A stretch of DNA of 64,000 bases from Pseudoalteromonas ruthenica (GTDB lineage: Bacteria; Pseudomonadota; Gammaproteobacteria; Enterobacterales; Alteromonadaceae): NCBI RefSeq assembly GCF_008808095.1, contig NZ_CP023396.1, positions 1,922,001 through 1,986,000 of the forward strand, in the 5' to 3' direction. Shown one piece after another: positions 1 to 64,000 of the stretch. The number at the start of each line of letters is the position of its first letter. Position 1 is the first letter of the stretch. Position numbers and translations under genes: made by a program. The notes under the pieces are model-generated. The model ran no database searches and had not been told where the DNA came from. It saw only the letters and a program-made list of their open reading frames with translations.

Positions 1-1042
1 AGTTGTCCTCTGGCTGAGGATCAGAAAGCGCTACGTGCCACACGAAGTTATCGTTTTCTGCAGCTAGACCGTCAAAGTCTTCAACGTAGAACATCTCACG
101 CTTAGAGCGTGCACCGTACCAGAAGCTCATCTTACGATCTGAGTTCAAACGCTTCAGCTGGTCGAAGATGTGTGAACGCATCGGTGCCATACCTGCACCA
201 CCACCGACAAAGACCATCTCTGCGTCAGTTTCTTTAGCGAAGAATTCACCAAATGGACCAGAAATTGTCACCTTATCGCCTTCTTTAAGCGACCAGATGT
301 ACGATGACATCTTACCGCAAGGTAGGCTTAGGTTGTTTGGCGGCGGCGTAGCAATACGCACGTTCAACATGATGATGCCAAACTCTTCTGGGTAGTTCGC
401 CATTGAGTAAGCACGAATAGTTTCTTCGTCTACTTTTGACTCTAGGTCAAAGAAGCCGAAACGCTCCCAGTCAGGACGATACTCTTCAGGAATATCAAAG
501 TCCTTGTATTTAACGTGGTGAGCAGGTGCTTCAATTTGAATATAACCACCGGCGCGGAAAGGTACAACCTCACCGTCTGGGATCTTAAGCTTAAGCTCTT
601 TGATGAAGGTTGCTTTGTTATCGTTAGAGATAACTTCACAATCCCACTTCTTGATCCCGAAGATAGACTCTTCTAGCTCAATCTCCATGTCGCTTTTAAC
701 AGCAACCTGACACGCAAGACGACAGCCCTGACGTGCTTCACCTTTAGAGATGTGGTCAAGTTCGGTCGGCAGGATATCACCACCGCCCTCTTTAACATCA
801 ACACGACACTGGCCACATGAGCCACCGCCGCCACATGCAGAAGATACGAAAATACCTGCATCTGCTAGGGCACCCAGTAGCTTGCTACCTGGTGATGTTG
901 TAATTGCTTTGTCAGGATCACCATTGATCCCGATGGTGACGTCACCTGTGGGTACTAGCTTTGACTTGGCCGCAATGATGACCAAAACCAGCATAACCAC
1001 GATAGCGACGAATACACCTACGCCTAAATATACCTCAAGCAT
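1..1042 (-). CDS. nqrF: Na+-translocating NADH:quinone reductase subunit F (partial)
   Basis: NADH-oxidising, FAD- and 2Fe-2S-containing subunit of the sodium pump. The ATG lies at 1042 behind a good ribosome site (AGGAGA). The gene runs off the left edge, so about 347 of roughly 407 residues are visible. An N-terminal membrane helix ([18 protein letters not shown]) is followed by a ferredoxin domain with the cluster ligands [10 protein letters not shown] and a downstream CRLAC. A ferredoxin-reductase domain then shows the FAD motif RAYSMANYP and the NADH-binding [12 protein letters not shown]. It is the last gene of nqrABCDEF and starts 17 bp after nqrE. The C-terminal 60 or so residues lie outside the window. 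Confidence 0.97.
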
Positions 1043-1059
1043 GATTTCTCCTCGCTACC

Positions 1060-1668
1060 TTATAGTGAAATACCAGAGAATGACATAAAGCCCAGACCCA
1101 TCAGACCTACTGTGATAAAGGTGATACCTAAACCACGCAAACCATCAGGAACGTCTGAGTACTTCATCTTCTCGCGAATACCCGCTAGCAACGTGATTGC
1201 CAGCGCCCAACCTACACCAGAACCAAGGCCAAAGACCACTGACTCACCGAAGTTGTAATTACGCTCTACCATGAACGATACCGCACCGAAAATCGCACAG
1301 TTTACCGTGATCAATGGCAGGAAGATGCCCAACGCGTTATAAAGCGGTGGGAAGAACTTATCCAATGCCATTTCTAGGATTTGTACTAGGGCAGCAATAA
1401 CACCGATGAACGTCAAAAAGCGCAAGAAGCTTAAATCAGCGTCAGGGAAACCCAACCACTCCAGTGCGCCCGGCGCTAATACCGCGTGATAAACTAAGTT
1501 ATTCACCGGTACGGCAATACCCAGTACGAAGATAACCGCTACACCTAGACCAATTGAAGTTTTTACTTTCTTTGATACCGCAAGGAAAGTACACATCCCC
1601 AAGAAGAAGGCAAGCGCCAGGTTTTCAATGAAAACCGCTTTAACAAATAAGTTAAGATATTGTTCCAC
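1060..1668 (-). CDS. nqrE: Na+-translocating NADH:quinone reductase subunit E
   Basis: Integral membrane subunit of the NQR complex (202 aa, near the family length of about 198). It has six predicted membrane helices and the NqrE/NqrD-type repeats, including the segments [14 protein letters not shown] and [14 protein letters not shown], whose cysteines in the family take part in an intramembrane iron centre shared with NqrD. It starts 10 bp downstream of nqrD and precedes nqrF. Assignment is firm from sequence pattern and operon position. Confidence 0.97.
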
Positions 1669-1678
1669 GACTCGCCCC

Positions 1679-2308
1679 TTATTTCGCTTCTACTTGGTCT
1701 TTCTTATAAGTGCGTAGCACCCAAATGAATAGACCGATGATGAAGAATGCACTAGGCGGCAGGATCAATAGACCCATAGGCTGATACCAGCCACCGTCTT
1801 GTACTAATGGGATGATTTCTACGTCGAACAGCGACCCTTTACCGAATAGCTCACGAATGAAACCAACAGTCAGTAGTACTACTGAGTAGCCTAAGCCATT
1901 ACCAATACCGTCTAGGAAAGACATAAACGGCGGTGACTTCATCGCGTACGCTTCAGCACGACCCATTACGATACAGTTGGTGATAATCAAACCAACGAAT
2001 ACCGACAGTTCTTTCGCTGTTGCATACGAGAAGGCTTGCAGCACCTGGTCCACCACGATTACCAATGAGGCAATGATGGTCATCTGTACGATGATCCGCA
2101 CACTTGATGGGATCTGGTTACGAATCATAGAGATAAACAAACTTGAGAAGCCCGTTACTAGGGTCAATGCAATTGACATGATCAATGCATTTTTCAAGCT
2201 TGATGTTACTGCTAGCGCCGAACAAATACCGAGTACTTGCAGAGCGATAGGGTTATTTGCGAAGACAGGTCCAAATAGAACCGACTTCATTTCTTTAGTA
2301 TCAGCCAT
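1679..2308 (-). CDS. nqrD: Na+-translocating NADH:quinone reductase subunit D
   Basis: Hydrophobic six-helix subunit of the NQR sodium pump (209 aa, the family length), paralogous to NqrE. Recognisable segments are [18 protein letters not shown] near the N-terminus and [15 protein letters not shown] in the middle. The second carries the cysteine that pairs with NqrE around the membrane iron centre in characterised homologues. Its start codon overlaps the nqrC stop by one base (TAATG), which indicates translational coupling. Confidence 0.97.
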
Positions 2309-3075
2309 TATTTCAACGCTCCTTCACGTACTTTCGCAAGGAAAGGACCAAAGCCGTTTTCACCTGTCCAATAATCAACCGTGTTATCAACACCGTTTGA
2401 GGTCAGGGTTGCGCCAGAGAGACCGTCTACTTCGTGCTCGTTGTCAGCACCGCTTTTCACTAAGTCTACCGGCAGCTCTTTGCCTTGCCACTGAGCCGTC
2501 CAAGCTGGGTTTTGGATTTCACCACCTAGACCTGGGGTTTCGTTGTGCTTGTAGAAGATGATGTTTTTAACAGTTTCGCCATCACTTTCAAGAGCTAAGA
2601 AGCCATACATAACACCCCAAAGGCCATAACCTTGGATTGGTAGAATGATTGACTTCACTGAGCCGTCGTCGGCACGGTTAATGTAAACCGGTGCTTCAGT
2701 AGTACGACGTTGAATGCCCGCTTTGTCTTGCTCTTTTGGCAACTTAATGCTCATATCGGCGTCAAACTTACTCTTTTCGAAGTCGTAAGCTTTGATCCAC
2801 TCGCTGCGAGCTTGCTCAGAGTCAAACTCAACTTGTTGGCCGTTATTAACATCAACAACGATGGTTTCAATGTTTTCGTCATACGTAGCTTGCACGTCTT
2901 TGACATCATTAAATCCAGCGGCTGAAAGAATATTGCTTTGAATATCCTTTAATTTATTTTCTTGCTGCAGCGGGCGCAATTGCACCGATGCGAACGATAC
3001 GATAACCGCACACACCAAACATAGCGAAACAACTACACCGAGCGTTTTACCGATTGATTCGTTATTACTGGACAC
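2308..3075 (-). CDS. nqrC: Na+-translocating NADH:quinone reductase subunit C
   Basis: FMN-carrying subunit (255 aa). One N-terminal membrane helix ([19 protein letters not shown]) anchors a periplasmic domain. The covalent flavin site is visible as [12 protein letters not shown]; in the family the threonine of SGATxT carries FMN through a phosphoester bond. That modification needs the transferase ApbE, which is not encoded in this window. The gene overlaps nqrB by 11 bp and nqrD by 1 bp. Confidence 0.97.
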
Positions 3076-4267
3076 GTGCCAATCTCCTCTTGATGTTTGA
3101 CTGCGCTACGAAGTGGTCGAATAGCGGTGCAAATAGGTTTGCAAACAAGATAGCGAGCATCATGCCTTCAGGGTATGCCGGGTTAACCACGCGGATCATC
3201 ACCACCATAAAACCAATCAGTGCACCATAGGCCCACTTACCTCTATCGGTAAATGACGCAGATACCGGGTCGGTTGCCATAAAGAACATACCAAACGCAA
3301 AGCCACCAAGGACTAAGTGCCAGTGCCAAGGCATTGCAAACGCGGTGTTGGTGTCTGAACCGATAAAGTTAAGCAGCGTTGCAGTGACTACCATACCCAA
3401 GAAGGTACCTAGCACGATACGCCAAGAAGCAATACGCACATAGATTAGGAACAAACCACCTAATAAGATTGCTAGGGTTGATGTTTCACCCATAGAACCT
3501 TGAATGAAACCGTAAAACGCATTCCACCATAGCTCCATGTTGGCATAATCAAGCGCACCTGTTGCCGCTTGGCCTAGGTAAGTCGCGCCAGAGAAACCAT
3601 CAACAGCTGTCCACACTGTGTCACCTGAAATCTGCGCCGGATAGGCGAAGAACAGGAACGCACGGCCAGCAAGCGCAGGGTTCAAGAAGTTACGACCTGT
3701 ACCACCGAATACCTCTTTGGCGATAACCACACCGAAGGTAATACCTAGGGCAACTTGCCAAAGGGGAATGGTTGCAGGCAGAATCAATGCAAATAACACA
3801 GAGGTAACGAAGAAACCTTCGTTTACTTCGTGCTTACGTATTGACGCGAATAGCACTTCCCAGAAGCCACCGACACCGAAGGTAACGGCATAAATTGGCA
3901 GGAAGAAACAGGCACCGTAGAACATTTTCGCGCCCCAGCCTGAATCAGCAGTGAGCTCACCGCCTAACAGTTGGAACAATCCTACTTGCCAAGAATCACC
4001 TAATGCAAAACCGTTTGCTAACGCTTCTGCCGCTTGGTGGCCAATGTTAAACATGCCAAAGAACATGGCAGGGAACGTTGCCATCCACACTAAAATCATA
4101 ATACGTTTTAGGTCGATGTTATCGCGAACGTGAGTACCGCCTTTGTTGACATAGCCAGGGGTATAAAAAATAGTCGCAACTGCTTCATACAGTGCGTACC
4201 ACTTTTCATGCTTACCACCCGCTTCAAAATGCGGTTCGATATCTTCTAAAAATTTCTTCAAGCCCAT
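3065..4267 (-). CDS. nqrB: Na+-translocating NADH:quinone reductase subunit B
   Basis: Largest membrane subunit of the NQR complex (400 aa, close to the usual 410-415). It houses covalent FMN and riboflavin and forms the Na+ pathway in known complexes. The covalent FMN motif is present as [10 protein letters not shown]. Multiple membrane helices and the cytoplasmic N-terminal segment [13 protein letters not shown] are typical. It starts one base after the nqrA stop codon, so the operon is very tightly packed. Confidence 0.97.
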
Positions 4268-4268
4268 T

Positions 4269-5612
4269 TTAGCCTTCCTTCTCGATTGTTGTCAGGCAGT
4301 CACGAAGGATAGAACCGTATTCGTATTTACCTGGACAAACGAAGGTACACAACGCTAAATCTTCTTCGTCTAGCTCCAACGCGCCGAGTGAAATTGCCCC
4401 ATCTAGGTCACGCGAGATTAAATCGCGCAGTAATAAGGTAGGCAAAATATCAAGCGGCATCACGCGCTCATAGTTACCGATTGGTACCATCGCACGTTTT
4501 GAACCACCGGTTGATGTGGTCATGTTGAACAAACGGCTTGGCGCTAAGTGGCCTAAGAAGGTACGCGTTACAGAGAACTTGTTGCTGCCTGGAGCAATCC
4601 AGCCGAACAACTCTTTCTCACGACCCTCTAGCAGCACCGACACTTGCGTGTGATAACGGCCAAGGAACGCATGTGGACCCGTTGCATTGGTACCAGAAAG
4701 TACTGAGCCTGAAATGATACGGTTGTCACCGTCTTCCAGTTCACCAGACACTAACTCATCCAAAGCAGCACCGATCTGTGTTTTCACCAAACGTGGGTTC
4801 TTAACACGTGGGCCGGCTAAAGAAATCACACGCGGAGTGTAAATTTCACCACTTAGGAAAAGGTGACCGTAAGCGATCACATCTTGGTAGCCCAAGTGCC
4901 ATACCTGCTTCGATGCAGACACTGCATCTAGGTGATGAATGTGAGTACCAACAAGACCTGCAGGGTGCTTACCGCCAAACTCATGAACTTCTACAGAAGC
5001 CACAGAAGAGCTAGGCACTTGAGCACCGGCTTGTTTACACACAAACACTTTGCCTTCTGTAAGACGAGAGACAACCGCTAAACCAGCTTCAAATGCTTCC
5101 GCATTCTCAGCAATAATTACAGCTGGATCAGCTGCAAGCGGATTAGTGTCCATCGCTGTTACAAAGATAGAGCTAGGTTTGGCATCAACAGCGGGTACTT
5201 TGCTGAATGGGCGGGTGCGAAGCGCAGTCCATTGACCTGAGTTAACTAACTGGTCAACCACCTTTTGGCGGTCAAGGTTAGCGAGCTCACCCTGGTCGAA
5301 CTTTGCAAAGGTTTCCTGCTCGTTGCCATCGATTTCGATCACAACAGATTGCAGCACACGTTTTGCACCACGATTGATTTCTTTAACTACCCCGGCGGCC
5401 GGTGCAGTGTAGATAACGCCAGGATTCTTTTTGTCTTCAAAAAGAACTTGGCCTTTTTTCACTTGGTCATCCACACGAACTCGCATGGTAGGACGCATGC
5501 CGATATATTCTTCACCTAGCACGGCTACTCGTTTGACGGGTTGACCGTCGTGAATAACTTGCTGAGGTGCGCCCTCTATCGGTAGATCCAGACCTTTTTT
5601 TATGTTGATCAT
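4269..5612 (-). CDS. nqrA: Na+-translocating NADH:quinone reductase subunit A
   Basis: Cytoplasmic subunit of the NQR complex and first gene of the operon. An upstream in-frame ATG at 5624 would add MQVR. I prefer the ATG at 5612 because NqrA proteins begin [12 protein letters not shown], and here the protein reads [14 protein letters not shown] (447 aa, the family length). Neither start has a clear Shine-Dalgarno sequence. The protein has the barrel-sandwich region ([19 protein letters not shown]) seen in NqrA and RnfC relatives and a conserved C-terminal region. Confidence 0.95.
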
Positions 5613-5973
5613 ACGCACTTGCATTACATTAACGGAAAGAAACTTAAAATCTTACCAACCACGCTGCTAAGTTGGCCGAGTTGAGTGATGGCCGCGTAAA
5701 AGGCGGTTCGCTTATTGCTCGGTGCGCACTTACGCACTTGTGCAAGCAAAAGTCGTCCACACGATTAATACAAACGGTATAAAAGAGCACCCATTTCGGT
5801 TAGTGAGCAAAGCAACGCAGTGAACTTGTCACATATCTGCCGAATTTTAACATCAATCACGGCGACTATGCGAGTTAAAAAGTAAAAATTATCTAAGCAA
5901 TCCGAGCTAAAATTAGTGAATAAACTTCAATATAGACCAAAGTCTTAATTTCACAGCCTGAGATTGTAAAAAC
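5613..5973. other. intergenic region upstream of the nqr operon
   Basis: About 360 bp between nqrA and the fabV terminator with no credible gene. It must contain the nqr promoter (reading left). Several AT-rich stretches occur around 5765-5785 and 5870-5960, but I could not pick a -10/-35 pair with confidence. Confidence 0.5.
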
Positions 5974-6005
5974 ACAAAAAAGCCAGTCTATTGACTGGCT
6001 TTCTA
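5974..6005 (-). terminator. rho-independent terminator of fabV
   Basis: Inverted repeat AAAGCCAGTC / GACTGGCTTT with a 4-nt loop at 5979-6002. On the minus strand it is followed by a T-rich run. It lies about 17 bp past the fabV stop codon. Confidence 0.85.
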
Positions 6006-6021
6006 TGTAAAACAGCGATAC

Positions 6022-7212
6022 TTAAACGAGATTGTTGATTTCAACCTCAGGGTTAACATCACTTTCGTAGTCAACACCGTCTAAATCAAAACCGAACAGG
6101 TGTAAAAACTCACGATGATAACCAACATAATCGGTTAGCTCGTCAATACTGTCGGTATCCACCTGATCCCAAATATGCTGCACTCGTTGCTGCACATCGT
6201 CTTCAAGCTCTTTGTAGTTCTGGAATAAATGACCGCCTTCGTCAAAGCGCGGCGTTTCGCCGTACAGGTTCTCTTTAAACAACGCGGTAATTTGCTCGAT
6301 AGTCCCCTCATAGGTGCCATCTTCTTTCATCACTTTGAACAGCGCAGAGATATACAAAGGCATAATCGGTATTGCCGAGCTGGCTTGCGTGACCACTGCA
6401 TTAAGAGAGCTCACATAAGCCTCACCGGAGATATCAGCGGTAGATGCTTTAATTTCCTGAACGGCACGGTCCAAGTCTTCTTTGGCTTTGCCTATTGTGG
6501 CGTGACCGTAAATCGGCCAGGTCAGCTCTTTACCAATGTAGGTGTAAGCGGTGGTTTTAAAGTTATCGGCAAGCACGCCCGCTTCATTTAAAGCATCAAT
6601 CCACAGCTGCCAATCTTCACCACCCATGACTTTCACGGTATTGGCAATTTCTTCATCACTGGCAGCCTCAACGCTTACTTCATCAATAATACGCTTTGAA
6701 GTATTGAGGTTCTTGGTGGTCACGCCTTCACCGATAGGCTTGAGTGTGGAAGAGAAGGTTTCACCGGTTTTTGGATCGGTACGACGCGGCGAAGCAAGGG
6801 AATAGATAACTAAATCAATTTTGCCCAATTCATTTTTAATAACATCAATCGTCTTTTCTTTGATTTCATCAGAAAAGGCATCACCATTGATATTTTTTGC
6901 CCACAAGCCCGCTTCATCGGCTGCATTTTGAAAAGCAGCGGTGTTGTACCATCCCGCAGAACCTGTTTTCTTTTCTGTACCTGGCTTTTCGAAAAACACG
7001 CCCAATGTTTTGGCGCCATGACCAAAGGCTGAAACAATACGTGAAGCCAAGCCATAGCCGGTTGACGAGCCAATGACCAGGACGTTTTTAGGGCCCTGCC
7101 CTAAATCACCTTGGCGTTTTACGTAATCTATTTGTTGTTGTACGTGCGCTGCACAGCCCGCAGGATGAGCGTTAGTGCAGATAAAACCACGAATTTTAGG
7201 CTTAATGACCAT
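6022..7212 (-). CDS. fabV: trans-2-enoyl-CoA/ACP reductase FabV
   Basis: NADH-dependent enoyl-ACP reductase completing each fatty-acid elongation cycle; the FabV type is naturally triclosan-resistant compared with FabI. The length of 396 aa matches the family. The N-terminal segment [13 protein letters not shown], the nucleotide-binding [11 protein letters not shown] and the active-site Tyr-(8)-Lys spacing in [10 protein letters not shown] are all visible. It ends in the usual acidic tail region. It is followed by its own terminator and preceded by a bolA-like gene in the same direction, 80 bp away. Confidence 0.97.
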
Positions 7213-7292
7213 GATAAAATTCCATATCGTTGCCGAAAAATTTAGCGCTAGTGTAACGACTAAAGCCCATTACACAGGTCTGATGACTTTAC

Positions 7293-7604
7293 TTAATCGA
7301 ATTTGGAGCCACCTAAACAATTAGGAGACTGCGGAGCTTGCCCCTGCCGCTCACTGAACTCTTCAGGTGTGTAAGCATGAATCGCAAGGGCATGAATGTG
7401 TTCGCGCAACTCATCGGCCAACACCTCATTAATCGCGCGGTGGCGCTGTAATAAGCGTTGGCCGCTGAATTGCTCACTGACCACAGTGACTTTGAAATGA
7501 GAATCTTCACCTCGGGCGTGCATATGGCTTTCGTTTTCCACATGTAAATGCTTGCACGCAATGGCAGCAGCGAGTTTTTGCTCTATCTGAGTTTGCATAG
7601 ACAT
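7293..7604 (-). CDS. bolA: BolA-family protein
   Basis: Small protein (103 aa) with the BolA fold signature: ENESHMH followed by HFKVTVVSEQF, and the helix-turn region ending HALAIHAYTPEEF, as in E. coli BolA. BolA proteins bind monothiol glutaredoxins through a shared Fe-S cluster and affect cell shape and stress gene expression. The start is ATG at 7604 or the in-frame ATG two codons later; no strong ribosome site separates them. The E. coli bolA gene also neighbours yajG and ampG, which occur 2 kb away here. Confidence 0.9.
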   Translation of the reverse strand: MSMQTQIEQKLAAAIACKHLHVENESHMHARGEDSHFKVTVVSEQFSGQRLLQRHRAINEVLADELREHIHALAIHAYTPEEFSERQGQAPQSPNCLGGSKFD

Positions 7605-7639
7605 AAATTACTGACTCGTCAGCGTAAACTGGAGCATTA

Positions 7640-8269
7640 CTATAACAAAGAAGCGTCAATGTGGCGAAACGTTAAGTTAATGCGCCCTTGGGTCACTTTA
7701 CGCTGCTTCGGTAGACTGTGCTCGAAGTGTTGCTGGCTTTGGCCTTTCATGATCAGCAAACTACCGTGACGCAAAGGCACATCTGTCACCACCCGCGAGT
7801 GCTTATGGCGTAATTTGAACTTACGCAGCGCTCCTAAGGATAACGATGCAATGGTCGGCTGCGCTCCAAGCTCAGGTTCATCGTCAGCATGCCACCCCAT
7901 ACTATCGAGACCGTTGCGATAATAATTAACCAGTACCGCATTAAATTTGCACCCTAGCTGATTATTAAGGCGCTCCCGCATGCGCGCCAAAGGTTCAGGC
8001 CAGGGCATAGGCGAAAACACTTGCTTCGAGTATTCATACGCGCTGTCGGGATCGCCGATATAGGCCTGTAAACGAGGTATAGGATGCCATTTACCGAAAA
8101 CGTGTATGCTTGGCTGTTGCCAAGCCAAATTATCACGCAAATAATGATAGAGCTGGGTGGCCTTATCAGCACTCAGCGCCTGCAGCTGATAGTGAAACAT
8201 GTCTGCTGGTAGCTCATCGGGCAACAGGTTGCCGGTATCAGTGTTAAACACCTTCGAATTCCCATCCAT
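7640..8269 (-). CDS. AlkB-like 2-oxoglutarate/Fe(II) dioxygenase
   Basis: DNA/RNA alkylation-repair type dioxygenase (209 aa). The iron ligands are visible as H127 and D129 in WHADDEPELG and H184 in HFEHSLPK. The 2-oxoglutarate-binding arginines are in GRINLTFR (R196, R202). The substrate-proximal NYYRNGLDSMGWH stretch resembles the human ALKBH2/3-like branch common in marine gammaproteobacteria. It is transcribed away from rsmC with only 32 bp between the start codons, so the promoters overlap. The exact substrate cannot be told from sequence. Confidence 0.9.
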   Translation of the reverse strand: MDGNSKVFNTDTGNLLPDELPADMFHYQLQALSADKATQLYHYLRDNLAWQQPSIHVFGKWHPIPRLQAYIGDPDSAYEYSKQVFSPMPWPEPLARMRERLNNQLGCKFNAVLVNYYRNGLDSMGWHADDEPELGAQPTIASLSLGALRKFKLRHKHSRVVTDVPLRHGSLLIMKGQSQQHFEHSLPKQRKVTQGRINLTFRHIDASLL

Positions 8270-8301
8270 CGTGGTAAACTAGCGCTACTATCCGTTACAC
8301 A

Positions 8302-9435
8302 TTGACCGTTATGATAACATCCGCCCTACTCGGTGGCACCCACTACACTCTACACCGCTTTCCTCTGGAGCAAAAAAACCGTAGCCTACAGGCGTGGGAT
8401 GCCGCCGACGAGTACTTAATTGATTATGTCAAAGAGCATCATCCCAGTGAAAAAAAGCTGCTTATATTAAATGACGACTTTGGTGCCCTCGCCTGCGCTT
8501 TGCATCAATTTGATATTAGTGCGCTCAGTGACTCGTACGTGGCCCACCAAGCTTGGCATTATAACCTGGCGCAAAACGCCTTAGATGAAAGTAATTTCAC
8601 TGCACTTAGCAGCATGGATAAACTGGGCGACTATGATTTAGTCATCGGCAGAATTCCTAAAAACAGTGGCTACCTGCAACATCAACTGGCCCAGTTATCA
8701 CAGACATTAAGCCCAAACACGCCGGTGATCTTGGGGGGCAAAACTAAAGCTGTTCATACCTCAACAATAAATCTCGTATCGCGCTACATAGGCCCAGCAA
8801 GCACCACCTTGGCGGTGAAAAAAGCGCGACTTATCACCGCCTCTATGCACAATAAAGCGCAACAAAGCCCTTTTCCTAAGAGTTGGTCGCTCGAAGGCAC
8901 TCCTTACACCCTGCATAATCACGCTAATGTATTTTCCCGCGATTCATTGGATATTGGCGCTCGCTTTTTCAGCAACTACCTACCGCAGTCCAAAAAAGCG
9001 CTGCGCATTGTAGATTTGGGTTGTGGCAATGGCGTCATTGGTCTACTTACTTTGGCTCAATGCCCACAAGCACACCTTACTTTCGTTGATGAATCATGCA
9101 TGGCAGTGGCCTCGGCACGACTTAATGTTGAACAAAACCTTGAACATGATTTGCACCGTTGCCAATTTGTGCAGTCAGATTGTTTAACAGGGTTTGCCGC
9201 TGCCAGCCAAGACCTGATCTTATGTAACCCGCCGTTTCATCAACAAAACGCGATTACCGACCATATTGCTTGGCAAATGTTTAATGACGCGAAAAAAGTA
9301 TTGCGCCCCGGCGGCGAGCTTCGTATCGTAGGCAACCGACATTTACAATACCATGAGAAACTTAACCGTTTATTCGGTGGTCATAAGCTGCTGGGTTCGA
9401 ATAAAAAGTTCGTCGTGTTAAGTGCAAAAAAATAG
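8302..9435 (+). CDS. rsmC: 16S rRNA m2G1207 methyltransferase RsmC
   Basis: SAM-dependent methyltransferase modifying G1207 of 16S rRNA (377 aa; E. coli enzyme about 343). It has the two-part RsmC architecture: a degenerate N-terminal half and a catalytic C-terminal half with the SAM motif DLGCGNGVIGLL and the guanine N2-methyltransferase motif NPPFH. It could also start at the second methionine (8311). It begins a plus-strand run with the yajG-like, cyclophilin and ampG genes. Confidence 0.92.
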   Translation: MTVMITSALLGGTHYTLHRFPLEQKNRSLQAWDAADEYLIDYVKEHHPSEKKLLILNDDFGALACALHQFDISALSDSYVAHQAWHYNLAQNALDESNFTALSSMDKLGDYDLVIGRIPKNSGYLQHQLAQLSQTLSPNTPVILGGKTKAVHTSTINLVSRYIGPASTTLAVKKARLITASMHNKAQQSPFPKSWSLEGTPYTLHNHANVFSRDSLDIGARFFSNYLPQSKKALRIVDLGCGNGVIGLLTLAQCPQAHLTFVDESCMAVASARLNVEQNLEHDLHRCQFVQSDCLTGFAAASQDLILCNPPFHQQNAITDHIAWQMFNDAKKVLRPGGELRIVGNRHLQYHEKLNRLFGGHKLLGSNKKFVVLSAKK

Positions 9436-9443
9436 GTAGGATC

Positions 9444-10019
9444 ATGAGCAACACAGTTATTCGTCTTTTTCTCTTGAGCGCCGCACTGGTTACTGTGAGC
9501 GGGTGCGCTAACCGCGCAGCCGAGGCTATTCTTGACCCACAATACCAAGGCGGTCAATATCATCAATTTAATCAAACAGTATCACTGCAAGTGAATGACC
9601 AGCGTGCCAATAAAGCCACTGTGATAGTGAGCGATGGCGAGCATTCACAACAGCAGCTCACTCAAGGGCTTGATAGCAAACTCACGCGGGTGTTTGAGCA
9701 AGGTTTACAACGCAATGGGGCTCAGGTCAGCGCCATGGGAGCCACCCATATCCGTATTGCTATTCATGATTTACACGCTCATGTTGAACAAAACACCGTC
9801 GATCATAACAGTACTGCGAAGATTGCCCTACAAGTGTTCGTGCAGCGTAATGGTAGTCAATTCAATAAAATGTATAATGGCCAAAGCCAGTTCAGCGGTC
9901 CATTTGGTTATGATCAAGCCAAAGTAGAAGCGCAGCTTAATAAGCAGATTGAGCAACTGGTAATTCGTATAATGAACGACCCTGAACTGAATAATTACAT
10001 GCAAAAGGGAGCATCATGA
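9444..10019 (+). CDS. yajG: YajG-family outer-membrane lipoprotein
   Basis: Lipoprotein of 191 aa. The signal peptide ends in a lipobox LVTVSGC (Cys at about residue 21), so the mature protein should be acylated. The remainder matches the YajG pattern: a central region with SLQVNDQR, then a domain ending in a helical QLNKQIEQLVIRI stretch. Function of the family is unknown; it is habitually next to ampG, as here. It starts 8 bp after rsmC and overlaps the next gene by 4 bp (ATGA). Confidence 0.82.
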   Translation: MSNTVIRLFLLSAALVTVSGCANRAAEAILDPQYQGGQYHQFNQTVSLQVNDQRANKATVIVSDGEHSQQQLTQGLDSKLTRVFEQGLQRNGAQVSAMGATHIRIAIHDLHAHVEQNTVDHNSTAKIALQVFVQRNGSQFNKMYNGQSQFSGPFGYDQAKVEAQLNKQIEQLVIRIMNDPELNNYMQKGAS

Positions 10020-10651
10020 ACACTCGTTTTCTTGGCACACTTACCGCCGTATTCCTTACTTTTTTTATCAGCCTGCCCACACTCGCGGCTGTACAAGGTC
10101 AATTTGTGCAAAAGGACAACCTCTTCCCACGAGTAGAATTCGCCACCAGTGAAGGAAAGATTGTTGTTGAGCTGGACCGCTCACGAGCACCAATTACGGT
10201 CAATAATTTCCTGACATACGTGCAAGACGGCAGTTATAAAGGGTCGGTGTTTCATCGGGTTGAACGCGACGAAGAAAACGACCGCGACTTTGTCATCCAA
10301 GGGGGTGGCTACGACAAGAATTATGACGGTCTGCATGAGAATGACCCTATTTTTAATGAAAGCGGCAGCGGCCTGGAAAACGATATGTATACCATTGCCA
10401 TGGCTTACCAAGACCGCAAGCCGCATTCTGCAACGCGTCAGTTTTTCTTCAACATGGATAATAATGACCACCTAAATCCAGGCAGTGATTGGGGTTTTGC
10501 GGTGTTTGGCTCCGTCGTAGAGGGGTTTGAAACTTTAGATAAAATCATGCGTGTCGAGACCGACTACCAAGAGAAAATAGGCTATTCCTACGTTCCTAAA
10601 CAACCGGTTATCATTTTCAATATTAAAGTACTCGAAGCGCAACCTTATTAG
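10016..10651 (+). CDS. periplasmic cyclophilin-type peptidyl-prolyl isomerase
   Basis: Secreted cyclophilin (211 aa). The signal peptide (hydrophobic stretch TLTAVFLTFFISLPTLAA) predicts export. The catalytic core is intact: FHRV (catalytic Arg), FVIQGGG and ATRQFFFN, followed by the usual WGFAVFGSVVEG. It catalyses cis-trans proline isomerisation and probably assists folding in the periplasm, as E. coli PpiA does. The acidic insertion VERDEENDRD after FHR is longer than in PpiA. Translationally coupled to the yajG-like gene. Confidence 0.92.
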   Translation: MNTRFLGTLTAVFLTFFISLPTLAAVQGQFVQKDNLFPRVEFATSEGKIVVELDRSRAPITVNNFLTYVQDGSYKGSVFHRVERDEENDRDFVIQGGGYDKNYDGLHENDPIFNESGSGLENDMYTIAMAYQDRKPHSATRQFFFNMDNNDHLNPGSDWGFAVFGSVVEGFETLDKIMRVETDYQEKIGYSYVPKQPVIIFNIKVLEAQPY

Positions 10652-10662
10652 TTTTCAGCTGT

Positions 10663-10680
10663 GGGCGGTCGTCACCGCCC
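10663..10680 (+). other. intercistronic hairpin before ampG
   Basis: Perfect 7-bp GC-rich stem GGGCGGT / ACCGCCC with a 4-nt loop, in the 62-bp gap between the cyclophilin gene and ampG. There is no T-run on the plus strand, so it is more likely an mRNA-stabilising or processing element than a terminator. Confidence 0.4.
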
Positions 10681-10713
10681 GTATCCTCCCAAGATCTCAA
10701 GTAAGCCGTCATC

Positions 10714-12120
10714 ATGAGCCATAACCCCGTATCACTTCAGACTTTTTTCAATTACTTTCGTGATCGCCGCTTACTCACTATTTTTATTTTTGGCATCAGC
10801 AGCGGCTTTCCTTGGGTGTTGATCGGCTCGGTGATGAGTGCGTGGCTTAAAGATGAGGGCTTAAGCCGCAGTATGATTGGCTTATTTGGCATGGTGTTTG
10901 GTGCCTACTCTATTAACTTCCTGTGGTCACCTTTGGTTGATCGGGTCAAAATTCCTTATGTGACTGCCTGGCTTGGGCAACGCCGAAGTTGGTTGCTTTG
11001 CTGTCAGTGCGTGATATTACTGGGCACGCTGGCTATGGCTTTTGTTGATATAGGCGCACAGCTGTATCTAGTGGCGCTGCTTGCCCTGGTAATTGCCACT
11101 GCTTCTGCCACTCAAGATATTGCAATTGATGCTTATCGTATTGATATTTTGGATGAAAATGAAAGTGAAAAGATGTCGGCAGCGGCGGCAATGGCAACCT
11201 GTGGTTGGTGGACAGGTTATGCTCTACTCGGTGCCATGCCTTTTTTCGCCGCTGATATCCCCGGCATTGATTGGCCAGATGTCTACCTCGCATTGGCGCT
11301 GATAGTTGCCGCTCTCATTGCCTATGTGTTTGTTGCTAACGAACCACTGTCAAACCGTGAGCATATTCATGAACAGTTGGAACATCAGTATCAGCAAAAG
11401 TTACAACAACATTCTAACGCTCTTCCGTTAGTATTGAAAAAAACCTTGGCTTGGTTAGGAGTCACCATCATCGAGCCGCTACGCAGCTTTTTTGCTAAAA
11501 ATGGCGTGAAAACCGCTATTGCTCTGCTAGCGTTTATTTTCTTATTCAAAATTGGTGAGGCATTTTTAGCGCGAATGTCCATCGTTTTCTACAAAGAAGT
11601 GGGCTTTAGCAATTCCGATATAGCCACCTTTTCGAAACTCGGTACGGCGGTACTAACGATTATTTTCGCGTTCCTAGGGAGTTTATTCAATGCCCGCTTT
11701 GGTATTGTAAAAGGGCTATTTATCAGTGGCGTGGCAATGGCTGCGTCGAATTTAATGTTTTCTTGGATAGCCGTTGCTGGCCCTAAGCTGCATTTATATG
11801 CGTTGGCCATCATTTTAGACGGTTTTACTCAAGCTTGGTCACTGGTTGCTATGGTTGCGTTTATTTCCATGCTGTGCGATCGCGCTTTCAGCGCTACGCA
11901 CTACGCGCTGCTGGCTTCATTGGGCAACCTGGGGCGCACTTTGCTCTCTGGATACAGTGGTGTGGTGGTTGATGATTGGCTTCACGGCGACTGGTCCACG
12001 CTCTTTATACTGACTGCACTTATGGTGCTGCCATCACTACTATTTTTATATCTAATTAGAAAACGGTTATACCAGCTTGAACAACAGTATCATGCACGTT
12101 CAGCGAAGGTTAAAGAATAA
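10714..12120 (+). CDS. ampG: AmpG-family muropeptide permease (MFS)
   Basis: Inner-membrane transporter of 468 aa with 12 or more predicted helices. In the family it imports anhydromuropeptides (GlcNAc-anhMurNAc peptides) for cell-wall recycling. The N-terminal block FIFGISSGFPWVLIGSVM and the MFS loop with SPLVDRVKIPYV are characteristic; TASATQDIAIDAYRIDIL is an AmpG hallmark. Position next to the yajG-like gene matches E. coli. A hairpin follows the stop codon. Confidence 0.93.
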   Translation: MSHNPVSLQTFFNYFRDRRLLTIFIFGISSGFPWVLIGSVMSAWLKDEGLSRSMIGLFGMVFGAYSINFLWSPLVDRVKIPYVTAWLGQRRSWLLCCQCVILLGTLAMAFVDIGAQLYLVALLALVIATASATQDIAIDAYRIDILDENESEKMSAAAAMATCGWWTGYALLGAMPFFAADIPGIDWPDVYLALALIVAALIAYVFVANEPLSNREHIHEQLEHQYQQKLQQHSNALPLVLKKTLAWLGVTIIEPLRSFFAKNGVKTAIALLAFIFLFKIGEAFLARMSIVFYKEVGFSNSDIATFSKLGTAVLTIIFAFLGSLFNARFGIVKGLFISGVAMAASNLMFSWIAVAGPKLHLYALAIILDGFTQAWSLVAMVAFISMLCDRAFSATHYALLASLGNLGRTLLSGYSGVVVDDWLHGDWSTLFILTALMVLPSLLFLYLIRKRLYQLEQQYHARSAKVKE

Positions 12121-12141
12121 TTGGTAGGGTATAGGAAGAAG

Positions 12142-12170
12142 AACCTAGAGCCCTTCCTGGGCTCTGGTTT
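12142..12170. terminator. bidirectional terminator-like hairpin
   Basis: Inverted repeat AGAGCCC / GGGCTCT (5-nt loop), extended by AACC/GGTT, between the convergent ampG and XRE-regulator genes. The T-tracts on either side are short, so efficiency is uncertain. Confidence 0.6.
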
Positions 12171-12177
12171 ATCGGTA

Positions 12178-12420
12178 TTACGCTTGTTCTTGAAGTAGTG
12201 ATAGACCTTCATAAGGGTCAACTTCAAGGGCGTCGCAATAACGCATGAACTCAATAACATCTAAACGACGTTCTTGGTTTTCTATTTTACCGATAAAAGA
12301 GTGCGGCGTGCCCAAAACTTGAGCCAAGCTGCGCATAGTGTGGCCTTTTTCATGGCGTTTGTCTTTTAGCCACTTTGTTAGTCTTCCGTTTTCTTCGGAA
12401 GAAACGGTTTTACCCATCAT
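12178..12420 (-). CDS. XRE-family helix-turn-helix regulator
   Basis: Small Cro/CI-type DNA-binding protein. A longer frame opens at 12498, but the ATG at 12420 has an AGGAG ribosome site about 8 nt upstream, giving an 80-residue protein. The HTH covers roughly residues 16-70: LKDKRHEKGHTMRSLAQVLG, then PHSFIGKIENQERRLDVIEF, which is the classic XRE pattern. No effector domain is present. Targets are unknown; the AT-rich divergent region to its right could hold its own operator and a promoter for the next small gene. Confidence 0.85.
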   Translation of the reverse strand: MMGKTVSSEENGRLTKWLKDKRHEKGHTMRSLAQVLGTPHSFIGKIENQERRLDVIEFMRYCDALEVDPYEGLSLLQEQA

Positions 12421-12723
12421 AATTACATCTCCTACTAGATGAATTGCTATACATATCACGGTTGATAAATAGGATTGAATGAAATTTGCCCGTCTCATTC
12501 ACGCGGTATTAAACCACATGTCCTATTTTAGGTATAGTTTATATACAAAAATTTACCTAATTCCGGCGCGAGAATTTTCACTGCAATTTTCGCAATGAAT
12601 CACGCACTAGAGTTTAACAAGATATTAATTAATTTCACTCATAAAATCGATAGTTTATTTTTACCTTTAGCGTTAGGTACTTATAAGCTAATATGAAGGA
12701 AAATAGGGAATTTAGGGGAAAAA

Positions 12724-12906
12724 ATGCTCAGATTGCTCTTTATCTTGCCAATTCTTTTGTGTTTATTGTGGTGGCTTTTTCTCCATTACAACGGAATACC
12801 GCTAAAACAAGGTCGTAAAGGGTTTGTGTATATTGTTGCTTTCTCCACCTTAGTTTTAGGTTTCTTCACCTTGATGCTATTTGTCACCAATACTCCACTA
12901 GAATAA
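12724..12906 (+). CDS. small two-helix inner-membrane protein
   Basis: Protein of 60 aa with two strongly hydrophobic segments (about residues 2-20 and 35-55) joined by a short basic loop GIPLKQGRKGF. A purine-rich ribosome site (TAGGGG) lies about 5 nt before the ATG, and a terminator follows directly. I recognise no family. The good translation signals and terminator argue that it is a real gene. It is transcribed divergently from the XRE regulator across about 300 bp of AT-rich DNA. Confidence 0.65.
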   Translation: MLRLLFILPILLCLLWWLFLHYNGIPLKQGRKGFVYIVAFSTLVLGFFTLMLFVTNTPLE

Positions 12907-12917
12907 CGTTCAACCAC

Positions 12918-12946
12918 AAAAAATGCCGCGAATGCGGCATTTTTTT
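12918..12946. terminator. bidirectional rho-independent terminator
   Basis: Hairpin AAAAATGCCGC / GCGGCATTTTT with a 4-nt loop, flanked by A- and T-runs. It serves the small membrane-protein gene on the plus strand and erpA on the minus strand. Confidence 0.88.
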
Positions 12947-12969
12947 CGATTTCTGATTCAACCTAATGC

Positions 12970-13308
12970 TTACACGCTAAAGCTAGCACCACAGCCACAG
13001 GTTGTAGTGGCATTCGGGTTATTCACAAAAAAGCGTGACCCCTCAAGCCCTTCGGTATAATCGACTTCACCGTCAACTAGGTATTGAATACTCATTGGGT
13101 CGACCACTAAGGTGACACCATTTTTTTCTATCTGCATGTCGCCTGGATTGGCCTGCTCCGCAAACGTGAAGCCATACTGAAAGCCTGAACAGCCGCCACC
13201 AGTGACATAAACGCGCAGCATCAAGGAAGGATTCTCTTCCTCTTCAATAAGCTGCTTTACACGCGCAGCAGCGGCATCACTGAATTTAATTGGTAATTGC
13301 TCGGACAT
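12970..13308 (-). CDS. erpA: iron-sulfur cluster insertion protein ErpA
   Basis: A-type Fe-S carrier. The three cluster-binding cysteines are visible in [11 protein letters not shown] and the C-terminal [11 protein letters not shown] use the ATG at 13308 ([11 protein letters not shown], 112 aa) because it fits the family start; an upstream ATG at 13329 would add seven residues. ErpA passes clusters from scaffolds to targets such as isoprenoid-synthesis enzymes. The neighbourhood (erpA, clcA, hemL, mrcB) is the same as in E. coli. Confidence 0.95.
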
Positions 13309-13525
13309 ACTATTTCTCTCACTGCTCATTTACTGCGAATTATCTAATACCCGACTAAGTTAATCAAGTATTGCCGCGCGAAAGCATCATAACATGACTT
13401 AAGTGCGACACCAGTGCAGCCTGCAACCATTGCTCTGACAAAGTGTGACGTTAAACAAGGATTTATATATAAACCTTTGGTAGACTTAAGCGCACTCCAT
13501 AGTCATTAAGAACAAAGGAATAGGT

Positions 13526-15208
13526 ATGCAACTAGAGGCGCTAAGACGACGCCTTGCTCGCCCTAAAACCTCAATCCAGCTTTGCCTTCTCGGTATTGCC
13601 GCAGGTTTGATTGCAGCGGGATTAATTATTCTATTTCGTTTGACTATTGTGTTAGTACAAAACATCTTTCTAGATAATTTTGATGACTTTACCACCTTAT
13701 CGGCATTAGAACGGTTTTTACTGCCTGTTGGCACAGCCTGTATTATCGCACTGTTTGCCTACCTTACTGGCTTTAAGCACTACCGCCTTGGTATTCCCTT
13801 TGTTATTCACCGTATGAAAATACACTACGGACAAATGCCTTTTTATAACACAGTAAACCAGTTCTTTGGCGGTGCTCTAGCATTGATTAGTGGTTTTTCG
13901 GTAGGTCGTGAAGGCCCCTCCGTTCATATGGGCGCAACAGGCGCAAGCATGCTTGCTAACCAGCTCCACCTGCCCTATAACGCCATGCGGACACTCAGCG
14001 GTTGTGGCGTAGCCGCAGGGATTGCAGCCTCCTTTAACACCCCTTTGGCAGCGGTAATTTTCGTTATGGAAGTGGTGCTACGTGAATACAAAGTGCATAT
14101 CTTTGTTCCTATTATGCTCGCCGCCGTTACCGGGGCTTTAGCCACTCAGTTCGTTTTTGGTGATGACATAGAGTTAGCGCTGATCAGCGTTACTCCACTG
14201 AGCTTTTGGCATTATCCCTACTTAGTCATCTGCGGCATGACCTTAGGCGCCATCGCCTATGCCTTTAACAAAAACCTGATGCTCATTATTCGCACCTTTA
14301 AACCCTTATCAATGCTGCCACGATTGATTATTGCTGGCATTATTGCCGGGGGCATCGGTTACCTGGTGCCGCAAGCAATGGGCTCGGGAATGAGCGCCAT
14401 TACTATCGCTACTCATTCACCGGATAATGTACAACTGCTGCTGACCATATTAATCGCTAAACTACTGGCGACATTGTTTGCCATCGGCTTAGGTATACCT
14501 GGCGGCCTGATTGGCCCGGTTATTGGTTTGGGAGTTATTATGGGCACCTTAATGTCATTTTTCGCCCACCTTGTTGCCCCGGGCACCGACGTTGCTGGCA
14601 CTTATGGCGTATTAGGCATGGCCGGATTACTTGCCGCAACTCTGCATGCGCCACTGGCATCGCTGACAGCGGTGATGGAGCTCACTTCCAGTCCGCAAAT
14701 TATTGTTCCAGCAATGTTAGTAATTGTGACCGCTTACGTCACCGCCTTACAAGTGTTTGGCAACCGCTCTATTTTCCTACAGCAACTCGACTTTCAGGGG
14801 CTGACCTACCAAGTATCTCCAGCCACGGAGGCACTGCAAAAAGTCGGTATCATGGCAGAGATGAATGAGGACTTTAAGCTGCTATACGCCGAGGACAAAG
14901 AGCAAATCAAAGAGTCTTTGGATAATCTCGACGGACAAACGCCGCTGATTGTTTATGATGAAGAAAATGGTTACCGACTCGCGGAATATGATCTTAATTT
15001 AATGTCTGAGGAAAATATCAATATCCGCTACGTTACGCTCGAAGGGGTGAGCTCACAGGCCACCCTATCGGATGCCTTCGATGTGCTCAAAGACAAGCGC
15101 AGCGGCGCCGTGTATGTGTATGATATGCACGATCACAAAGAAATTCTGGGAATTATGCGCTGGGATCAAATCCGCCACATTCTCACTATTCGTAATGCCT
15201 TACTCTAA
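13526..15208 (+). CDS. CLC-family chloride channel/transporter with variant key residues
   Basis: Membrane protein of 560 aa: a full CLC core of about 420 residues plus a C-terminal cytosolic domain resembling a degenerate CBS pair. The gating glutamate is kept (GREGPSVHMGA, E129, equivalent to E148 of E. coli ClcA). By hand alignment the proton-pathway glutamate E203 is replaced by valine (V183 in PLAAVIFVMEVV), the filter serine S107 by leucine (L88 in YRLGIP) and Y445 by phenylalanine (F417). Valine at the E203 position is typical of animal CLC channels. It may therefore be a passive anion channel rather than a Cl-/H+ exchanger. hemJ follows after 12 bp. Confidence 0.9.
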   Translation: MQLEALRRRLARPKTSIQLCLLGIAAGLIAAGLIILFRLTIVLVQNIFLDNFDDFTTLSALERFLLPVGTACIIALFAYLTGFKHYRLGIPFVIHRMKIHYGQMPFYNTVNQFFGGALALISGFSVGREGPSVHMGATGASMLANQLHLPYNAMRTLSGCGVAAGIAASFNTPLAAVIFVMEVVLREYKVHIFVPIMLAAVTGALATQFVFGDDIELALISVTPLSFWHYPYLVICGMTLGAIAYAFNKNLMLIIRTFKPLSMLPRLIIAGIIAGGIGYLVPQAMGSGMSAITIATHSPDNVQLLLTILIAKLLATLFAIGLGIPGGLIGPVIGLGVIMGTLMSFFAHLVAPGTDVAGTYGVLGMAGLLAATLHAPLASLTAVMELTSSPQIIVPAMLVIVTAYVTALQVFGNRSIFLQQLDFQGLTYQVSPATEALQKVGIMAEMNEDFKLLYAEDKEQIKESLDNLDGQTPLIVYDEENGYRLAEYDLNLMSEENINIRYVTLEGVSSQATLSDAFDVLKDKRSGAVYVYDMHDHKEILGIMRWDQIRHILTIRNALL

Positions 15209-15220
15209 CTGGGAAGTACA

Positions 15221-15655
15221 ATGTCACTGATTTTGGTATATAAAGCTCTACACCTATTTTTCATGGTTGCCTGGTTCGCTGGTATTTTTTATTTACCACG
15301 CTTGTTTGTTTATCACGCGCTCAACGAAGAGAAATCATGCAGCTCTATGCTAAAAGTTATGGAGCGCCGGTTACTCCTGTTCGTTACCCCGTTTGCGATT
15401 TTAACTGCGGTGTTTGGGGTACTGATGATCGTCGAGTATGGCCGCGAGTGGTTTCGCGCTAGCATGTGGCTGCACTACAAACTCACTTTAGTGCTTATTT
15501 TGTACGCCTATCATGGCTACTGTTTTAAACTATTAAGTGATTTTAAACACGACAAAAACACCCGTAGTGATCGGTTTTATCGTATTTTCAATGAACTTCC
15601 CGTGTTAGTACTGCTGGCAATCATCTTTTTGGCAGTATTAAAGCCGGCACTCTAA
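15221..15655 (+). CDS. hemJ: protoporphyrinogen IX oxidase HemJ
   Basis: Membrane protein of 144 aa of the HemJ (UPF0093) family, which oxidises protoporphyrinogen IX in the penultimate haem step in bacteria lacking HemG/HemY. It has four predicted helices and the conserved histidine region ALHLFFMVAWFAGIFYLPR with a following VYH, plus WLHYKL and FNELP near the end. It is 12 bp downstream of the CLC gene, and hemL lies 1.3 kb further on, so two haem-pathway genes are close together. Confidence 0.93.
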   Translation: MSLILVYKALHLFFMVAWFAGIFYLPRLFVYHALNEEKSCSSMLKVMERRLLLFVTPFAILTAVFGVLMIVEYGREWFRASMWLHYKLTLVLILYAYHGYCFKLLSDFKHDKNTRSDRFYRIFNELPVLVLLAIIFLAVLKPAL

Positions 15656-15670
15656 AAATTAGAAAAAATC

Positions 15671-15679
15671 TGCTATAGT
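15671..15679 (+). promoter_or_regulatory. candidate extended -10 promoter for pyrB
   Basis: TGCTATAGT is an extended -10 element (TGn plus TATAGT), about 105 bp before the chosen pyrB start. No good -35 is visible upstream, as expected for extended -10 promoters. The leader also has an in-frame GTG at 15695 that could extend PyrB by 29 residues. Confidence 0.4.
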
Positions 15680-15781
15680 GCGCCTCCAAACGCGGTGGCG
15701 TACTTGCGGCTTACACTCGATGGCGGTGTTAGCCCCAACGTACCCTCATACTGTCTCACTTTATTGTTTGGGAAGACCTCC

Positions 15782-16798
15782 ATGCTACGCTTCTTAGGTG
15801 AAAACATTCTGTCTGTAAATCAACTTGATAGAGAAAGTATCGAGCATATATTTGCAGTGGCTAAACGGATGGAACCTTATGCCAAAAAACAAAAACGCAC
15901 AAAAGTGCTCGAAGGGGCGATTCTTGCGAATCTATTTTTTGAGCCTAGCACCCGTACACGGGTCAGCTTTGGCACCGCCTTTAACTTGCTAGGCGGATTA
16001 GTGCGCGAGACAACAGGCATGCAAAGCTCCGCTTTGGCCAAAGGGGAATCCCTCTACGATACCGCACGCGTCATTTCTGCTTATGCCGATGCTGTCGCCA
16101 TGCGCCACCCCGATGCCGGCTCCGTGGCCGAGTTTGCCACCGGCTGTAGCGTCCCTGTACTTAATGGCGGTGATGGCCCCAACGAGCATCCCACTCAAGC
16201 ACTACTCGACTTGTTAACCATCGACCGCGAGTTAAACCGTTTTGGCCAAAAAATTGATGGCATGCATATCGCTCTAGTCGGCGACCTAAAATATGGTCGT
16301 ACCGTGCATTCGTTATCCAAGTTGCTATGTCATTATAAAGACGTGCGCTTTACCATGGTTGCCCCGGATGGCTTGCAAATGCCACAAACCATTCTAGACA
16401 GCGTCAGCGATGCCGGCCACCACATTGTCCTCGCCGATAAAATGGAAGGTAATCTGGCCGCTGATATCGTCTACCAAACTCGCATTCAAGAAGAGCGCTT
16501 TCCAAGCCAAGAAGAAGCCAATAAATACCGTGGTGGTTTTCGTATTTCCCAGTCCATCTACAACGCCCATTGCAAGCCCAGTTCAGTGCTGATGCACCCG
16601 TTGCCACGTGATAGTCGCAGCGATGCCAATGAATTAGATAATGATTTAAATGCCAATGATAATTTAGCGATTTTCCGCCAAGTTCAAAATGGTGTGTTAA
16701 TTCGTATGGCGTTATTTGCATTAACCCTTGGGGTCGAGAACCAAGTAGAAAAGTATGAAACCACAGTACCGTGGTTCAGCCGTAAACGTGAAGACTAA
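15782..16798 (+). CDS. pyrB: aspartate carbamoyltransferase catalytic chain
   Basis: Catalyses carbamoyl phosphate plus aspartate to carbamoyl-aspartate, the committed step of pyrimidine synthesis. The frame opens with GTG at 15695, but the ATG at 15782 matches the family start (MLRFLGENILSVNQL), giving 338 aa. The carbamoyl-phosphate motif FFEPSTRTRVSF, the GDLKYGRTVHSL segment and HPLPR are intact. It is about 25 residues longer than E. coli PyrB and has no adjacent pyrI regulatory gene, so it is probably unregulated by a partner chain or is of a different oligomer class. Confidence 0.95.
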   Translation: MLRFLGENILSVNQLDRESIEHIFAVAKRMEPYAKKQKRTKVLEGAILANLFFEPSTRTRVSFGTAFNLLGGLVRETTGMQSSALAKGESLYDTARVISAYADAVAMRHPDAGSVAEFATGCSVPVLNGGDGPNEHPTQALLDLLTIDRELNRFGQKIDGMHIALVGDLKYGRTVHSLSKLLCHYKDVRFTMVAPDGLQMPQTILDSVSDAGHHIVLADKMEGNLAADIVYQTRIQEERFPSQEEANKYRGGFRISQSIYNAHCKPSSVLMHPLPRDSRSDANELDNDLNANDNLAIFRQVQNGVLIRMALFALTLGVENQVEKYETTVPWFSRKRED

Positions 16799-16940
16799 AA
16801 CCGACGTGTATGCATATCGCTGAGGGGTCCTGCCCCGTCTGGATACGCAGTTAAACTTACACAGGCTCAGATTCGTACACATGCCAAGTGAGCTGCTACA
16901 CACTTAAAAGGTCAACTGACCCGAATTTATAGGAAGCATT

Positions 16941-18221
16941 ATGAGCAAAAGCCAAGACTTATATTCCCGCGCCCAAGCCTCTATTCCCGGTGGCGTTAAC
17001 TCTCCCGTACGTGCTTTCAATGGTGTAGGTGGTACGCCATTGTTTATCACTCATGCCGAAGGTGCATACACCTATGATGCCGATGGCAAAAAATACATCG
17101 ACTACGTGGGCTCTTGGGGACCGATGATTTTAGGCCACAACCACCCTGAAATTAAGCAAGCAGTACATCAAGCGGTAGAGCGCGGCTTGAGCTATGGCGC
17201 ACCTACCGAAGCCGAAATTGATATGGCTGAGAAGGTAAAAGAATTAGTACCTTCCATTGATTCGGTGCGCATGGTTAACTCTGGTACAGAAGCCACCATG
17301 AGCGCGATTCGTTTGGCGCGTGGTTACACCGGTCGCGATAAGATTCTAAAGTTTGAAGGCTGCTATCACGGCCACGCTGACTCTTTGCTGGTTAAAGCAG
17401 GCTCTGGGGCATTAACCATGGGAGTGCCAAACTCACCAGGGATCCCAGAAGATTTTGCCAAACACACCCTCACTGTGTCGTTCAATAACCTTGACGAAGT
17501 GAAGGCTATTTTTGCCGAGTATCCACAAGACATCGCCTGTATTATTATCGAGCCGGTGGCTGGCAATATGAATTGCATTCCACCACAACCTGGCTTTCTA
17601 GAGGGCCTGCGTGAAATTTGCGATGAACACGGCAGTGTGCTGATCTTCGATGAAGTAATGACCGGCTTTCGCGTTGCACTAGGCGGTGCTCAAGCTTATT
17701 ACAATATTACCCCTGACCTGACCTGTTTAGGTAAAGTGATCGGCGGCGGCATGCCGGTGGGCGCTTTTGGCGGTAAACAAGCAATTATGGACTATATCGC
17801 GCCAGTTGGGCCTGTTTATCAAGCCGGTACTCTCTCTGGGAACCCCATCGCCATGGCTGCTGGCTTAAAAGCCTTGCAGCTGCTCAGCGAGCCAGGTTTA
17901 CATGAGCAGCTGGAAGCGAAGAGTAAGGCGCTGTGTAGCGGTTTCCAAGCGGCCGCTGACAAAGCAGGGATCGCCCTAACAACTAACTATGCAGGCGGTA
18001 TGTTTGGCTTTTTCTTTACCGACGCCGAGCAGGTAAGCAGCTACCAGCAAGCTACCGAATGTGACCTTGAGCGTTTTAAGCGCTTTTTCCACCTAATGCT
18101 AGAAGAGGGGGTGTACCTCGCTCCATCAGCGTTTGAGGCTGGGTTTGTATGCGCCGCTCATGGCGATGAGCAAATAGCAGCAACGATTGCCGCCGCTGAG
18201 CGTGCATTTGCAAAGCTATAA
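16941..18221 (+). CDS. hemL: glutamate-1-semialdehyde 2,1-aminomutase
   Basis: PLP enzyme converting glutamate-1-semialdehyde to 5-aminolevulinate in the C5 haem pathway (426 aa, family length). The Schiff-base lysine is in [16 protein letters not shown]. The N-terminal [17 protein letters not shown] and the PLP-site [16 protein letters not shown] are highly conserved. A ribosome site (AGGAAG) precedes the ATG, and a strong terminator follows. Confidence 0.97.
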
Positions 18222-18258
18222 GGCGGTAAAGCCATAAACCCATGGTTCATTAGCTGAC

Positions 18259-18285
18259 AAAAAGCCGCCCTTGAGGCGGCTTTTT
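18259..18285. terminator. bidirectional rho-independent terminator
   Basis: Hairpin AAAAAGCCGCC / GGCGGCTTTTT with a 5-nt loop between the convergent hemL and mrcB genes; A/T tracts on both sides let it act both ways. Confidence 0.9.
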
Positions 18286-18307
18286 AATGCATATCGATTA
18301 ACGGCTG

Positions 18308-20605
18308 TTACTGCCGACACGGAGGGCGTGGATTAAACTCGCGCTCGCGCACTGGTAGCTGGATAACCTTGCCACAACCAGGAGGCGCTTGCTCACCGGT
18401 GGCCTCGTTAACGAAAGCCCAACGAATACCTTTGGGGCGAGTATCGGCGATAGATTGAGGGTTGAGCTGACGCAGATAACGAATATAGAGTTCCAATGCT
18501 CCCACCGAACCGGTTAATCCGGTACTTTGGTTGTCATCTCGGCCCACCCAAGCCACAGTGACGGTACTTTGGTCAAACCCAGCGTACCAGCTATCACGTA
18601 AGTTGTTACTGGTGCCTGTTTTGCCAGCCAATTGAATCGTTGGGAAGTGTTTATTTAAACGCTTACCCGTGCCATCTTTAGTCACCCGTTTCATACCATA
18701 TTTGGTCATGTACATCGCATCTTTAGCAAAACGTTGCTGCGGGGAAAACTGATGGCGATACAGCACCCGGCCACTGTTATCAGTCAATGCCGAAATACTG
18801 CTTAGCTGGCCATAAGCGCCATCATTCGCCAATGTGGTGTACATTTGCGCCACTTCAAAGCTCGATAGCTCCAATGCACCCAACAGCAGCGATGGATATT
18901 GATTGATACGCGACTGCACACCCAACCCCTGTAAAGTATTGGCAACCTTGTCCACACCCACGTCTAGCCCCAAATTGACCGCTGGAATATTAATACTTTG
19001 GCTAAAGGCACGGTATAAAGGCAACATCCCTCGGTGTTGATGATCGAAGTTGTCAGGTTGCCAAACCTCACCCTGCTCGTCAGTCACCTCCAGTGGTCTG
19101 TCATCCAACAAAGTCCCTAAGTTATATTGTGGTAACTGCAAGGCTGTTAAATACACCGCAGGTTTCACCAAAGAGCCGATATTGCGCTTAGTATCCAGTA
19201 CCCGGTTAAAACCGGAATAACGGACATCGCGTCCAGCAACCAAGGCAGATACGCCCCCTACTTCACGATTGACTGACAGCATCGCCGCTTCCAGCTGCTG
19301 TGTTTTCGGACGTCGCTCTAAATAGGGGAGCGACTTTTCAATTGACGCTTCCATCGCTTCTTGCTTTTGTAAATCAAGGTACGTAAATACCCGCACTCCA
19401 GCATCCAATGTGGCTTTATTGGGAAGTAACTCTTTGAGCTCACGATTAACCAGCTCTAAATAGCCTGGGTAGGTTTTATTGATATCACGACGCATCGCGA
19501 CGATATCCAGAGGCCGTTTTAGGGCCCGACGATATTCGTTGGTTGTTAGCAAACCATTTTCGGCCATTAACCGCAGCACTAAGTCGCGTCGCTCCATGGC
19601 GCGCTCTTCATAGCGTCGCGGATTATAGTACGACGGCCCCTTCACCAAGGCGACCAGTAGCGCAATTTGGTCAAACTCCAGCTCATCAACGGGCTTGGAA
19701 AAGTAAAACTCCGATGCCAACCCCATACCATGCACGCCTTTAGTATATGACTGACCTAGGTAAACCTCATTAAGGTAGGCCTCGAGTATGGCATCTTTGG
19801 AATAGCGGTAATCCAAGATCAGCGCGATTAACGCCTCGTTGATCTTGCGCACTAAAGTGCGCTCTCGCGATAAGTAAAAGTTCTTCGCAAGCTGCTGTGT
19901 TAACGTACTGCCGCCTTGTACCGTGCGCCCAGCTCGAATATTGGCATACAAAGCGCGCATAATTGACCAAAGCGAGACGCCGTGATGCTGATAAAAGTCT
20001 TGATCCTCCACCACCAGCAAGGTCTCTTTTAATAATGATGGGAACTTATCTAGGGGCAAAAATTCTCGGTCTTGGGTTTTGTCATTGCCGATACGGGCAA
20101 TTTGCACCGGCTCCAGTCGCGCACGCTCTAAGCGCTGGCCTATATTGTTTTGTACGCTGGCTAAGCGGTCACCTTTAAAACGCAGCTCAATAATATGAGC
20201 TTGCTCTGCGCCATCGGCAAACTCAAAAGCACGGCGATAAATGCGTAATCGAGTTCGACTTTGTTCGTATTGCCCAGTATGAGCAAGCTTAGTCACTTGC
20301 GTGTAGTTTAGGCGTTGCAGCTCCCACTCTACTTCCTCAAGAGATAGGTATTGCCCAGGATAAAAGTTCATTGCCCGCGCGTACACCTGCGCAGGTAACT
20401 GCCACTTATTGCCCTCAAACTGCCTGGTTACCTTGGCATCGAGATAAATCATGTACAAAGCCACACTAATGAATGTGACTAAAGCCAGCTTCCAGGCAAT
20501 GGAAAATAACCGCTTCATAACCCGCTTAAAGGTTGATGATGGCTGCTTAGAGGCTGCTTTTTTGGAATTGGACTTCTTTTTGCTGGGAGATTTTTTCGAC
20601 GCCAT
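18308..20605 (-). CDS. mrcB: bifunctional penicillin-binding protein 1B
   Basis: Class A PBP that polymerises and cross-links peptidoglycan in the periplasm. I choose the ATG at 20605 (765 aa; MASKKSPSKKKS, a lysine-rich cytosolic tail) rather than 20689. A single membrane helix lies near residues 39-60. Next come a UvrB-like UB2H region, a GT51 transglycosylase with EDQDFYQHHGVSLW and GGSTLTQQLAKNF, and a transpeptidase with SLVK (active Ser), SIN and KTGTS motifs. The cysteine near the end (PPGCGK) and the C-terminal tail fit PBP1b. Confidence 0.95.
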   Translation of the reverse strand: MASKKSPSKKKSNSKKAASKQPSSTFKRVMKRLFSIAWKLALVTFISVALYMIYLDAKVTRQFEGNKWQLPAQVYARAMNFYPGQYLSLEEVEWELQRLNYTQVTKLAHTGQYEQSRTRLRIYRRAFEFADGAEQAHIIELRFKGDRLASVQNNIGQRLERARLEPVQIARIGNDKTQDREFLPLDKFPSLLKETLLVVEDQDFYQHHGVSLWSIMRALYANIRAGRTVQGGSTLTQQLAKNFYLSRERTLVRKINEALIALILDYRYSKDAILEAYLNEVYLGQSYTKGVHGMGLASEFYFSKPVDELEFDQIALLVALVKGPSYYNPRRYEERAMERRDLVLRLMAENGLLTTNEYRRALKRPLDIVAMRRDINKTYPGYLELVNRELKELLPNKATLDAGVRVFTYLDLQKQEAMEASIEKSLPYLERRPKTQQLEAAMLSVNREVGGVSALVAGRDVRYSGFNRVLDTKRNIGSLVKPAVYLTALQLPQYNLGTLLDDRPLEVTDEQGEVWQPDNFDHQHRGMLPLYRAFSQSINIPAVNLGLDVGVDKVANTLQGLGVQSRINQYPSLLLGALELSSFEVAQMYTTLANDGAYGQLSSISALTDNSGRVLYRHQFSPQQRFAKDAMYMTKYGMKRVTKDGTGKRLNKHFPTIQLAGKTGTSNNLRDSWYAGFDQSTVTVAWVGRDDNQSTGLTGSVGALELYIRYLRQLNPQSIADTRPKGIRWAFVNEATGEQAPPGCGKVIQLPVREREFNPRPPCRQ

Positions 20606-20757
20606 GTATGTGCAAATGCTAGCTAGGGTGAAATTGTTGAGAAGCTTAGCATACTCGTGATTGAAATTAACCGCCCACGAGCATGCCAAGCAGGGTGCGA
20701 GTGAACTCTAGCGTGGTAAAACTTAACTGTGACTGACTTATACAGCAGCAAATAAGC

Positions 20758-20787
20758 ATAAAAAACGCCAGCACAGGGGCTGGCGTT
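20758..20787 (-). terminator. terminator of glnK-amtB
   Basis: Hairpin AACGCCAGC / GCTGGCGTT, loop 6 nt, followed on the minus strand by a run of T, about 19 bp after the amtB stop codon. Confidence 0.88.
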
Positions 20788-20805
20788 CTATGGGAATGGG
20801 TGAGC

Positions 20806-22035
20806 TTAACTAGAACGTACAGACACGAACTCCGGATAAGCATCAATACCGCAATCGTGCTGATCCATACCGTTGAGCTCTTCTTCCTCGCCGACACGGA
20901 TGCCGATGGTTCTCTTCAAAATCGCCCAAACAATAAATGACGCTACGAACATGAAGCCAAAGATACACAATAAACCAATTAACTGTGTAGCATAGCTGGC
21001 GTCAGCATTAGACAAGGGCACTAACATTAAGCCAATAGCACCGCACACCCCATGCACCGAGATAGCACCCACCGGGTCATCAATACGCGCCTTATCCAAA
21101 GCGACAATGCTAAAGACAACGGCAATGCCCCCTATCGCGCCAAGCAAAATAGCCAACAAGGGTGAAGGTGACGCCGGCTCGGCGGTGATCACCACTAGCC
21201 CAGCAAGAGCACCATTTAACACCATCGTTAAATCGGCTTTACCCCAATAAGTTTTGCACACAAGTAAGGAAGCCACGGCACCGGCTGCTGCGGCTGCGTT
21301 GGTGTTGAGCATGATTTTACCCACTGCGGTGGCATTCTCAGCATCGCTAATAAATAACTGGGAACCGCCATTGAAACCAAACCAGCCCATCCACAAAATA
21401 AAGGTGCCCAGTGTTGCCAGTGGCAAGTTAGAACCAGGAATGGGGTAAATTTCACCATTTTTACCGTATTTACCTCGGCGCGCACCGAGCAGTAACACAC
21501 CGGCCAACGCTGCTGATGCACCCGCGCCGTGCACAATGCCTGAGCCGGCAAAATCAATAAAGCCCATTTCCGATAAAAAGCCTCCACCCCATGTCCAGTA
21601 GCCTTCAAGTGGGTATAGCACGCCAGTGAGAGCAACACAGAAGATTAAGAACGCCCACAGCTTCATACGCTCTGCAACAGCGCCAGAGACAATTGACATG
21701 GCGGTGGCAACAAAGACAACTTGGAAGAAAAAGTCAGACTCTAGCGCATGATCGGCATCACTGGCTTGGGTGCCTATCAAGGCTCCAAAGCTAGGTATAA
21801 AGCCGCCCTCAGCGTTATCCACGTACATGATGTTATACCCAATCAGCAAGTACATGGTGCAAGCGATAGCATACAAAGCGATGTTTTTCGTTAGGATCTC
21901 GGTGGTGTTTTTAGAGCGCACGAGCCCTGCTTCGAGCATAGCAAAGCCTGCTGCCATCCACATCACCAGCACCCCGGAGATTAAAAAGTAAAAGGTATTG
22001 AGTGAAAACTGTAATTCTACAACCGTATTTTCCAT
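20806..22035 (-). CDS. amtB: ammonium transporter AmtB
   Basis: Inner-membrane ammonium channel of 409 aa, predicted 11 helices. The twin pore histidines lie in GIVHGAGASAAL and ISVHGVCGAIG. It lacks a cleaved signal peptide, the N-terminus being out-facing MENTVVELQFSLN before helix 1. It follows glnK by 11 bp, the conserved pair in which GlnK plugs AmtB when nitrogen is plentiful. Confidence 0.96.
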   Translation of the reverse strand: MENTVVELQFSLNTFYFLISGVLVMWMAAGFAMLEAGLVRSKNTTEILTKNIALYAIACTMYLLIGYNIMYVDNAEGGFIPSFGALIGTQASDADHALESDFFFQVVFVATAMSIVSGAVAERMKLWAFLIFCVALTGVLYPLEGYWTWGGGFLSEMGFIDFAGSGIVHGAGASAALAGVLLLGARRGKYGKNGEIYPIPGSNLPLATLGTFILWMGWFGFNGGSQLFISDAENATAVGKIMLNTNAAAAAGAVASLLVCKTYWGKADLTMVLNGALAGLVVITAEPASPSPLLAILLGAIGGIAVVFSIVALDKARIDDPVGAISVHGVCGAIGLMLVPLSNADASYATQLIGLLCIFGFMFVASFIVWAILKRTIGIRVGEEEELNGMDQHDCGIDAYPEFVSVRSS

Positions 22036-22046
22036 GATGGCTCCCC

Positions 22047-22394
<348 letters not shown>

Positions 22395-22429
22395 TTAGGC
22401 AATATTCATTATTATTGTCTAAGGACCAA

Positions 22430-22445
22430 TCCAACCTTTATGCCA
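22430..22445 (-). promoter_or_regulatory. possible sigma-54 promoter of glnK-amtB
   Basis: The minus strand reads TGGCAT-AAAGG-TTGGA, close to the sigma-54 consensus TGGCAC-N5-TTGCA, with the required 10 bp between the doublets. The -12 doublet is GG instead of the nearly invariant GC, so the site is imperfect. Spacing would put the transcript start about 33 nt before the ATG. A sigma-54 promoter is expected for glnK in enteric bacteria. Confidence 0.35.
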
Positions 22446-22490
22446 GTTTAAATTCCCTTTATTTAACAGCGTATTAACTTATCTAAGCAT

Positions 22491-22517
22491 AAAAAAACGC
22501 ACCATTGTGGTGCGTTT
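22491..22517 (-). terminator. terminator of the diguanylate cyclase gene
   Basis: Hairpin AAACGCACCA / TGGTGCGTTT with a 3-nt loop, followed by a seven-T run on the minus strand, about 50 bp past the stop codon of the neighbouring gene. Confidence 0.87.
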
Positions 22518-22566
22518 ATCAGTCGCTCTGGCCAAAGTTGTGCGTTAACTCATCACAGCGATGATG

Positions 22567-23808
22567 TTATTCACACACCAGCTGACATTTACCTTGCGCC
22601 TTGGCGCGATAAAGGGCTTTATCAGCAGCACTTAAGCAGGCATCAAAGTCATGATGATTCATCGCTGCTAAGCCAATGCTAACACTCAGTGTATGCGTGC
22701 TATCGGCTAATTCAATTGGCTCATCGCGCAGCGAGTCGTTTACATTTTCCAGCTGCTGCTGCAATTGCGCACTGTCGTGGCAATGTGCCAACACGGCGAA
22801 CTCTTCGCCACCAAAACGCGCAACAATGTGCTCATCAAGGTGCTGCTGTAGTCGCTGGGCAAGCTGTCGAAGCGCGCTGTCTCCGGCTTGGTGACCATAC
22901 TGATCGTTGATCTGTTTGAAGTTATCGGCGTCGATAAGCGCCACCGTGACAGCGTGTTTATCTTTTGCAAATAAGCGCCGACCATGCTCTTGTAAATAGC
23001 GACGATTAAACATGCCGGTGAGGTAATCACGCTCTGCCGTGGCTTTAATTTGTTCGATTAAATGCAGCTGCTCTACCGTTTGCAGCACGCGACAATGAAA
23101 TTCTTCATTCATGAACGGCTTGGTCAAAAAGTCATTGGCGCCGTATTTGATAAACTTAGCCGATAAACCATTGTTGCCCGCCCCGGAAATACCAATAATG
23201 GCCAAATCATCACGGCCTCGGTGGTTACGCACCGCTCGTACTAATTCGAAGCCGTCCATTTTCGGCATAGCATAATCACATAGCAGCAGCTTGATACTGG
23301 TGTCTTCACGCAATATCGCCAGCGCTTGTTCACCGTCTTCAGCCTCAATAACATGATAAAGCTGGCGTTGTAGTAACTGCTTAAGTACTTGTCGGCTTAA
23401 TTGCGAATCATCAGCCACCAGCACTGGTAGACCTTTATTACGCAGTAGCTGCGTTAATAGACGCACGGCATAAAGGTAGGAGTCACGGTTATCTTTAATA
23501 ACATAATCAACCACGCCGAGTTCCAGCATCTGTTGGCGCTGAGACTCGTCCATACTCGAGGTTAAAATGACTGAAGCGACATTATGTTCAATCGTAAGGC
23601 GTGCAGCATCGCCACTGGCACAGTCTGGCAAGGTCATGTCAACCAACGCCAAATCATATGTGTGCTGCTCAAGTAGCTCTTGGGCTTGCTCATAATTCCA
23701 AGCAAAATCAACGTGCTTAATAAATTCACGGGCAAATTTTTGCGTTAGCAAATGGCGCAATACTTGCTGCACAACTTTACTATCTTCAACAATCAATACT
23801 CGGGCCAT
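22567..23808 (-). CDS. double-receiver response regulator with GGDEF diguanylate cyclase
   Basis: Two-component output protein of 413 aa making cyclic di-GMP. The ATG at 23808 is preferred because GGAG lies 8 nt upstream; a start at 23820 adds four residues. Receiver 1 (residues 1-120) has VEDS, the phospho-acceptor D57 and a KD lysine. Receiver 2 (about 125-245) has ADDS, LCDYAMP and LTKPF. The GGDEF domain carries RFGGEEF, so it is predicted active. The residues before GGEEF (LDEHIVARF) lack the RxxD inhibitory site. Architecture resembles PleD. No cognate kinase is adjacent. Confidence 0.92.
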   Translation of the reverse strand: MARVLIVEDSKVVQQVLRHLLTQKFAREFIKHVDFAWNYEQAQELLEQHTYDLALVDMTLPDCASGDAARLTIEHNVASVILTSSMDESQRQQMLELGVVDYVIKDNRDSYLYAVRLLTQLLRNKGLPVLVADDSQLSRQVLKQLLQRQLYHVIEAEDGEQALAILREDTSIKLLLCDYAMPKMDGFELVRAVRNHRGRDDLAIIGISGAGNNGLSAKFIKYGANDFLTKPFMNEEFHCRVLQTVEQLHLIEQIKATAERDYLTGMFNRRYLQEHGRRLFAKDKHAVTVALIDADNFKQINDQYGHQAGDSALRQLAQRLQQHLDEHIVARFGGEEFAVLAHCHDSAQLQQQLENVNDSLRDEPIELADSTHTLSVSIGLAAMNHHDFDACLSAADKALYRAKAQGKCQLVCE

Positions 23809-23942
23809 CGCCAACTCCAAGGTGAATATCTTTCATTAAGCGGACCAAATTTAACCACACTTTGGCATTAAAGGACATCTTTGACTTTATAAACTTGTGT
23901 CGCTAGGGTGAGTTCCACCAATAGATGACCTTCGTTTTTATT

Positions 23943-24821
23943 ATGTCTACTATCATGCTATCCGGCGCAACCGGGTTACTCGGCCGTGCGCTTTATCAGC
24001 GTCTTGCGCCGCATCACCAAGTGATTGGGTTAGGTTTTTCCCGTGCTCAGCCACCACTTGTTAAAGTCGACCTGACCGATGCCGAGGCATTGTCCGCGCT
24101 TTTTTCAAAGCATCGCCCCGAGGTGTTTATTCATGCAGCCGCTGAGCGCAACCCAGACCAATTTGATACCGACCCGCAACGCAGCATACAACTGAACTGC
24201 GAGGTTACCGAACATATCGCCCAGTTATGCACCGAGTACCAATGCCGACTCATCTTTATTAGTACTGATTACGTATTTGATGGCCAGCACCCGCCCTATG
24301 AAGAAGGCGCTGCCGTCAACCCACTGAACCTCTATGGTGAATCCAAAGCGCGCAGTGAAACACTATTACAAGCAAACTACCCCGACGCAGCCATCGTTCG
24401 TATCCCGGTACTTTACGGTGAAGTTTCTCACTTAAAAGAATCGGCTGTGACCACCATTGCGGCACAACTAAAAGCCGGACAACGGCAGTTTGATGATGAG
24501 GCGCAGCGCTTGCCAACGGATGTTAACGATATTGCTGATGTGCTCAGTAATGCGCTGCATATGATGAACAACGACCTAAGCGGTATATTCCATATCAGCG
24601 CCAGCGAAAAGCTCACTAAGCTGACAATGGCCCGAGCCATGGCACCGCTATTACATATAGACCCCAACAGTCTCAGTGCTGCCAGTGTGGATAGCAGCGC
24701 TGCACCACGGCCCAAGGATTGTCAATTGCGTGATACTCGACTGGCGCCGATGGGGCTGGCCATTGATAGTGATTTTCGTGCTCGTATCGCCACAGTGATT
24801 GCTCCCCACTTGTCGCATTAA
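23943..24821 (+). CDS. NAD(P)-dependent sugar-nucleotide reductase (RmlD-like SDR)
   Basis: Extended short-chain dehydrogenase related to dTDP-4-dehydrorhamnose reductase (RmlD/RfbD) and to the MAT2B regulatory subunit. The NAD(P)-binding GATGLLGRALYQ is at the N-terminus, ISTDYVFDG follows, and the catalytic pair is YGESK. I favour ATG 23943 (292 aa); an ATG at 23925 adds six hydrophobic residues. Neither has a clear ribosome site. No other dTDP-rhamnose genes are near, so the substrate is unsure. Confidence 0.75.
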   Translation: MSTIMLSGATGLLGRALYQRLAPHHQVIGLGFSRAQPPLVKVDLTDAEALSALFSKHRPEVFIHAAAERNPDQFDTDPQRSIQLNCEVTEHIAQLCTEYQCRLIFISTDYVFDGQHPPYEEGAAVNPLNLYGESKARSETLLQANYPDAAIVRIPVLYGEVSHLKESAVTTIAAQLKAGQRQFDDEAQRLPTDVNDIADVLSNALHMMNNDLSGIFHISASEKLTKLTMARAMAPLLHIDPNSLSAASVDSSAAPRPKDCQLRDTRLAPMGLAIDSDFRARIATVIAPHLSH

Positions 24822-24881
24822 CTTGTACTTGTCACTTTGAACTCCTTTAATGGAGAAAACTACAGGAACTAAGGGTGAATC

Positions 24882-26420
24882 ATGTTCGCAACACAATTAA
24901 AGGCATTGAGCCTAACTCTTGCAGTGGCACTTTCGCCACTGGCTGTAGCCGAGGTCGATCAGCACGACGCCTCGCAGCACAGCCGCCAAATTGATATCGA
25001 TAGTAAAGTTATTACCGAGCACAAAGCGCGCATCAATGGCGATCGCTTATCGTACACCGCCGAGACGGGCACACAGCCGGTGTGGGACGACCAAGGCCAT
25101 GCTGTGGCCACACTGCACTACACATACTATAAGCGTGATGGTGTTGATGATGACACCCAGCGTCCGCTGCTTATTTCATTCAATGGTGGGCCTGGCTCGG
25201 CATCGGTTTGGATGCACCTAGCTTATACCGGTCCCAAGGTATTAAAAATTGATGACGAGGGTTACCCAGTCCAACCCTACGGTGTTAAAGAAAACCCCTA
25301 CTCGGTGCTAGATGTAGCGGATATTGTCTATGTGAACCCAGTCAATACCGGGTACTCTCGCGTACTGCCGGACGCTGATGGCAAAATGCCTAGCCGCGAC
25401 AAGCAAAAGGACATGTTCTTTGGCGTTAACGCCGATATTCAATATTTAGCTGAGTGGCTCAATACCTTTGTACACCGTCACAATCGCTGGCGCTCGCCCA
25501 AATTCCTAATTGGTGAAAGCTATGGCACCACCCGGGTGTCCGGTTTGGCGTTAGAATTACAAAACAGCCAATGGATGTACCTCAACGGTGTGGTGCTGGT
25601 ATCGCCCACTGAGATCGGTATCAAACGCGAAGGCCCGGTGGAAGCCGCTAATCGCCTGCCCTACTTCGCTGCCACAGCGTGGTATCATAAGGCGCTAGAT
25701 GAGCAGTACCAAAACATGGACCTCGAGCCGTTTTTAAGCGAAGTAGAAACTTTCACTGTCAATGAGCTGATCCCAGCATTGGCCAAAGGGGGCTTTATCT
25801 CTGACGATGAAAAACGTCGCATTGTTGCACAAATGGCCCGCTATGCAGGCGTCTCTGAAACTTATATTGAGCGCAACAACCTCGATGTGCCCACCATGTC
25901 TTTTTGGAAAGAGCTATTGCGTGAGCGCGGGCAAACAGTAGGACGTTTGGACTCGCGTTATTTAGGTATTGATAAGCGTGATACTGGCGAGCGTCCAGAT
26001 TACTGGGCGGAACTGACTTCTTGGTTGCACTCGTTCACACCCGCTATCAACTACTACCTTAGTGAAGAGCTAAATTACAAAACCGATGTGAAATACAACA
26101 TGTTTGGCTCGGTGCACCCTTGGGATCGTAGCAATAACAACACTGGTGAAAACCTACGCTTGGCGATGGCACAAAACCCCTACCTCAATGTGCTAATCCA
26201 ATCAGGCTACTACGATGGTGCGACCAACTATTTTGATGCCAAGTACACGATGTGGCAGCTAGACCCAAGCGGTAAAATGAAAGAGCGCTTGAGCTTTAAA
26301 GGTTACCGCAGTGGCCATATGATGTATTTACGCCGAGCTGATTTAGAAAGCTCAAACAACGATTTGCGCGAGTTTATTTTGAACGCTCTGCCAGAACAAG
26401 GAGCAGCGGCTAAATACTAA
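24882..26420 (+). CDS. secreted S10-family serine carboxypeptidase
   Basis: Peptidase of 512 aa with a signal peptide (ALSLTLAVALSPLAVA, cleavage near residue 24). The S10 fold is marked by FNGGPGSASVWMH (oxyanion hole), the catalytic serine in IGESYGTTR, aspartate in SGYYDGATNYFDA and histidine in YRSGHMMY. It probably digests peptides from the C-terminus in the periplasm or outside the cell, in line with a proteolytic marine lifestyle. A terminator follows. Confidence 0.92.
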   Translation: MFATQLKALSLTLAVALSPLAVAEVDQHDASQHSRQIDIDSKVITEHKARINGDRLSYTAETGTQPVWDDQGHAVATLHYTYYKRDGVDDDTQRPLLISFNGGPGSASVWMHLAYTGPKVLKIDDEGYPVQPYGVKENPYSVLDVADIVYVNPVNTGYSRVLPDADGKMPSRDKQKDMFFGVNADIQYLAEWLNTFVHRHNRWRSPKFLIGESYGTTRVSGLALELQNSQWMYLNGVVLVSPTEIGIKREGPVEAANRLPYFAATAWYHKALDEQYQNMDLEPFLSEVETFTVNELIPALAKGGFISDDEKRRIVAQMARYAGVSETYIERNNLDVPTMSFWKELLRERGQTVGRLDSRYLGIDKRDTGERPDYWAELTSWLHSFTPAINYYLSEELNYKTDVKYNMFGSVHPWDRSNNNTGENLRLAMAQNPYLNVLIQSGYYDGATNYFDAKYTMWQLDPSGKMKERLSFKGYRSGHMMYLRRADLESSNNDLREFILNALPEQGAAAKY

Positions 26421-26443
26421 GCCGGGTACTCACTGTATCGATT

Positions 26444-26470
26444 AAAGCCCACCCAATGGTGGGCTTTTTC
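26444..26470 (+). terminator. rho-independent terminator
   Basis: Hairpin AAAGCCCACC / GGTGGGCTTT, loop 4 nt, then a T-rich tract, about 25 bp after the S10 peptidase stop codon. Confidence 0.88.
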
Positions 26471-26540
26471 TTTTTAAAAAAAAGGATTTATACTCACAAC
26501 TACACAATCGTTGTAGCTGTATCAGCACAGCAGGATATCT

Positions 26541-27092
26541 ATGAGTGAACAATATAGGTTAGTATTCGCCAGCCTCGATGAGGGTCTTGAGCAAACCGAA
26601 GTCGCACATGCGTTGCAGCAGAAACTCAAACTGTCACCCAAGCAGGCGCAAGCGTTTTTTACTGGGCGTAGTATCTTTGCTCCCAGTGATAAAGCCAAAG
26701 CATTAAAACAGGCTAAGGTGTTGGCTTCGCTGGGCATTCGTACACGATTGCAAAGCATGCAAAGTACGGCCAATGGGACCGCGAATACGGCATCGGCCGC
26801 GGCTAGAGACGAGCAAATTTTGGCGGCGCTTGATTATATTACCAGTAGCCTTATTCGCCTTGAGGAACGTCTTGATGATATGGATAACCGCCTCAATGAT
26901 CAGCTGCAGCAAAATTCTAGCAATGAAGTGAATGATGATTTTGCCGTTGATCTCAGCCTCGACGAGGAGCTCGAGCTGGCGCCTCAGCCAAGTCGCAAAC
27001 GTTGGCCTTTATTTACCTTAATCGCGCTGATTGTGCTTCTGCTTGGTGTGCTCGCGCTGGCTTTCATCTACCCCGAATTACTGACTTTTTAA
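26541..27092 (+). CDS. tail-anchored membrane protein of unknown function
   Basis: Protein of 183 aa. Residues 1-70 (YRLVFASLDEG, then a helical LQQKLKLSPKQAQAFFTGRS and an alanine/lysine segment) resemble a small N-terminal domain seen in assorted proteobacterial membrane proteins of unknown role. A predicted coiled coil follows at about 85-130 (LIRLEERLDDMDNRLNDQL), then an acidic stretch and one C-terminal helix (LFTLIALIVLLLGVLALAF). It sits 3 bp before fau, where many gammaproteobacteria have zapA and ssrS. It is not ZapA by sequence. Confidence 0.75.
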   Translation: MSEQYRLVFASLDEGLEQTEVAHALQQKLKLSPKQAQAFFTGRSIFAPSDKAKALKQAKVLASLGIRTRLQSMQSTANGTANTASAAARDEQILAALDYITSSLIRLEERLDDMDNRLNDQLQQNSSNEVNDDFAVDLSLDEELELAPQPSRKRWPLFTLIALIVLLLGVLALAFIYPELLTF

Positions 27093-27095
27093 GCT

Positions 27096-27707
27096 ATGAG
27101 TGCGAATCAGTTTAATCAGCAACGTATTGACATCCGCAAGAAGATGCGGGAAATGAGAAAAAGCTTATCCACTTCTGAACAAAAACGTGCCGCCGATGAC
27201 CTCATTATTAATTTTCTTCAAGTAGCAAAAGTTACTGAAGGGACCCAAGTAGGCGGGTACTTGGCGAACGATGGAGAACCCAGCCTATCTCCCATATTTG
27301 AAGACTTGTGGGCTAAACAAGCAGTGCCAAACCTGCCCATTATTCACCCCTTTTCAAAGACTCATTTGCTCTTTCAGAGGTATGAAGAAAATTCACCCAT
27401 GAGCACAAACCGCTATGGTATCTTGGAGCCCAAGTTGAATTGCAGTCATGTGTGTCCGGTTGCGCAGTTAGATTATATTCTCACGCCACTGGTTGCATTT
27501 GATAGTCAAGGCAATCGGTTGGGTATGGGTGGCGGATATTATGACCGCACATTAGCACAAATCCCCGCCGATCGAAGTCAGCGCCCTCTGCTCATAGGCA
27601 TTGCCCATCAATGCCAAGAAGTGGCGCAACTACCGATCGCGAGTTGGGATGTGCCACTTGATTATATTGTGACACCGAAGACAATTTATCGCCCCGGTGC
27701 ACAGTGA
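27096..27707 (+). CDS. fau: 5-formyltetrahydrofolate cyclo-ligase
   Basis: Converts 5-formyl-THF to 5,10-methenyl-THF using ATP (203 aa). The signature MGGGYYDRTL is intact, and the N-terminal KKMREMRKSLS helix and GYLANDGEP segment are typical. It starts 3 bp after the preceding membrane-protein gene, and rpiA and serA follow, the same trio as in E. coli (ygfA/serA/rpiA). Confidence 0.93.
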   Translation: MSANQFNQQRIDIRKKMREMRKSLSTSEQKRAADDLIINFLQVAKVTEGTQVGGYLANDGEPSLSPIFEDLWAKQAVPNLPIIHPFSKTHLLFQRYEENSPMSTNRYGILEPKLNCSHVCPVAQLDYILTPLVAFDSQGNRLGMGGGYYDRTLAQIPADRSQRPLLIGIAHQCQEVAQLPIASWDVPLDYIVTPKTIYRPGAQ

Positions 27708-27753
27708 TACACTAACCGAAACCCTTTGCTATTAACTCTTTAATGAGCACACC

Positions 27754-28407
27754 ATGACTCAAGATGAAATGAAAAAAGCGGCTGCTTGGGCAGCGCTAGA
27801 CTATGTAAAAAGCGACACGATTGTTGGTGTTGGCACCGGTTCTACTGTGAATCACTTTATTGATGCACTGGCGTCGATAAAAGACACGATTCGTGGCGCC
27901 GTTTCCAGCTCTGAAGCCTCAACACAACGGTTAAAAGCGTTGGGAATAGAGGTATTTGAGCTCAATGATGTCAGTAGCCTCGATATTTATGTTGATGGCG
28001 CCGATGAGATCAACGCCAACAATGAAATGATCAAAGGCGGCGGTGCGGCATTGACTCGTGAGAAGATTGTCGCGGCTGTGGCCAAGCGCTTTGTGTGTAT
28101 CGTTGATGAGAGCAAAATCGTCGATACCTTAGGTGAGTTTCCACTGCCAGTGGAAGTGATCCCGATGGCGCGCAGCTATGTCGCCCGTGAAATTGTTAAA
28201 CTCGGGGGCGACCCAGTTTATCGCCAAGGTGTCACCACCGATAACGGCAATGTCATTTTGGACGTGCATAATTTACATATTGTTGATGCCAAGTCGCTTG
28301 AGCAGACATTAAATCAAGTCGTCGGTGTTGTAACCAACGGCCTATTTGCCCATCGTGGTGCCGATGTTGTTGTCGTTGGTACTGCGCAGGGGCCTACTAC
28401 ACGTTAG
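27754..28407 (+). CDS. rpiA: ribose-5-phosphate isomerase A
   Basis: Interconverts ribose-5-phosphate and ribulose-5-phosphate in the pentose phosphate pathway (217 aa). The phosphate loop [10 protein letters not shown], the catalytic DGADEIN and [12 protein letters not shown] motifs are intact. serA begins 13 bp downstream, so the two are probably cotranscribed. Confidence 0.97.
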
Positions 28408-28420
28408 AGGAATGAGGAAC

Positions 28421-29650
28421 ATGAGTAAGGTATCGTTAGCAAAAGACAAAATTAAAATTCTCTTGCTAGAGGGCGTACACCAAAGTGCGGTGGAAACGCT
28501 AAAACGCAACGGTTACAGCAATATCGATTACGTTAAAACCTCGCTACCTGAAAGTGAACTTATAGAGCGCATTAGCGACGTGCACTTCGTTGGCTTGCGC
28601 TCACGTACACAACTCACAGAAAAGGTCTTAGATGCAGCGCAAAAGCTGGTCGCTGTCGGTTGCTTCTGTATTGGTACTAACCAAGTTGACCTCGACGCCG
28701 CGAAGCGCCGGGGGATTGCGGTCTTCAACGCGCCATTTTCCAATACTCGCTCGGTCGCCGAATTAGTGCTGGGTGAGATTTTATTGTTACTGCGCGGTAT
28801 TCCTAAGCGCAATGCGATGGCTCACCGAGGCCAGTGGCTGAAATCAGCAGAAGGCTCTTTCGAGGCCCGAGGCAAAACATTGGGTATCATAGGCTATGGC
28901 CACATCGGTACTCAGTTGGGTATTATGGCTGAGAACATTGGCATGCAAGTGCGGTATTACGATATCGAAGATAAGTTATCCTTAGGTAATGCCCAGCAAG
29001 TAGAAAATCTCACTAAACTACTGCAGCAGTCGGATGTAGTCAGTTTACACGTGCCGGAAACCCCGCAAACAAAGAACCTCATCGGCACCGCTGAGTTGGC
29101 GGTCATGAAAAAAGGCAGTATCTTGATTAACGCCTCACGCGGCACCGTTGTCGATATTGATGCCCTTGCCGAGGCACTTGAAGAGCACAGCCTATCTGGC
29201 GCGGCTATCGATGTGTTCCCTGTTGAACCGAAATCAAACGATGAAGAATTTGTCTCGCCACTGCGCCAATTCGACAACGTTATTTTAACCCCCCATGTTG
29301 GCGGCTCCACGCAAGAGGCGCAAGAAAGTATTGGTGTGGAAGTAGCCGGTAAGCTCGCTAAATATTCCGACAACGGCTCAACAATGACAGCCGTCAATTT
29401 CCCTGAAGTCGCCCTGCCAGAACTGGCGAATCGCAGTCGCCTGTTGCACATTCACCAAAACCGCCCTGGTGTGTTGACACAAATTAACCAAGCGTTTGCA
29501 CAGCATGGTATTAATATAGCTGCGCAGTACCTGCAAACCGATGACAACATAGGTTATGTCGTTATTGATGTGGATAGCGACCACTCCGAAGTGGCATTGA
29601 AAGAACTCAGTGCCGTGGACGGCACCATACGTGCGCGAATTTTGCACTAA
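28421..29650 (+). CDS. serA: D-3-phosphoglycerate dehydrogenase
   Basis: First enzyme of serine synthesis (409 aa, the E. coli type). The frame is open from 28346 inside rpiA, but ATG 28421 has GAGG 5 nt upstream and fits the family start. NAD-binding GYGHIGTQLG, catalytic Arg/Glu regions and the histidine in LTPHVGGST are present. The C-terminal ACT domain (HQNRPGVLTQINQAF) suggests feedback inhibition by serine. A strong terminator follows; serB is also in this window. Confidence 0.97.
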   Translation: MSKVSLAKDKIKILLLEGVHQSAVETLKRNGYSNIDYVKTSLPESELIERISDVHFVGLRSRTQLTEKVLDAAQKLVAVGCFCIGTNQVDLDAAKRRGIAVFNAPFSNTRSVAELVLGEILLLLRGIPKRNAMAHRGQWLKSAEGSFEARGKTLGIIGYGHIGTQLGIMAENIGMQVRYYDIEDKLSLGNAQQVENLTKLLQQSDVVSLHVPETPQTKNLIGTAELAVMKKGSILINASRGTVVDIDALAEALEEHSLSGAAIDVFPVEPKSNDEEFVSPLRQFDNVILTPHVGGSTQEAQESIGVEVAGKLAKYSDNGSTMTAVNFPEVALPELANRSRLLHIHQNRPGVLTQINQAFAQHGINIAAQYLQTDDNIGYVVIDVDSDHSEVALKELSAVDGTIRARILH

Positions 29651-29670
29651 ATGGTTTGTATAGGTAGACT

Positions 29671-29699
29671 AAAAAGCACAGCTTCGGCTGTGCTTTTTT
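29671..29699 (+). terminator. rho-independent terminator of serA
   Basis: Hairpin AAAAGCACAGC / GCTGTGCTTTT with a TTCG tetraloop and trailing T-run, about 20 bp after the serA stop codon. Confidence 0.92.
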
Positions 29700-29728
29700 G
29701 ATCAACAATAACCAATAGGGATCACCTT

Positions 29729-29854
29729 ATGGACTCTAACAATAATAACAAAGACAAAGCGAAAGAACGTCGCGGCCATATCACCCTCATTGCCTTTTTA
29801 GTGGCCGTGGGTATTTTTGCCTTGGGCATTAAAGTAGGCGAGCTTCTAGCGTAA
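29729..29854 (+). CDS. 41-residue single-helix membrane protein
   Basis: Short ORF: MDSNNNNKDKAKERRG, then a hydrophobic helix ITLIAFLVAVGIFALGI and a short KVGELLA tail. The positively charged segment before the helix predicts an N-in orientation. AGGGA lies about 8 nt before the ATG. It stands alone between the serA terminator and the convergent yghU gene. I do not recognise a family; hydrophilic-then-hydrophobic design and a good ribosome site make it a plausible real gene. Confidence 0.55.
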   Translation: MDSNNNNKDKAKERRGHITLIAFLVAVGIFALGIKVGELLA

Positions 29855-29889
29855 TACCCAGACTCTAGCCAATCCAAGCGGCTGATGGT

Positions 29890-30732
29890 TTAGGTATCAA
29901 AGTCGCTACTGGCATGGCGCTCTTTGAGTTGCTCGCTCGGCTCACCCCATACGCGATTAACTCGTTGGCCCCGCTTTACTGCAGGCCGAGCGTCAATTCT
30001 CTTGGCCCACGCCAACACATGCTTATACTCGTGTACACTGAGAAACTCAGCGGCATCGTATAACCGCCCTAACACCAAGGCTCCATACCAAGGCCAAATA
30101 GCAATATCGGCAATAGAGTATTGCTCACCGGCCATATACTCGTTTTGCGCCAAGTGCTTATCTAACACATCCAACTGGCGCTTAGTTTCCATGGTAAAGC
30201 GATTGATGGGATATTCCATCGGCTCTGGCGCATAAGCATAAAAGTGACCAAAACCGCCACCTAGATAAGGTGCGCTGCCCATCTGCCAAAATAACCAATT
30301 CATACACTGCGCCTTTGCATAAGGCTCTGAAGGGATAAGCGTGGCAAATTTCTGTGCTAAATAAAGCAGTATTGCTCCCGATTCAAAAACCGGTGTGGCG
30401 GGGGTGCTTGAGGTGTCCAGTAACGCCGGGATTTTTGAGTTCGGGTTAATGGCAACAAAGTCAGAACCAAACTGGTCGCCTTCGCTAATATCGATTAAAA
30501 AAGCATCGTATTCGGCGTCTTTAATTCCCTGCTCTACCAACTCTTCAAACATAATCGTGGCCTTTTGACCATTAGGAGTGGCCATAGAGTACAGCTGAAA
30601 GGGGTGCTGTCCGCTTGGCAGATGCTGCTCGAACGTGGCCCCTGCTGTGGGTTTATTTAGGCTTGCCCATTTGCCGCCGCTTTCGCTATCGAGCTGCCAA
30701 ACTTTTGGTGGAGTGTAGGTCGATTTACTCAT
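29890..30732 (-). CDS. yghU: YghU-type glutathione S-transferase / disulfide reductase
   Basis: Protein of 280 aa with a thioredoxin-like N-terminal GST domain (about residues 45-130; QLYSMATPNGQKATIMFEEL, NPNSKIPALLD, FESGAILLYLA) and an all-helical C-terminal domain (YSIADIAIWPW). The N-terminal extension YTPPKVWQLD and the TPNG motif are typical of YghU/YfcG proteins, which bind two glutathiones and reduce disulfides. It stands alone, on the minus strand. Confidence 0.92.
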   Translation of the reverse strand: MSKSTYTPPKVWQLDSESGGKWASLNKPTAGATFEQHLPSGQHPFQLYSMATPNGQKATIMFEELVEQGIKDAEYDAFLIDISEGDQFGSDFVAINPNSKIPALLDTSSTPATPVFESGAILLYLAQKFATLIPSEPYAKAQCMNWLFWQMGSAPYLGGGFGHFYAYAPEPMEYPINRFTMETKRQLDVLDKHLAQNEYMAGEQYSIADIAIWPWYGALVLGRLYDAAEFLSVHEYKHVLAWAKRIDARPAVKRGQRVNRVWGEPSEQLKERHASSDFDT

Positions 30733-30800
30733 TGTCGCTCCTGGTGATTTAAAAACGTTTTGAGTATAGACCTGAGGGTGGATAATATAATTACAAGAGC

Positions 30801-30827
30801 AAAAAAGGCACCTTCAGGTGCCTTTTT
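30801..30827 (-). terminator. rho-independent terminator
   Basis: Hairpin AAAAAGGCACC / GGTGCCTTTTT, 4-nt loop, with a minus-strand T-run. It ends the transcript of the 305-aa gene to its right, about 40 bp past that stop codon. Confidence 0.88.
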
Positions 30828-30867
30828 GAATTTTACCGCCCACATCCGTGCGCGCTATGGGTCATCA

Positions 30868-31785
30868 TTATTTGCCTACAGCATGCAAGCTAAAGTAGTT
30901 AGCCAACTCTTCTGGCTTACCCATTAGTGTCATCATTTGCTGATTAATCTCTGCCACCGAGGTATTTTCGGGAACCTGCATAGAGACTTCAAACTGCTCC
31001 GTGCCCTCGATAAAATTCAGTGCCGCTTCTCGCAATACCACCGGCGCCGGTGACATGCTCAATTGTTGCTGGGCATTTTGTTGGAATTGCTCATAGGTCA
31101 TGCCTTGCTCGCCAATTAGGCGCTCAAGAAGAGCTTTGAGCTTACCGTTGTTGGCTAATTTAAAGCTCACTTTTTTTGGCACCAACTCGGTCACAGCACT
31201 CATCATTTGGCTTTGTAGCGCCAGCTGTTGCTGCAAGTTCCCCTGCTCTTGTTGCGATTGCTGTTGCATCTCATTAAGTTGCTGCGACACTGCCATTAAC
31301 GCCTGTGAATTGGTCATGGCAAAGCTAAACTCAACGTCGGCCAATTTACCTGCATTGAGCTTGGTAAAAATATCCGCATCACCACTTTTTTCATCATAAG
31401 TGAACTCACTCAAGACATTGATATTTTCACCTTTAAGTTCATCCATGCCTTGCACTGCGGCGCCTGAGAAAGTTAAGTCTTTGATTTCGACACGAGCATA
31501 TTCAGAAATCTTATTCGGCTCATAGCCGGTCATTTCAACACGCTCAATCTGAGCAATTTGCTCGCCGAGGTGGTCATTGACAGAAATGTCGGCCAACGCC
31601 AACGCATTGTCCAATACATTGGCAGAAATCTCGTCGTAGCGGATATCAAGGCCTGTTTGCGTTTGAATTTGCATTAGCTGCTGATCAATGCCCTTGCGCG
31701 CTTCTTTCGACACATAATAATTGGCATAGCTGTAACCGCCAATGGCGATGGCACCCACGGCACCGACAATGAGTAGTTTTTTCAT
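30868..31785 (-). CDS. membrane-anchored periplasmic protein, possibly DUF945/YdgA-like
   Basis: Protein of 305 aa with an N-terminal signal-anchor (KKLLIVGAVGAIAIGGYSYA) followed by a soluble periplasmic region. Its start, NYYVSKEARKGIDQQL, recalls the YdgA/DUF945 family, but it is about 200 residues shorter than E. coli YdgA. The middle has a glutamine-rich stretch (about residues 170-205) likely to be helical. Function unknown; the family assignment is tentative. It is followed by a terminator and lies downstream of radA on the same strand. Confidence 0.6.
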   Translation of the reverse strand: MKKLLIVGAVGAIAIGGYSYANYYVSKEARKGIDQQLMQIQTQTGLDIRYDEISANVLDNALALADISVNDHLGEQIAQIERVEMTGYEPNKISEYARVEIKDLTFSGAAVQGMDELKGENINVLSEFTYDEKSGDADIFTKLNAGKLADVEFSFAMTNSQALMAVSQQLNEMQQQSQQEQGNLQQQLALQSQMMSAVTELVPKKVSFKLANNGKLKALLERLIGEQGMTYEQFQQNAQQQLSMSPAPVVLREAALNFIEGTEQFEVSMQVPENTSVAEINQQMMTLMGKPEELANYFSLHAVGK

Positions 31786-31833
31786 GTTGACTTCCTTGGG
31801 AGTGTCCAGCTCCCTCCTAGTTTGGACATTACT

Positions 31834-33204
31834 TTAAAATAACGCATCGAGTGCATCGCTTAAGCTTGCGACTGCTGTGACTTCCATGCCCTCGATTGCC
31901 TCTTTCGGTTTATTGTCAATGGGTACAATAGCACGTTTAAAGCCATGTTTCGCGGCTTCACGCAGTCGTTCTTGACCACTGGGCACTGGACGAATCTCCC
32001 CGCCCAAGCCAACTTCACCAAATACCACCAGCTCACGGGCCAAGCTATAATTCTTAAAACTGGACACCAAAGCCACAATCAAAGCCAAATCAGCACTGGT
32101 TTCCGTGACCTTGACACCACCGACGACGTTAACAAACACATCCTGATCGGCCACTTGTAAACCGCCATGGCGGTGTAGCACCGCCAATAACATCGCAAGG
32201 CGATTTTGCTCCAAACCCACCGTGACGCGACGAGGGTTTGCAAGCTGCGAATAATCGACAAGCGCCTGCACTTCCACTAGCAGCGGTCTGGTACCTTCCC
32301 ATACCACCATCACTAATGAACCCGGTGTTTGCTCTTGTGAGCGGTTCAAGAAAATAGCCGAGGGATTTTTTACCTCGCGCAACCCTTGCCCTGTCATGGC
32401 GAACACCCCAAGCTCGTTTACTGCGCCAAAGCGGTTTTTGTGACCACGCAAAGTACGAAACCGGCTATCACTGCTACCTTCAAGTAAAATAGAACAATCA
32501 ATGCAGTGTTCTAATACCTTGGGGCCGGCTAAGGAGCCGTCTTTGGTCACATGGCCCACCATGATCATGGCTATTTGATTTTGTTTAGCAAAACGGGTGA
32601 GGTACGCCGCACTTTCTCTTACCTGGGAAACACTACCTGGTGCCGATTGCACATCGGCCATATGCATGACTTGAATGGAATCTATGACCATGATCCCGGG
32701 CTTTTCTCTTAGCGCCAGCTGGCAAATGGTTTCGACATTGGTTTCGGCTAAGGTTTGTAGCTTATTGGTGGGCAACCCCAAACGCTTTGCCCGCATAGCC
32801 ACTTGCTGCAGAGACTCCTCCCCGGTGACATACAGGGTTTTCATATTTTCTGCGAGACCACACATGGTTTGCAGCAAAATAGTACTTTTACCGGCTCCGG
32901 GCTCACCACCGATAAGAATGGCACTCCCCGGCACCACACCGCCCCCTAACACGCGGTCAAACTCAACAAACCCGGTGGAGAAGCGTGGCAGGCTTTCAAG
33001 ATTAACCTCATCCAGAGTTTGAATTTTGGCCTCAACCATGCCGGCATAGCCGCTCGCAGCACTATTGCGTGGCGCCGATTTAACCGAGGGCACGCGAAAT
33101 TCGGTTACTGTGTTCCATGCTTTGCACTCGCTACATTGGCCTTGCCAACGCGCAAACTCAGCACCACACTCATTACATACAAAAGCTGTTTTCTTTTTTA
33201 CCAT
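31834..33204 (-). CDS. radA: DNA repair protein RadA (Sms)
   Basis: RecA-like ATPase that drives branch migration in recombination repair (456 aa). The ATG at 33204 fits the family start (MVKKKTAFVCNECG); the frame extends upstream to 33255. An N-terminal zinc finger has CNEC and CSEC pairs. Walker A is GGEPGAGKST, the RadA-specific motif is KNRFG, and the C-terminal third is Lon-protease-like but non-proteolytic. It is divergent from the PilZ gene over about 100 bp. Confidence 0.96.
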   Translation of the reverse strand: MVKKKTAFVCNECGAEFARWQGQCSECKAWNTVTEFRVPSVKSAPRNSAASGYAGMVEAKIQTLDEVNLESLPRFSTGFVEFDRVLGGGVVPGSAILIGGEPGAGKSTILLQTMCGLAENMKTLYVTGEESLQQVAMRAKRLGLPTNKLQTLAETNVETICQLALREKPGIMVIDSIQVMHMADVQSAPGSVSQVRESAAYLTRFAKQNQIAMIMVGHVTKDGSLAGPKVLEHCIDCSILLEGSSDSRFRTLRGHKNRFGAVNELGVFAMTGQGLREVKNPSAIFLNRSQEQTPGSLVMVVWEGTRPLLVEVQALVDYSQLANPRRVTVGLEQNRLAMLLAVLHRHGGLQVADQDVFVNVVGGVKVTETSADLALIVALVSSFKNYSLARELVVFGEVGLGGEIRPVPSGQERLREAAKHGFKRAIVPIDNKPKEAIEGMEVTAVASLSDALDALF

Positions 33205-33307
33205 ATTACGGGCATAATTTTTGCTGGATAAATCGTTTAAATAACGAATAAACAATAATTTGACACCCAGTATAACGGTTTTTGCCGACTGGGTAATGGT
33301 TTAATGC

Positions 33308-35776
33308 ATGGCTGAAGACACCCTTTTAAAACACCAACCCTTAGTTGACGAACTCAAGCAAAGCCTCGGGCAGGCGAGCTTTAGCCGCGATTTTGCCGCT
33401 AAAACGGCACAACTACCTAAGGGCGACCAATTTATTATAAAGATGGAGTTTAATCGTCTTCGTCAGCCGTGCAGTCGCACCATTGATTTACGCGGCACGG
33501 CTTCCGGTGAAGTGCAAAGCTACTCATACAAGAGTCAGCAGCATTTTATGGATGCCCAAGCCATCGCAACCTTTGAAAAAGGCGTCGCTCGCTTCGGCGA
33601 CTACACCATGGCTGTCTATGAAATGGTGATGGAAGAGATGAACAATCAGCGCCAATTGCGCCAAGGTGCAACACCACAACCGGAAAATAGTGAAAAAAGT
33701 GCCCGTGTCATCCACTTCGCCTCCTATGATTTTCGTCAGCAAGAGCGCATGAATTACACCATCAAAGTCAGTGTTATGGTGAATGACAAAACCATAGAGG
33801 GTAAAAGCAGCGATATTTCTTTGGGGGGATGTAAGCTTAAGTTGCCTAGTCATGCCATGCTTGAGCGTGGGCAAAAAGTGCAGGTTCGCTTTACCGGTCT
33901 AGAGGAAGATTTCGAACTGGGCCTCAAAAACGGCTTAGAATATGAAATTGTCGGCATAGACCCTGCGAGCACCATCGACTTTTATTACGCCCGCATGAAG
34001 CGCACCGGTAGCGAGACAACCCCTGGATTCGATGAGTTTCTGGCGCGCTTTATTAACGGTAATAAACGCCGCTACAAGGTCAACCTTGATAACACCCTCG
34101 ATGCGGTTTTAACCAAAGGTTATGAGCAGTATTACTTGCCAAGGGTCAGTTCGCTGTTCAGTTTCATTTGCGTAAACGATAAAAAGCTCACCCCTAAACT
34201 GCTGCTTACCACCGAGAATAATGCCTACATTCACTATTATTTCAGTGATGAAGAGCGCCGCTCTGTGCTGCCGAGTATTCTTAATACGCAGCGCATAAGC
34301 AGCATTTTGGCACGCAAGGGGCAAGTCAAATCAACCCTACTTTACAGCTTTAGTCACCCCCAAAATGGCAAGGTCTTCTTTTACAGCGCCACCGATATCG
34401 AACTGGCCACCTACCCTAAGTTACGCTCGTTATTTTTTTCCTATGCCAGTAGGAAGCCGTCTTGGCGGGTATTTAAGTTGCAATTGGTTCCCGTGCAAAG
34501 CGAAGACTCCCATATTCCACTCTCGCTCCCCGACAGTGCCGGCGAGGCGATTGCTAAACTTAATAAGCCTCCGAGCGCTCGCGTGCAAAGCTATTTAAAG
34601 GGTCTTAAGTACCTGTGTACCTTATCGGAGGTGAGCTCTGCTAATTTAACCGCACACAAGCGCCGCTACCGCCTCGATAAAAGCTTAGTCAACCAGCTCA
34701 AAGTATTTGGCCATCGTAAAGTGGCAGAGCCAGAGCTTGAAGTCGTTGCCTTGGAGTATGCTAACTTACGGGCTCACAAGCGGTATCTGTACCAAACAGA
34801 AGTGACCGTTGAAAGTGGTTTGGCAGCGCCGATGTCGGCACAATCTCGTGATTTCAGTGTACTAGGAATGCAAATAGAGCTGAGCCAACCAGCGCCTGAG
34901 ACCAAAAAAGGCGATGTTATTTATCTGCGCTTACCGCAACTGCAAGAAATAACGAAAAAATTTGAGCTCACTCAGCTACCTTACGAGGTGATGGCTGTCA
35001 GTAAGACCGGCACCATTTTAAACTTAAAAGCCTACCAAAAAAGTAAGCAACCCCATGTTGGCGTACAGTTTTTCTCGCAACTAGTAGAGAACAACAAAGA
35101 CAAGCTGCAAGTGTGTGAGGAAGAGCCGAAAGTGCCGGGGCTATCCAAAGCCTTGCGCAATATTGTGGTCAAGAATCTAGCGCAAACACCGCTGTATATT
35201 ACCAAAGAAGAAGCACACCTGGAGCTTGGTGCAATAGGTGAAGGACGTTATCAAAGCGCGATTCACCATATTCGGCGTCAGTTTGGTGAATTCTCTACGC
35301 AAATAAACTTAAAACCCTTACTGAGTATCAAAGAGTTCCAACAGCTCAGTGATACCCTGCGCGATGGAAACCGCCAAGATAAGCCCAAAACTTTCGACTT
35401 GTTTATTCGCTTAAACCTTAAAAAAGACGACCTCAGTGGTGCAGTCACCAGCCGCTGTATTAGCACCGAAGAGGACTACAGCTCATTGCTGCCCTTTGTG
35501 AACAAGGCGCTTAAATCGGGCTTGTTGTTTGCGTTTCGCCTGCATTTATCGAAAACCGGCCGCCCAGACACGAAATACCTGATCAGTGAGCTGAAGTACA
35601 TCAGTCACTATGCGCTGCATAAAGCCAAAGAGTTAGAGCAAGCGCTATGGCGTGTAGAGGGCGTGATTGATGCCCTCGCTATTGATGAGTTAGTGCCAAA
35701 GCTCTGTGATATAGAAGTTCAGGATTACCAGAAAATGCTTGAACGCCGCAGCCTGTGGCTACAGCGTTTAGGTTAG
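33308..35776 (+). CDS. large multi-PilZ-domain protein, probable c-di-GMP effector
   Basis: Protein of 822 aa with no membrane helix, so probably cytoplasmic. Two regions carry PilZ-like signatures: RQQERMNYTIK followed by DISLGGCKLKL (about residues 137-180), and RAHKRYLYQTEV followed by DFSVLGMQIEL (about 490-525). A third arginine-rich motif, NGNKRRYKVNL (about 250), may begin a degenerate copy. PilZ domains bind cyclic di-GMP through RxxxR and (D/N)xSxxG. Similar long proteins sit by radA/serB in other marine gammaproteobacteria. Downstream targets are unknown. The gene's last four bases overlap the convergent serB. Confidence 0.78.
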   Translation: MAEDTLLKHQPLVDELKQSLGQASFSRDFAAKTAQLPKGDQFIIKMEFNRLRQPCSRTIDLRGTASGEVQSYSYKSQQHFMDAQAIATFEKGVARFGDYTMAVYEMVMEEMNNQRQLRQGATPQPENSEKSARVIHFASYDFRQQERMNYTIKVSVMVNDKTIEGKSSDISLGGCKLKLPSHAMLERGQKVQVRFTGLEEDFELGLKNGLEYEIVGIDPASTIDFYYARMKRTGSETTPGFDEFLARFINGNKRRYKVNLDNTLDAVLTKGYEQYYLPRVSSLFSFICVNDKKLTPKLLLTTENNAYIHYYFSDEERRSVLPSILNTQRISSILARKGQVKSTLLYSFSHPQNGKVFFYSATDIELATYPKLRSLFFSYASRKPSWRVFKLQLVPVQSEDSHIPLSLPDSAGEAIAKLNKPPSARVQSYLKGLKYLCTLSEVSSANLTAHKRRYRLDKSLVNQLKVFGHRKVAEPELEVVALEYANLRAHKRYLYQTEVTVESGLAAPMSAQSRDFSVLGMQIELSQPAPETKKGDVIYLRLPQLQEITKKFELTQLPYEVMAVSKTGTILNLKAYQKSKQPHVGVQFFSQLVENNKDKLQVCEEEPKVPGLSKALRNIVVKNLAQTPLYITKEEAHLELGAIGEGRYQSAIHHIRRQFGEFSTQINLKPLLSIKEFQQLSDTLRDGNRQDKPKTFDLFIRLNLKKDDLSGAVTSRCISTEEDYSSLLPFVNKALKSGLLFAFRLHLSKTGRPDTKYLISELKYISHYALHKAKELEQALWRVEGVIDALAIDELVPKLCDIEVQDYQKMLERRSLWLQRLG

Positions 35777-36792
35777 TTGAACTCGGGAATACTGAGTAGA
35801 TACAGTATCTGCGCTAAACTGCCAGCATTGATGGCGGTGGGAGCCTGCGCCACCACTTTAGGCTTACCGTGGACAGCAATACCTAGCCTAGCTGCGTGCA
35901 TCATCAGCAGATCATTGGCACCATCACCGATGGCCACCGTTTGCTCTGCGCCCACGTCCAACTCATCGCGGTAAGCTAATAAAAAGCGTGCTTTTTCTTG
36001 CGCATCAACAATATCCCCATTGACCACTCCGGTTAACACGTGGCCATCGTCTGCTAATTGGTTGGCATGAATACGGTCTAATTTGAGTTGTTTTTGTACT
36101 TGCTCAGCAAATGGAATAAATCCTCCCGAGGCGATGGCCAAATGCCAATTATGGCGTTTTAGCGTTGCGCATAGGTGGTCGATCCCTGGCATCAAGGGAA
36201 GCTGCTCTTTGAGCTCTGCAAGCAAAGACAACTCAACGCCCGCTAGTTTCGCGACGCGCTGACGCAGGCTGTCACTAAATTCCAACTGCCCACCCATCGC
36301 TTGTGCGGTGACCGCAGCGACCTCGTCGTACACCCCTGCTAAGCGCGCAATTTCATCAATACATTCGATGGTGATCGCCGTCGAGTCCATATCCATCACT
36401 AATAAGCCAGGTGCATGTAAACGTGGCGGGTTGCTCAGCAGCGCGCACTGCACTGCGTTTTCAGCTGCATATTGCTTGAGCTGAGAGTTAAGCTCAGCCT
36501 GGGGGTTAGCAATCGCGAACGCGAACCCTGGAGGTAAATCGTCATCGGCGTGATACCTGACCACCGCCTGTACCTGACATTGCCAGTCAAGCAGCTGCTG
36601 TGCCAGTTGCGCAACGTGCATGCCCAGTTGAAAACCAAATACACTGACATAAGCCAGTGGCTGTTCGCTCTGCTGACTTGCCACTAAAGGCGAATCGTCA
36701 AAAGAATACCAAGTATTTAAACTTAGGGTTTGCTGTAAAGACAAATCGTCTTGCTGTGCTAAAGTAGACAAGAGCATGCTTTGGTGCGACAT
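35773..36792 (-). CDS. serB: phosphoserine phosphatase SerB
   Basis: HAD-family phosphatase giving serine from phosphoserine (339 aa). Motif I is MDMDSTAITIECIDEIA (nucleophile Asp in DMDST), motif II follows in the IASGGF segment, and motifs III/IV are in GDGANDLLMM. The first 125 residues form an N-terminal regulatory region, as in E. coli SerB. It overlaps the PilZ gene tail-to-tail by 4 bp and is divergent from smp. Confidence 0.95.
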   Translation of the reverse strand: MSHQSMLLSTLAQQDDLSLQQTLSLNTWYSFDDSPLVASQQSEQPLAYVSVFGFQLGMHVAQLAQQLLDWQCQVQAVVRYHADDDLPPGFAFAIANPQAELNSQLKQYAAENAVQCALLSNPPRLHAPGLLVMDMDSTAITIECIDEIARLAGVYDEVAAVTAQAMGGQLEFSDSLRQRVAKLAGVELSLLAELKEQLPLMPGIDHLCATLKRHNWHLAIASGGFIPFAEQVQKQLKLDRIHANQLADDGHVLTGVVNGDIVDAQEKARFLLAYRDELDVGAEQTVAIGDGANDLLMMHAARLGIAVHGKPKVVAQAPTAINAGSLAQILYLLSIPEFN

Positions 36793-36858
36793 TAAAACTC
36801 CAAAAAGGTGAACACGTTAACTGATGACAACGGATGCTTAATTTAATCACCCTTAGCG

Positions 36859-37509
36859 ATGAAAGTCAGTAAGTACACCCATGATATGAAAAATAAACAA
36901 GTGAAAAACCCAGTTCGAACATCGCAGTGGCAACGGTTACTGCGCTTGGTGTTTGCCGCTTTTTGCTTTGTATTACTGACTTGGATGGCCTTTAATACCA
37001 GCTTTCAAGGCCACCAAATGCTCTACCAGCAAAGCTATCAATACGCCAAAAGCCTCACCGAGCAGTTAGCCTTGACCGCAGCGGAGCCTTTGGAGCAGAG
37101 CAACAAGCCTCGTTTGGGACATTTGGCCAATCAATTGAGTACAGACTCGAGTATCCAAAGTGCAGCCATTTATGATGCTCACGGCACTGCGATGGCGCTC
37201 AGTGAGGCGTTTAGTCCCTATCAACGTGAATTTGGGGTGACACAAGCGACCCCGGGGGTGAGTAAATTGAGTCAACCTATTGTCATCCCCATCACCTCAT
37301 TGCAAAGCAATAAGCCCATCGGCTTTGCTCGCGTTAATTACCTGCCCCAAGTCGCCATTGATGACAGTCACCGATATTTTCATGAGGTCGGTCGCCAAGT
37401 ACTTCTTATGCTATTGATCACCTGCGTATTCACTTGGCAGCTTGGACGAGGATTAAAACGTTGGCAGTTAAAGCGTTACTTTCGTAAAAAAGCTAAGCAG
37501 TTAAAATAG
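36859..37509 (+). CDS. ytjB: Smp/YtjB-family membrane protein
   Basis: Protein of 216 aa with two membrane helices (about residues 28-50 and 177-195) around a periplasmic domain with the segments YQQSYQYAKSLTEQLA and ASIYDAHG-like SAAIYDAHGTAMA. This is the layout of the Smp/YtjB (AhpA) family, which is divergent from serB in E. coli as here. The basic tail LKRYFRKKAKQLK is cytosolic. Molecular function unknown. It overlaps the convergent TatD-family gene by 34 bp. Confidence 0.85.
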   Translation: MKVSKYTHDMKNKQVKNPVRTSQWQRLLRLVFAAFCFVLLTWMAFNTSFQGHQMLYQQSYQYAKSLTEQLALTAAEPLEQSNKPRLGHLANQLSTDSSIQSAAIYDAHGTAMALSEAFSPYQREFGVTQATPGVSKLSQPIVIPITSLQSNKPIGFARVNYLPQVAIDDSHRYFHEVGRQVLLMLLITCVFTWQLGRGLKRWQLKRYFRKKAKQLK

Positions 37510-38243
37510 AGCTGCTCACTCAAGGCGCTGAGGTCTTGGCATTGCAATAGCCGTGCTAGGGCTATAAACACTTGAGGAATACGCTCTGGCGTATTGATTT
37601 GCCCTTGGTATCCGCAAAGCGGCATACTCGGTGCATCACTTTCCAATAGCAGATGCTCTATTGCGACACTACGCAGTGCTTGCTGGGTCTTGACCGATCG
37701 AGCATAGGTAATGGTTCCGCCCACACCCAATTTAAAGCCTAACTTGATATAGTATTTAGCCACTTGTTCGGACCCAGAAAACGCATGGATCACGCCGCCA
37801 TAACGCGGCCGACAACGCTTAAAGCTCGCAGCGATTAAGTCATGGCTCTGACGGTGATGAACAATGAGTGGCAACGCCAGTTCATTCGCTAAGGCAATCT
37901 GCGCTTCAAAGAGCGCCACTTGCTTGTCCATTTCTCCAATACTGCGATCAAGGCCGCACTCTCCGATGGCGCACCAACGGTGCTTATGCGCTGTTGCCAG
38001 TTCGCCTAGGCCGACTATATGTTCACTCGCGTGTTGCGACAAAAAGTAGGGATGTAAACCAGCACCGATATGAGTAGGTCCATGGTGCTGGCTGAAGTCG
38101 AGCAACTGCTGAGATTGCGCCAAGCTAATGCCAGGCACAATAAACTGCTCCACGCCCAACGCTTGGGCATTCGCTATTATCGCCTCTCGCTGGCCATCGA
38201 ACTCGCTAAAATCGAGGTGGCAATGAGAATCGATAAAACGCAT
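37476..38243 (-). CDS. yjjV: TatD-family metal-dependent hydrolase (YjjV-like)
   Basis: Putative DNase/deoxyribonuclease of 255 aa. The metal-binding HCHLDF at the N-terminus, ECGLDR, the histidine in PLIVHHRQSHD, HAFSG and the aspartate in LLESDAP are all present. The closest E. coli relative by pattern is YjjV. It begins immediately before the pdxH stop, so both lie in one transcript. Substrate unproven. Confidence 0.9.
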   Translation of the reverse strand: MRFIDSHCHLDFSEFDGQREAIIANAQALGVEQFIVPGISLAQSQQLLDFSQHHGPTHIGAGLHPYFLSQHASEHIVGLGELATAHKHRWCAIGECGLDRSIGEMDKQVALFEAQIALANELALPLIVHHRQSHDLIAASFKRCRPRYGGVIHAFSGSEQVAKYYIKLGFKLGVGGTITYARSVKTQQALRSVAIEHLLLESDAPSMPLCGYQGQINTPERIPQVFIALARLLQCQDLSALSEQLYFNCLAFLRK

Positions 38244-38888
38244 TTAAGGGTTTAGGCGCTCGACACGCCAGCTCCCATCTGGCTGACGACGATACATAAA
38301 GCGATCATGAAGGCGATGCGCTCCTCCTTGCCAAAACTCGACCTTAGTCGGCTCGACACAGTATCCTCCCCAAAAATCAGGCAGCGGGATTTCACCTTTA
38401 GCAAACTTACTTTTCATTTGCGCAAACTTTTCCATAAGCGCCTGACGTGATGACACCGGCCGGCTTTGGCTAGAAGCCCATGCCGCTAATTGGCTTTCTT
38501 TTGGCCGCGATAAGAAATATTTTGCCACTCGCGATGTTGGCAACGGTTTGGCCTCGCCGTAAACAATGACTTGACGCTCAAACATGTGCCACGGGAAGTG
38601 CAGACTAATTTTATTATTCTGGGCAAGTTCCTGCGCTTTGCGTGAGCCGGTATTAGTGAAGAACACAAACCCTTGCTCATCGATATGCTTAAGCAACACA
38701 ATACGCTGCGAAGGCTGACCCTGCTCGTCAACGGTGGCTACAACCATGGCCGTCGGATCGGGGATTTGCGCATCAATGGCTTGTTGTAACCACTTTTCAA
38801 ACTGTGCTACCGGCGTCGCATCGAGCATGGTTTCATCTAACCCACCTTGCAAATACTCACGACGAATATCTTCCAATTTCATATTCAT
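38244..38888 (-). CDS. pdxH: pyridoxamine/pyridoxine 5'-phosphate oxidase
   Basis: FMN enzyme making pyridoxal 5'-phosphate (214 aa). Family hallmarks are the N-terminal [31 protein letters not shown] with [33 protein letters not shown] and the C-terminal [12 protein letters not shown]. The end (WRVERLNP) is the universally conserved PdxH terminus. The start could be either of two ATGs two codons apart. Confidence 0.96.
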
Positions 38889-39076
38889 TCCTTCTCACTA
38901 AGCGCCAAGAATACCCTACAATCAATCAAGCTATGTCGCCTTGCCCAGTCACTCAGCTTGTCCCGAAGTAAAGCCTATTGGGGGATGTGTGTAATCGACC
39001 TCCCCAACAGCCTACTTTGGATAAAGCGCGCGGTTCGGTCGATGAGAGGGCCAAATATCAGCAAACCTTGAGCTGA

Positions 39077-40819
39077 TTACATTTGCTCCATCACCTCAAT
39101 GCCAAGCAGGTCTAGCCCTTTGTGTAAGGTTTTTGCTACCAATGAACACAGCACTAAGCGGCTATTTTTATCTGCGTCGCTGACGCCCTCTTTAAGTACC
39201 GGACAAGCTTCATAGAAGCTCATATACAAGCTCGCCAGCTCATACAAGTACCCACATAGTACGTGTGGTGTGGCATCGCTGATCATTTGGTCCAGCACTT
39301 CTTCAAATTGCATCAGCTTGATAGCCAGCGCTTTTTCCTGTGGCGCAGCAATCACAACCGGTGCCTGATGAGTGGTGCTATCAATGCCGGCTTTACGGAA
39401 AATACTTTTCACTCGCGTATAGGCATATTGCAGATAAGGCGCCGTGGCTCCCTCAAAGCTCAACATGGTATCCCAGTTAAAGATGTAGTCACTGGTACGG
39501 TTTTTCGATAGGTCGGCGTATTTTACCGCGCCAATTCCCACTTTCCGGGCGATTTCTTCTTGCTCTTGCGCACTATGAGGAGAGTCGCTATCGGCTAGCT
39601 TTGCTTTGGCGCGGGTCACCGCTTCATCAAGTAGATCGGCAAGCTTAACGGTACCGCCAGTACGGGTCTTAAACGGTTTACCGTCCTCGCCCATCATGGT
39701 GCCAAATGGACAGAATTCATAGCTGGTTTGTTCGCGTAAAAAGCCGGCCTTGCGTGCTGTCAGCTCAACTTGGCTAAAGTGCAGGCTTTGACGAGCATCA
39801 ACGAAAATCAAGATACGATCGGCTTGCAAATCATTAGAGCGATAATCACAGGCGGCAAGGTCTGTGGTTGAATATAAAAAGCCACCGCCGGATTTCTGCA
39901 CGATGAACACCGATGGCTCACCGTCTTTGTTGGCTAACTCATCTAAAAAGACCACTTGCGCACCCTGGTCTTCCTGCGCCAGCCCTTTTTCTTTAAGCAC
40001 CTCAATCATGCGCTGCAACTCACTGTTGTAGGCACTTTCCGCTTTAATGTCATCACGAGTCAGGGTGACATTCAGCTTTTTGTATACTTCTTCGGAGTGC
40101 TTGACCGAGGTATCAATGAAAAGTTGCCACAGCTTATTACAGTGCGCATCGCCTTGTTGTAGGCGCACAACATACTCGCGCGCCTTATCAGCAAAACCGG
40201 CCTCATCGTCGAAACGCTTTTTGGCGTCACGATAGAATGTCTCTAAATCAGCAAGCGCTACGGCCTCTAGATCAACGCCCTCATTTAGCATGTCTTCCAA
40301 ATGCGCGATAAGCATACCAAATTGCGTACCCCAATCGCCCATGTGGTTTTGCCGTATTACTTTATCACCACGAAACTCCAAGGCACGTACCACGGCATCA
40401 CCGATAATGGTGGAACGTAAATGGCCCACGTGCATTTCCTTGGCAAGATTGGGCGATGAGTAATCCACCACCACTGTATCTGCTTGCGGGTGCTGCGCTA
40501 CACCGAGTGTATCGTCTTGGCTTGCAGCTTCGACGCTGGCGCCTAAAAACGCCGGTTTGAGGTGAATGTTAATAAAGCCTGGGCCTGCTATTTCGACCTC
40601 GGCGGCGATATCGCTCACATCCAGGTTATCGATAATTTTTTGCGCTAGTTCACGCGGATTAGTTTTTAGCTTTTTCGCGGCGCCCATGGCACCGTTAATT
40701 TGGTAATCACCAAATTGCGGGCGCGTACTTTGCGTCACCGCTGGATTCGTGCCTTGCTCAAGTCCCGCAGCGATCATCGCAGCGTTGGCTTTTTCAATCA
40801 GAATTTGCTTAATGTTCAT
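39077..40819 (-). CDS. argS: arginyl-tRNA synthetase
   Basis: Class I synthetase of 580 aa. The N-terminal Add-1 domain is followed by the HIGH-type motif in [17 protein letters not shown] canonical KMSK is absent, as in most ArgRS; the loop has [13 protein letters not shown]. The C-terminal anticodon-binding domain ends in [16 protein letters not shown]. It is separated from prfC by about 70 bp. Confidence 0.97.
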
Positions 40820-40888
40820 AGTTGCAGTTACCTTGCAATAAGGGCCAGCGAGGGCTGACCACGATTAATACAGTTGCTCAGTGGCGCT

Positions 40889-42475
40889 TTAGTGCTCGCG
40901 CGTTTCGCTAAAGGTTACCTCTGGGTAACGCTCCATGGATAAGTTCAAGTTTACGCGACTTGGGGCGATGTATGTCAGGTTATCTCCGCCATCTAAGGCT
41001 AGGTTTTGCTCACACTTGCGCTTGAACTCTTCAAATTTCTTCACATCATCACAGCTTACCCAACGCGCCGTATTAACGTTGACACTTTCATAGATGGCAT
41101 CCACTTTGTATTCGGCTTTTAAGCGTGCAACCACAACATCAAACTGCAGCACCCCAACAGCGCCAACAATTAAGTCATTATTGGCAAGCGGTCTAAACAC
41201 CTGCACCGCGCCCTCTTCCGATAGCTGTACGAGGCCTTTAAGCAACTGCTTTTGCTTAAGTGGATCTTTAAGGCGAATACGGCGGAATAACTCTGGGGCA
41301 AAGTTAGGAATACCGCTGAACTTAAGCTTTTCTCCGTCGGTGAAAGTATCACCAATTTGGATAGTGCCGTGGTTGTGCAAGCCAATAATATCACCGGCAT
41401 AGGCGTGCTCAGCACGCTCGCGGTCACCAGCCATAAAGGTCACCGCATCAGAAATACTGATTTGCTTGCCTATACGCACGTGGTTCATCTTCATGCCTTG
41501 GCTGTACTTGCCCGAGACAATGCGCATAAAGGCAATACGGTCACGGTGTTTGGGGTCCATGTTGGCCTGAATTTTAAACACAAAGCCTGTGAACTTTTCG
41601 TGCTCAGCACCCACTTTGTTGCCATCATCGGTGGCGCGCGGTAAGGGGGCCGGAGCCCACTCGGTCAAGCCATCAAGCATATGATCAACGCCAAAGTTGC
41701 CCAACGCAGTACCGAAGTAAACTGGGGTTAACTCACCGCTCAAAAATAACTCTAAATCGAATTCGTTGGACGCTCCTTGCACCAGCTCAATTTCTTCGCG
41801 CAGTTGTTGCGCTAAGCTCTCACCCACCGCTTCGTCTAATTCACTGTTATCCAGCCCTTTGACGATGCGCAACTCTTGAATGGTATGGCCTTGACCGCTT
41901 TGATACAAAATCGTCTCGTCACGGTGCAAATGATAGACCCCTTTGAATTCCTTACCACAGCCAATGGGCCAGGTTACGGGGGCACACATCATATTGAGCT
42001 CAGTTTCCACCTCATCCAATAACTCCATTGGATCGCGAATATCACGGTCCAGTTTGTTCATAAAGGTGACGATGGGGGTGTCACGTAAACGGGTGACTTC
42101 CATTAACTTACGAGTTCGGTCCTCAACACCCTTAGCGGCATCAATCACCATCAAACACGAGTCCACGGCGGTCAAAGTACGGTAGGTATCCTCAGAGAAG
42201 TCTTCGTGCCCTGGGGTATCTAGCAGGTTAACTAAACGCTCGTTATAAGGGAACTGCATTACCGAGGTGGTCACCGAGATGCCACGCTCTTTTTCCATTT
42301 CCATCCAGTCTGACTTAGCGTGTTGGTTTGACCCTCGGCCTTTAACTGTGCCCGCTTTTTGAATGGCTTGTCCGAATAATAGAACTTTTTCGGTAATGGT
42401 GGTTTTACCCGCATCGGGGTGTGAAATAATCGCAAAAGTACGACGTTTACTAATTTGTTGTGTTAACTCTGACAT
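40889..42475 (-). CDS. prfC: peptide chain release factor 3
   Basis: GTPase recycling RF1/RF2 (528 aa with the ATG at 42475; the frame extends to 42505). G1 is [10 protein letters not shown]3 [16 protein letters not shown] and G4 NKLD. The 5' end reads ATTATTTCACACCCCGA on the coding strand, close to the attachment site used by SXT/R391-type elements, and is uninterrupted here. In E. coli prfC also lies close to rimI and holD. Confidence 0.97.
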
Positions 42476-42709
42476 GCGGTCACTTATGAATAGTCGACCC
42501 GGCACTAAACGCGAACCAAGCCGGGAATTAATTTAGAGATTATTACGCGTGATTATACCGACTTTAGCATGCACACAAAAGCGCCTAATACCGACAAAAG
42601 TGACTTCTACGCATTGCCATGTGTATTATTGCTAAGCAATTTTGTATAATTTTTCGTTCGTTTGAGTTAGTAAGCTGTTTTTTACGTTGCAAGGAGCCGC
42701 ACCCATACC

Positions 42710-45376
42710 ATGAAAACCAGTAAGTTAAGTATACGATTACTATGGTATATCACTCCGGTGGTGATTTTGCCCTTGCTGTTTTTAGGTGGCTTTACCTTGA
42801 CCAACGTAACTTCAAGCTCACAACAGCAAACACAGCTCATTGTAAGCCGCTTTGTCGAACAGCAGCAAAATAAGGTGTTTCACTCCCTCAATGTCTATCA
42901 CTCAACCACCGAGCTGTTAACAAGCTCACCCGTACTGCAAGACTTTGTGCCGGAAATACATCAGAGCAGCGACCGCTACACCGAACGTTTAGCGGCGCTA
43001 ATGGATGTGTTTGGCAGCTACACCCAAGCTTACCCAGATATACTCAGTATTAACTTAGTGTCGCCACAGCAAAAAAGTTATGCTTACTTTTCAACGAAAT
43101 TAGAGTCCGCACCGCAGGCATACCCATTTTTTGAGAAACTCAGCGCCAGTTCCCTGCGCCGCCAGCAATTTATGGTGCAAAATGAACGCGGCGAAACCAC
43201 ACTGTACTTCGTGCAAAAGGTATTTACCCCAGATTACCACTTAGAGCGCCCTATTTTATTGGGCTACGTAATAATGCGCGTGCAGCCAACAGTACTTAAT
43301 ACAGCGATTTTAGAGTCTCCCTACAACAATACCCTCAACTTGATGCTCACTGAGCAAGGGAAAATTCTATTTAGCTCTAACCACGCCCTACGAGGCCAGA
43401 GTATCGCCAGCGAAGAGCTGCGTAAAATTAGCTTATGGGCCGATAATGGTCGCCTCAACGAGCTCGCCTTGCACAGTATTGATCACACACAACGCTTGGT
43501 GTATGCGGTGCAAATGGCCGGAGGCCACTACTTCATTACCAGTATTCCGAAAGAATTACTGTACGAGTCTGGCAAAGTCATTAGCTTGATCACCGCCTTA
43601 ATTGTGATGATCTCTGTTATCACTCTGCCAATACTCATTTTTATTGTTGTACGTAACTTGCTGTTAAACCCTATCGAACAGTTGGGGGCGGCCAGTCACC
43701 GCGTTGGCGAGAATGACCTTGCCGTACGCCTACCCGATGATCGCAAGGACGAGGTAGGCCAACTCTTTAGTGATTTCAATCACATGGTTAATAAAATTTA
43801 CCACACCCAGGGAGAGCTCGAAGAATACAAAAACACCTTGGAACAAAAAGTAGAAGCGCGCACCTTGGAGCTGGAAAAAACCAATAAGGCGTTAGAGCTC
43901 GCCATTGAACAAGCCGAGCAAGCCAACCAACTTAAAAGTCGCTTCCTAGCCAATATGAGTCATGAGATCCGCACTCCGCTGACAGCAATTATGGGGTTCA
44001 CCGAGCAGCTGCTTGATAACAACAAGATAAAAGAAGAAAAAGTGCACACCCAGCTCGCTACGGTACTGCGCAATTCACGCCACCTGCTGGAACTGATTAA
44101 TAACATTCTCGACTTATCGAAAATCAAAGCTGAGAAATTAGATATGAATCATGAACCGGTGTCGCTATATGAATTACTCCATGATCTTGAGTCCATCGTC
44201 GAGCCTCAAGCGCAGCAAAAACAACTGCAATTCGATATCGACTATCACTTCCCGCTGCCCAAATATTTAAGCAGCGATCAAACGCGATTAAAGCAAATCC
44301 TCTTAAACATTCTCACTAATGCGGTGAAGTTCACCACCCAAGGTGGCGTGCATATGAGCATTCGCTATCAAAGTGGCATGCTGGAGTTTGTTGTTACCGA
44401 CACGGGGATTGGTATTTCAGATAAAGAACTGGACCGTATATTTAAGCCCTTTGAACAAGCTGATGCCACCACCACACGACGTTTTGGAGGCAGCGGCCTT
44501 GGCCTCTGTATTGCTAAAAACTTGGCGCAGCTACTCGGCGGTGATATTTGGGCACAAAGCCAACAAGGGGTCGGCAGTCAATTCACTATTCATGTTGCTT
44601 GCTATCAACAATATACCGAACAGGATTATTACTACGACCACGCACAAATGCAGCCAGTTTACAGCGAACGCCCCGCCCTGAGCGAGCAGCGCTTTGATGG
44701 CGATATTCTTGTGGCGGAAGACAACAAAGATAACCAGGCGTTAATATCACTGCTACTTGAGCGCTGGGGGATTGAGCCTGACTTTGCTAACAACGGCGCA
44801 GAGGCGGTGGAAAAGGCCTTGGTCAAAGACTACCAGTTAATTCTTATGGATATGCAAATGCCCGTTATGGGCGGAGAAGAGGCCACCAAAATGCTCCGCC
44901 ATGCCGCTTATGATGGCCCTATTATCGCCTTAACTGCCAACGTGATGAAACATGATATTGAGCGCTATCTCGGTGCTGGCTGTGATAAGACTTTAGGAAA
45001 GCCTATTGATAAGCAGGAGCTTGAGCATACGTTAGCCACCTACTTGAGCATTCAACAAGAAGCGGCCTCACAGTGGGACGATATTTTGCAAAGCGAGCGT
45101 TTTTTGCAAATTAATGCCAATTATAAGGAAAAGCTGCCTGAGTACCTTGATGAGGTGCTTGGCCACCACCATGACGGGGATTGGGAACAGTTGCAGTCAC
45201 TGGCTCACAGCATCAAAGGCAGCGCCAGCTGTTTTGGTTTCTTTGCCATTGCCGAAGCAGCGGGCGAGCTCGAGCAGGTCTTACGTCAAGGCCACCATGA
45301 CAGCCATGACTACAGCGTACTTAAGCTCGAACACGCCATTCGCTATGTGCTTGAGCAAGATGTCGAGCCAAGCTAA
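42710..45376 (+). CDS. hybrid sensor histidine kinase with receiver and Hpt domains
   Basis: Phosphorelay protein of 888 aa. A membrane helix near residues 9-30, a large periplasmic sensor region (about 35-285, probably a dCache-like fold) and a second helix (about 288-315) are followed by HAMP, a coiled coil (360-410), HisKA with H418 (MSHEIRTPL) and HATPase (NAVKFT, DTGIGIS, GGSGLGL). A receiver has D714 (LILMDMQMP), and an Hpt domain has H833 (LAHSIKGSA). All phosphotransfer residues are intact. No dedicated response regulator is adjacent, and the stimulus is unknown. Confidence 0.93.
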   Translation: MKTSKLSIRLLWYITPVVILPLLFLGGFTLTNVTSSSQQQTQLIVSRFVEQQQNKVFHSLNVYHSTTELLTSSPVLQDFVPEIHQSSDRYTERLAALMDVFGSYTQAYPDILSINLVSPQQKSYAYFSTKLESAPQAYPFFEKLSASSLRRQQFMVQNERGETTLYFVQKVFTPDYHLERPILLGYVIMRVQPTVLNTAILESPYNNTLNLMLTEQGKILFSSNHALRGQSIASEELRKISLWADNGRLNELALHSIDHTQRLVYAVQMAGGHYFITSIPKELLYESGKVISLITALIVMISVITLPILIFIVVRNLLLNPIEQLGAASHRVGENDLAVRLPDDRKDEVGQLFSDFNHMVNKIYHTQGELEEYKNTLEQKVEARTLELEKTNKALELAIEQAEQANQLKSRFLANMSHEIRTPLTAIMGFTEQLLDNNKIKEEKVHTQLATVLRNSRHLLELINNILDLSKIKAEKLDMNHEPVSLYELLHDLESIVEPQAQQKQLQFDIDYHFPLPKYLSSDQTRLKQILLNILTNAVKFTTQGGVHMSIRYQSGMLEFVVTDTGIGISDKELDRIFKPFEQADATTTRRFGGSGLGLCIAKNLAQLLGGDIWAQSQQGVGSQFTIHVACYQQYTEQDYYYDHAQMQPVYSERPALSEQRFDGDILVAEDNKDNQALISLLLERWGIEPDFANNGAEAVEKALVKDYQLILMDMQMPVMGGEEATKMLRHAAYDGPIIALTANVMKHDIERYLGAGCDKTLGKPIDKQELEHTLATYLSIQQEAASQWDDILQSERFLQINANYKEKLPEYLDEVLGHHHDGDWEQLQSLAHSIKGSASCFGFFAIAEAAGELEQVLRQGHHDSHDYSVLKLEHAIRYVLEQDVEPS

Positions 45377-45607
45377 TCACTGCGCGTGTTTATGCGCGCC
45401 AATAATTCCATGAATGGCTGCCATTGCCGGGTCATGAGCATTGAAGTACTGCTTTGATGACAGTGTCACCGGCACATGAGGAGCAATCCAAATACGGTGG
45501 TCCTCGGCCTTTGACACATCATCACTTAACCTAACAAGCGAAGACAATGCGTTGCTAAAAAATAGGCGCCCTGCGCAGCAGCTACAATAGCGACACGTCG
45601 TTCTCAT
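45377..45607 (-). CDS. small cysteine-rich hypothetical protein
   Basis: ORF of 76 aa, starting RTTCRYCSCCAGRLFF and ending IHGIIGAHKHAQ. The CxxCxCC cluster near the N-terminus could bind metal. No ribosome site is obvious, and it ends directly against the convergent kinase gene. Amino-acid composition is protein-like and nothing else competes for the space. It may be a real gene, or a truncated one lacking its former N-terminus. Confidence 0.4.
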   Translation of the reverse strand: MRTTCRYCSCCAGRLFFSNALSSLVRLSDDVSKAEDHRIWIAPHVPVTLSSKQYFNAHDPAMAAIHGIIGAHKHAQ

Positions 45608-45757
45608 CGTGTTCGGTAAGTGTCATTTTTAGCTAATACTATCAAGGTGTTGAGATCGAAACTTTATCTAAGTTGTAACAAATTATCTGGTTGCACTAGC
45701 TTAAATTCAAAGCAGGTAGCTTAAAATAACAAGAGATATATGCTTGAAGGGGTGCGC

Positions 45758-46216
45758 TTAAGGCTGCGCTACATCTAGCTCGCGCATCATTAACAGTGCA
45801 TCTTCGCCGTCTGGGTAATACTTTTTGCGTCGACCATTAATCACAAAGCCACTGCGCTGATAAAGGCCGCTGGCAGCATCATTACTCGACCGCACTTCTA
45901 AAAAGATGGCCTCGCATTGGCGCGCTGTTGCTTGGTTTATAAGATGGTTCATTAGCGCTTTACTGAGCCCCTGCCCTTGCTTATTTGGAACAATACAAAT
46001 GTCCATCAGCGTGCAATCTGGGCCCGCTTGCTCGGCTATATAAAAGCCTACCAGCTCAGCCTCATCATAGAGCCCGGCGTTGAAATAACGCCCACCTAGG
46101 CATGAGCGTATCAGCTTTTCGCTCCACGGGTGGCTGTGACAGGCATTTTCAATAACGCATACCGCCTGGATATGATCCAACGACAGCTCACTCACTTGCA
46201 TGGCTATACTCGTCAA
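45758..46216 (-). CDS. rimI: ribosomal protein S18 alanine N-acetyltransferase RimI
   Basis: GNAT-family acetyltransferase of 152 aa. The acetyl-CoA loop is NKQGQGLSKALMNHL, and the C-terminal EVRSSNDAASGLYQRSGF and RKKYYPDGEDALLM are RimI hallmarks. The start may instead be the ATG at 46201 (147 aa). Either way it overlaps the end of the upstream holD-like gene, the same gene pair as in E. coli. Confidence 0.93.
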   Translation of the reverse strand: MTSIAMQVSELSLDHIQAVCVIENACHSHPWSEKLIRSCLGGRYFNAGLYDEAELVGFYIAEQAGPDCTLMDICIVPNKQGQGLSKALMNHLINQATARQCEAIFLEVRSSNDAASGLYQRSGFVINGRRKKYYPDGEDALLMMRELDVAQP

Positions 46217-46490
46217 TCACATTCGATAACTGCTGCCACAACGCCTGCTTTTGAGTGACCGCCAGCGTTGCTGCGGGCAAGTAGACACTCAGCCCCTGTA
46301 CTTGTGGGCTTGGTACATCACTAATATAAACGGCAGCGCCTTGTGGCAAGCAGCGTAAAATATCTTGTGCCACTGTGTTGTTTAATGGCTCTGCATTGGC
46401 CGAATTGACATGTGCAACGGGCGCTGTTGCGTCGCTGCTGCGTAAACGCACAGGTTGAATCGCAAGTATATCGGCAATATCTGGATGCAT
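46188..46490 (-). CDS. holD: DNA polymerase III psi subunit (HolD-like)
   Basis: Protein of 100 aa from the ATG at 46490 (MHPDIADILAIQPVRLR). The frame is open further upstream to 46580, but that would run into the tRNA. The alternating central region and the C-terminal KQALWQQLSNVIDEY match the psi pattern, and the position before rimI supports it. Psi links the clamp loader to chi and SSB. Sequence conservation in this family is low, so context carries much of the call. Confidence 0.75.
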   Translation of the reverse strand: MHPDIADILAIQPVRLRSSDATAPVAHVNSANAEPLNNTVAQDILRCLPQGAAVYISDVPSPQVQGLSVYLPAATLAVTQKQALWQQLSNVIDEYSHASE

Positions 46491-46550
46491 AGTAATGATT
46501 AAGTCGTTTTGGCGAGAGCCAGTGTAGCGCAAAGCTAGAAAAGAAAGAAG

Positions 46551-46627
46551 TGGCAGGGGCGGAGAGATTCGAACTCCCAACCGTCGGTTTTGGAGACCGC
46601 TGTTCTACCAATTGGAACTACGCCCCT
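46551..46627 (-). tRNA. tRNA-Trp (anticodon CCA)
   Basis: A complete cloverleaf reads on the minus strand: acceptor AGGGGCG/CGCCCCT, D-arm GTTC/GAAC, anticodon arm with loop CTCCAAA (anticodon CCA), T-arm with GTTCGAATC-type loop, discriminator G. The 3' CCA is encoded (46551-46553). It lies just upstream of holD and just beyond the left end of the guaA-linked island. Confidence 0.96.
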
Positions 46628-46703
46628 GCAATGTCGACGCATTATAATGAGGTTTTTAAAAAGGTAAAGAAAAAATCACGCTTACCCGGTTTAACTGCTT
46701 TTA

Positions 46704-46740
46704 AAATAAACAAACGGCATGCAATTGCTTGCATGCCGCT
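46704..46740 (-). terminator. terminator, probably the ancestral guaA terminator
   Basis: Perfect 10-bp stem CGGCATGCAA / TTGCATGCCG, loop TTGC, followed on the minus strand by a T-rich tract. Reading left, it comes about 40 bp after the isolated 13-bp guaA end copy, so it probably terminated guaBA before the island separated them. Confidence 0.7.
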
Positions 46741-46778
46741 TTAATATGGTTGTTCTTTCGCCGTGAGGCTAAACCACT

Positions 46779-46791
46779 ATTCCCACTCGAT
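46779..46791 (-). repeat. left attachment repeat (copy of the guaA 3' end)
   Basis: The 13-bp sequence ATTCCCACTCGAT is identical to 50603-50615 inside guaA. On the minus strand it reads ATC GAG TGG GAA T, followed by AG, giving I-E-W-E and a TAG stop: the intact end of a GuaA reading frame. This is what remains of the original gene end after site-specific integration. Confidence 0.75.
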
Positions 46792-46845
46792 GATTAATGC
46801 TGTCTTAAAACACTATAAAATCAATAAAATAGCATTATCTCTGCA

Positions 46846-46873
46846 TGTCGATACCATACAAAATACCATGGTA
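46846..46873. repeat. left-end ATACCAT motifs (possible integrase arm sites)
   Basis: Two plus-strand copies of ATACCAT (46851-46857 and 46863-46869), the first within TGTCGATACCAT, which recurs exactly at 50444-50455 near the other island end. They lie 55-80 bp inside the left attachment repeat. Confidence 0.4.
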
Positions 46874-46981
46874 AGAAAACTTGGAGACTGTACTGATCGT
46901 GTCGCCCGACGCAAAACGCTTTTAGACCGACAACTTGCACACCACAAAGGATATTCGTCCAAAAGCGGTTATTCAAAGAAG

Positions 46982-48934
46982 TCAACGCCCTGGGTTGGAT
47001 CTTCCGCTTGCCTCCACCAGACTTACATCATCACGAAGCAATGTCACCATCGCTTCATGATGTGCTGTTATCTGCTGATCGTCCCAGTTTGTATTTCGGG
47101 TGATTTCCGCCATTCTCTTGAGCTTGGGACTTTGAAGTTCAATTGTATCCTTGAAGTTTTCGGCCTTCACTCTGGGGAGGCTATTGCTGAATTTTGAGTT
47201 CGCGCTGACGCTTACGAGCGCGAGGTTGCCAAGCAGGTTAAGGCTAGAACCTGAAACAACCGCGCCCGACTGTTCTTTGTCAGGATGCTGTGGATAGAAG
47301 TGCTCAATGGAAGTTCTGAACTGAAATTTGAAATCTCGTTTTGAGGAGTCACTCAACAGAAGATAGTCGAGATACGAAAAGACGATACGGCTGATACCTA
47401 ACCCTTGTGGTTGCTGATCTTTCTCAAAGGAGAATGTCTCTTTAACCTTGCTGCGGGCATATCCCTTCAACAAATCGGCAAGATCCGCATGTTTCACGTC
47501 TCGAGGGGCTTTAACGGAGAGCCAGCGAAGAACTTTGGTAATCCAGTGCATCGTTCGCGGAGAAGTGTAGGTAATCCGAAGCATGGACTGAAGCAGCAAT
47601 ACATCTCGGGTATGTGGGTCAGCACTCCCGCCCTCCTCTAAGCTTCCATTGCTGGCCGAGAAAACATGGATGTACGTCGGGGTTGGCTTCTTGTCCCCGC
47701 CTCCTTTTTTCAGTCGCTGGAGAGACCAATCGCCATCGTCACCGATGTTTGCCGTGAATTGACGCTTCAAGATGAAGCCATCGAAGAGGTTGCGGCACTT
47801 GAGAAGCATAAATGCAAAACTACGCACCCAATCGGCTTTAGCATCGGGTACATTATTTACGGCGTCGTCAAATGACTTGATGAGGCGCTTGTCGTCAAGC
47901 AGGCCTTCGTCTTCGACCTCATCGCCTTTCATAATTCTTAGAACGTGTAGCAGAAAGGCCGGAAACTCAATAGTCGAACGAAACCGCTCGTTGCCCTCGT
48001 CTTCAGTGGAATTTGACTCGAGCTCTTTAGCGTATTTTGACAACGCCTCATCCAAGGACAACGATACCCCTTCGGAGGATTGCCTTGATGAATTGATGCC
48101 GGATTGCGGACGACTTTCCATTAGCGAAGCGAAGTTGGTCACCTCCAGCCAGGACCATTCATCACCAAATACTTTGTTTCGCAAACTTGTGTCACCACGG
48201 GTTAGAGACATCTGGACATAAGAATCCATGTCAGCACAGGAATCCCAAACCCACGCAAAGCATTCGCGTTCATATTGATTGGGCAGTTTGCTCATCAGGC
48301 GAGCCTTAACAATATCAACCTGCTTGAGTTGCTGCCCACGAGTGTTCATGATCTCGAAGTAGCGATTGAGGTCGGTATTGGGTGGCAGCGAGGCACGGAC
48401 GACAGTCACCTTCGTTAGCAAGAAATCGCAGAATTTTTCGCGTGAGCGATTAAGGTTTTCATTTTGTTTGAAGAACTGATTGATGATGCTGTAGCCTTCA
48501 TGAATGCCAGCATCTGCATTACTCGTGGAGCCCTGCGGTCGAACGTGCTCCTTAGCCGCCTCCTGTGCTACTCTCAGCAGGGCCTCAGTTGCCCGTGCGC
48601 GCGACTCATATTGCAAGTGGCCTGCATGGCCAACCGACGGCTTCTCACCCTCACCGTCTTGCTCTAGGAAGGTCAGAAGCAGATAGAGGGTTGTAAGTCG
48701 TTGTTGTCCATCTATGACCTCGAACTCATCCTCTCTTCCCCGCTTGATTACAACAAGGTTCCCAAGAAAATAGTTGTCCTGGCCCCCTACCACCGAGTCT
48801 TGAATATCGCTAATAAGTTGCTCAATCTGTTCGGCCCGCCAAGCATAGTTCCGTTGATAAATAGGAATCAGATAATTGTCAGTGAATAACTTGCCTACTG
48901 TTAACAGTTCAGGTTTCAACTCCTTCTTGCTCAT
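46982..48934 (-). CDS. DUF262-DUF1524 (GmrSD-like) nuclease, second gene of pair
   Basis: Protein of 650 aa. An N-terminal DUF262 domain has IPIYQRNYAW (residues 23-32) and the nucleotide-site motif DGQQR (75-79). A long helical middle follows. The C-terminal DUF1524 HNH-type nuclease has IEHFYPQ (H545), LGNLALVS and NSKFSN (about 543-586). This combination is that of GmrSD-type modification-dependent restriction enzymes and of SspE; the NTPase part gates the nuclease. The start overlaps the upstream DUF262 gene by 4 bp. The last residues look odd: another frame over the final 17 codons reads a more protein-like tail (see findings). Confidence 0.85.
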   Translation of the reverse strand: MSKKELKPELLTVGKLFTDNYLIPIYQRNYAWRAEQIEQLISDIQDSVVGGQDNYFLGNLVVIKRGREDEFEVIDGQQRLTTLYLLLTFLEQDGEGEKPSVGHAGHLQYESRARATEALLRVAQEAAKEHVRPQGSTSNADAGIHEGYSIINQFFKQNENLNRSREKFCDFLLTKVTVVRASLPPNTDLNRYFEIMNTRGQQLKQVDIVKARLMSKLPNQYERECFAWVWDSCADMDSYVQMSLTRGDTSLRNKVFGDEWSWLEVTNFASLMESRPQSGINSSRQSSEGVSLSLDEALSKYAKELESNSTEDEGNERFRSTIEFPAFLLHVLRIMKGDEVEDEGLLDDKRLIKSFDDAVNNVPDAKADWVRSFAFMLLKCRNLFDGFILKRQFTANIGDDGDWSLQRLKKGGGDKKPTPTYIHVFSASNGSLEEGGSADPHTRDVLLLQSMLRITYTSPRTMHWITKVLRWLSVKAPRDVKHADLADLLKGYARSKVKETFSFEKDQQPQGLGISRIVFSYLDYLLLSDSSKRDFKFQFRTSIEHFYPQHPDKEQSGAVVSGSSLNLLGNLALVSVSANSKFSNSLPRVKAENFKDTIELQSPKLKRMAEITRNTNWDDQQITAHHEAMVTLLRDDVSLVEASGRSNPGR

Positions 48935-50217
48935 TGCAGCCCCTTGATAAAAGCAACGAGTTCTTTTTCGTGGTTATCGCTGTATGGCTTACTTGCTATT
49001 GGAAGTTTGCGGACAACACTTCCAGTCATCGCATTACGTAGCAAAACAAAAGGCGATTTATTTGCATCGTTTTTACCTCGCGCTCGGTTGTCAGCAGATA
49101 CAAATTGCACACGAAGTAACTCGACCCGCAAGGCATATGCCCATGCGAATAACCTATTTCGCACTTCATCTACATCTTCATCGCCAAACTTGTTTGTATA
49201 GCAAAGTAGCGCGGCAATGAACAATTCGTATACGTAGCGGTAGCGGTAGCGACTTTGAGATGGGCCAAAGTTTTTGAAACCTCTGTCAATAACCTCTTGT
49301 TCCAGTATCTTCAATTCGTCAAGCATGAATGTCACCATCTCGAAAAATGAGCGTCCTGCGATTATCGGGGCATCAAGCTGAAAGCGGCTGCGGCCGGCAT
49401 TTCGTGCATCATGTGTAGAGGATACCGACCATGCACTTAGAAGTGGCATAGCGGCTTGTGCTGCAAGGTGATATCGCAGATTTGGCGAAAATGACCTGTG
49501 GGATCGTGATGAAATGCCCTTGAACATGCCGATGTCCCGAATAGTAAATTCGAGCGAGCTTTCGCCTCGTGACCACTTGGATATCCGGTATAAAAAAGTA
49601 GAAAAAAGCCTGTCCAGATCCTCATCGTTTACGGCTTCCCAAGCCTCAACGACAGCCACTTTCATAGCAGCGGACTCATCGTGCATTTCGCGCAGGTGGT
49701 GTGCTTTGAGCAAGTCGTGAGGGGCAAGCGGTTTGCCGCGATAGTTCTGGGAATCAAAGACCCGAAATGCCTCATCAATATCGTCCGTCACAATACGCAC
49801 CAACTGACATTTGTGACAGATAAAATCCAAAAACTCTTTTTTATCTTCCAACTGCGACAGGCGCCTTTGAAGCTCTATCCAAACTAGAGAGACAGGAGTT
49901 TCGCTGTTACCAGACATCGAAATTTGATGATTTATCGGATCTAAGGCCGCAAGAATCATTCGCAAAGTCAGCAGGCGCTGCTGCCCGTCGACTACATTGA
50001 GATACTCACCATCATCGTGAAGAATGATTGCACCCAAAACATAGGGAATATCTTTTCGTTCGGTATCTCGAAGAGCTTCGCTGATATCATCCACCAGTTG
50101 TAGAGCAGTCGATACATCCCAACTGTATGGGCGTTGATAGTTCGGTATCCGAAGGCCTTGCTTGAGTAGTTCATCCACGGTGACTGCACTAACACCGTTC
50201 TCTCCGTTAATCGCCAT
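48931..50217 (-). CDS. DUF262-only protein, first gene of pair
   Basis: Protein of 428 aa with a DUF262 domain: RIPNYQRPYSW (residues 23-33) and VVDGQQRLLTL (DGQQR at 77-81). The remainder is helical and rich in charged residues; I see no HNH, PD-(D/E)XK or other nuclease motif, in contrast to its partner. Good ribosome signals (AGGGAC and TAGGA) precede the ATG. In GmrSD-like systems the DUF262 part binds and hydrolyses NTPs and may sense modified DNA. The ATGA overlap with the next gene implies the two act in a fixed ratio or complex. Confidence 0.82.
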   Translation of the reverse strand: MAINGENGVSAVTVDELLKQGLRIPNYQRPYSWDVSTALQLVDDISEALRDTERKDIPYVLGAIILHDDGEYLNVVDGQQRLLTLRMILAALDPINHQISMSGNSETPVSLVWIELQRRLSQLEDKKEFLDFICHKCQLVRIVTDDIDEAFRVFDSQNYRGKPLAPHDLLKAHHLREMHDESAAMKVAVVEAWEAVNDEDLDRLFSTFLYRISKWSRGESSLEFTIRDIGMFKGISSRSHRSFSPNLRYHLAAQAAMPLLSAWSVSSTHDARNAGRSRFQLDAPIIAGRSFFEMVTFMLDELKILEQEVIDRGFKNFGPSQSRYRYRYVYELFIAALLCYTNKFGDEDVDEVRNRLFAWAYALRVELLRVQFVSADNRARGKNDANKSPFVLLRNAMTGSVVRKLPIASKPYSDNHEKELVAFIKGLQ

Positions 50218-50443
50218 TCCTATGTCCCTTCATTGACGCTTTTCTATTTTCTCAGCGTATTTTCCGCAAACTTTATTCACCTATATGGATACTTCGATTC
50301 CGAGTGGCGGCTGTCTTGTTCACAATTTCTATCACGAGGTGCTCCTCTGGCGCATATTTAACGATCTGGGGCATGGGTCGAGAGAGCGGTTCTGATCAAA
50401 GCGAGCATCGATGGCATCAGCACAGCGCTGCAATGCACCCGGT

Positions 50444-50485
50444 TGTCGATACCATGGCATTTGCTGATACGGTCACATGGTATTT
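50444..50485. repeat. right-end ATACCAT motifs (possible integrase arm sites)
   Basis: TGTCGATACCAT at 50444-50455 repeats 46846-46857 exactly in the same orientation. An inverted ATACCAT lies at 50477-50483, within CATGGTATTT, whose reverse complement occurs at 46861-46870. Confidence 0.4.
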
Positions 50486-50520
50486 GCTATATCTTCGATT
50501 CAGCGTCGGCCTTAAACCAT

Positions 50521-50561
50521 AAAAAATGCCATTGATAATGCAGTCAATATCATCAATGGCA
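50521..50561 (-). terminator. current terminator of guaA (island-borne)
   Basis: Inverted repeat TGCCATTGAT / ATCAATGGCA with a 15-nt loop, followed on the minus strand by six T. It lies 40 bp past the guaA stop and inside the island boundary, so the element appears to supply guaA with a replacement terminator. Confidence 0.6.
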
Positions 50562-50600
50562 CTCACTAAATCAAATAAAACAATAGGCTAAATAATAGCC

Positions 50601-52178
50601 TCATTCCCACTCGATAGTCGCTGGCGGCTTACCTGAGATGTCATACACCACGCGAGAAATACCATCGATTTCGTTAATAATACGGTTAGACACCTTGCCA
50701 AGGAATTCATAGGGTAAGTGTGACCAACGCGCGGTCATAAAGTCGATGGTTTCAACACAACGTAGGCTTACGACCCAGTCATATTTACGGGCATCACCCA
50801 TCACCCCGACCGAGCGCACTGGCAAGAACACCGTGAAGGCTTGGCTTACTTTGTGATAAAGCTCCGCCTTGTGCAGCTCTTCGATGAAAATAGCATCAGC
50901 GCGACGGAGCAAGTCGCAATACTCTTTCTTAATTTCACCCAGTACCCGTACACCTAGGCCTGGGCCTGGGAATGGGTGGCGATACAACATGTCATAAGGA
51001 AGACCCAGCTCAAGGCCTATCTTGCGTACTTCGTCTTTGAACAATTCACGCAGCGGCTCAACAAGGCCCAGCTTCATGTCTTCTGGCAAACCACCAACAT
51101 TGTGGTGTGATTTGATGACATGGGCTTTACCGGTCGCCGAGGCGGCTGATTCAATTACATCTGGGTAGATAGTTCCTTGCGCCAACCACTGCGCATTCAC
51201 ACGTTTGCCCGCTTCTTCATTGAATACATCAACAAAGGTGTAACCAATGGCTTTACGTTTAGCTTCTGGCTCATCAATCCCTTCTAAGGCTCTCAAAAAG
51301 CGCTCTTCGGCATCTATTTTGATGATATTGAGGCCAAAGTGGTCGCCGAACATATCCATCACCTGTTCGCCTTCGTTCAAGCGTAACAGGCCGTTGTCAA
51401 CAAACACACAAGTTAGTTTATCGCCAATGGCTTTATGAATAAGCATCGCCACGACAGACGAGTCTACCCCACCGGATAGGCCTAAGATCACTTCTTCGTC
51501 ACCGACTTTTTCACGAATACGCTCAACAGCATCTTCGATGATTTGCGCGGGTGTCCAAAGCTTTTCACAACCACAGATATCAACCACAAAGCGCTCTAAC
51601 AGACGCAGACCTTGAAGTGTATGAGTCACTTCTGGGTGGAACTGCACGCCATAAAAACGTTTTTCTTCCCATGACATCGCTGCATGGGGACAAGTGTCTG
51701 TTCTCGCTGTGGTAGCAAACTGAGGGGGAGTTTCTTCTACTTTATCGCCGTGGCTCATCCATACATCAAGCAGACCGTTACCGTTGTCGCCAAGGTGATC
51801 TTCAATGGCTTCAAACAAGGCACAATTACCTACTTTTTCCACTTGCGCATAGCCAAACTCTTTCTTATCAGAGCCGTGTACTTTACCGCCAAGCTGCGCC
51901 GCCATGGTTTGCATGCCATAACACACACCCAGAACCGGAACACCCGCTTCAAATACGTAGTCAGGCGCACGCGGGCTGCCCTCTTCGACTGTAGATTCAG
52001 GGCCACCAGATAAAATGATGCCTTGCGGGTTAAATTCACGAATTTGCTCTTCCGTTACATCCCACGCCCATAATTCACAGTAAACGCCTATTTCACGCAC
52101 GCGGCGGGCGATCAGCTGGGTGTACTGCGAACCAAAGTCGAGGATCAATATACGGGAATCATGGATGTCTTTGCTCAT
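50601..52178 (-). CDS. guaA: GMP synthase (glutamine-hydrolysing)
   Basis: Makes GMP from XMP, ATP and glutamine (525 aa, as in E. coli). The class I amidotransferase domain has GVCYGMQ (catalytic Cys) and FHPEVTHT. The ATP pyrophosphatase P-loop is LSGGVDSSV. The C-terminal dimerisation domain ends in the invariant PATIEWE. Its stop codon and following DNA belong to the island: the 13-bp attachment repeat covers the last codons (50603-50615), and the stop is now TGA. Confidence 0.97.
50603..50615 (-). repeat. right attachment repeat within the guaA 3' end
   Basis: ATTCCCACTCGAT, encoding the IEWE end of GuaA, identical to 46779-46791 in the same orientation. Together the two define the island ends. 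Confidence 0.75.
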
Positions 52179-52249
52179 TGCTGTCTCATCTAAATTAAAT
52201 GATGGCGGACCCAGTGCAACCAGGCCCTTTACGCTAACCGAAATTAAGC

Positions 52250-52271
52250 AGGGCTAGCAGTTGCTAGCCCT
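52250..52271 (-). other. guaB-guaA intercistronic hairpin
   Basis: Perfect 10-bp stem AGGGCTAGCA / TGCTAGCCCT with a 2-nt loop in the 112-bp gap between guaB and guaA. It lacks a proper T-run, so it may be a partial terminator or an mRNA-processing element tuning guaA relative to guaB. Confidence 0.5.
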
Positions 52272-52290
52272 GATTGCACCGTTTTCGCGC

Positions 52291-53850
<1,560 letters not shown>

Positions 53851-53895
53851 TTATGATAAAGTGGCGACAACTTTTTCGCTCTCTTGGGTCGTTCT

Positions 53896-55254
53896 ATGTA
53901 TTCACAACCCCACGCTAATACGCCAGCTGCCGTATACACCGTATCGCGCCTAAACCGCGAAATCCGAACCGTGTTAGAACGTGGCTTTGCCAGTATAGTA
54001 CTCAATGGTGAAATTTCTAACTTTGTTGCCCCCGCTTCTGGACATTGGTACTTCTCCTTAAAAGACGATAAATCCCAAGTACGCGCAGCGATGTGGCGCG
54101 GCAACAACCGCTATGCACAAATTCGCCCAAAGAATGGCGACCAAGTGCAAGTACATGCACGAGTCTCATTGTATGAACCGCGCGGTGACTACCAAGTCAT
54201 CGTCGAGCGCATGGAAGCCGCTGGCGAGGGGCTGCTTAAACAACAGTTCGAAGCCTTAAAAATGCGCTTGGCTAGTGAAGGGCTATTTAACTCTAGTTAC
54301 AAAAAGCCATTGCCTAGCAGCATCAATAAAGTAGGTGTTGTCACGTCCAGCACTGGGGCCGCTATAAAGGATATTTTAACCGTATTAAAGCGCCGCGCAC
54401 CGCAGCTTGAAGTGGTTATTTACCCTTGCCAAGTGCAAGGTGATAGTGCCCATCAAGGGATCATCGATAAAATTGCTCTAGCCAATGCCCGCAAAGAGGT
54501 TGATGTATTAATTGTCGGACGCGGTGGCGGCAGCTTAGAAGACTTGTGGTGCTTTAATCACGAGCAATTGGCTCGCGCTATTTTTGCCAGTGAATTACCT
54601 GTGATCAGTGCCGTGGGTCATGAAATAGACACCACTATCAGCGATTTTGTTGCTGATATACGTGCGGCGACCCCCTCGGCGGCGGCCGAGTTAGTGAGTC
54701 CCGATAGCGAACAAATTAAGCAGTTTTTAGCGCATAAAAAGCAGCAGCTACACAGCGCATGGCGACACCGCTTAGCGGCCTATCAACAGCAATTGCAGCA
54801 ACTACAAAGCCGTTTATCACACCAGCATCCAGCTAATCAGTTGATGCAACAGCAGCAGCGTTTAGATGAGTTGCAAATGCGTCTACACCGCGCCATGGAG
54901 CAGCGTTTTAACCACCAGCAACAGCACCTTGGCGAGCTTAGTATGCGTTTGCAACGCGCCAACCCAGCACAACGGGTAGCCAGCGCCAAATATCAATTGC
55001 AGCAACTATCGAGCCGTCTAGTGGCAAGCCAAAAAGAACAACTCTATCGCGCCCAAAGCGAACTGAGCCACCTCGCTACTCGCCTTGATAGCATCAGCCC
55101 TTTGGCCGTACTTGGGCGCGGCTACAGCATTACGCGCGCCGACTCGGGAATTATTAAGTCAGTACAGCAAGTACAACCGGGCCAAACACTGCATACGCGC
55201 GTGGCCGATGGTGAGGTTACGACGACGGTGGTAGGCGTTCAACCCAAAGATTAA
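53896..55254 (+). CDS. xseA: exodeoxyribonuclease VII large subunit
   Basis: Large subunit of the single-strand exonuclease ExoVII (452 aa from ATG 53896; an upstream TTG at 53884 is less likely). The N-terminal OB fold ([19 protein letters not shown]) is followed by the catalytic region ([44 protein letters not shown]) and a long glutamine-rich coiled coil (about 275-400) that binds XseB. The 3' end overlaps the convergent next gene by 38 bp. Confidence 0.96.
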
Positions 55255-55891
55255 GACCCGCTTCAGAGCTGCGCGAATTGGTGCGGTGAAACTGCTGCCA
55301 CCACGGCTGTTCCATAAGAGTATTTTGAATATTGTGCCAATCGTCACGCGGGTCGAGTTCTACGTCTTCTTGGGCTGAGAACTGCAGGCGACAAACCGTT
55401 TGCTTACATTGGGCGGTATCGAGTTTAATCTTGTACGCCAACCCTTGGCTGTAAACAAAGTCACTCACTTTGGTCTCAACTTCATAGGCCCAAGCTTCGT
55501 CCCGCTCTTGATTGGTAAATCGCTCTTTAAGTTCGGCCTCCATGTCACTGGGCGCGTCTAGAATATGCTTGTAGGTAGCAATGGTTTGCTTAGCGGCCGC
55601 CAATTCGCGGCGTAAAGTATCAATGTCGCTGGTACTGTTAGCGGCACCTTGGGGTTGTTCGGGGGCGACCTCTAGCGTATCGGTAGCGGGTGGCAGCTGC
55701 TGTTTTTTTACTGCTATTTGAGGTGATTCAGGCAGCGCCGCGAGCTGAGGGGGATGAGTTACAAGTTGAGCATCACTTGATGGTGCGGGCTGCGTTGCTG
55801 GCACGGGTGATGGCTCGAAGAACACTATATAACCGCCTCCGAAGCCCAACGAGAATGCCCCCAGTGCAGTTATAACAAGTTGTTTATTCAT
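55217..55891 (-). CDS. membrane-anchored periplasmic protein of unknown function
   Basis: Protein of 224 aa: an N-terminal hydrophobic segment ([21 protein letters not shown]) that can anchor or be cleaved, a proline/glutamine-rich linker (about residues 28-85), a short coiled coil ([19 protein letters not shown]) and a C-terminal globular domain with one cysteine pair (CKQTVC) able to form a disulfide outside the cytoplasm. No family recognised. It follows cysE by 20 bp on the same strand and overlaps xseA tail-to-tail. Confidence 0.7.
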
Positions 55892-55911
55892 CCCTTTTCA
55901 CTCTAGTGCCA

Positions 55912-56742
55912 CTACAACATGGCACTAGTATGCGATTGATTCTCTTGTTCGTCATCTAAAAAGTTTTGATTCATGCTTTCCGCTGGACAAGGACAGTCCG
56001 GTTTGCCCACCAATTTAGCGGGAACGCCAACGGCGGTCATATGCGGCGGCACTGAGCTCAATACTACCGAGCCGGCACCAATACGCGCACCCTCACCCAC
56101 TTCAATATTGCCCAGAACTTTCGCCCCGGCACCAATCAGCACCCCGGCACGAATTTTAGGGTGGCGATCGCCAGACTCGTTACCTGTACCGCCTAAAGTG
56201 ACCGACTGCAAAATAGACACATTGTCTTCAATCACCGCTGTCTCACCAATAACAATGCCTGTCGCATGGTCAAACATGATGCCGTGACCAACACGGCACG
56301 CGGGGTGAATGTCAACACCAAACACCTCTGAGCAGCGGCTTTGTATAAAACGAGCCAGCTCAATGCGCCCTTGACGCCACAAGCAATGAGCCAACCTGTG
56401 CGCTTGAATGGCGTGAAAGCCTTTAAGGTTTAAGATCACCGTTAAATAAGTATCCACCGCCGGGTCACGATCGCGAACGGCTTTAATATCGTTTGCTACA
56501 TGAGTCAGCATGGTATCGCAGCCCACAAACGCTTGGTCAAATAGCTCGCGAATGGTAAACGCTGACACCACCGCATCGGCGAGTTTGTTGGCCACGATAA
56601 AGCTTAGCGCCGAGCCAAGGCATTCATGATTAAGCACACACGAGTATACGTGCGAGGCCAATAATGGCTCTTTAGTTACAACTTGATTTGCTTCTTCTCT
56701 GAGCTGCTGCCAGATTTCATGACGCATGGGCATATCCACCAA
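55912..56742 (-). CDS. cysE: serine O-acetyltransferase
   Basis: First step of cysteine synthesis, acetyl-CoA plus serine to O-acetylserine (276 aa). It has the N-terminal helical domain and the left-handed beta-helix hexapeptide region (GIVIGETAVIEDNVSI, GAKVLGNIEVGEGARIGAG). The conserved active-site region is HPACRVGHGIMFDHATG. The C-terminal tail, with cysteines in PDCPCP, is longer and more variable, as in CysE proteins that bind CysK. Confidence 0.95.
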   Translation of the reverse strand: MVDMPMRHEIWQQLREEANQVVTKEPLLASHVYSCVLNHECLGSALSFIVANKLADAVVSAFTIRELFDQAFVGCDTMLTHVANDIKAVRDRDPAVDTYLTVILNLKGFHAIQAHRLAHCLWRQGRIELARFIQSRCSEVFGVDIHPACRVGHGIMFDHATGIVIGETAVIEDNVSILQSVTLGGTGNESGDRHPKIRAGVLIGAGAKVLGNIEVGEGARIGAGSVVLSSVPPHMTAVGVPAKLVGKPDCPCPAESMNQNFLDDEQENQSHTSAML

Positions 56743-56917
56743 CTTACGAACAACGGACTTGTAATAGACTAAGTGTAACGGATCTGCCCACTATCACGCC
56801 ATCCCGGGGGCAATTTAGGGTCGTTATCAGATATAACTAAAACAACTAAGGAAAGAACTGTTGTCCTTAATGCAAAAATAAAGCTAGGCTAAAGTCATAG
56901 CCGCATTGGAGAAGAAT

Positions 56918-57238
56918 ATGCCCCAAGCAATTGATAAAAAGAACTTTAATAGCTTTAAAACGTTTTACCCTTATTACTTACAAGAGCACGAAAACCCTGT
57001 GTGCCGACGTTTACATTTTATCGGCAGTTTAGTGGTGCTGGCGATATTAGGCTTTGCTGTGTTCAGCGGCAGCTACATTTGGTTGTGGGCGATGCCTGTG
57101 GCCGGTTACGGCTTTGCATGGGTGGGTCATTTCTTTTTCGAGAAAAATCGCCCTGCTACCTTTCGCCATCCAGTTTACAGCTTGATTGGCGACTGGGTCA
57201 TGTTTAAGGATATGCTCATTGGCAAAGTACCTTGGTAG
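56918..57238 (+). CDS. DUF962 / Mpo1-like membrane protein
   Basis: Protein of 106 aa. ATG 56918 has GGAG at the right distance, so the in-frame TTG at 56906 is not needed. Family signs are FYPYYLQEHENPVCRRLHF with the metal-binding His, two hydrophobic segments and WVGHFFFEKNRPATFRHP. Yeast Mpo1 is a fatty-acid 2-hydroxy dioxygenase; the bacterial role is not established. It stands alone, divergent from cysE. Confidence 0.88.
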   Translation: MPQAIDKKNFNSFKTFYPYYLQEHENPVCRRLHFIGSLVVLAILGFAVFSGSYIWLWAMPVAGYGFAWVGHFFFEKNRPATFRHPVYSLIGDWVMFKDMLIGKVPW

Positions 57239-57273
57239 CCCCAAGCTTTGCCACTGAGCGCTCTAATAGGAGG

Positions 57274-57522
57274 CTATACCCCCACACCAAGGGTTTTTAA
57301 CAACGCCAACACACTTTTAGCATTATCTGCTAATACCAACTGCTTATCATGCTCTGAAGTGGCCTGATGCACAGCCGCAATCATCTCATGCAGCTCTTTT
57401 AGTTCATCATCACTAAAGGCACTACGAAGTTGTGGCTTCGACATGGGTAAGGAATTGCTTAAATCAGCGGCAATCTGGGCGATATCGTCGGCGAACTCGC
57501 CTCTTAAATCGTTTAGGCTCAT
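57274..57522 (-). CDS. small helical hypothetical protein
   Basis: Protein of 82 aa, acidic and predicted all-helical (LNDLRGEFADDIAQIAADL; SDDELKELHEMIAAVHQAT). No signal peptide or membrane helix. It follows the lipoprotein gene by 15 bp on the same strand, so they are probably cotranscribed. No recognised family. Confidence 0.6.
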   Translation of the reverse strand: MSLNDLRGEFADDIAQIAADLSNSLPMSKPQLRSAFSDDELKELHEMIAAVHQATSEHDKQLVLADNAKSVLALLKTLGVGV

Positions 57523-57537
57523 TATTCTATCCTGTTA

Positions 57538-58071
57538 TTAAAGGCCTGCGCTTTGTAATGATTTATCAATAAAGGTGCTAATTGTTGGCGGGATCGGCAG
57601 CAAATCACCCACCTCCTTTATGGCGCTTTGCTGCAAACTCAATACCGAATTAGCGCTAATAAGTAACTCGGTGATACTTTCATTCGCTTCAAGGGTTGCT
57701 TGCACATTGCCATGAATAGTGCGACGCATCCTATCGGCTTCATCGTTAATGCTGCCTCGCACTTGCGTGCGGATAAGGGCCGCCAAACCAGCCACATCTT
57801 CACGTTGCTGTGAGTTGAGATTATCATTATCAGCCAGCTGTCGTTTGCCACGGTAATTTTGCTCTGCTTTGGCATACACCTTATGCCAGCGCTCATCAAG
57901 CATCGCATAAGCAGAGTGCTCCCACGCATCCACCATGGCCAAACCATTATCCCCAATCGCGGCGATGCCTTTCGAGACTTGCTGATTTGCGGTAATCGCC
58001 TGTTGTGGAACGCTAGTACAGCCACCGAGAATGACCGTCGCCAATACCACCGCACTAAACACCCGAGTCAT
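57538..58071 (-). CDS. predicted lipoprotein of unknown function
   Basis: Protein of 177 aa with a lipoprotein signal (VVLATVILGGC, Cys18). The mature part is helical, with QQAITANQQVSKGIAAI and a long region rich in Q, E and A; it may form a coiled-coil bundle. The residue after the lipid cysteine is Thr, not Asp, so outer-membrane sorting is expected. Upstream gene of a two-gene unit with the 82-aa protein. Confidence 0.7.
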   Translation of the reverse strand: MTRVFSAVVLATVILGGCTSVPQQAITANQQVSKGIAAIGDNGLAMVDAWEHSAYAMLDERWHKVYAKAEQNYRGKRQLADNDNLNSQQREDVAGLAALIRTQVRGSINDEADRMRRTIHGNVQATLEANESITELLISANSVLSLQQSAIKEVGDLLPIPPTISTFIDKSLQSAGL

Positions 58072-58328
58072 TGTTATTGCTTCCTTTTTTATTATTTGTC
58101 CCGCTAATAGAGTAACTTAGTTCGGATGAATTGCCACCTTTAATCACCCTATTTGAGTTAAGTGCACCACTGTGTAGCAGTGCTTATTGCGGCGCTGAGA
58201 GTATGTTTTCTATAATTTTTAACTGCCCGAAATCGACACGATAAAACAATAATAGTGAGTCAGCCTATAAGACAATCTGGATAGACTAAAAGCAATTTGG
58301 TTTCAGATGGTTGGGAATCTTTTTGGTG

Positions 58329-58355
58329 TGTACCAAACCATGTACCACTGGTACA
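58329..58355. repeat. TGTACCA direct and inverted repeats
   Basis: TGTACCA at 58329-58335 and 58341-58347, and its inverse TGGTACA at 58349-58355. The first sits in a small palindrome TTTGGT-GTGT-ACCAAA. They lie just beyond the 3' end of the integrase remnant, where recombinase-binding repeats could be expected. Confidence 0.4.
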
Positions 58356-58388
58356 CGGATTTATATGAAGATGTTCGGGATTTTTGCA

Positions 58389-58412
58389 AACCGCTTGAAA
58401 GATCAAGCGGTT
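58389..58412. other. perfect 10-bp hairpin without T-run
   Basis: AACCGCTTGA / TCAAGCGGTT with a 4-nt loop. Neither strand has a following T-tract, so it is not a standard terminator. It lies about 80 bp downstream of the integrase remnant's stop codon. Confidence 0.5.
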
Positions 58413-58490
58413 ACTAAAATTGGCGAGTCAACCGCTAAGTAAACTGAGCCGTCCAATGGGGTAACAATAAAAAAGTCACCCTCTGCGCTC

Positions 58491-58690
58491 TCAATATAGA
58501 GGGCTTCTCACTTCATGAGGCCTTTGTTTTACTGCATGCGTGTATATCTGCGTTATGTGCACTGATGCGTGCCCCAGTAATCCTTAAATAGTTCGAATAC
58601 CGTTTCCAGCGAGTAAAAGCTAAGTCACAAATGTATGACTAAAAGTTTGGCAACCACAGTGTTTACTGAACGCACTTGTTTGTGCATACT
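58491..58690 (-). pseudogene. decayed C-terminus of a tyrosine recombinase (integron-integrase type)
   Basis: Read on the minus strand in one frame, the region gives CQTFSHTFVT, stop (58620-58622), LLLAGNGIRTI, stop (58584-58586), GLLGHASVHITQIYTHA, then VKQRP and HEVRSPLY before a terminal TGA (58491-58493). LLGHxSVxxTxxYTH is the second half of the tyrosine-recombinase catalytic domain, with the nucleophile Tyr in IYTHA. The VRSPL ending is characteristic of integron integrases. The expected HTFRH motif is degraded to QTFSH and two codons are stops, one a likely CAA-to-TAA change. The upstream part is not recognisable. It is non-functional. Confidence 0.8.
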
Positions 58691-58800
58691 AGCTTGTTGT
58701 AATGTCCACAAGTCCACAAAATTCAATATGACTTGCGCCTTCTCTTGATCTCCGGCGCTAAAGCTAATAGGTTAATGCAGGCAATAGAACGAGGAACGCG

Positions 58801-59172
58801 ATGAAATCGCATCAAAACAACAGAGCTAACAGCAAGGTGGTGATTACCGCCCTGATGCTGTTTGCACAGTTGTTTTTGTTTGCCTCAGATGCGTTTGCTT
58901 TTGATAACTTCTTCGAAAACGCTTCAGAGTCACACCATGAACTGTGTGTTCAGGACTCCAGTGTATGTCAGCCAGATAATAATTCTGCAGACGAAGCTGG
59001 CGCAGACAACTGTGACCACTGCTGTTCCTGTCACGGGCATTTTACGCATATCGTATTATTCAAAAATACTGATAGCCATTTAGGAAAATTTGGCGAGATG
59101 GCACTAGCTGCGTATCGTCCTTTCCCTCCGTCTCATTTACAATCCGGTATCGACCGTCCTCCTAGAGCCTAA
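58801..59172 (+). CDS. Cys/His-rich periplasmic protein of the metal-efflux cluster
   Basis: Protein of 123 aa with a signal peptide (VVITALMLFAQLFLFASDAFA). The mature part is short and carries many potential metal ligands: SHHELCVQDSSVC, then CDHCCSCHGHF. This fits a metal-binding or sensing protein often placed first in Czc-like operons. GAGGAA precedes the ATG. It lies 47 bp ahead of the outer-membrane component. No enzymatic motif; the function is inferred from context. Confidence 0.75.
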   Translation: MKSHQNNRANSKVVITALMLFAQLFLFASDAFAFDNFFENASESHHELCVQDSSVCQPDNNSADEAGADNCDHCCSCHGHFTHIVLFKNTDSHLGKFGEMALAAYRPFPPSHLQSGIDRPPRA

Positions 59173-59219
59173 ATCCTAGTCATTTTTTACCTATTTAGTT
59201 ACTGACCAGGATTTACAAT

Positions 59220-60515
59220 ATGAACTCTTTTTTTTCGCATGCGCGCAAGCGTGTGTTCACTGTGGTCGTGAATAGTGTGTTGCTATTCATATCAACCACT
59301 GCAATGAGCAAAACAATAACGCTCGAACAAGCGGCACGCCTGACGTTGCAGCAACATCCGGAGTTACAGCGATATCAGTCGCTGCTCACTGCTACAGAGG
59401 CAGATAGAACGCTGGCTAATCTCACTCCGGCTTATCACGTTGGCGTTGAAGCAGAAAACCTGCTCGGTTCAGGAGATGCATCAGGCATTAGTGATGCTGA
59501 ACTGACAGTTTCACTTTCCTCTGTCTTTGAGATGGGAGGGAAGCGAAATGCAAGGGTATCTTTGGCAGATGCCAATTTATCCCTGTTACAGTCAGAACGC
59601 TATGTTACTTCGCTCAAACTGTTAAGCGAACTGACCCGGCACTATGTAAAAACACTCGCAGCAAAAGAACGGCTGACATTGGCACAAACGTCTGTTTCTC
59701 TCGCTGATGAAGCCTTATCTATTGTGAAACAGCGCGTTGAGAAAGGCGCAACCAATAAAGCGGAATTTCTGCGCGCCAGAGCCGCTCTCAATCAGGCCAA
59801 AGTCGACAAAGCATCCGCTGAAACGGCTCTGGTTATTGCCAAACAGTCACTTGTACTATTTTGGCAGGGAGATGCTGAGACAATCGATAAAGTATCGGGT
59901 TCACTCAGTACCCTTCCCGCAAAACGGCAGTATTCAGCTGTTTATCAACAGTTTCTTGAATCAGCAAATGTGGAACGACTCACCCAAGCTATCAATGTGA
60001 AAGAGGCTGAACAAAAGCTGGTAGAAAGTAATGCCAGTGCTGATATCTCATGGCGTATTGGTGTGCGGCGCTCTCAGGCGGTTCAGGATACGTCTGTTGT
60101 TGCTGCTGTATCCATACCGCTTTTCGCTGAACAAAGAAACCAAGGTGCTTCTCGGGCTGCCTTGGCGAAGAAAGAAGCCGCGGTAATTGCCAGAGACACT
60201 CAGATACTGGAGATAAAAGCACTACTGTTTAAAGCGCAGCAATACCTCAATTTCTCCATTGATGCTGTAAAGCATATCAACGATACCGTGTTGCCCGACC
60301 TTGAAGCAGCTACCACACTTGTGCTCGAAGGTTACCAGCGAGGGGCATACAGCTACCAGGACTGGATTGCATCCAGAGATGCGTTGATACGCGCACGTGC
60401 AAAGGTCATCGAATTGAGCGAAAGCGCGTTAGTGAACCAGTCACTCATTGAGCAGTGGACCGGACTATCCGGTCAGGCTTCATCTACTAAAAAATTCCGG
60501 ACAACCCATGAATAA
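59220..60515 (+). CDS. czcC: outer-membrane efflux protein, CzcC-like
   Basis: TolC-superfamily protein of 431 aa. A signal sequence (VFTVVVNSVLLFISTTAMS) is followed by TITLEQAARLTLQQHPEL and two long heptad-like halves separated near residue 215, the OEP domain pair. The YQRGAYSYQDWIASRDAL segment is typical of CzcC/CusC relatives in heavy-metal systems. It overlaps the next gene by 8 bp. The symbol marks family and position, not proven substrate. Confidence 0.85.
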   Translation: MNSFFSHARKRVFTVVVNSVLLFISTTAMSKTITLEQAARLTLQQHPELQRYQSLLTATEADRTLANLTPAYHVGVEAENLLGSGDASGISDAELTVSLSSVFEMGGKRNARVSLADANLSLLQSERYVTSLKLLSELTRHYVKTLAAKERLTLAQTSVSLADEALSIVKQRVEKGATNKAEFLRARAALNQAKVDKASAETALVIAKQSLVLFWQGDAETIDKVSGSLSTLPAKRQYSAVYQQFLESANVERLTQAINVKEAEQKLVESNASADISWRIGVRRSQAVQDTSVVAAVSIPLFAEQRNQGASRAALAKKEAAVIARDTQILEIKALLFKAQQYLNFSIDAVKHINDTVLPDLEAATTLVLEGYQRGAYSYQDWIASRDALIRARAKVIELSESALVNQSLIEQWTGLSGQASSTKKFRTTHE

Positions 60516-61689
60516 ACTATTTTTTATCATCTTACTACTACTGTGTCTTACAGATGCCAATGCCGCAGCAAGTGGCGAACACTCCCATGCGGCTGAATCG
60601 AAAACATTTACCAATAGCAGCGTATCGTTGACATTACGCATTCAGGATACGAAAGAGGGAGCATATCTACTTGCCGAAAGAGTTGATAGCTCACAGCCGC
60701 TGCCGCCTGACGCACTTAACGTCACACTCAATCGGATGGGAGGACGTCAGGACAAGATCCATTTTGAAAGCTATGAAAATGGGCTCAGATCCACAAGTTT
60801 TATCGCTGAGCCGCACTCATTTGTCGCCAATATTACACTGTTACTGGGTGAAAATAGCTTTTCGTGGGATTGGAAAAAGCACGAAGCCCGAACTGAAATA
60901 GATGATGCGTATTCCAGCCAGACTGGCGTAACCACAAACGTCGCTACAGGCGGTGAAATAAAAAAGCACACCGAGGTTTATGGTCAGCTGACTATACCGC
61001 CACAACAGCGTGCCGAGGTTCATGCCCGGTTTACGGGAATTGTAGAACAGCTCTTTACTGATATTGGGCAGACCGTGAAAGCCGGCGAGACAATGGCGCA
61101 GGTGCAGTCGAATGACAGCCTCCAGTCTTTCGATGTGAAAGCCCCAATCAATGGCATTGTGGTATCGCGCAACCTGAATATTGGAGAGCTTACCCGCACA
61201 ACACCACTTTTTACGATTGTTGATACCTCAGTGCTTTGGGCGGAATTAAAGGTGTTTCCATCTCAGCGCAGTCAGATTGCTGAAGGTAAATCTGTTCACA
61301 TTATCGCAAATGGTCGTCAACTCGAGAGCACAATTACCAGCATTATTCCTTCTCACGAAGGGCAACCCTACCAGCTAGCACTGGTAAAAGTGGTGAACAA
61401 GGATGGTCTGCTCTCTCCCGGCGATTTAGTTACAGGCATTGTCGACTCACAACAAAAAACGGTGCCGGTAAAAATCGAAAATCGCGCCATTCAAACCCTG
61501 AACAATAGGCCCGTTGTGTTCCTGAAAGAAGGCAATGCCTATCAGGCAACACCTGTAATCTTAGGATTGCAGGACGACAACTTTTCCGAAGTCGTCGCAG
61601 GGCTATCCGCCGGACAAACGTATGTTGTCGACAACAGCTACTTAATCAAAGCGGATATACAAAAATCCGGCGCATCGCACGCGCACTAA
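60508..61689 (+). CDS. czcB: RND periplasmic adaptor, CzcB-like
   Basis: Membrane-fusion protein of 393 aa from the ATG at 60508 (MNKLFFIILLLLCLTDANA, a signal peptide); the frame also extends upstream to 60448. An N-terminal extra domain (residues about 30-140) with GEHSHAAES precedes the HlyD-type core: AEVHARFTGIVEQLF, a lipoyl half-motif DVKAPINGIVVS and the beta-barrel region (LWAELKVFPSQ). A short helical hairpin is typical of heavy-metal adaptors. The C-terminus ends SHAH, possible metal ligands. Confidence 0.88.
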   Translation: MNKLFFIILLLLCLTDANAAASGEHSHAAESKTFTNSSVSLTLRIQDTKEGAYLLAERVDSSQPLPPDALNVTLNRMGGRQDKIHFESYENGLRSTSFIAEPHSFVANITLLLGENSFSWDWKKHEARTEIDDAYSSQTGVTTNVATGGEIKKHTEVYGQLTIPPQQRAEVHARFTGIVEQLFTDIGQTVKAGETMAQVQSNDSLQSFDVKAPINGIVVSRNLNIGELTRTTPLFTIVDTSVLWAELKVFPSQRSQIAEGKSVHIIANGRQLESTITSIIPSHEGQPYQLALVKVVNKDGLLSPGDLVTGIVDSQQKTVPVKIENRAIQTLNNRPVVFLKEGNAYQATPVILGLQDDNFSEVVAGLSAGQTYVVDNSYLIKADIQKSGASHAH

Positions 61690-61702
61690 TAGGGAGAGAC
61701 AA

Positions 61703-64000
61703 ATGATAGATAATATTGTTCGCCTCTCAGTCGAGCGGCGTTACCTGCTGTTAACCCTGGTGCTTGTCATCATAGGCATTGGCATATGGAGTTATCAGCG
61801 GCTACCGATAGATGCGGTGCCGGACATTACTAATGTTCAGGTTCAGATAAACACGGAAGCACCAGATTATTCGCCACTTGAAGCCGAACAGCGGATCACC
61901 TTTCCGGTTGAAACTGCGTTGTATGGTCTACCCAATTTGTCCTATACGCGGTCAATTTCACGTTACGGACTTTCTCAGATCACCGTGGTATTTGAAGAAG
62001 GAACTGACATTTACTTTGCGCGGAACCTTATCGATGAGCGGTTGGCAACGCTGAAAAGCGTTCTGCCACCCGGACTGGAACCTGAGATGGGACCGATTGC
62101 AACAGGACTGGGTGAAATCTTCGTTTACACGCTGGAAGCGAAAGACGGCGCCCAAATGCCGGACGGCTCGCCCGTTACGCCTATGGCACTTCGTGAAGTT
62201 CAGGACTGGATAATCAAACCACAACTGGCTCAGGTTAAGGGCGTGGTGGAAGTGAACACCATTGGGGGGTACGACAAGCAATATCACGTCATGCCTTATC
62301 CAGCGAAGATGCTGGAAATGGGTGTGACTATGGCAGATATCCGCAAAGCGTTGGTAAGCAACAATGACAATGCTGGAGCCGGGTATATAGAGAACAATGG
62401 CGAACAATTGTTAGTTCGCTCACCGGGCCAGTTAAAAGCAATTGAGGATATCAGGAACGTTGTTGTCGGACGTAAAGGTTCCGTGCCTGTTTTAGTCAAA
62501 GATGTCGCCGAAGTGGGACTGGGCAAAGAGCTGCGCACAGGGGCAGCAACCCGAAACGGCAAAGAAACCGTGATGGGCACCGTGATGATGTTGGTGGGAG
62601 AAAACTCGCGTGAAGTTGCAGCATTCACCAATGATAAATTTCAGCAAATACAAACGTCATTGCCACAATGGGTTCAGGCTGAGGTGGTATATAACCGCAC
62701 CACGCTGGTAGACAAAGCCATCCAGACGGTACAAAAAAACCTGCTGGAAGGCGCACTGCTGGTTATCGTTATTCTGTTTTTACTGTTAGGAAACATCCGT
62801 GCCGCCCTCATTACGGCGGCTGTTATCCCAATCGCGATGATGATGACTATTACCGGCATGGTTCAGCGGGGTGTCTCTGCCAACCTGATGAGTCTCGGGG
62901 CGCTGGACTTTGGTCTGATTGTGGACGGCGCTGTCATCATTGTGGAGAACTGTATCCGCAGGCTCTCAGAAGCGCAAAAACAGCAAGGTGGCACACTGGC
63001 GCTTAAGGCACGCTTGCAGGAAGTCAAAGACGCCACTATTGAAGTTATCCGCCCCAGCTTGTTTGGCGTGGGTATCATCACCGCAGTGTACTTTCCTATA
63101 TTTACCCTTTCTGGCGTAGAAGGGAAAATGTTTCACCCCATGGCAACAACTGTGGTAATCGCATTGCTTTGTGCGATGGTGTTATCACTCACTGTTGTGC
63201 CTGCTGCGATCGCGGTATTTATGCGCGGAAAAATCAGCGAAAAGGAGAGCATCATTATCCGCGGCGCGAAAGCCATTTATCGACCAGCACTTGAGTGGGT
63301 GCTTAAGTTCAAGTCGCTTATTTTGACAGGCGCGTTGGCTCTGGTTGTTGGTTGCTCATGGCTTGCCTCTACATTAGGCTCTGAGTTTATACCACAGCTT
63401 GATGAGGGTGATATCGCGCTGCATGCATTACGTATTACAGGCACGGGATTAGAGCAGTCTGTTGAAATGCAGGAGCTCCTCGAAAAAACCATCACCGACT
63501 TTGAAGAAGTTGACAAAGTATACGCCAAAGTGGGGACGCCAGAGGTAGCCACAGACCCTATGCCACCGAATGTCGCCGACACCTTTGTCATGCTCAAGCC
63601 ACGCTCTGAGTGGCCCACCCCGGATAAGCCTAAATCACAGCTCATTGAAGAGCTTGAGAAAGCAGTCACTGCAATACCGGGCAATAACTACGAGTTTACG
63701 CAGCCTATCCAGATGCGCTTTAACGAGTTAATTTCCGGTGTCAGAGCCGATGTTGCGATTAAAGTATTTGGTGATGACCTGGATACATTACTGGCATCAG
63801 CAAATTCAGTTGCATCACTGACGAAAGGCTTACCTGGCGCAGCGGATACCCGCGTTGAACAGGTAGACGGTCTGCCTATGCTATCGGTCATTCCCAAACG
63901 TGAAGTGATGGCGCGCTATGGCCTAAATATAGACGACATCCAATCTCTGGTTTCGACCAGTATTGGTGGTCAGCAAACAGGCTTGATCTATGAAGGTGAT
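61703..64000 (+). CDS. czcA: heavy-metal RND efflux pump, CzcA-like (partial)
   Basis: Inner-membrane proton/cation antiporter; 766 of about 1040 residues are visible before the right edge cuts the gene. AGGGAGAG precedes the ATG, 13 bp after czcB. The N-terminal block IDNIVRLSVERRYLLL and LPIDAVPDITNVQVQI is typical of the HME-RND group. Helix 4 carries DFGLIVDGAVIIVEN with D402, D408 and E415, the same residues and numbering as the essential acidic trio of Cupriavidus CzcA, which points to divalent ions (Zn, Co, Cd) rather than Cu/Ag. No regulator is visible in the window. Confidence 0.92.
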   Translation, partial: MIDNIVRLSVERRYLLLTLVLVIIGIGIWSYQRLPIDAVPDITNVQVQINTEAPDYSPLEAEQRITFPVETALYGLPNLSYTRSISRYGLSQITVVFEEGTDIYFARNLIDERLATLKSVLPPGLEPEMGPIATGLGEIFVYTLEAKDGAQMPDGSPVTPMALREVQDWIIKPQLAQVKGVVEVNTIGGYDKQYHVMPYPAKMLEMGVTMADIRKALVSNNDNAGAGYIENNGEQLLVRSPGQLKAIEDIRNVVVGRKGSVPVLVKDVAEVGLGKELRTGAATRNGKETVMGTVMMLVGENSREVAAFTNDKFQQIQTSLPQWVQAEVVYNRTTLVDKAIQTVQKNLLEGALLVIVILFLLLGNIRAALITAAVIPIAMMMTITGMVQRGVSANLMSLGALDFGLIVDGAVIIVENCIRRLSEAQKQQGGTLALKARLQEVKDATIEVIRPSLFGVGIITAVYFPIFTLSGVEGKMFHPMATTVVIALLCAMVLSLTVVPAAIAVFMRGKISEKESIIIRGAKAIYRPALEWVLKFKSLILTGALALVVGCSWLASTLGSEFIPQLDEGDIALHALRITGTGLEQSVEMQELLEKTITDFEEVDKVYAKVGTPEVATDPMPPNVADTFVMLKPRSEWPTPDKPKSQLIEELEKAVTAIPGNNYEFTQPIQMRFNELISGVRADVAIKVFGDDLDTLLASANSVASLTKGLPGAADTRVEQVDGLPMLSVIPKREVMARYGLNIDDIQSLVSTSIGGQQTGLIYEGD

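Follow-up and report, generated by a model that had tools for sequence, protein, structure and literature searches.

The window, a 64,000-nucleotide stretch of Pseudoalteromonas ruthenica contig NZ_CP023396.1, carries at the 3' end of guaA a 3.8-kb block with two large open reading frames (ORFs) that overlap by 4 bp. Exact copies of the 13-bp repeat ATTCCCACTCGAT bound the block at 46779-46791 and 50603-50615, as an initial annotation of the sequence had described. The features of the locus are:

46551-46627, minus strand: tRNA-Trp, the neighbour of guaA in empty-site relatives
46712-46741, minus strand: probable former terminator of guaA, which now follows the inserted genes (from the hairpin and the arrangement in empty-site relatives)
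46779-46791, plus strand: distal att repeat, an exact 13-bp repeat with the core TCCCACTC/GAGTGGGA at 46781-46788
46851-46869, plus strand: P' arm, two ATACCAT direct repeats with a 12-bp period, 70 and 82 bp from the core start
46982-48934, minus strand: nuclease subunit (650 aa), DUF262 (GmrSD_N) and DUF1524 (GmrSD_C, His-Me finger) by Pfam
48931-50217, minus strand: partner subunit (428 aa), DUF262 (GmrSD_N) and DUF7834 by Pfam
50449-50532, plus strand: P arm, with ATACCAT at 50449, inverted ATGGTAT at 50477 and ATGCCAT at 50526
50585-50601, minus strand: weak terminator-like hairpin directly after the guaA stop
50601-52178, minus strand: guaA, with the att core in its last codons and an intact reading frame
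50603-50615, plus strand: proximal att repeat within the 3' end of guaA, with its core at 50605-50612

The two DUF262 genes

Both predicted proteins match GmrSD_N above the Pfam cut-off, and the initial reading of two overlapping DUF262 proteins stands. The DUF1524 nuclease domain is confined to one of them: GmrSD_C scored 55.7 bits (cut-off, 23) in the 650-aa protein, and the 428-aa partner had no Pfam match to it and no nuclease domain that we could find. The QR, DGQQR and FxxxN motifs are invariant in both proteins (alignments of 41 sequences for the longer and 47 for the shorter), as are H545, N570 and N579 of the 650-aa protein. An N-terminal DUF262 with these three motifs and a DUF1524 His-Me nuclease with the H...N...N signature are the marks of GmrSD-type (type IV) systems, and the proposed GmrSD assignment thus holds by Pfam domains and motifs. 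The dN/dS ratio was 0.14-0.50 for ORF1 and 0-0.14 for ORF2, whose compared copies differ by one 6-base indel; the comparison indicates that both genes are under purifying selection with their motifs intact. PADLOC gave the HEC-06 and Orf5 models as best matches, with the best stretches in the N-terminal part, and NCBIfam gave no match.

The structural model of the 650-aa protein (pLDDT 73.7, moderate) had DndI and SspE as its best folds, in Foldseek matches of low TM-score, and that of the 428-aa protein (pLDDT 84.4) had DndI, SspE and BrxU. Matches to the whole-protein model gave no clear separate fold for the DUF7834 part of the partner. That DndI and SspE are the nearest solved folds of both proteins could mean that the pair acts like them and requires phosphorothioated host DNA. 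DndE is indeed encoded on the second contig of the same genome, but the search that detects it, which covers the Dnd side only, found DndE in none of six other hosts of the unit, and none of the ORFs in the unit was recognised as a modification gene. We therefore regard this dependence as improbable.

The pair could also serve the element itself, for example by excluding competing guaA islands rather than phages. DUF262 shares the ParB/sulfiredoxin fold, and the unit occupies the integration site of rival islands. Against this, adjacent DGQQR-bearing ORF pairs were present in 11 of 11 distant loci (a motif-based count), and such relatives occur in records named Actinomycetota, Sphingobacterium and Myxococcales, which may or may not lie at guaA. 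The domain set also matches restriction systems that have been tested, as described in the available text of PMC11411939. Furthermore, tandems with other guaA islands exist and any exclusion is therefore partial at best, which leaves a role confined to the element very unlikely. 

In the reading that we favour, the cargo is a two-protein, probably NTP-dependent, modification-sensing restriction complex in which the DUF262 domains of both subunits sense and the DUF1524 His-Me nuclease of the longer subunit cuts. From domains and motifs, we infer that these genes would protect against phages with modified DNA.

Integration at guaA

The guaA flanks of 29 of 40 other genomes were compared. The block is absent from 14 of the 29, in which guaA runs straight into tRNA-Trp (start 145-239 bp past the guaA stop); tRNA-Trp lies about 1.25 kb from guaA in two and was not found inside the compared flank in the other 13. 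The comparison thus supplies the empty sites that the initial annotation had proposed to look for in related strains, and bears out its claim of an insertion at the guaA 3' end. Given this arrangement, the hairpin at 46712-46741 is most likely the former guaA terminator, now stranded behind the inserted genes. The evidence for the hairpin at 50585-50601 is weak, as four terminator-like sites were found in the stretch versus 4.1 expected in shuffles. The core plus P' arm was absent from the flanks of all 29 relatives, and exact ATACCATG from six longer flanks (L086-L091). Base composition gave no hint of foreignness (G+C of 47.3% in the unit versus 47.9% in the rest of the window).

Wide recurrence of the repeat, which would have spoken against an insertion, was not found: ATTCCCACTCGAT occurs twice in the 4,117,705 bases of the genome, at the two block ends, and its backwards control not at all. 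Its core, GAGTGGGA, is identical to that of the att sites of GIsul2, as reported in the available text of PMC9376610. As in GIsul2-family att sites, GAGTGGGA lies at the guaA 3' end and the junctions fall within the core, informatively on both sides in four of five loci. The distal ends of guaA islands and one CR2-sul2 unit end have an ATACCAT pair at 69/81, and the core plus P' arm pattern never arose when the window was shuffled 100 times. At one island end in E. coli (L098), the core is the variant CCCCACTC, ATACCAC stands at 81 and the first repeat is unrecognisable, which leaves a single recognisable repeat; this end was excluded from the arm comparison, as was L094 (end identical to that of L083), and both were inspected separately. 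On the P side, site positions relative to the core are identical in HigBA units of two other genomes, and an integrase-bearing island (G456) has the four-site layout of the block moved by 61 bp. One of the four repeats in the window's P arm is degenerate.

Together, the two unit ends would hold an att-like site for GIsul2-family tyrosine integrases, composed of the GAGTGGGA core and paired ATACCAT arms. The block is, in our view, likely to be a mobile unit that is non-autonomous, has integrated site-specifically, is moved by a GIsul2-family integrase and carries a two-protein restriction complex. Such a unit would pack a defence system into an apparently minimal site-specific integration unit and leave the enzyme to others.

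Spread of the unit and probable source of the integrase

The 3.8-kb unit is found at guaA in Providencia, Shewanella, Mangrovibacter, Kluyvera and E. coli. Its DNA identity is 99.1-99.4% in Providencia, Shewanella, Mangrovibacter, K. georgiana and E. coli A30 and 95.6-95.7% in Buttiauxella and K. sichuanensis; ORF2 is 96-100% identical in six genomes of five genera. Carriers include 80 of 5,426 E. coli genomes and 468 of 72,556 plasmid records, 464 of them from Klebsiella. Across several genera, and on conjugative plasmids too, the unit is almost unchanged. Both plasmid copies that were examined have an imperfect core on one side, and the Buttiauxella copy lacks one base of the proximal core. 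Carriage by phages was considered and dropped (none of 50,697 phage records matched the unit), as was swapped cargo in E. coli, where queries with the right end, the left end and the whole unit retrieved 80, 78 and 80 records (60 listed each); on these counts, a few other arrangements may exist. An origin within the genus was likewise rejected: DUF262 relatives are present in 23 of 108 genus genomes, our own included, and the best near-full-length ones are 35-38% identical.

In five of six loci the unit runs from the host's own guaA end to a second core copy. In four of five loci the two copies differ in the preceding codon as well as in the following base (the K. georgiana locus is informative for the following base only), and the exchange therefore maps to GAGTGGGA. 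The host guaA genes are 73-76% identical across these genera, and unit identity of about 99% across them argues for recent mobility, in agreement with the initial annotation. Conserved guaA adjoins the block in most chromosomal copies examined and could have offered flanks for ordinary homologous recombination after transformation or transduction. However, donor guaA would be expected to travel along, and the host's own gene beside the unit therefore counts against such exchange. In addition, identity is about 99% (95.7% in K. sichuanensis) within the unit and drops to the guaA level at the att core itself. Homologous exchange is accordingly extremely unlikely.

The unit carries no integrase of its own in the window (tblastn with five integrases), and none of its ORFs was recognised as a relaxase or transposase. 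A local helper was sought and rejected. The best integrase match in the same genome is 29% identical; 65 of the 108 genus genomes have a match at 1e-20, and among the matches listed the best full-length one is 36% and one partial match 38% identical, so that neither the genome nor the genus yielded a present-day helper. In seven of 11 viral contigs with core and arm, a GIsul2-type integrase (56-79% identical) lies across the core from the arm, in attP-like order, and none was seen in the compared stretch of the remaining four. PS1Thumoskin9 has guaA followed by the integrase, the island and the unit, in that order, and a trbJ/trbL island accompanies the E. coli copies away from guaA in seven of seven inspected. 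The integrase of GIsul2 excises and integrates the integrase-less CR2-sul2 unit, according to the available text of PMC9376610. By analogy, a borrowed GIsul2-family integrase most likely moves the unit. An integrase-bearing guaA island entering the cell would excise or integrate it in trans or, alternatively, carry it along in cis within a tandem, and integration would rebuild the last codons and stop of guaA. The observations on mobility are all comparative, with no excision product or activity seen among them, and the action of the borrowed enzyme is what we infer from them.

The same arrangement could have arisen by decay: deletions would have stripped a larger guaA island of its integrase and transfer genes, the defence genes would remain between attL and attR, and any spread would rely on accretion with other islands alone. 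CIMEs have been described as remnants of this kind (PMC5704250, available text), tandems of the unit with island genes exist, and a 60-aa integrase relic lies immediately distal to the Providencia unit. Yet identical 3.8-kb boundaries recur in the genera examined, whether or not an island is adjacent; 39 of the 60 E. coli matches listed (of 80) touch guaA directly; and small units of a similar kind, with different cargo, are also found in tandem. Decay alone is thus possible but rather doubtful, and the two histories are compatible in that a remnant may have turned into a stable unit.

Those other units point to a wider class, which the mobile defence unit resembles. This class, the absent integrase and the GIsul2-type att arms all go beyond the initial annotation. 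A search with the att pattern found 17 further integrase-less units, spread over 11 genomes of the same class; as many as three stand in tandem, the row ending at guaA. Their cargo includes several toxin-antitoxin systems and one Fic, the array units reach 16.6 kb, and the right-hand motif pair is missing in seven of the 12 further units listed. No integrase was found in the array loci (L147-L163) by tblastn with five integrases. Island finders commonly rely on the integrase gene as a marker; the arm-site pattern is a simple handle for finding units independently of it.

Comparison with known systems

Integron cassette arrays are tandem series of small recombinase-less units at one site, several of them toxin-antitoxin systems, and the guaA arrays are similar, although these have a GIsul2-type core and arms and the likeness is one of behaviour. 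The tandem integrase-less units suggest an integron-like cassette habit. The guaA 3' end might then serve as the port of entry for a second cassette system of an integron-like kind, in which small recombinase-less units with a compact attP-like frame (core and arm repeats) are stacked by visiting GIsul2-family integrases. Integrase-free genomes would thus gather defence, toxin-antitoxin and metabolic cassettes, with the DUF262 unit as the most widely travelled member here. We see the case for this proposal as evenly balanced. If the arrays are what they appear to be, a cassette system resides at a common housekeeping locus, and the literature found describes only its resistance-gene member, CR2-sul2.

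Like the unit, CR2-sul2 of GIsul2 lacks its own integrase, has GAGTGGGA att cores at guaA and is moved by the GIsul2 integrase, as far as described in the available text of PMC9376610; its L097 end, 303 bp from sul2, has the +69/+81 arm pair. Unlike the unit, whose cargo is two defence-type genes only, it carries an ISCR transposase and resistance genes. With attL and attR but neither integrase nor transfer genes, the unit fits the description of a CIME, which also occurs in tandem with islands. CIMEs, however, are described as decayed, whereas the unit keeps identical minimal ends in several genera, often alone. The H47 microcin island of E. coli is also small, has no recombinase of its own and excises and integrates by means of outside functions, but measures 13 kb and has extensive imperfect repeats (PMC3191183, available text).

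The closest parallel for the cargo is TgvAB of Vibrio cholerae VPI-2, two genes whose products both have DUF262 with QR, DGQQR and FxxxN, and only the second DUF1524 (PMC11411939, available text). TgvAB lies inside a type I restriction operon in that account, and the partner in our unit has DUF7834; the likeness is one of architecture. The window pair has the TgvAB layout by Pfam, a DUF262 partner without DUF1524 and a DUF262-DUF1524 protein, and looks like a two-protein GmrSD-type restriction system of TgvAB-like architecture. The initial description of a compact, recently mobile defence-type cassette is therefore supported, its defence role being read from domains and motifs.

A two-gene insertion behind guaA

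The DUF262 genes downstream of guaA lie in a block whose two bounding repeats occur nowhere else in the P. ruthenica genome (4,117,705 bases, two contigs). The features are as follows:

46779-50615: the block (the DUF262 unit), bounded by two copies of ATTCCCACTCGAT
46982-48934, same strand as guaA: 650-aa protein with GmrSD_N (119 bits) and GmrSD_C (55.7 bits)
48931-50217, same strand as guaA: 428-aa protein with GmrSD_N (100.7 bits) and DUF7834 (186.6 bits)
50601-52178, minus strand: guaA, whose end is the right ATTCCCACTCGAT copy

All of these domain scores exceed the Pfam cut-off, and the two reading frames overlap by 4 bases. Two smaller scanned ORFs, within or across the block, had no Pfam match, and no integrase was found inside the unit by ORF, Pfam or tblastn searches. 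DUF7834 was not found elsewhere in the genome; the second contig carries DndE of a DNA phosphorothioation system (259947-260255; fetched locus L179).

In all, 41 genomes were examined, and guaA flanks were fetched for 30, including P. ruthenica itself. The 29 others comprise 24 members of the genus and 5 of the order. Fourteen of them, all within the genus, are block-free and have tRNA-Trp 145-239 bp past the guaA stop; two more have it about 1.25 kb from guaA, and it was not found within the fetched flank of the remaining 13. In the window, the block separates guaA from its probable old terminator (46712-46741) and from tRNA-Trp. The block is an insertion, and the initial annotation, which read it as a compact, recently mobile defence cassette inserted at the guaA 3' end, holds as a real finding. 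The probable old terminator now lies downstream of the unit's genes, and a terminator-like hairpin directly after the guaA stop (50585-50601) was seemingly brought by the unit.

Spread across genera and plasmids

Used as a query against genome contigs, the 428-aa protein matched 17 loci, six of them 96-100% identical (Providencia rettgeri, Shewanella indica, Mangrovibacter yixingensis, Kluyvera georgiana, Buttiauxella agrestis and Kluyvera sichuanensis). The DNA alignment spans the unit in all six and extends into guaA in five; in Buttiauxella, the guaA-side core is one base short and adjoins other DNA instead of guaA. Computed without gap columns, the copies in Providencia, Shewanella, Mangrovibacter, K. 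georgiana and E. coli A30 match the unit at 99.1-99.4% identity and the copy on one Klebsiella plasmid at 99.3%; those of K. sichuanensis (95.7%) and Buttiauxella (95.6%) are more divergent. The corresponding guaA identities are 73.2-75.8% in fetched loci L033-L036 and L038 and 74.5% in E. coli A30. The unit travels between genera as one piece.

It is present in 80 of 5,426 complete E. coli genomes (at least 80% of its length in 77 of them) and in 468 of 72,556 plasmid records, of which 464 are from Klebsiella and 394 are typed as conjugative. It was absent from all 50,697 phage records. The two plasmids examined carry the unit between umuDC-like and partition genes, one core being incomplete. 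Immediately distal to the Providencia copy, a GIsul2-type integrase survives as a 60-aa relic (65%; L033, 13752-13931). E. coli HKUOPY1 has a broken copy beside an ISSen4 element (L097, 3666-12245), adjoining a sul2/aph/tet(A) region with an att end of CR2-sul2 type on its far side.

Attachment-site anatomy and its link to an integrase

In four of the five guaA-joined loci, the two core copies differ both in the preceding codon (ATT vs ATC) and in the base that follows (G vs A); in K. georgiana, the base after the core alone is informative. The exchange therefore falls within GAGTGGGA, which PMC9376610 proposes as the core for GIsul2, an island family that integrates at guaA with a tyrosine integrase. 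In the window, A rather than G follows the proximal core, and the fit is limited to the outer codon pattern.

The left (distal) end of the unit carries ATACCAT twice with a 12-bp spacing, at 70 and 82 bp from the core. The same pair lies at 69 and 81 bp in the distal ends of five E. coli guaA islands (PS1Thumoskin9, D72, ABW_A32, EcPF16 and HKUOPY1; D72 resembles ABW_A32). Three of these ends match exactly, and in two one repeat is altered. This comparison set aside L094, which is identical to the PS1Thumoskin9 end, and L098, which has a variant core and one repeat. Both repeats are exact in the CR2-sul2 type end of HKUOPY1, and two Klebsiella plasmids have ATGCCAT at the 69/81 positions in the flank right of the unit. 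Beyond core and repeats, the ends appear dissimilar.

The right arm in the window, read outward from the guaA core, has ATGGYAT at 80, ATACCAT at 129 and ATGGTAT at 157. The K. sichuanensis copy has a fourth site at 92, and positions in the E. coli copy are one base off. An integrase-bearing island in genome G456 shows the identical four-site layout displaced by 61 bp (ATGGTAT at 141 and 153, ATACCAT at 190, ATGGTAT at 218); the PS1Thumoskin9 right arm has exact sites at 218 and 286 only. The unit is free of an integrase, yet has what looks like the att anatomy of an integrase-bearing element.

We defined the arm pattern as the core followed by 56-61 bases and ATRCCAY-N5-ATRCCAT. It occurs once in the window, at the DUF262 unit, and in none of 100 window shuffles. 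It was found in 17 of 369 genomes of the class (Gammaproteobacteria, as inferred from the named relatives), P. ruthenica included, and the backwards control gave none. Seven of 11 viral contigs with the pattern also encode a GIsul2-type integrase (56-79% identical), located on the opposite side of the core to the arm; where the match is full-length (five contigs), the integrase start is 312-345 bp away. The other four had no integrase in the fetched stretch. The integrase-core-arm order is that expected of attP, and arm pattern and integrase therefore belong together. Locus L085, from another family of the order, has a truncated GIsul2-type integrase at guaA (12587-13336; 249-aa ORF, 81% identical over 227 residues), close to arm motifs.

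Tandems were seen in E. coli. In PS1Thumoskin9, guaA is followed by a tyrosine integrase and an island that holds traJ/trbJ/trbL and type I restriction genes; next come an att core, the DUF262 unit, another att core and yfgI. Among the unit rows listed (60 of the 80 records), 39 are in contact with guaA and the other 21, including one on a plasmid, are not. Seven copies with the right end off guaA were inspected, and each has a trbJ/trbL island at that end; in six, the integrase end lay outside the fetched flank.

A probable wider class of integrase-less units

The DUF262 unit probably belongs to a broader class of cassette-like units. The arm pattern recurs within 0.8-3.8 kb in six of the 16 other genomes. 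Regions were cut core to core, and an end profile detected more copies, including some whose core is a variant; 11 genomes together yielded 17 units of 0.8 to 16.6 kb. Seven adjoin guaA; the others are at contig ends or have guaA on a different contig. Three units in a row end at guaA in G373 (3.0, 0.8 and 1.6 kb) and G431 (5.8, 1.1 and 6.7 kb). The left arm of the 17 units is partly given by construction, as the arm was the search bait; the right arm is independent. In G373 and G335, the HigBA unit has right-arm repeats at 80, 92, 129 and 157, the DUF262 unit positions. A 12-bp pair lies at 81/93, 143/155 or 146/158 in three more units. Of the 12 units listed, five have a right-arm pair and seven lack one. 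Several right ends among L148, L149, L153 (9298), L154, L156 and L157 have TGCCAG/TTGCC repeats near the core in place of the ATACCAT pair, perhaps a second arm type.

Pfam matches among 20 unit proteins include ParE, ParD, Phd/YefM, HigB, HTH proteins, Fic, nucleotidyltransferase, TOTE primase, LysR regulators, HPP, CBS, GST and LigB, and none is an integrase; proteins of G365_1, all three units of G431 and G138_2, together with some ORFs from the remaining units, lie outside this set. In one guaA-linked unit (L153, 9298-12281), genes for a TOTE-type primase, a HigB-type toxin and an HTH protein occur together. Five integrases had no match in loci L147-L163, a search covering all but part of the 16.6-kb G138 unit, and the whole G138 genome had none at 1e-30. 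Across the 16 whole genomes, 10 had no match at 1e-30, five had distant ones (best 30-35%) and only G456 had a close one (83%), about 74 kb from the arm on the guaA-bearing contig.

Sequence comparison suggests that individual units move on their own. Between G373 and G335, the HigBA unit shows 97.4% identity across 1,078 bases and 93% across 390, with guaA at 69.5%; the G335 unit contains extra DNA, and its contig begins at the unit's end. The ParDE units of G373 and G199 are 80% identical.

A search of open literature on guaA and DUF262 returned the GIsul2 paper (PMC9376610), which makes no mention of DUF262. Related published systems include TgvAB, the CIME concept in a review of IMEs (PMC5704250) and the H47 microcin island (PMC3191183). 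Among the matches listed, no title or abstract opening names a DUF262 unit or cassette arrays at guaA, which leaves their absence from the literature unproven. The DUF262 unit is like CR2-sul2, which is moved by the GIsul2 integrase: both are integrase-less att units, and the DUF262 unit differs by its defence genes.
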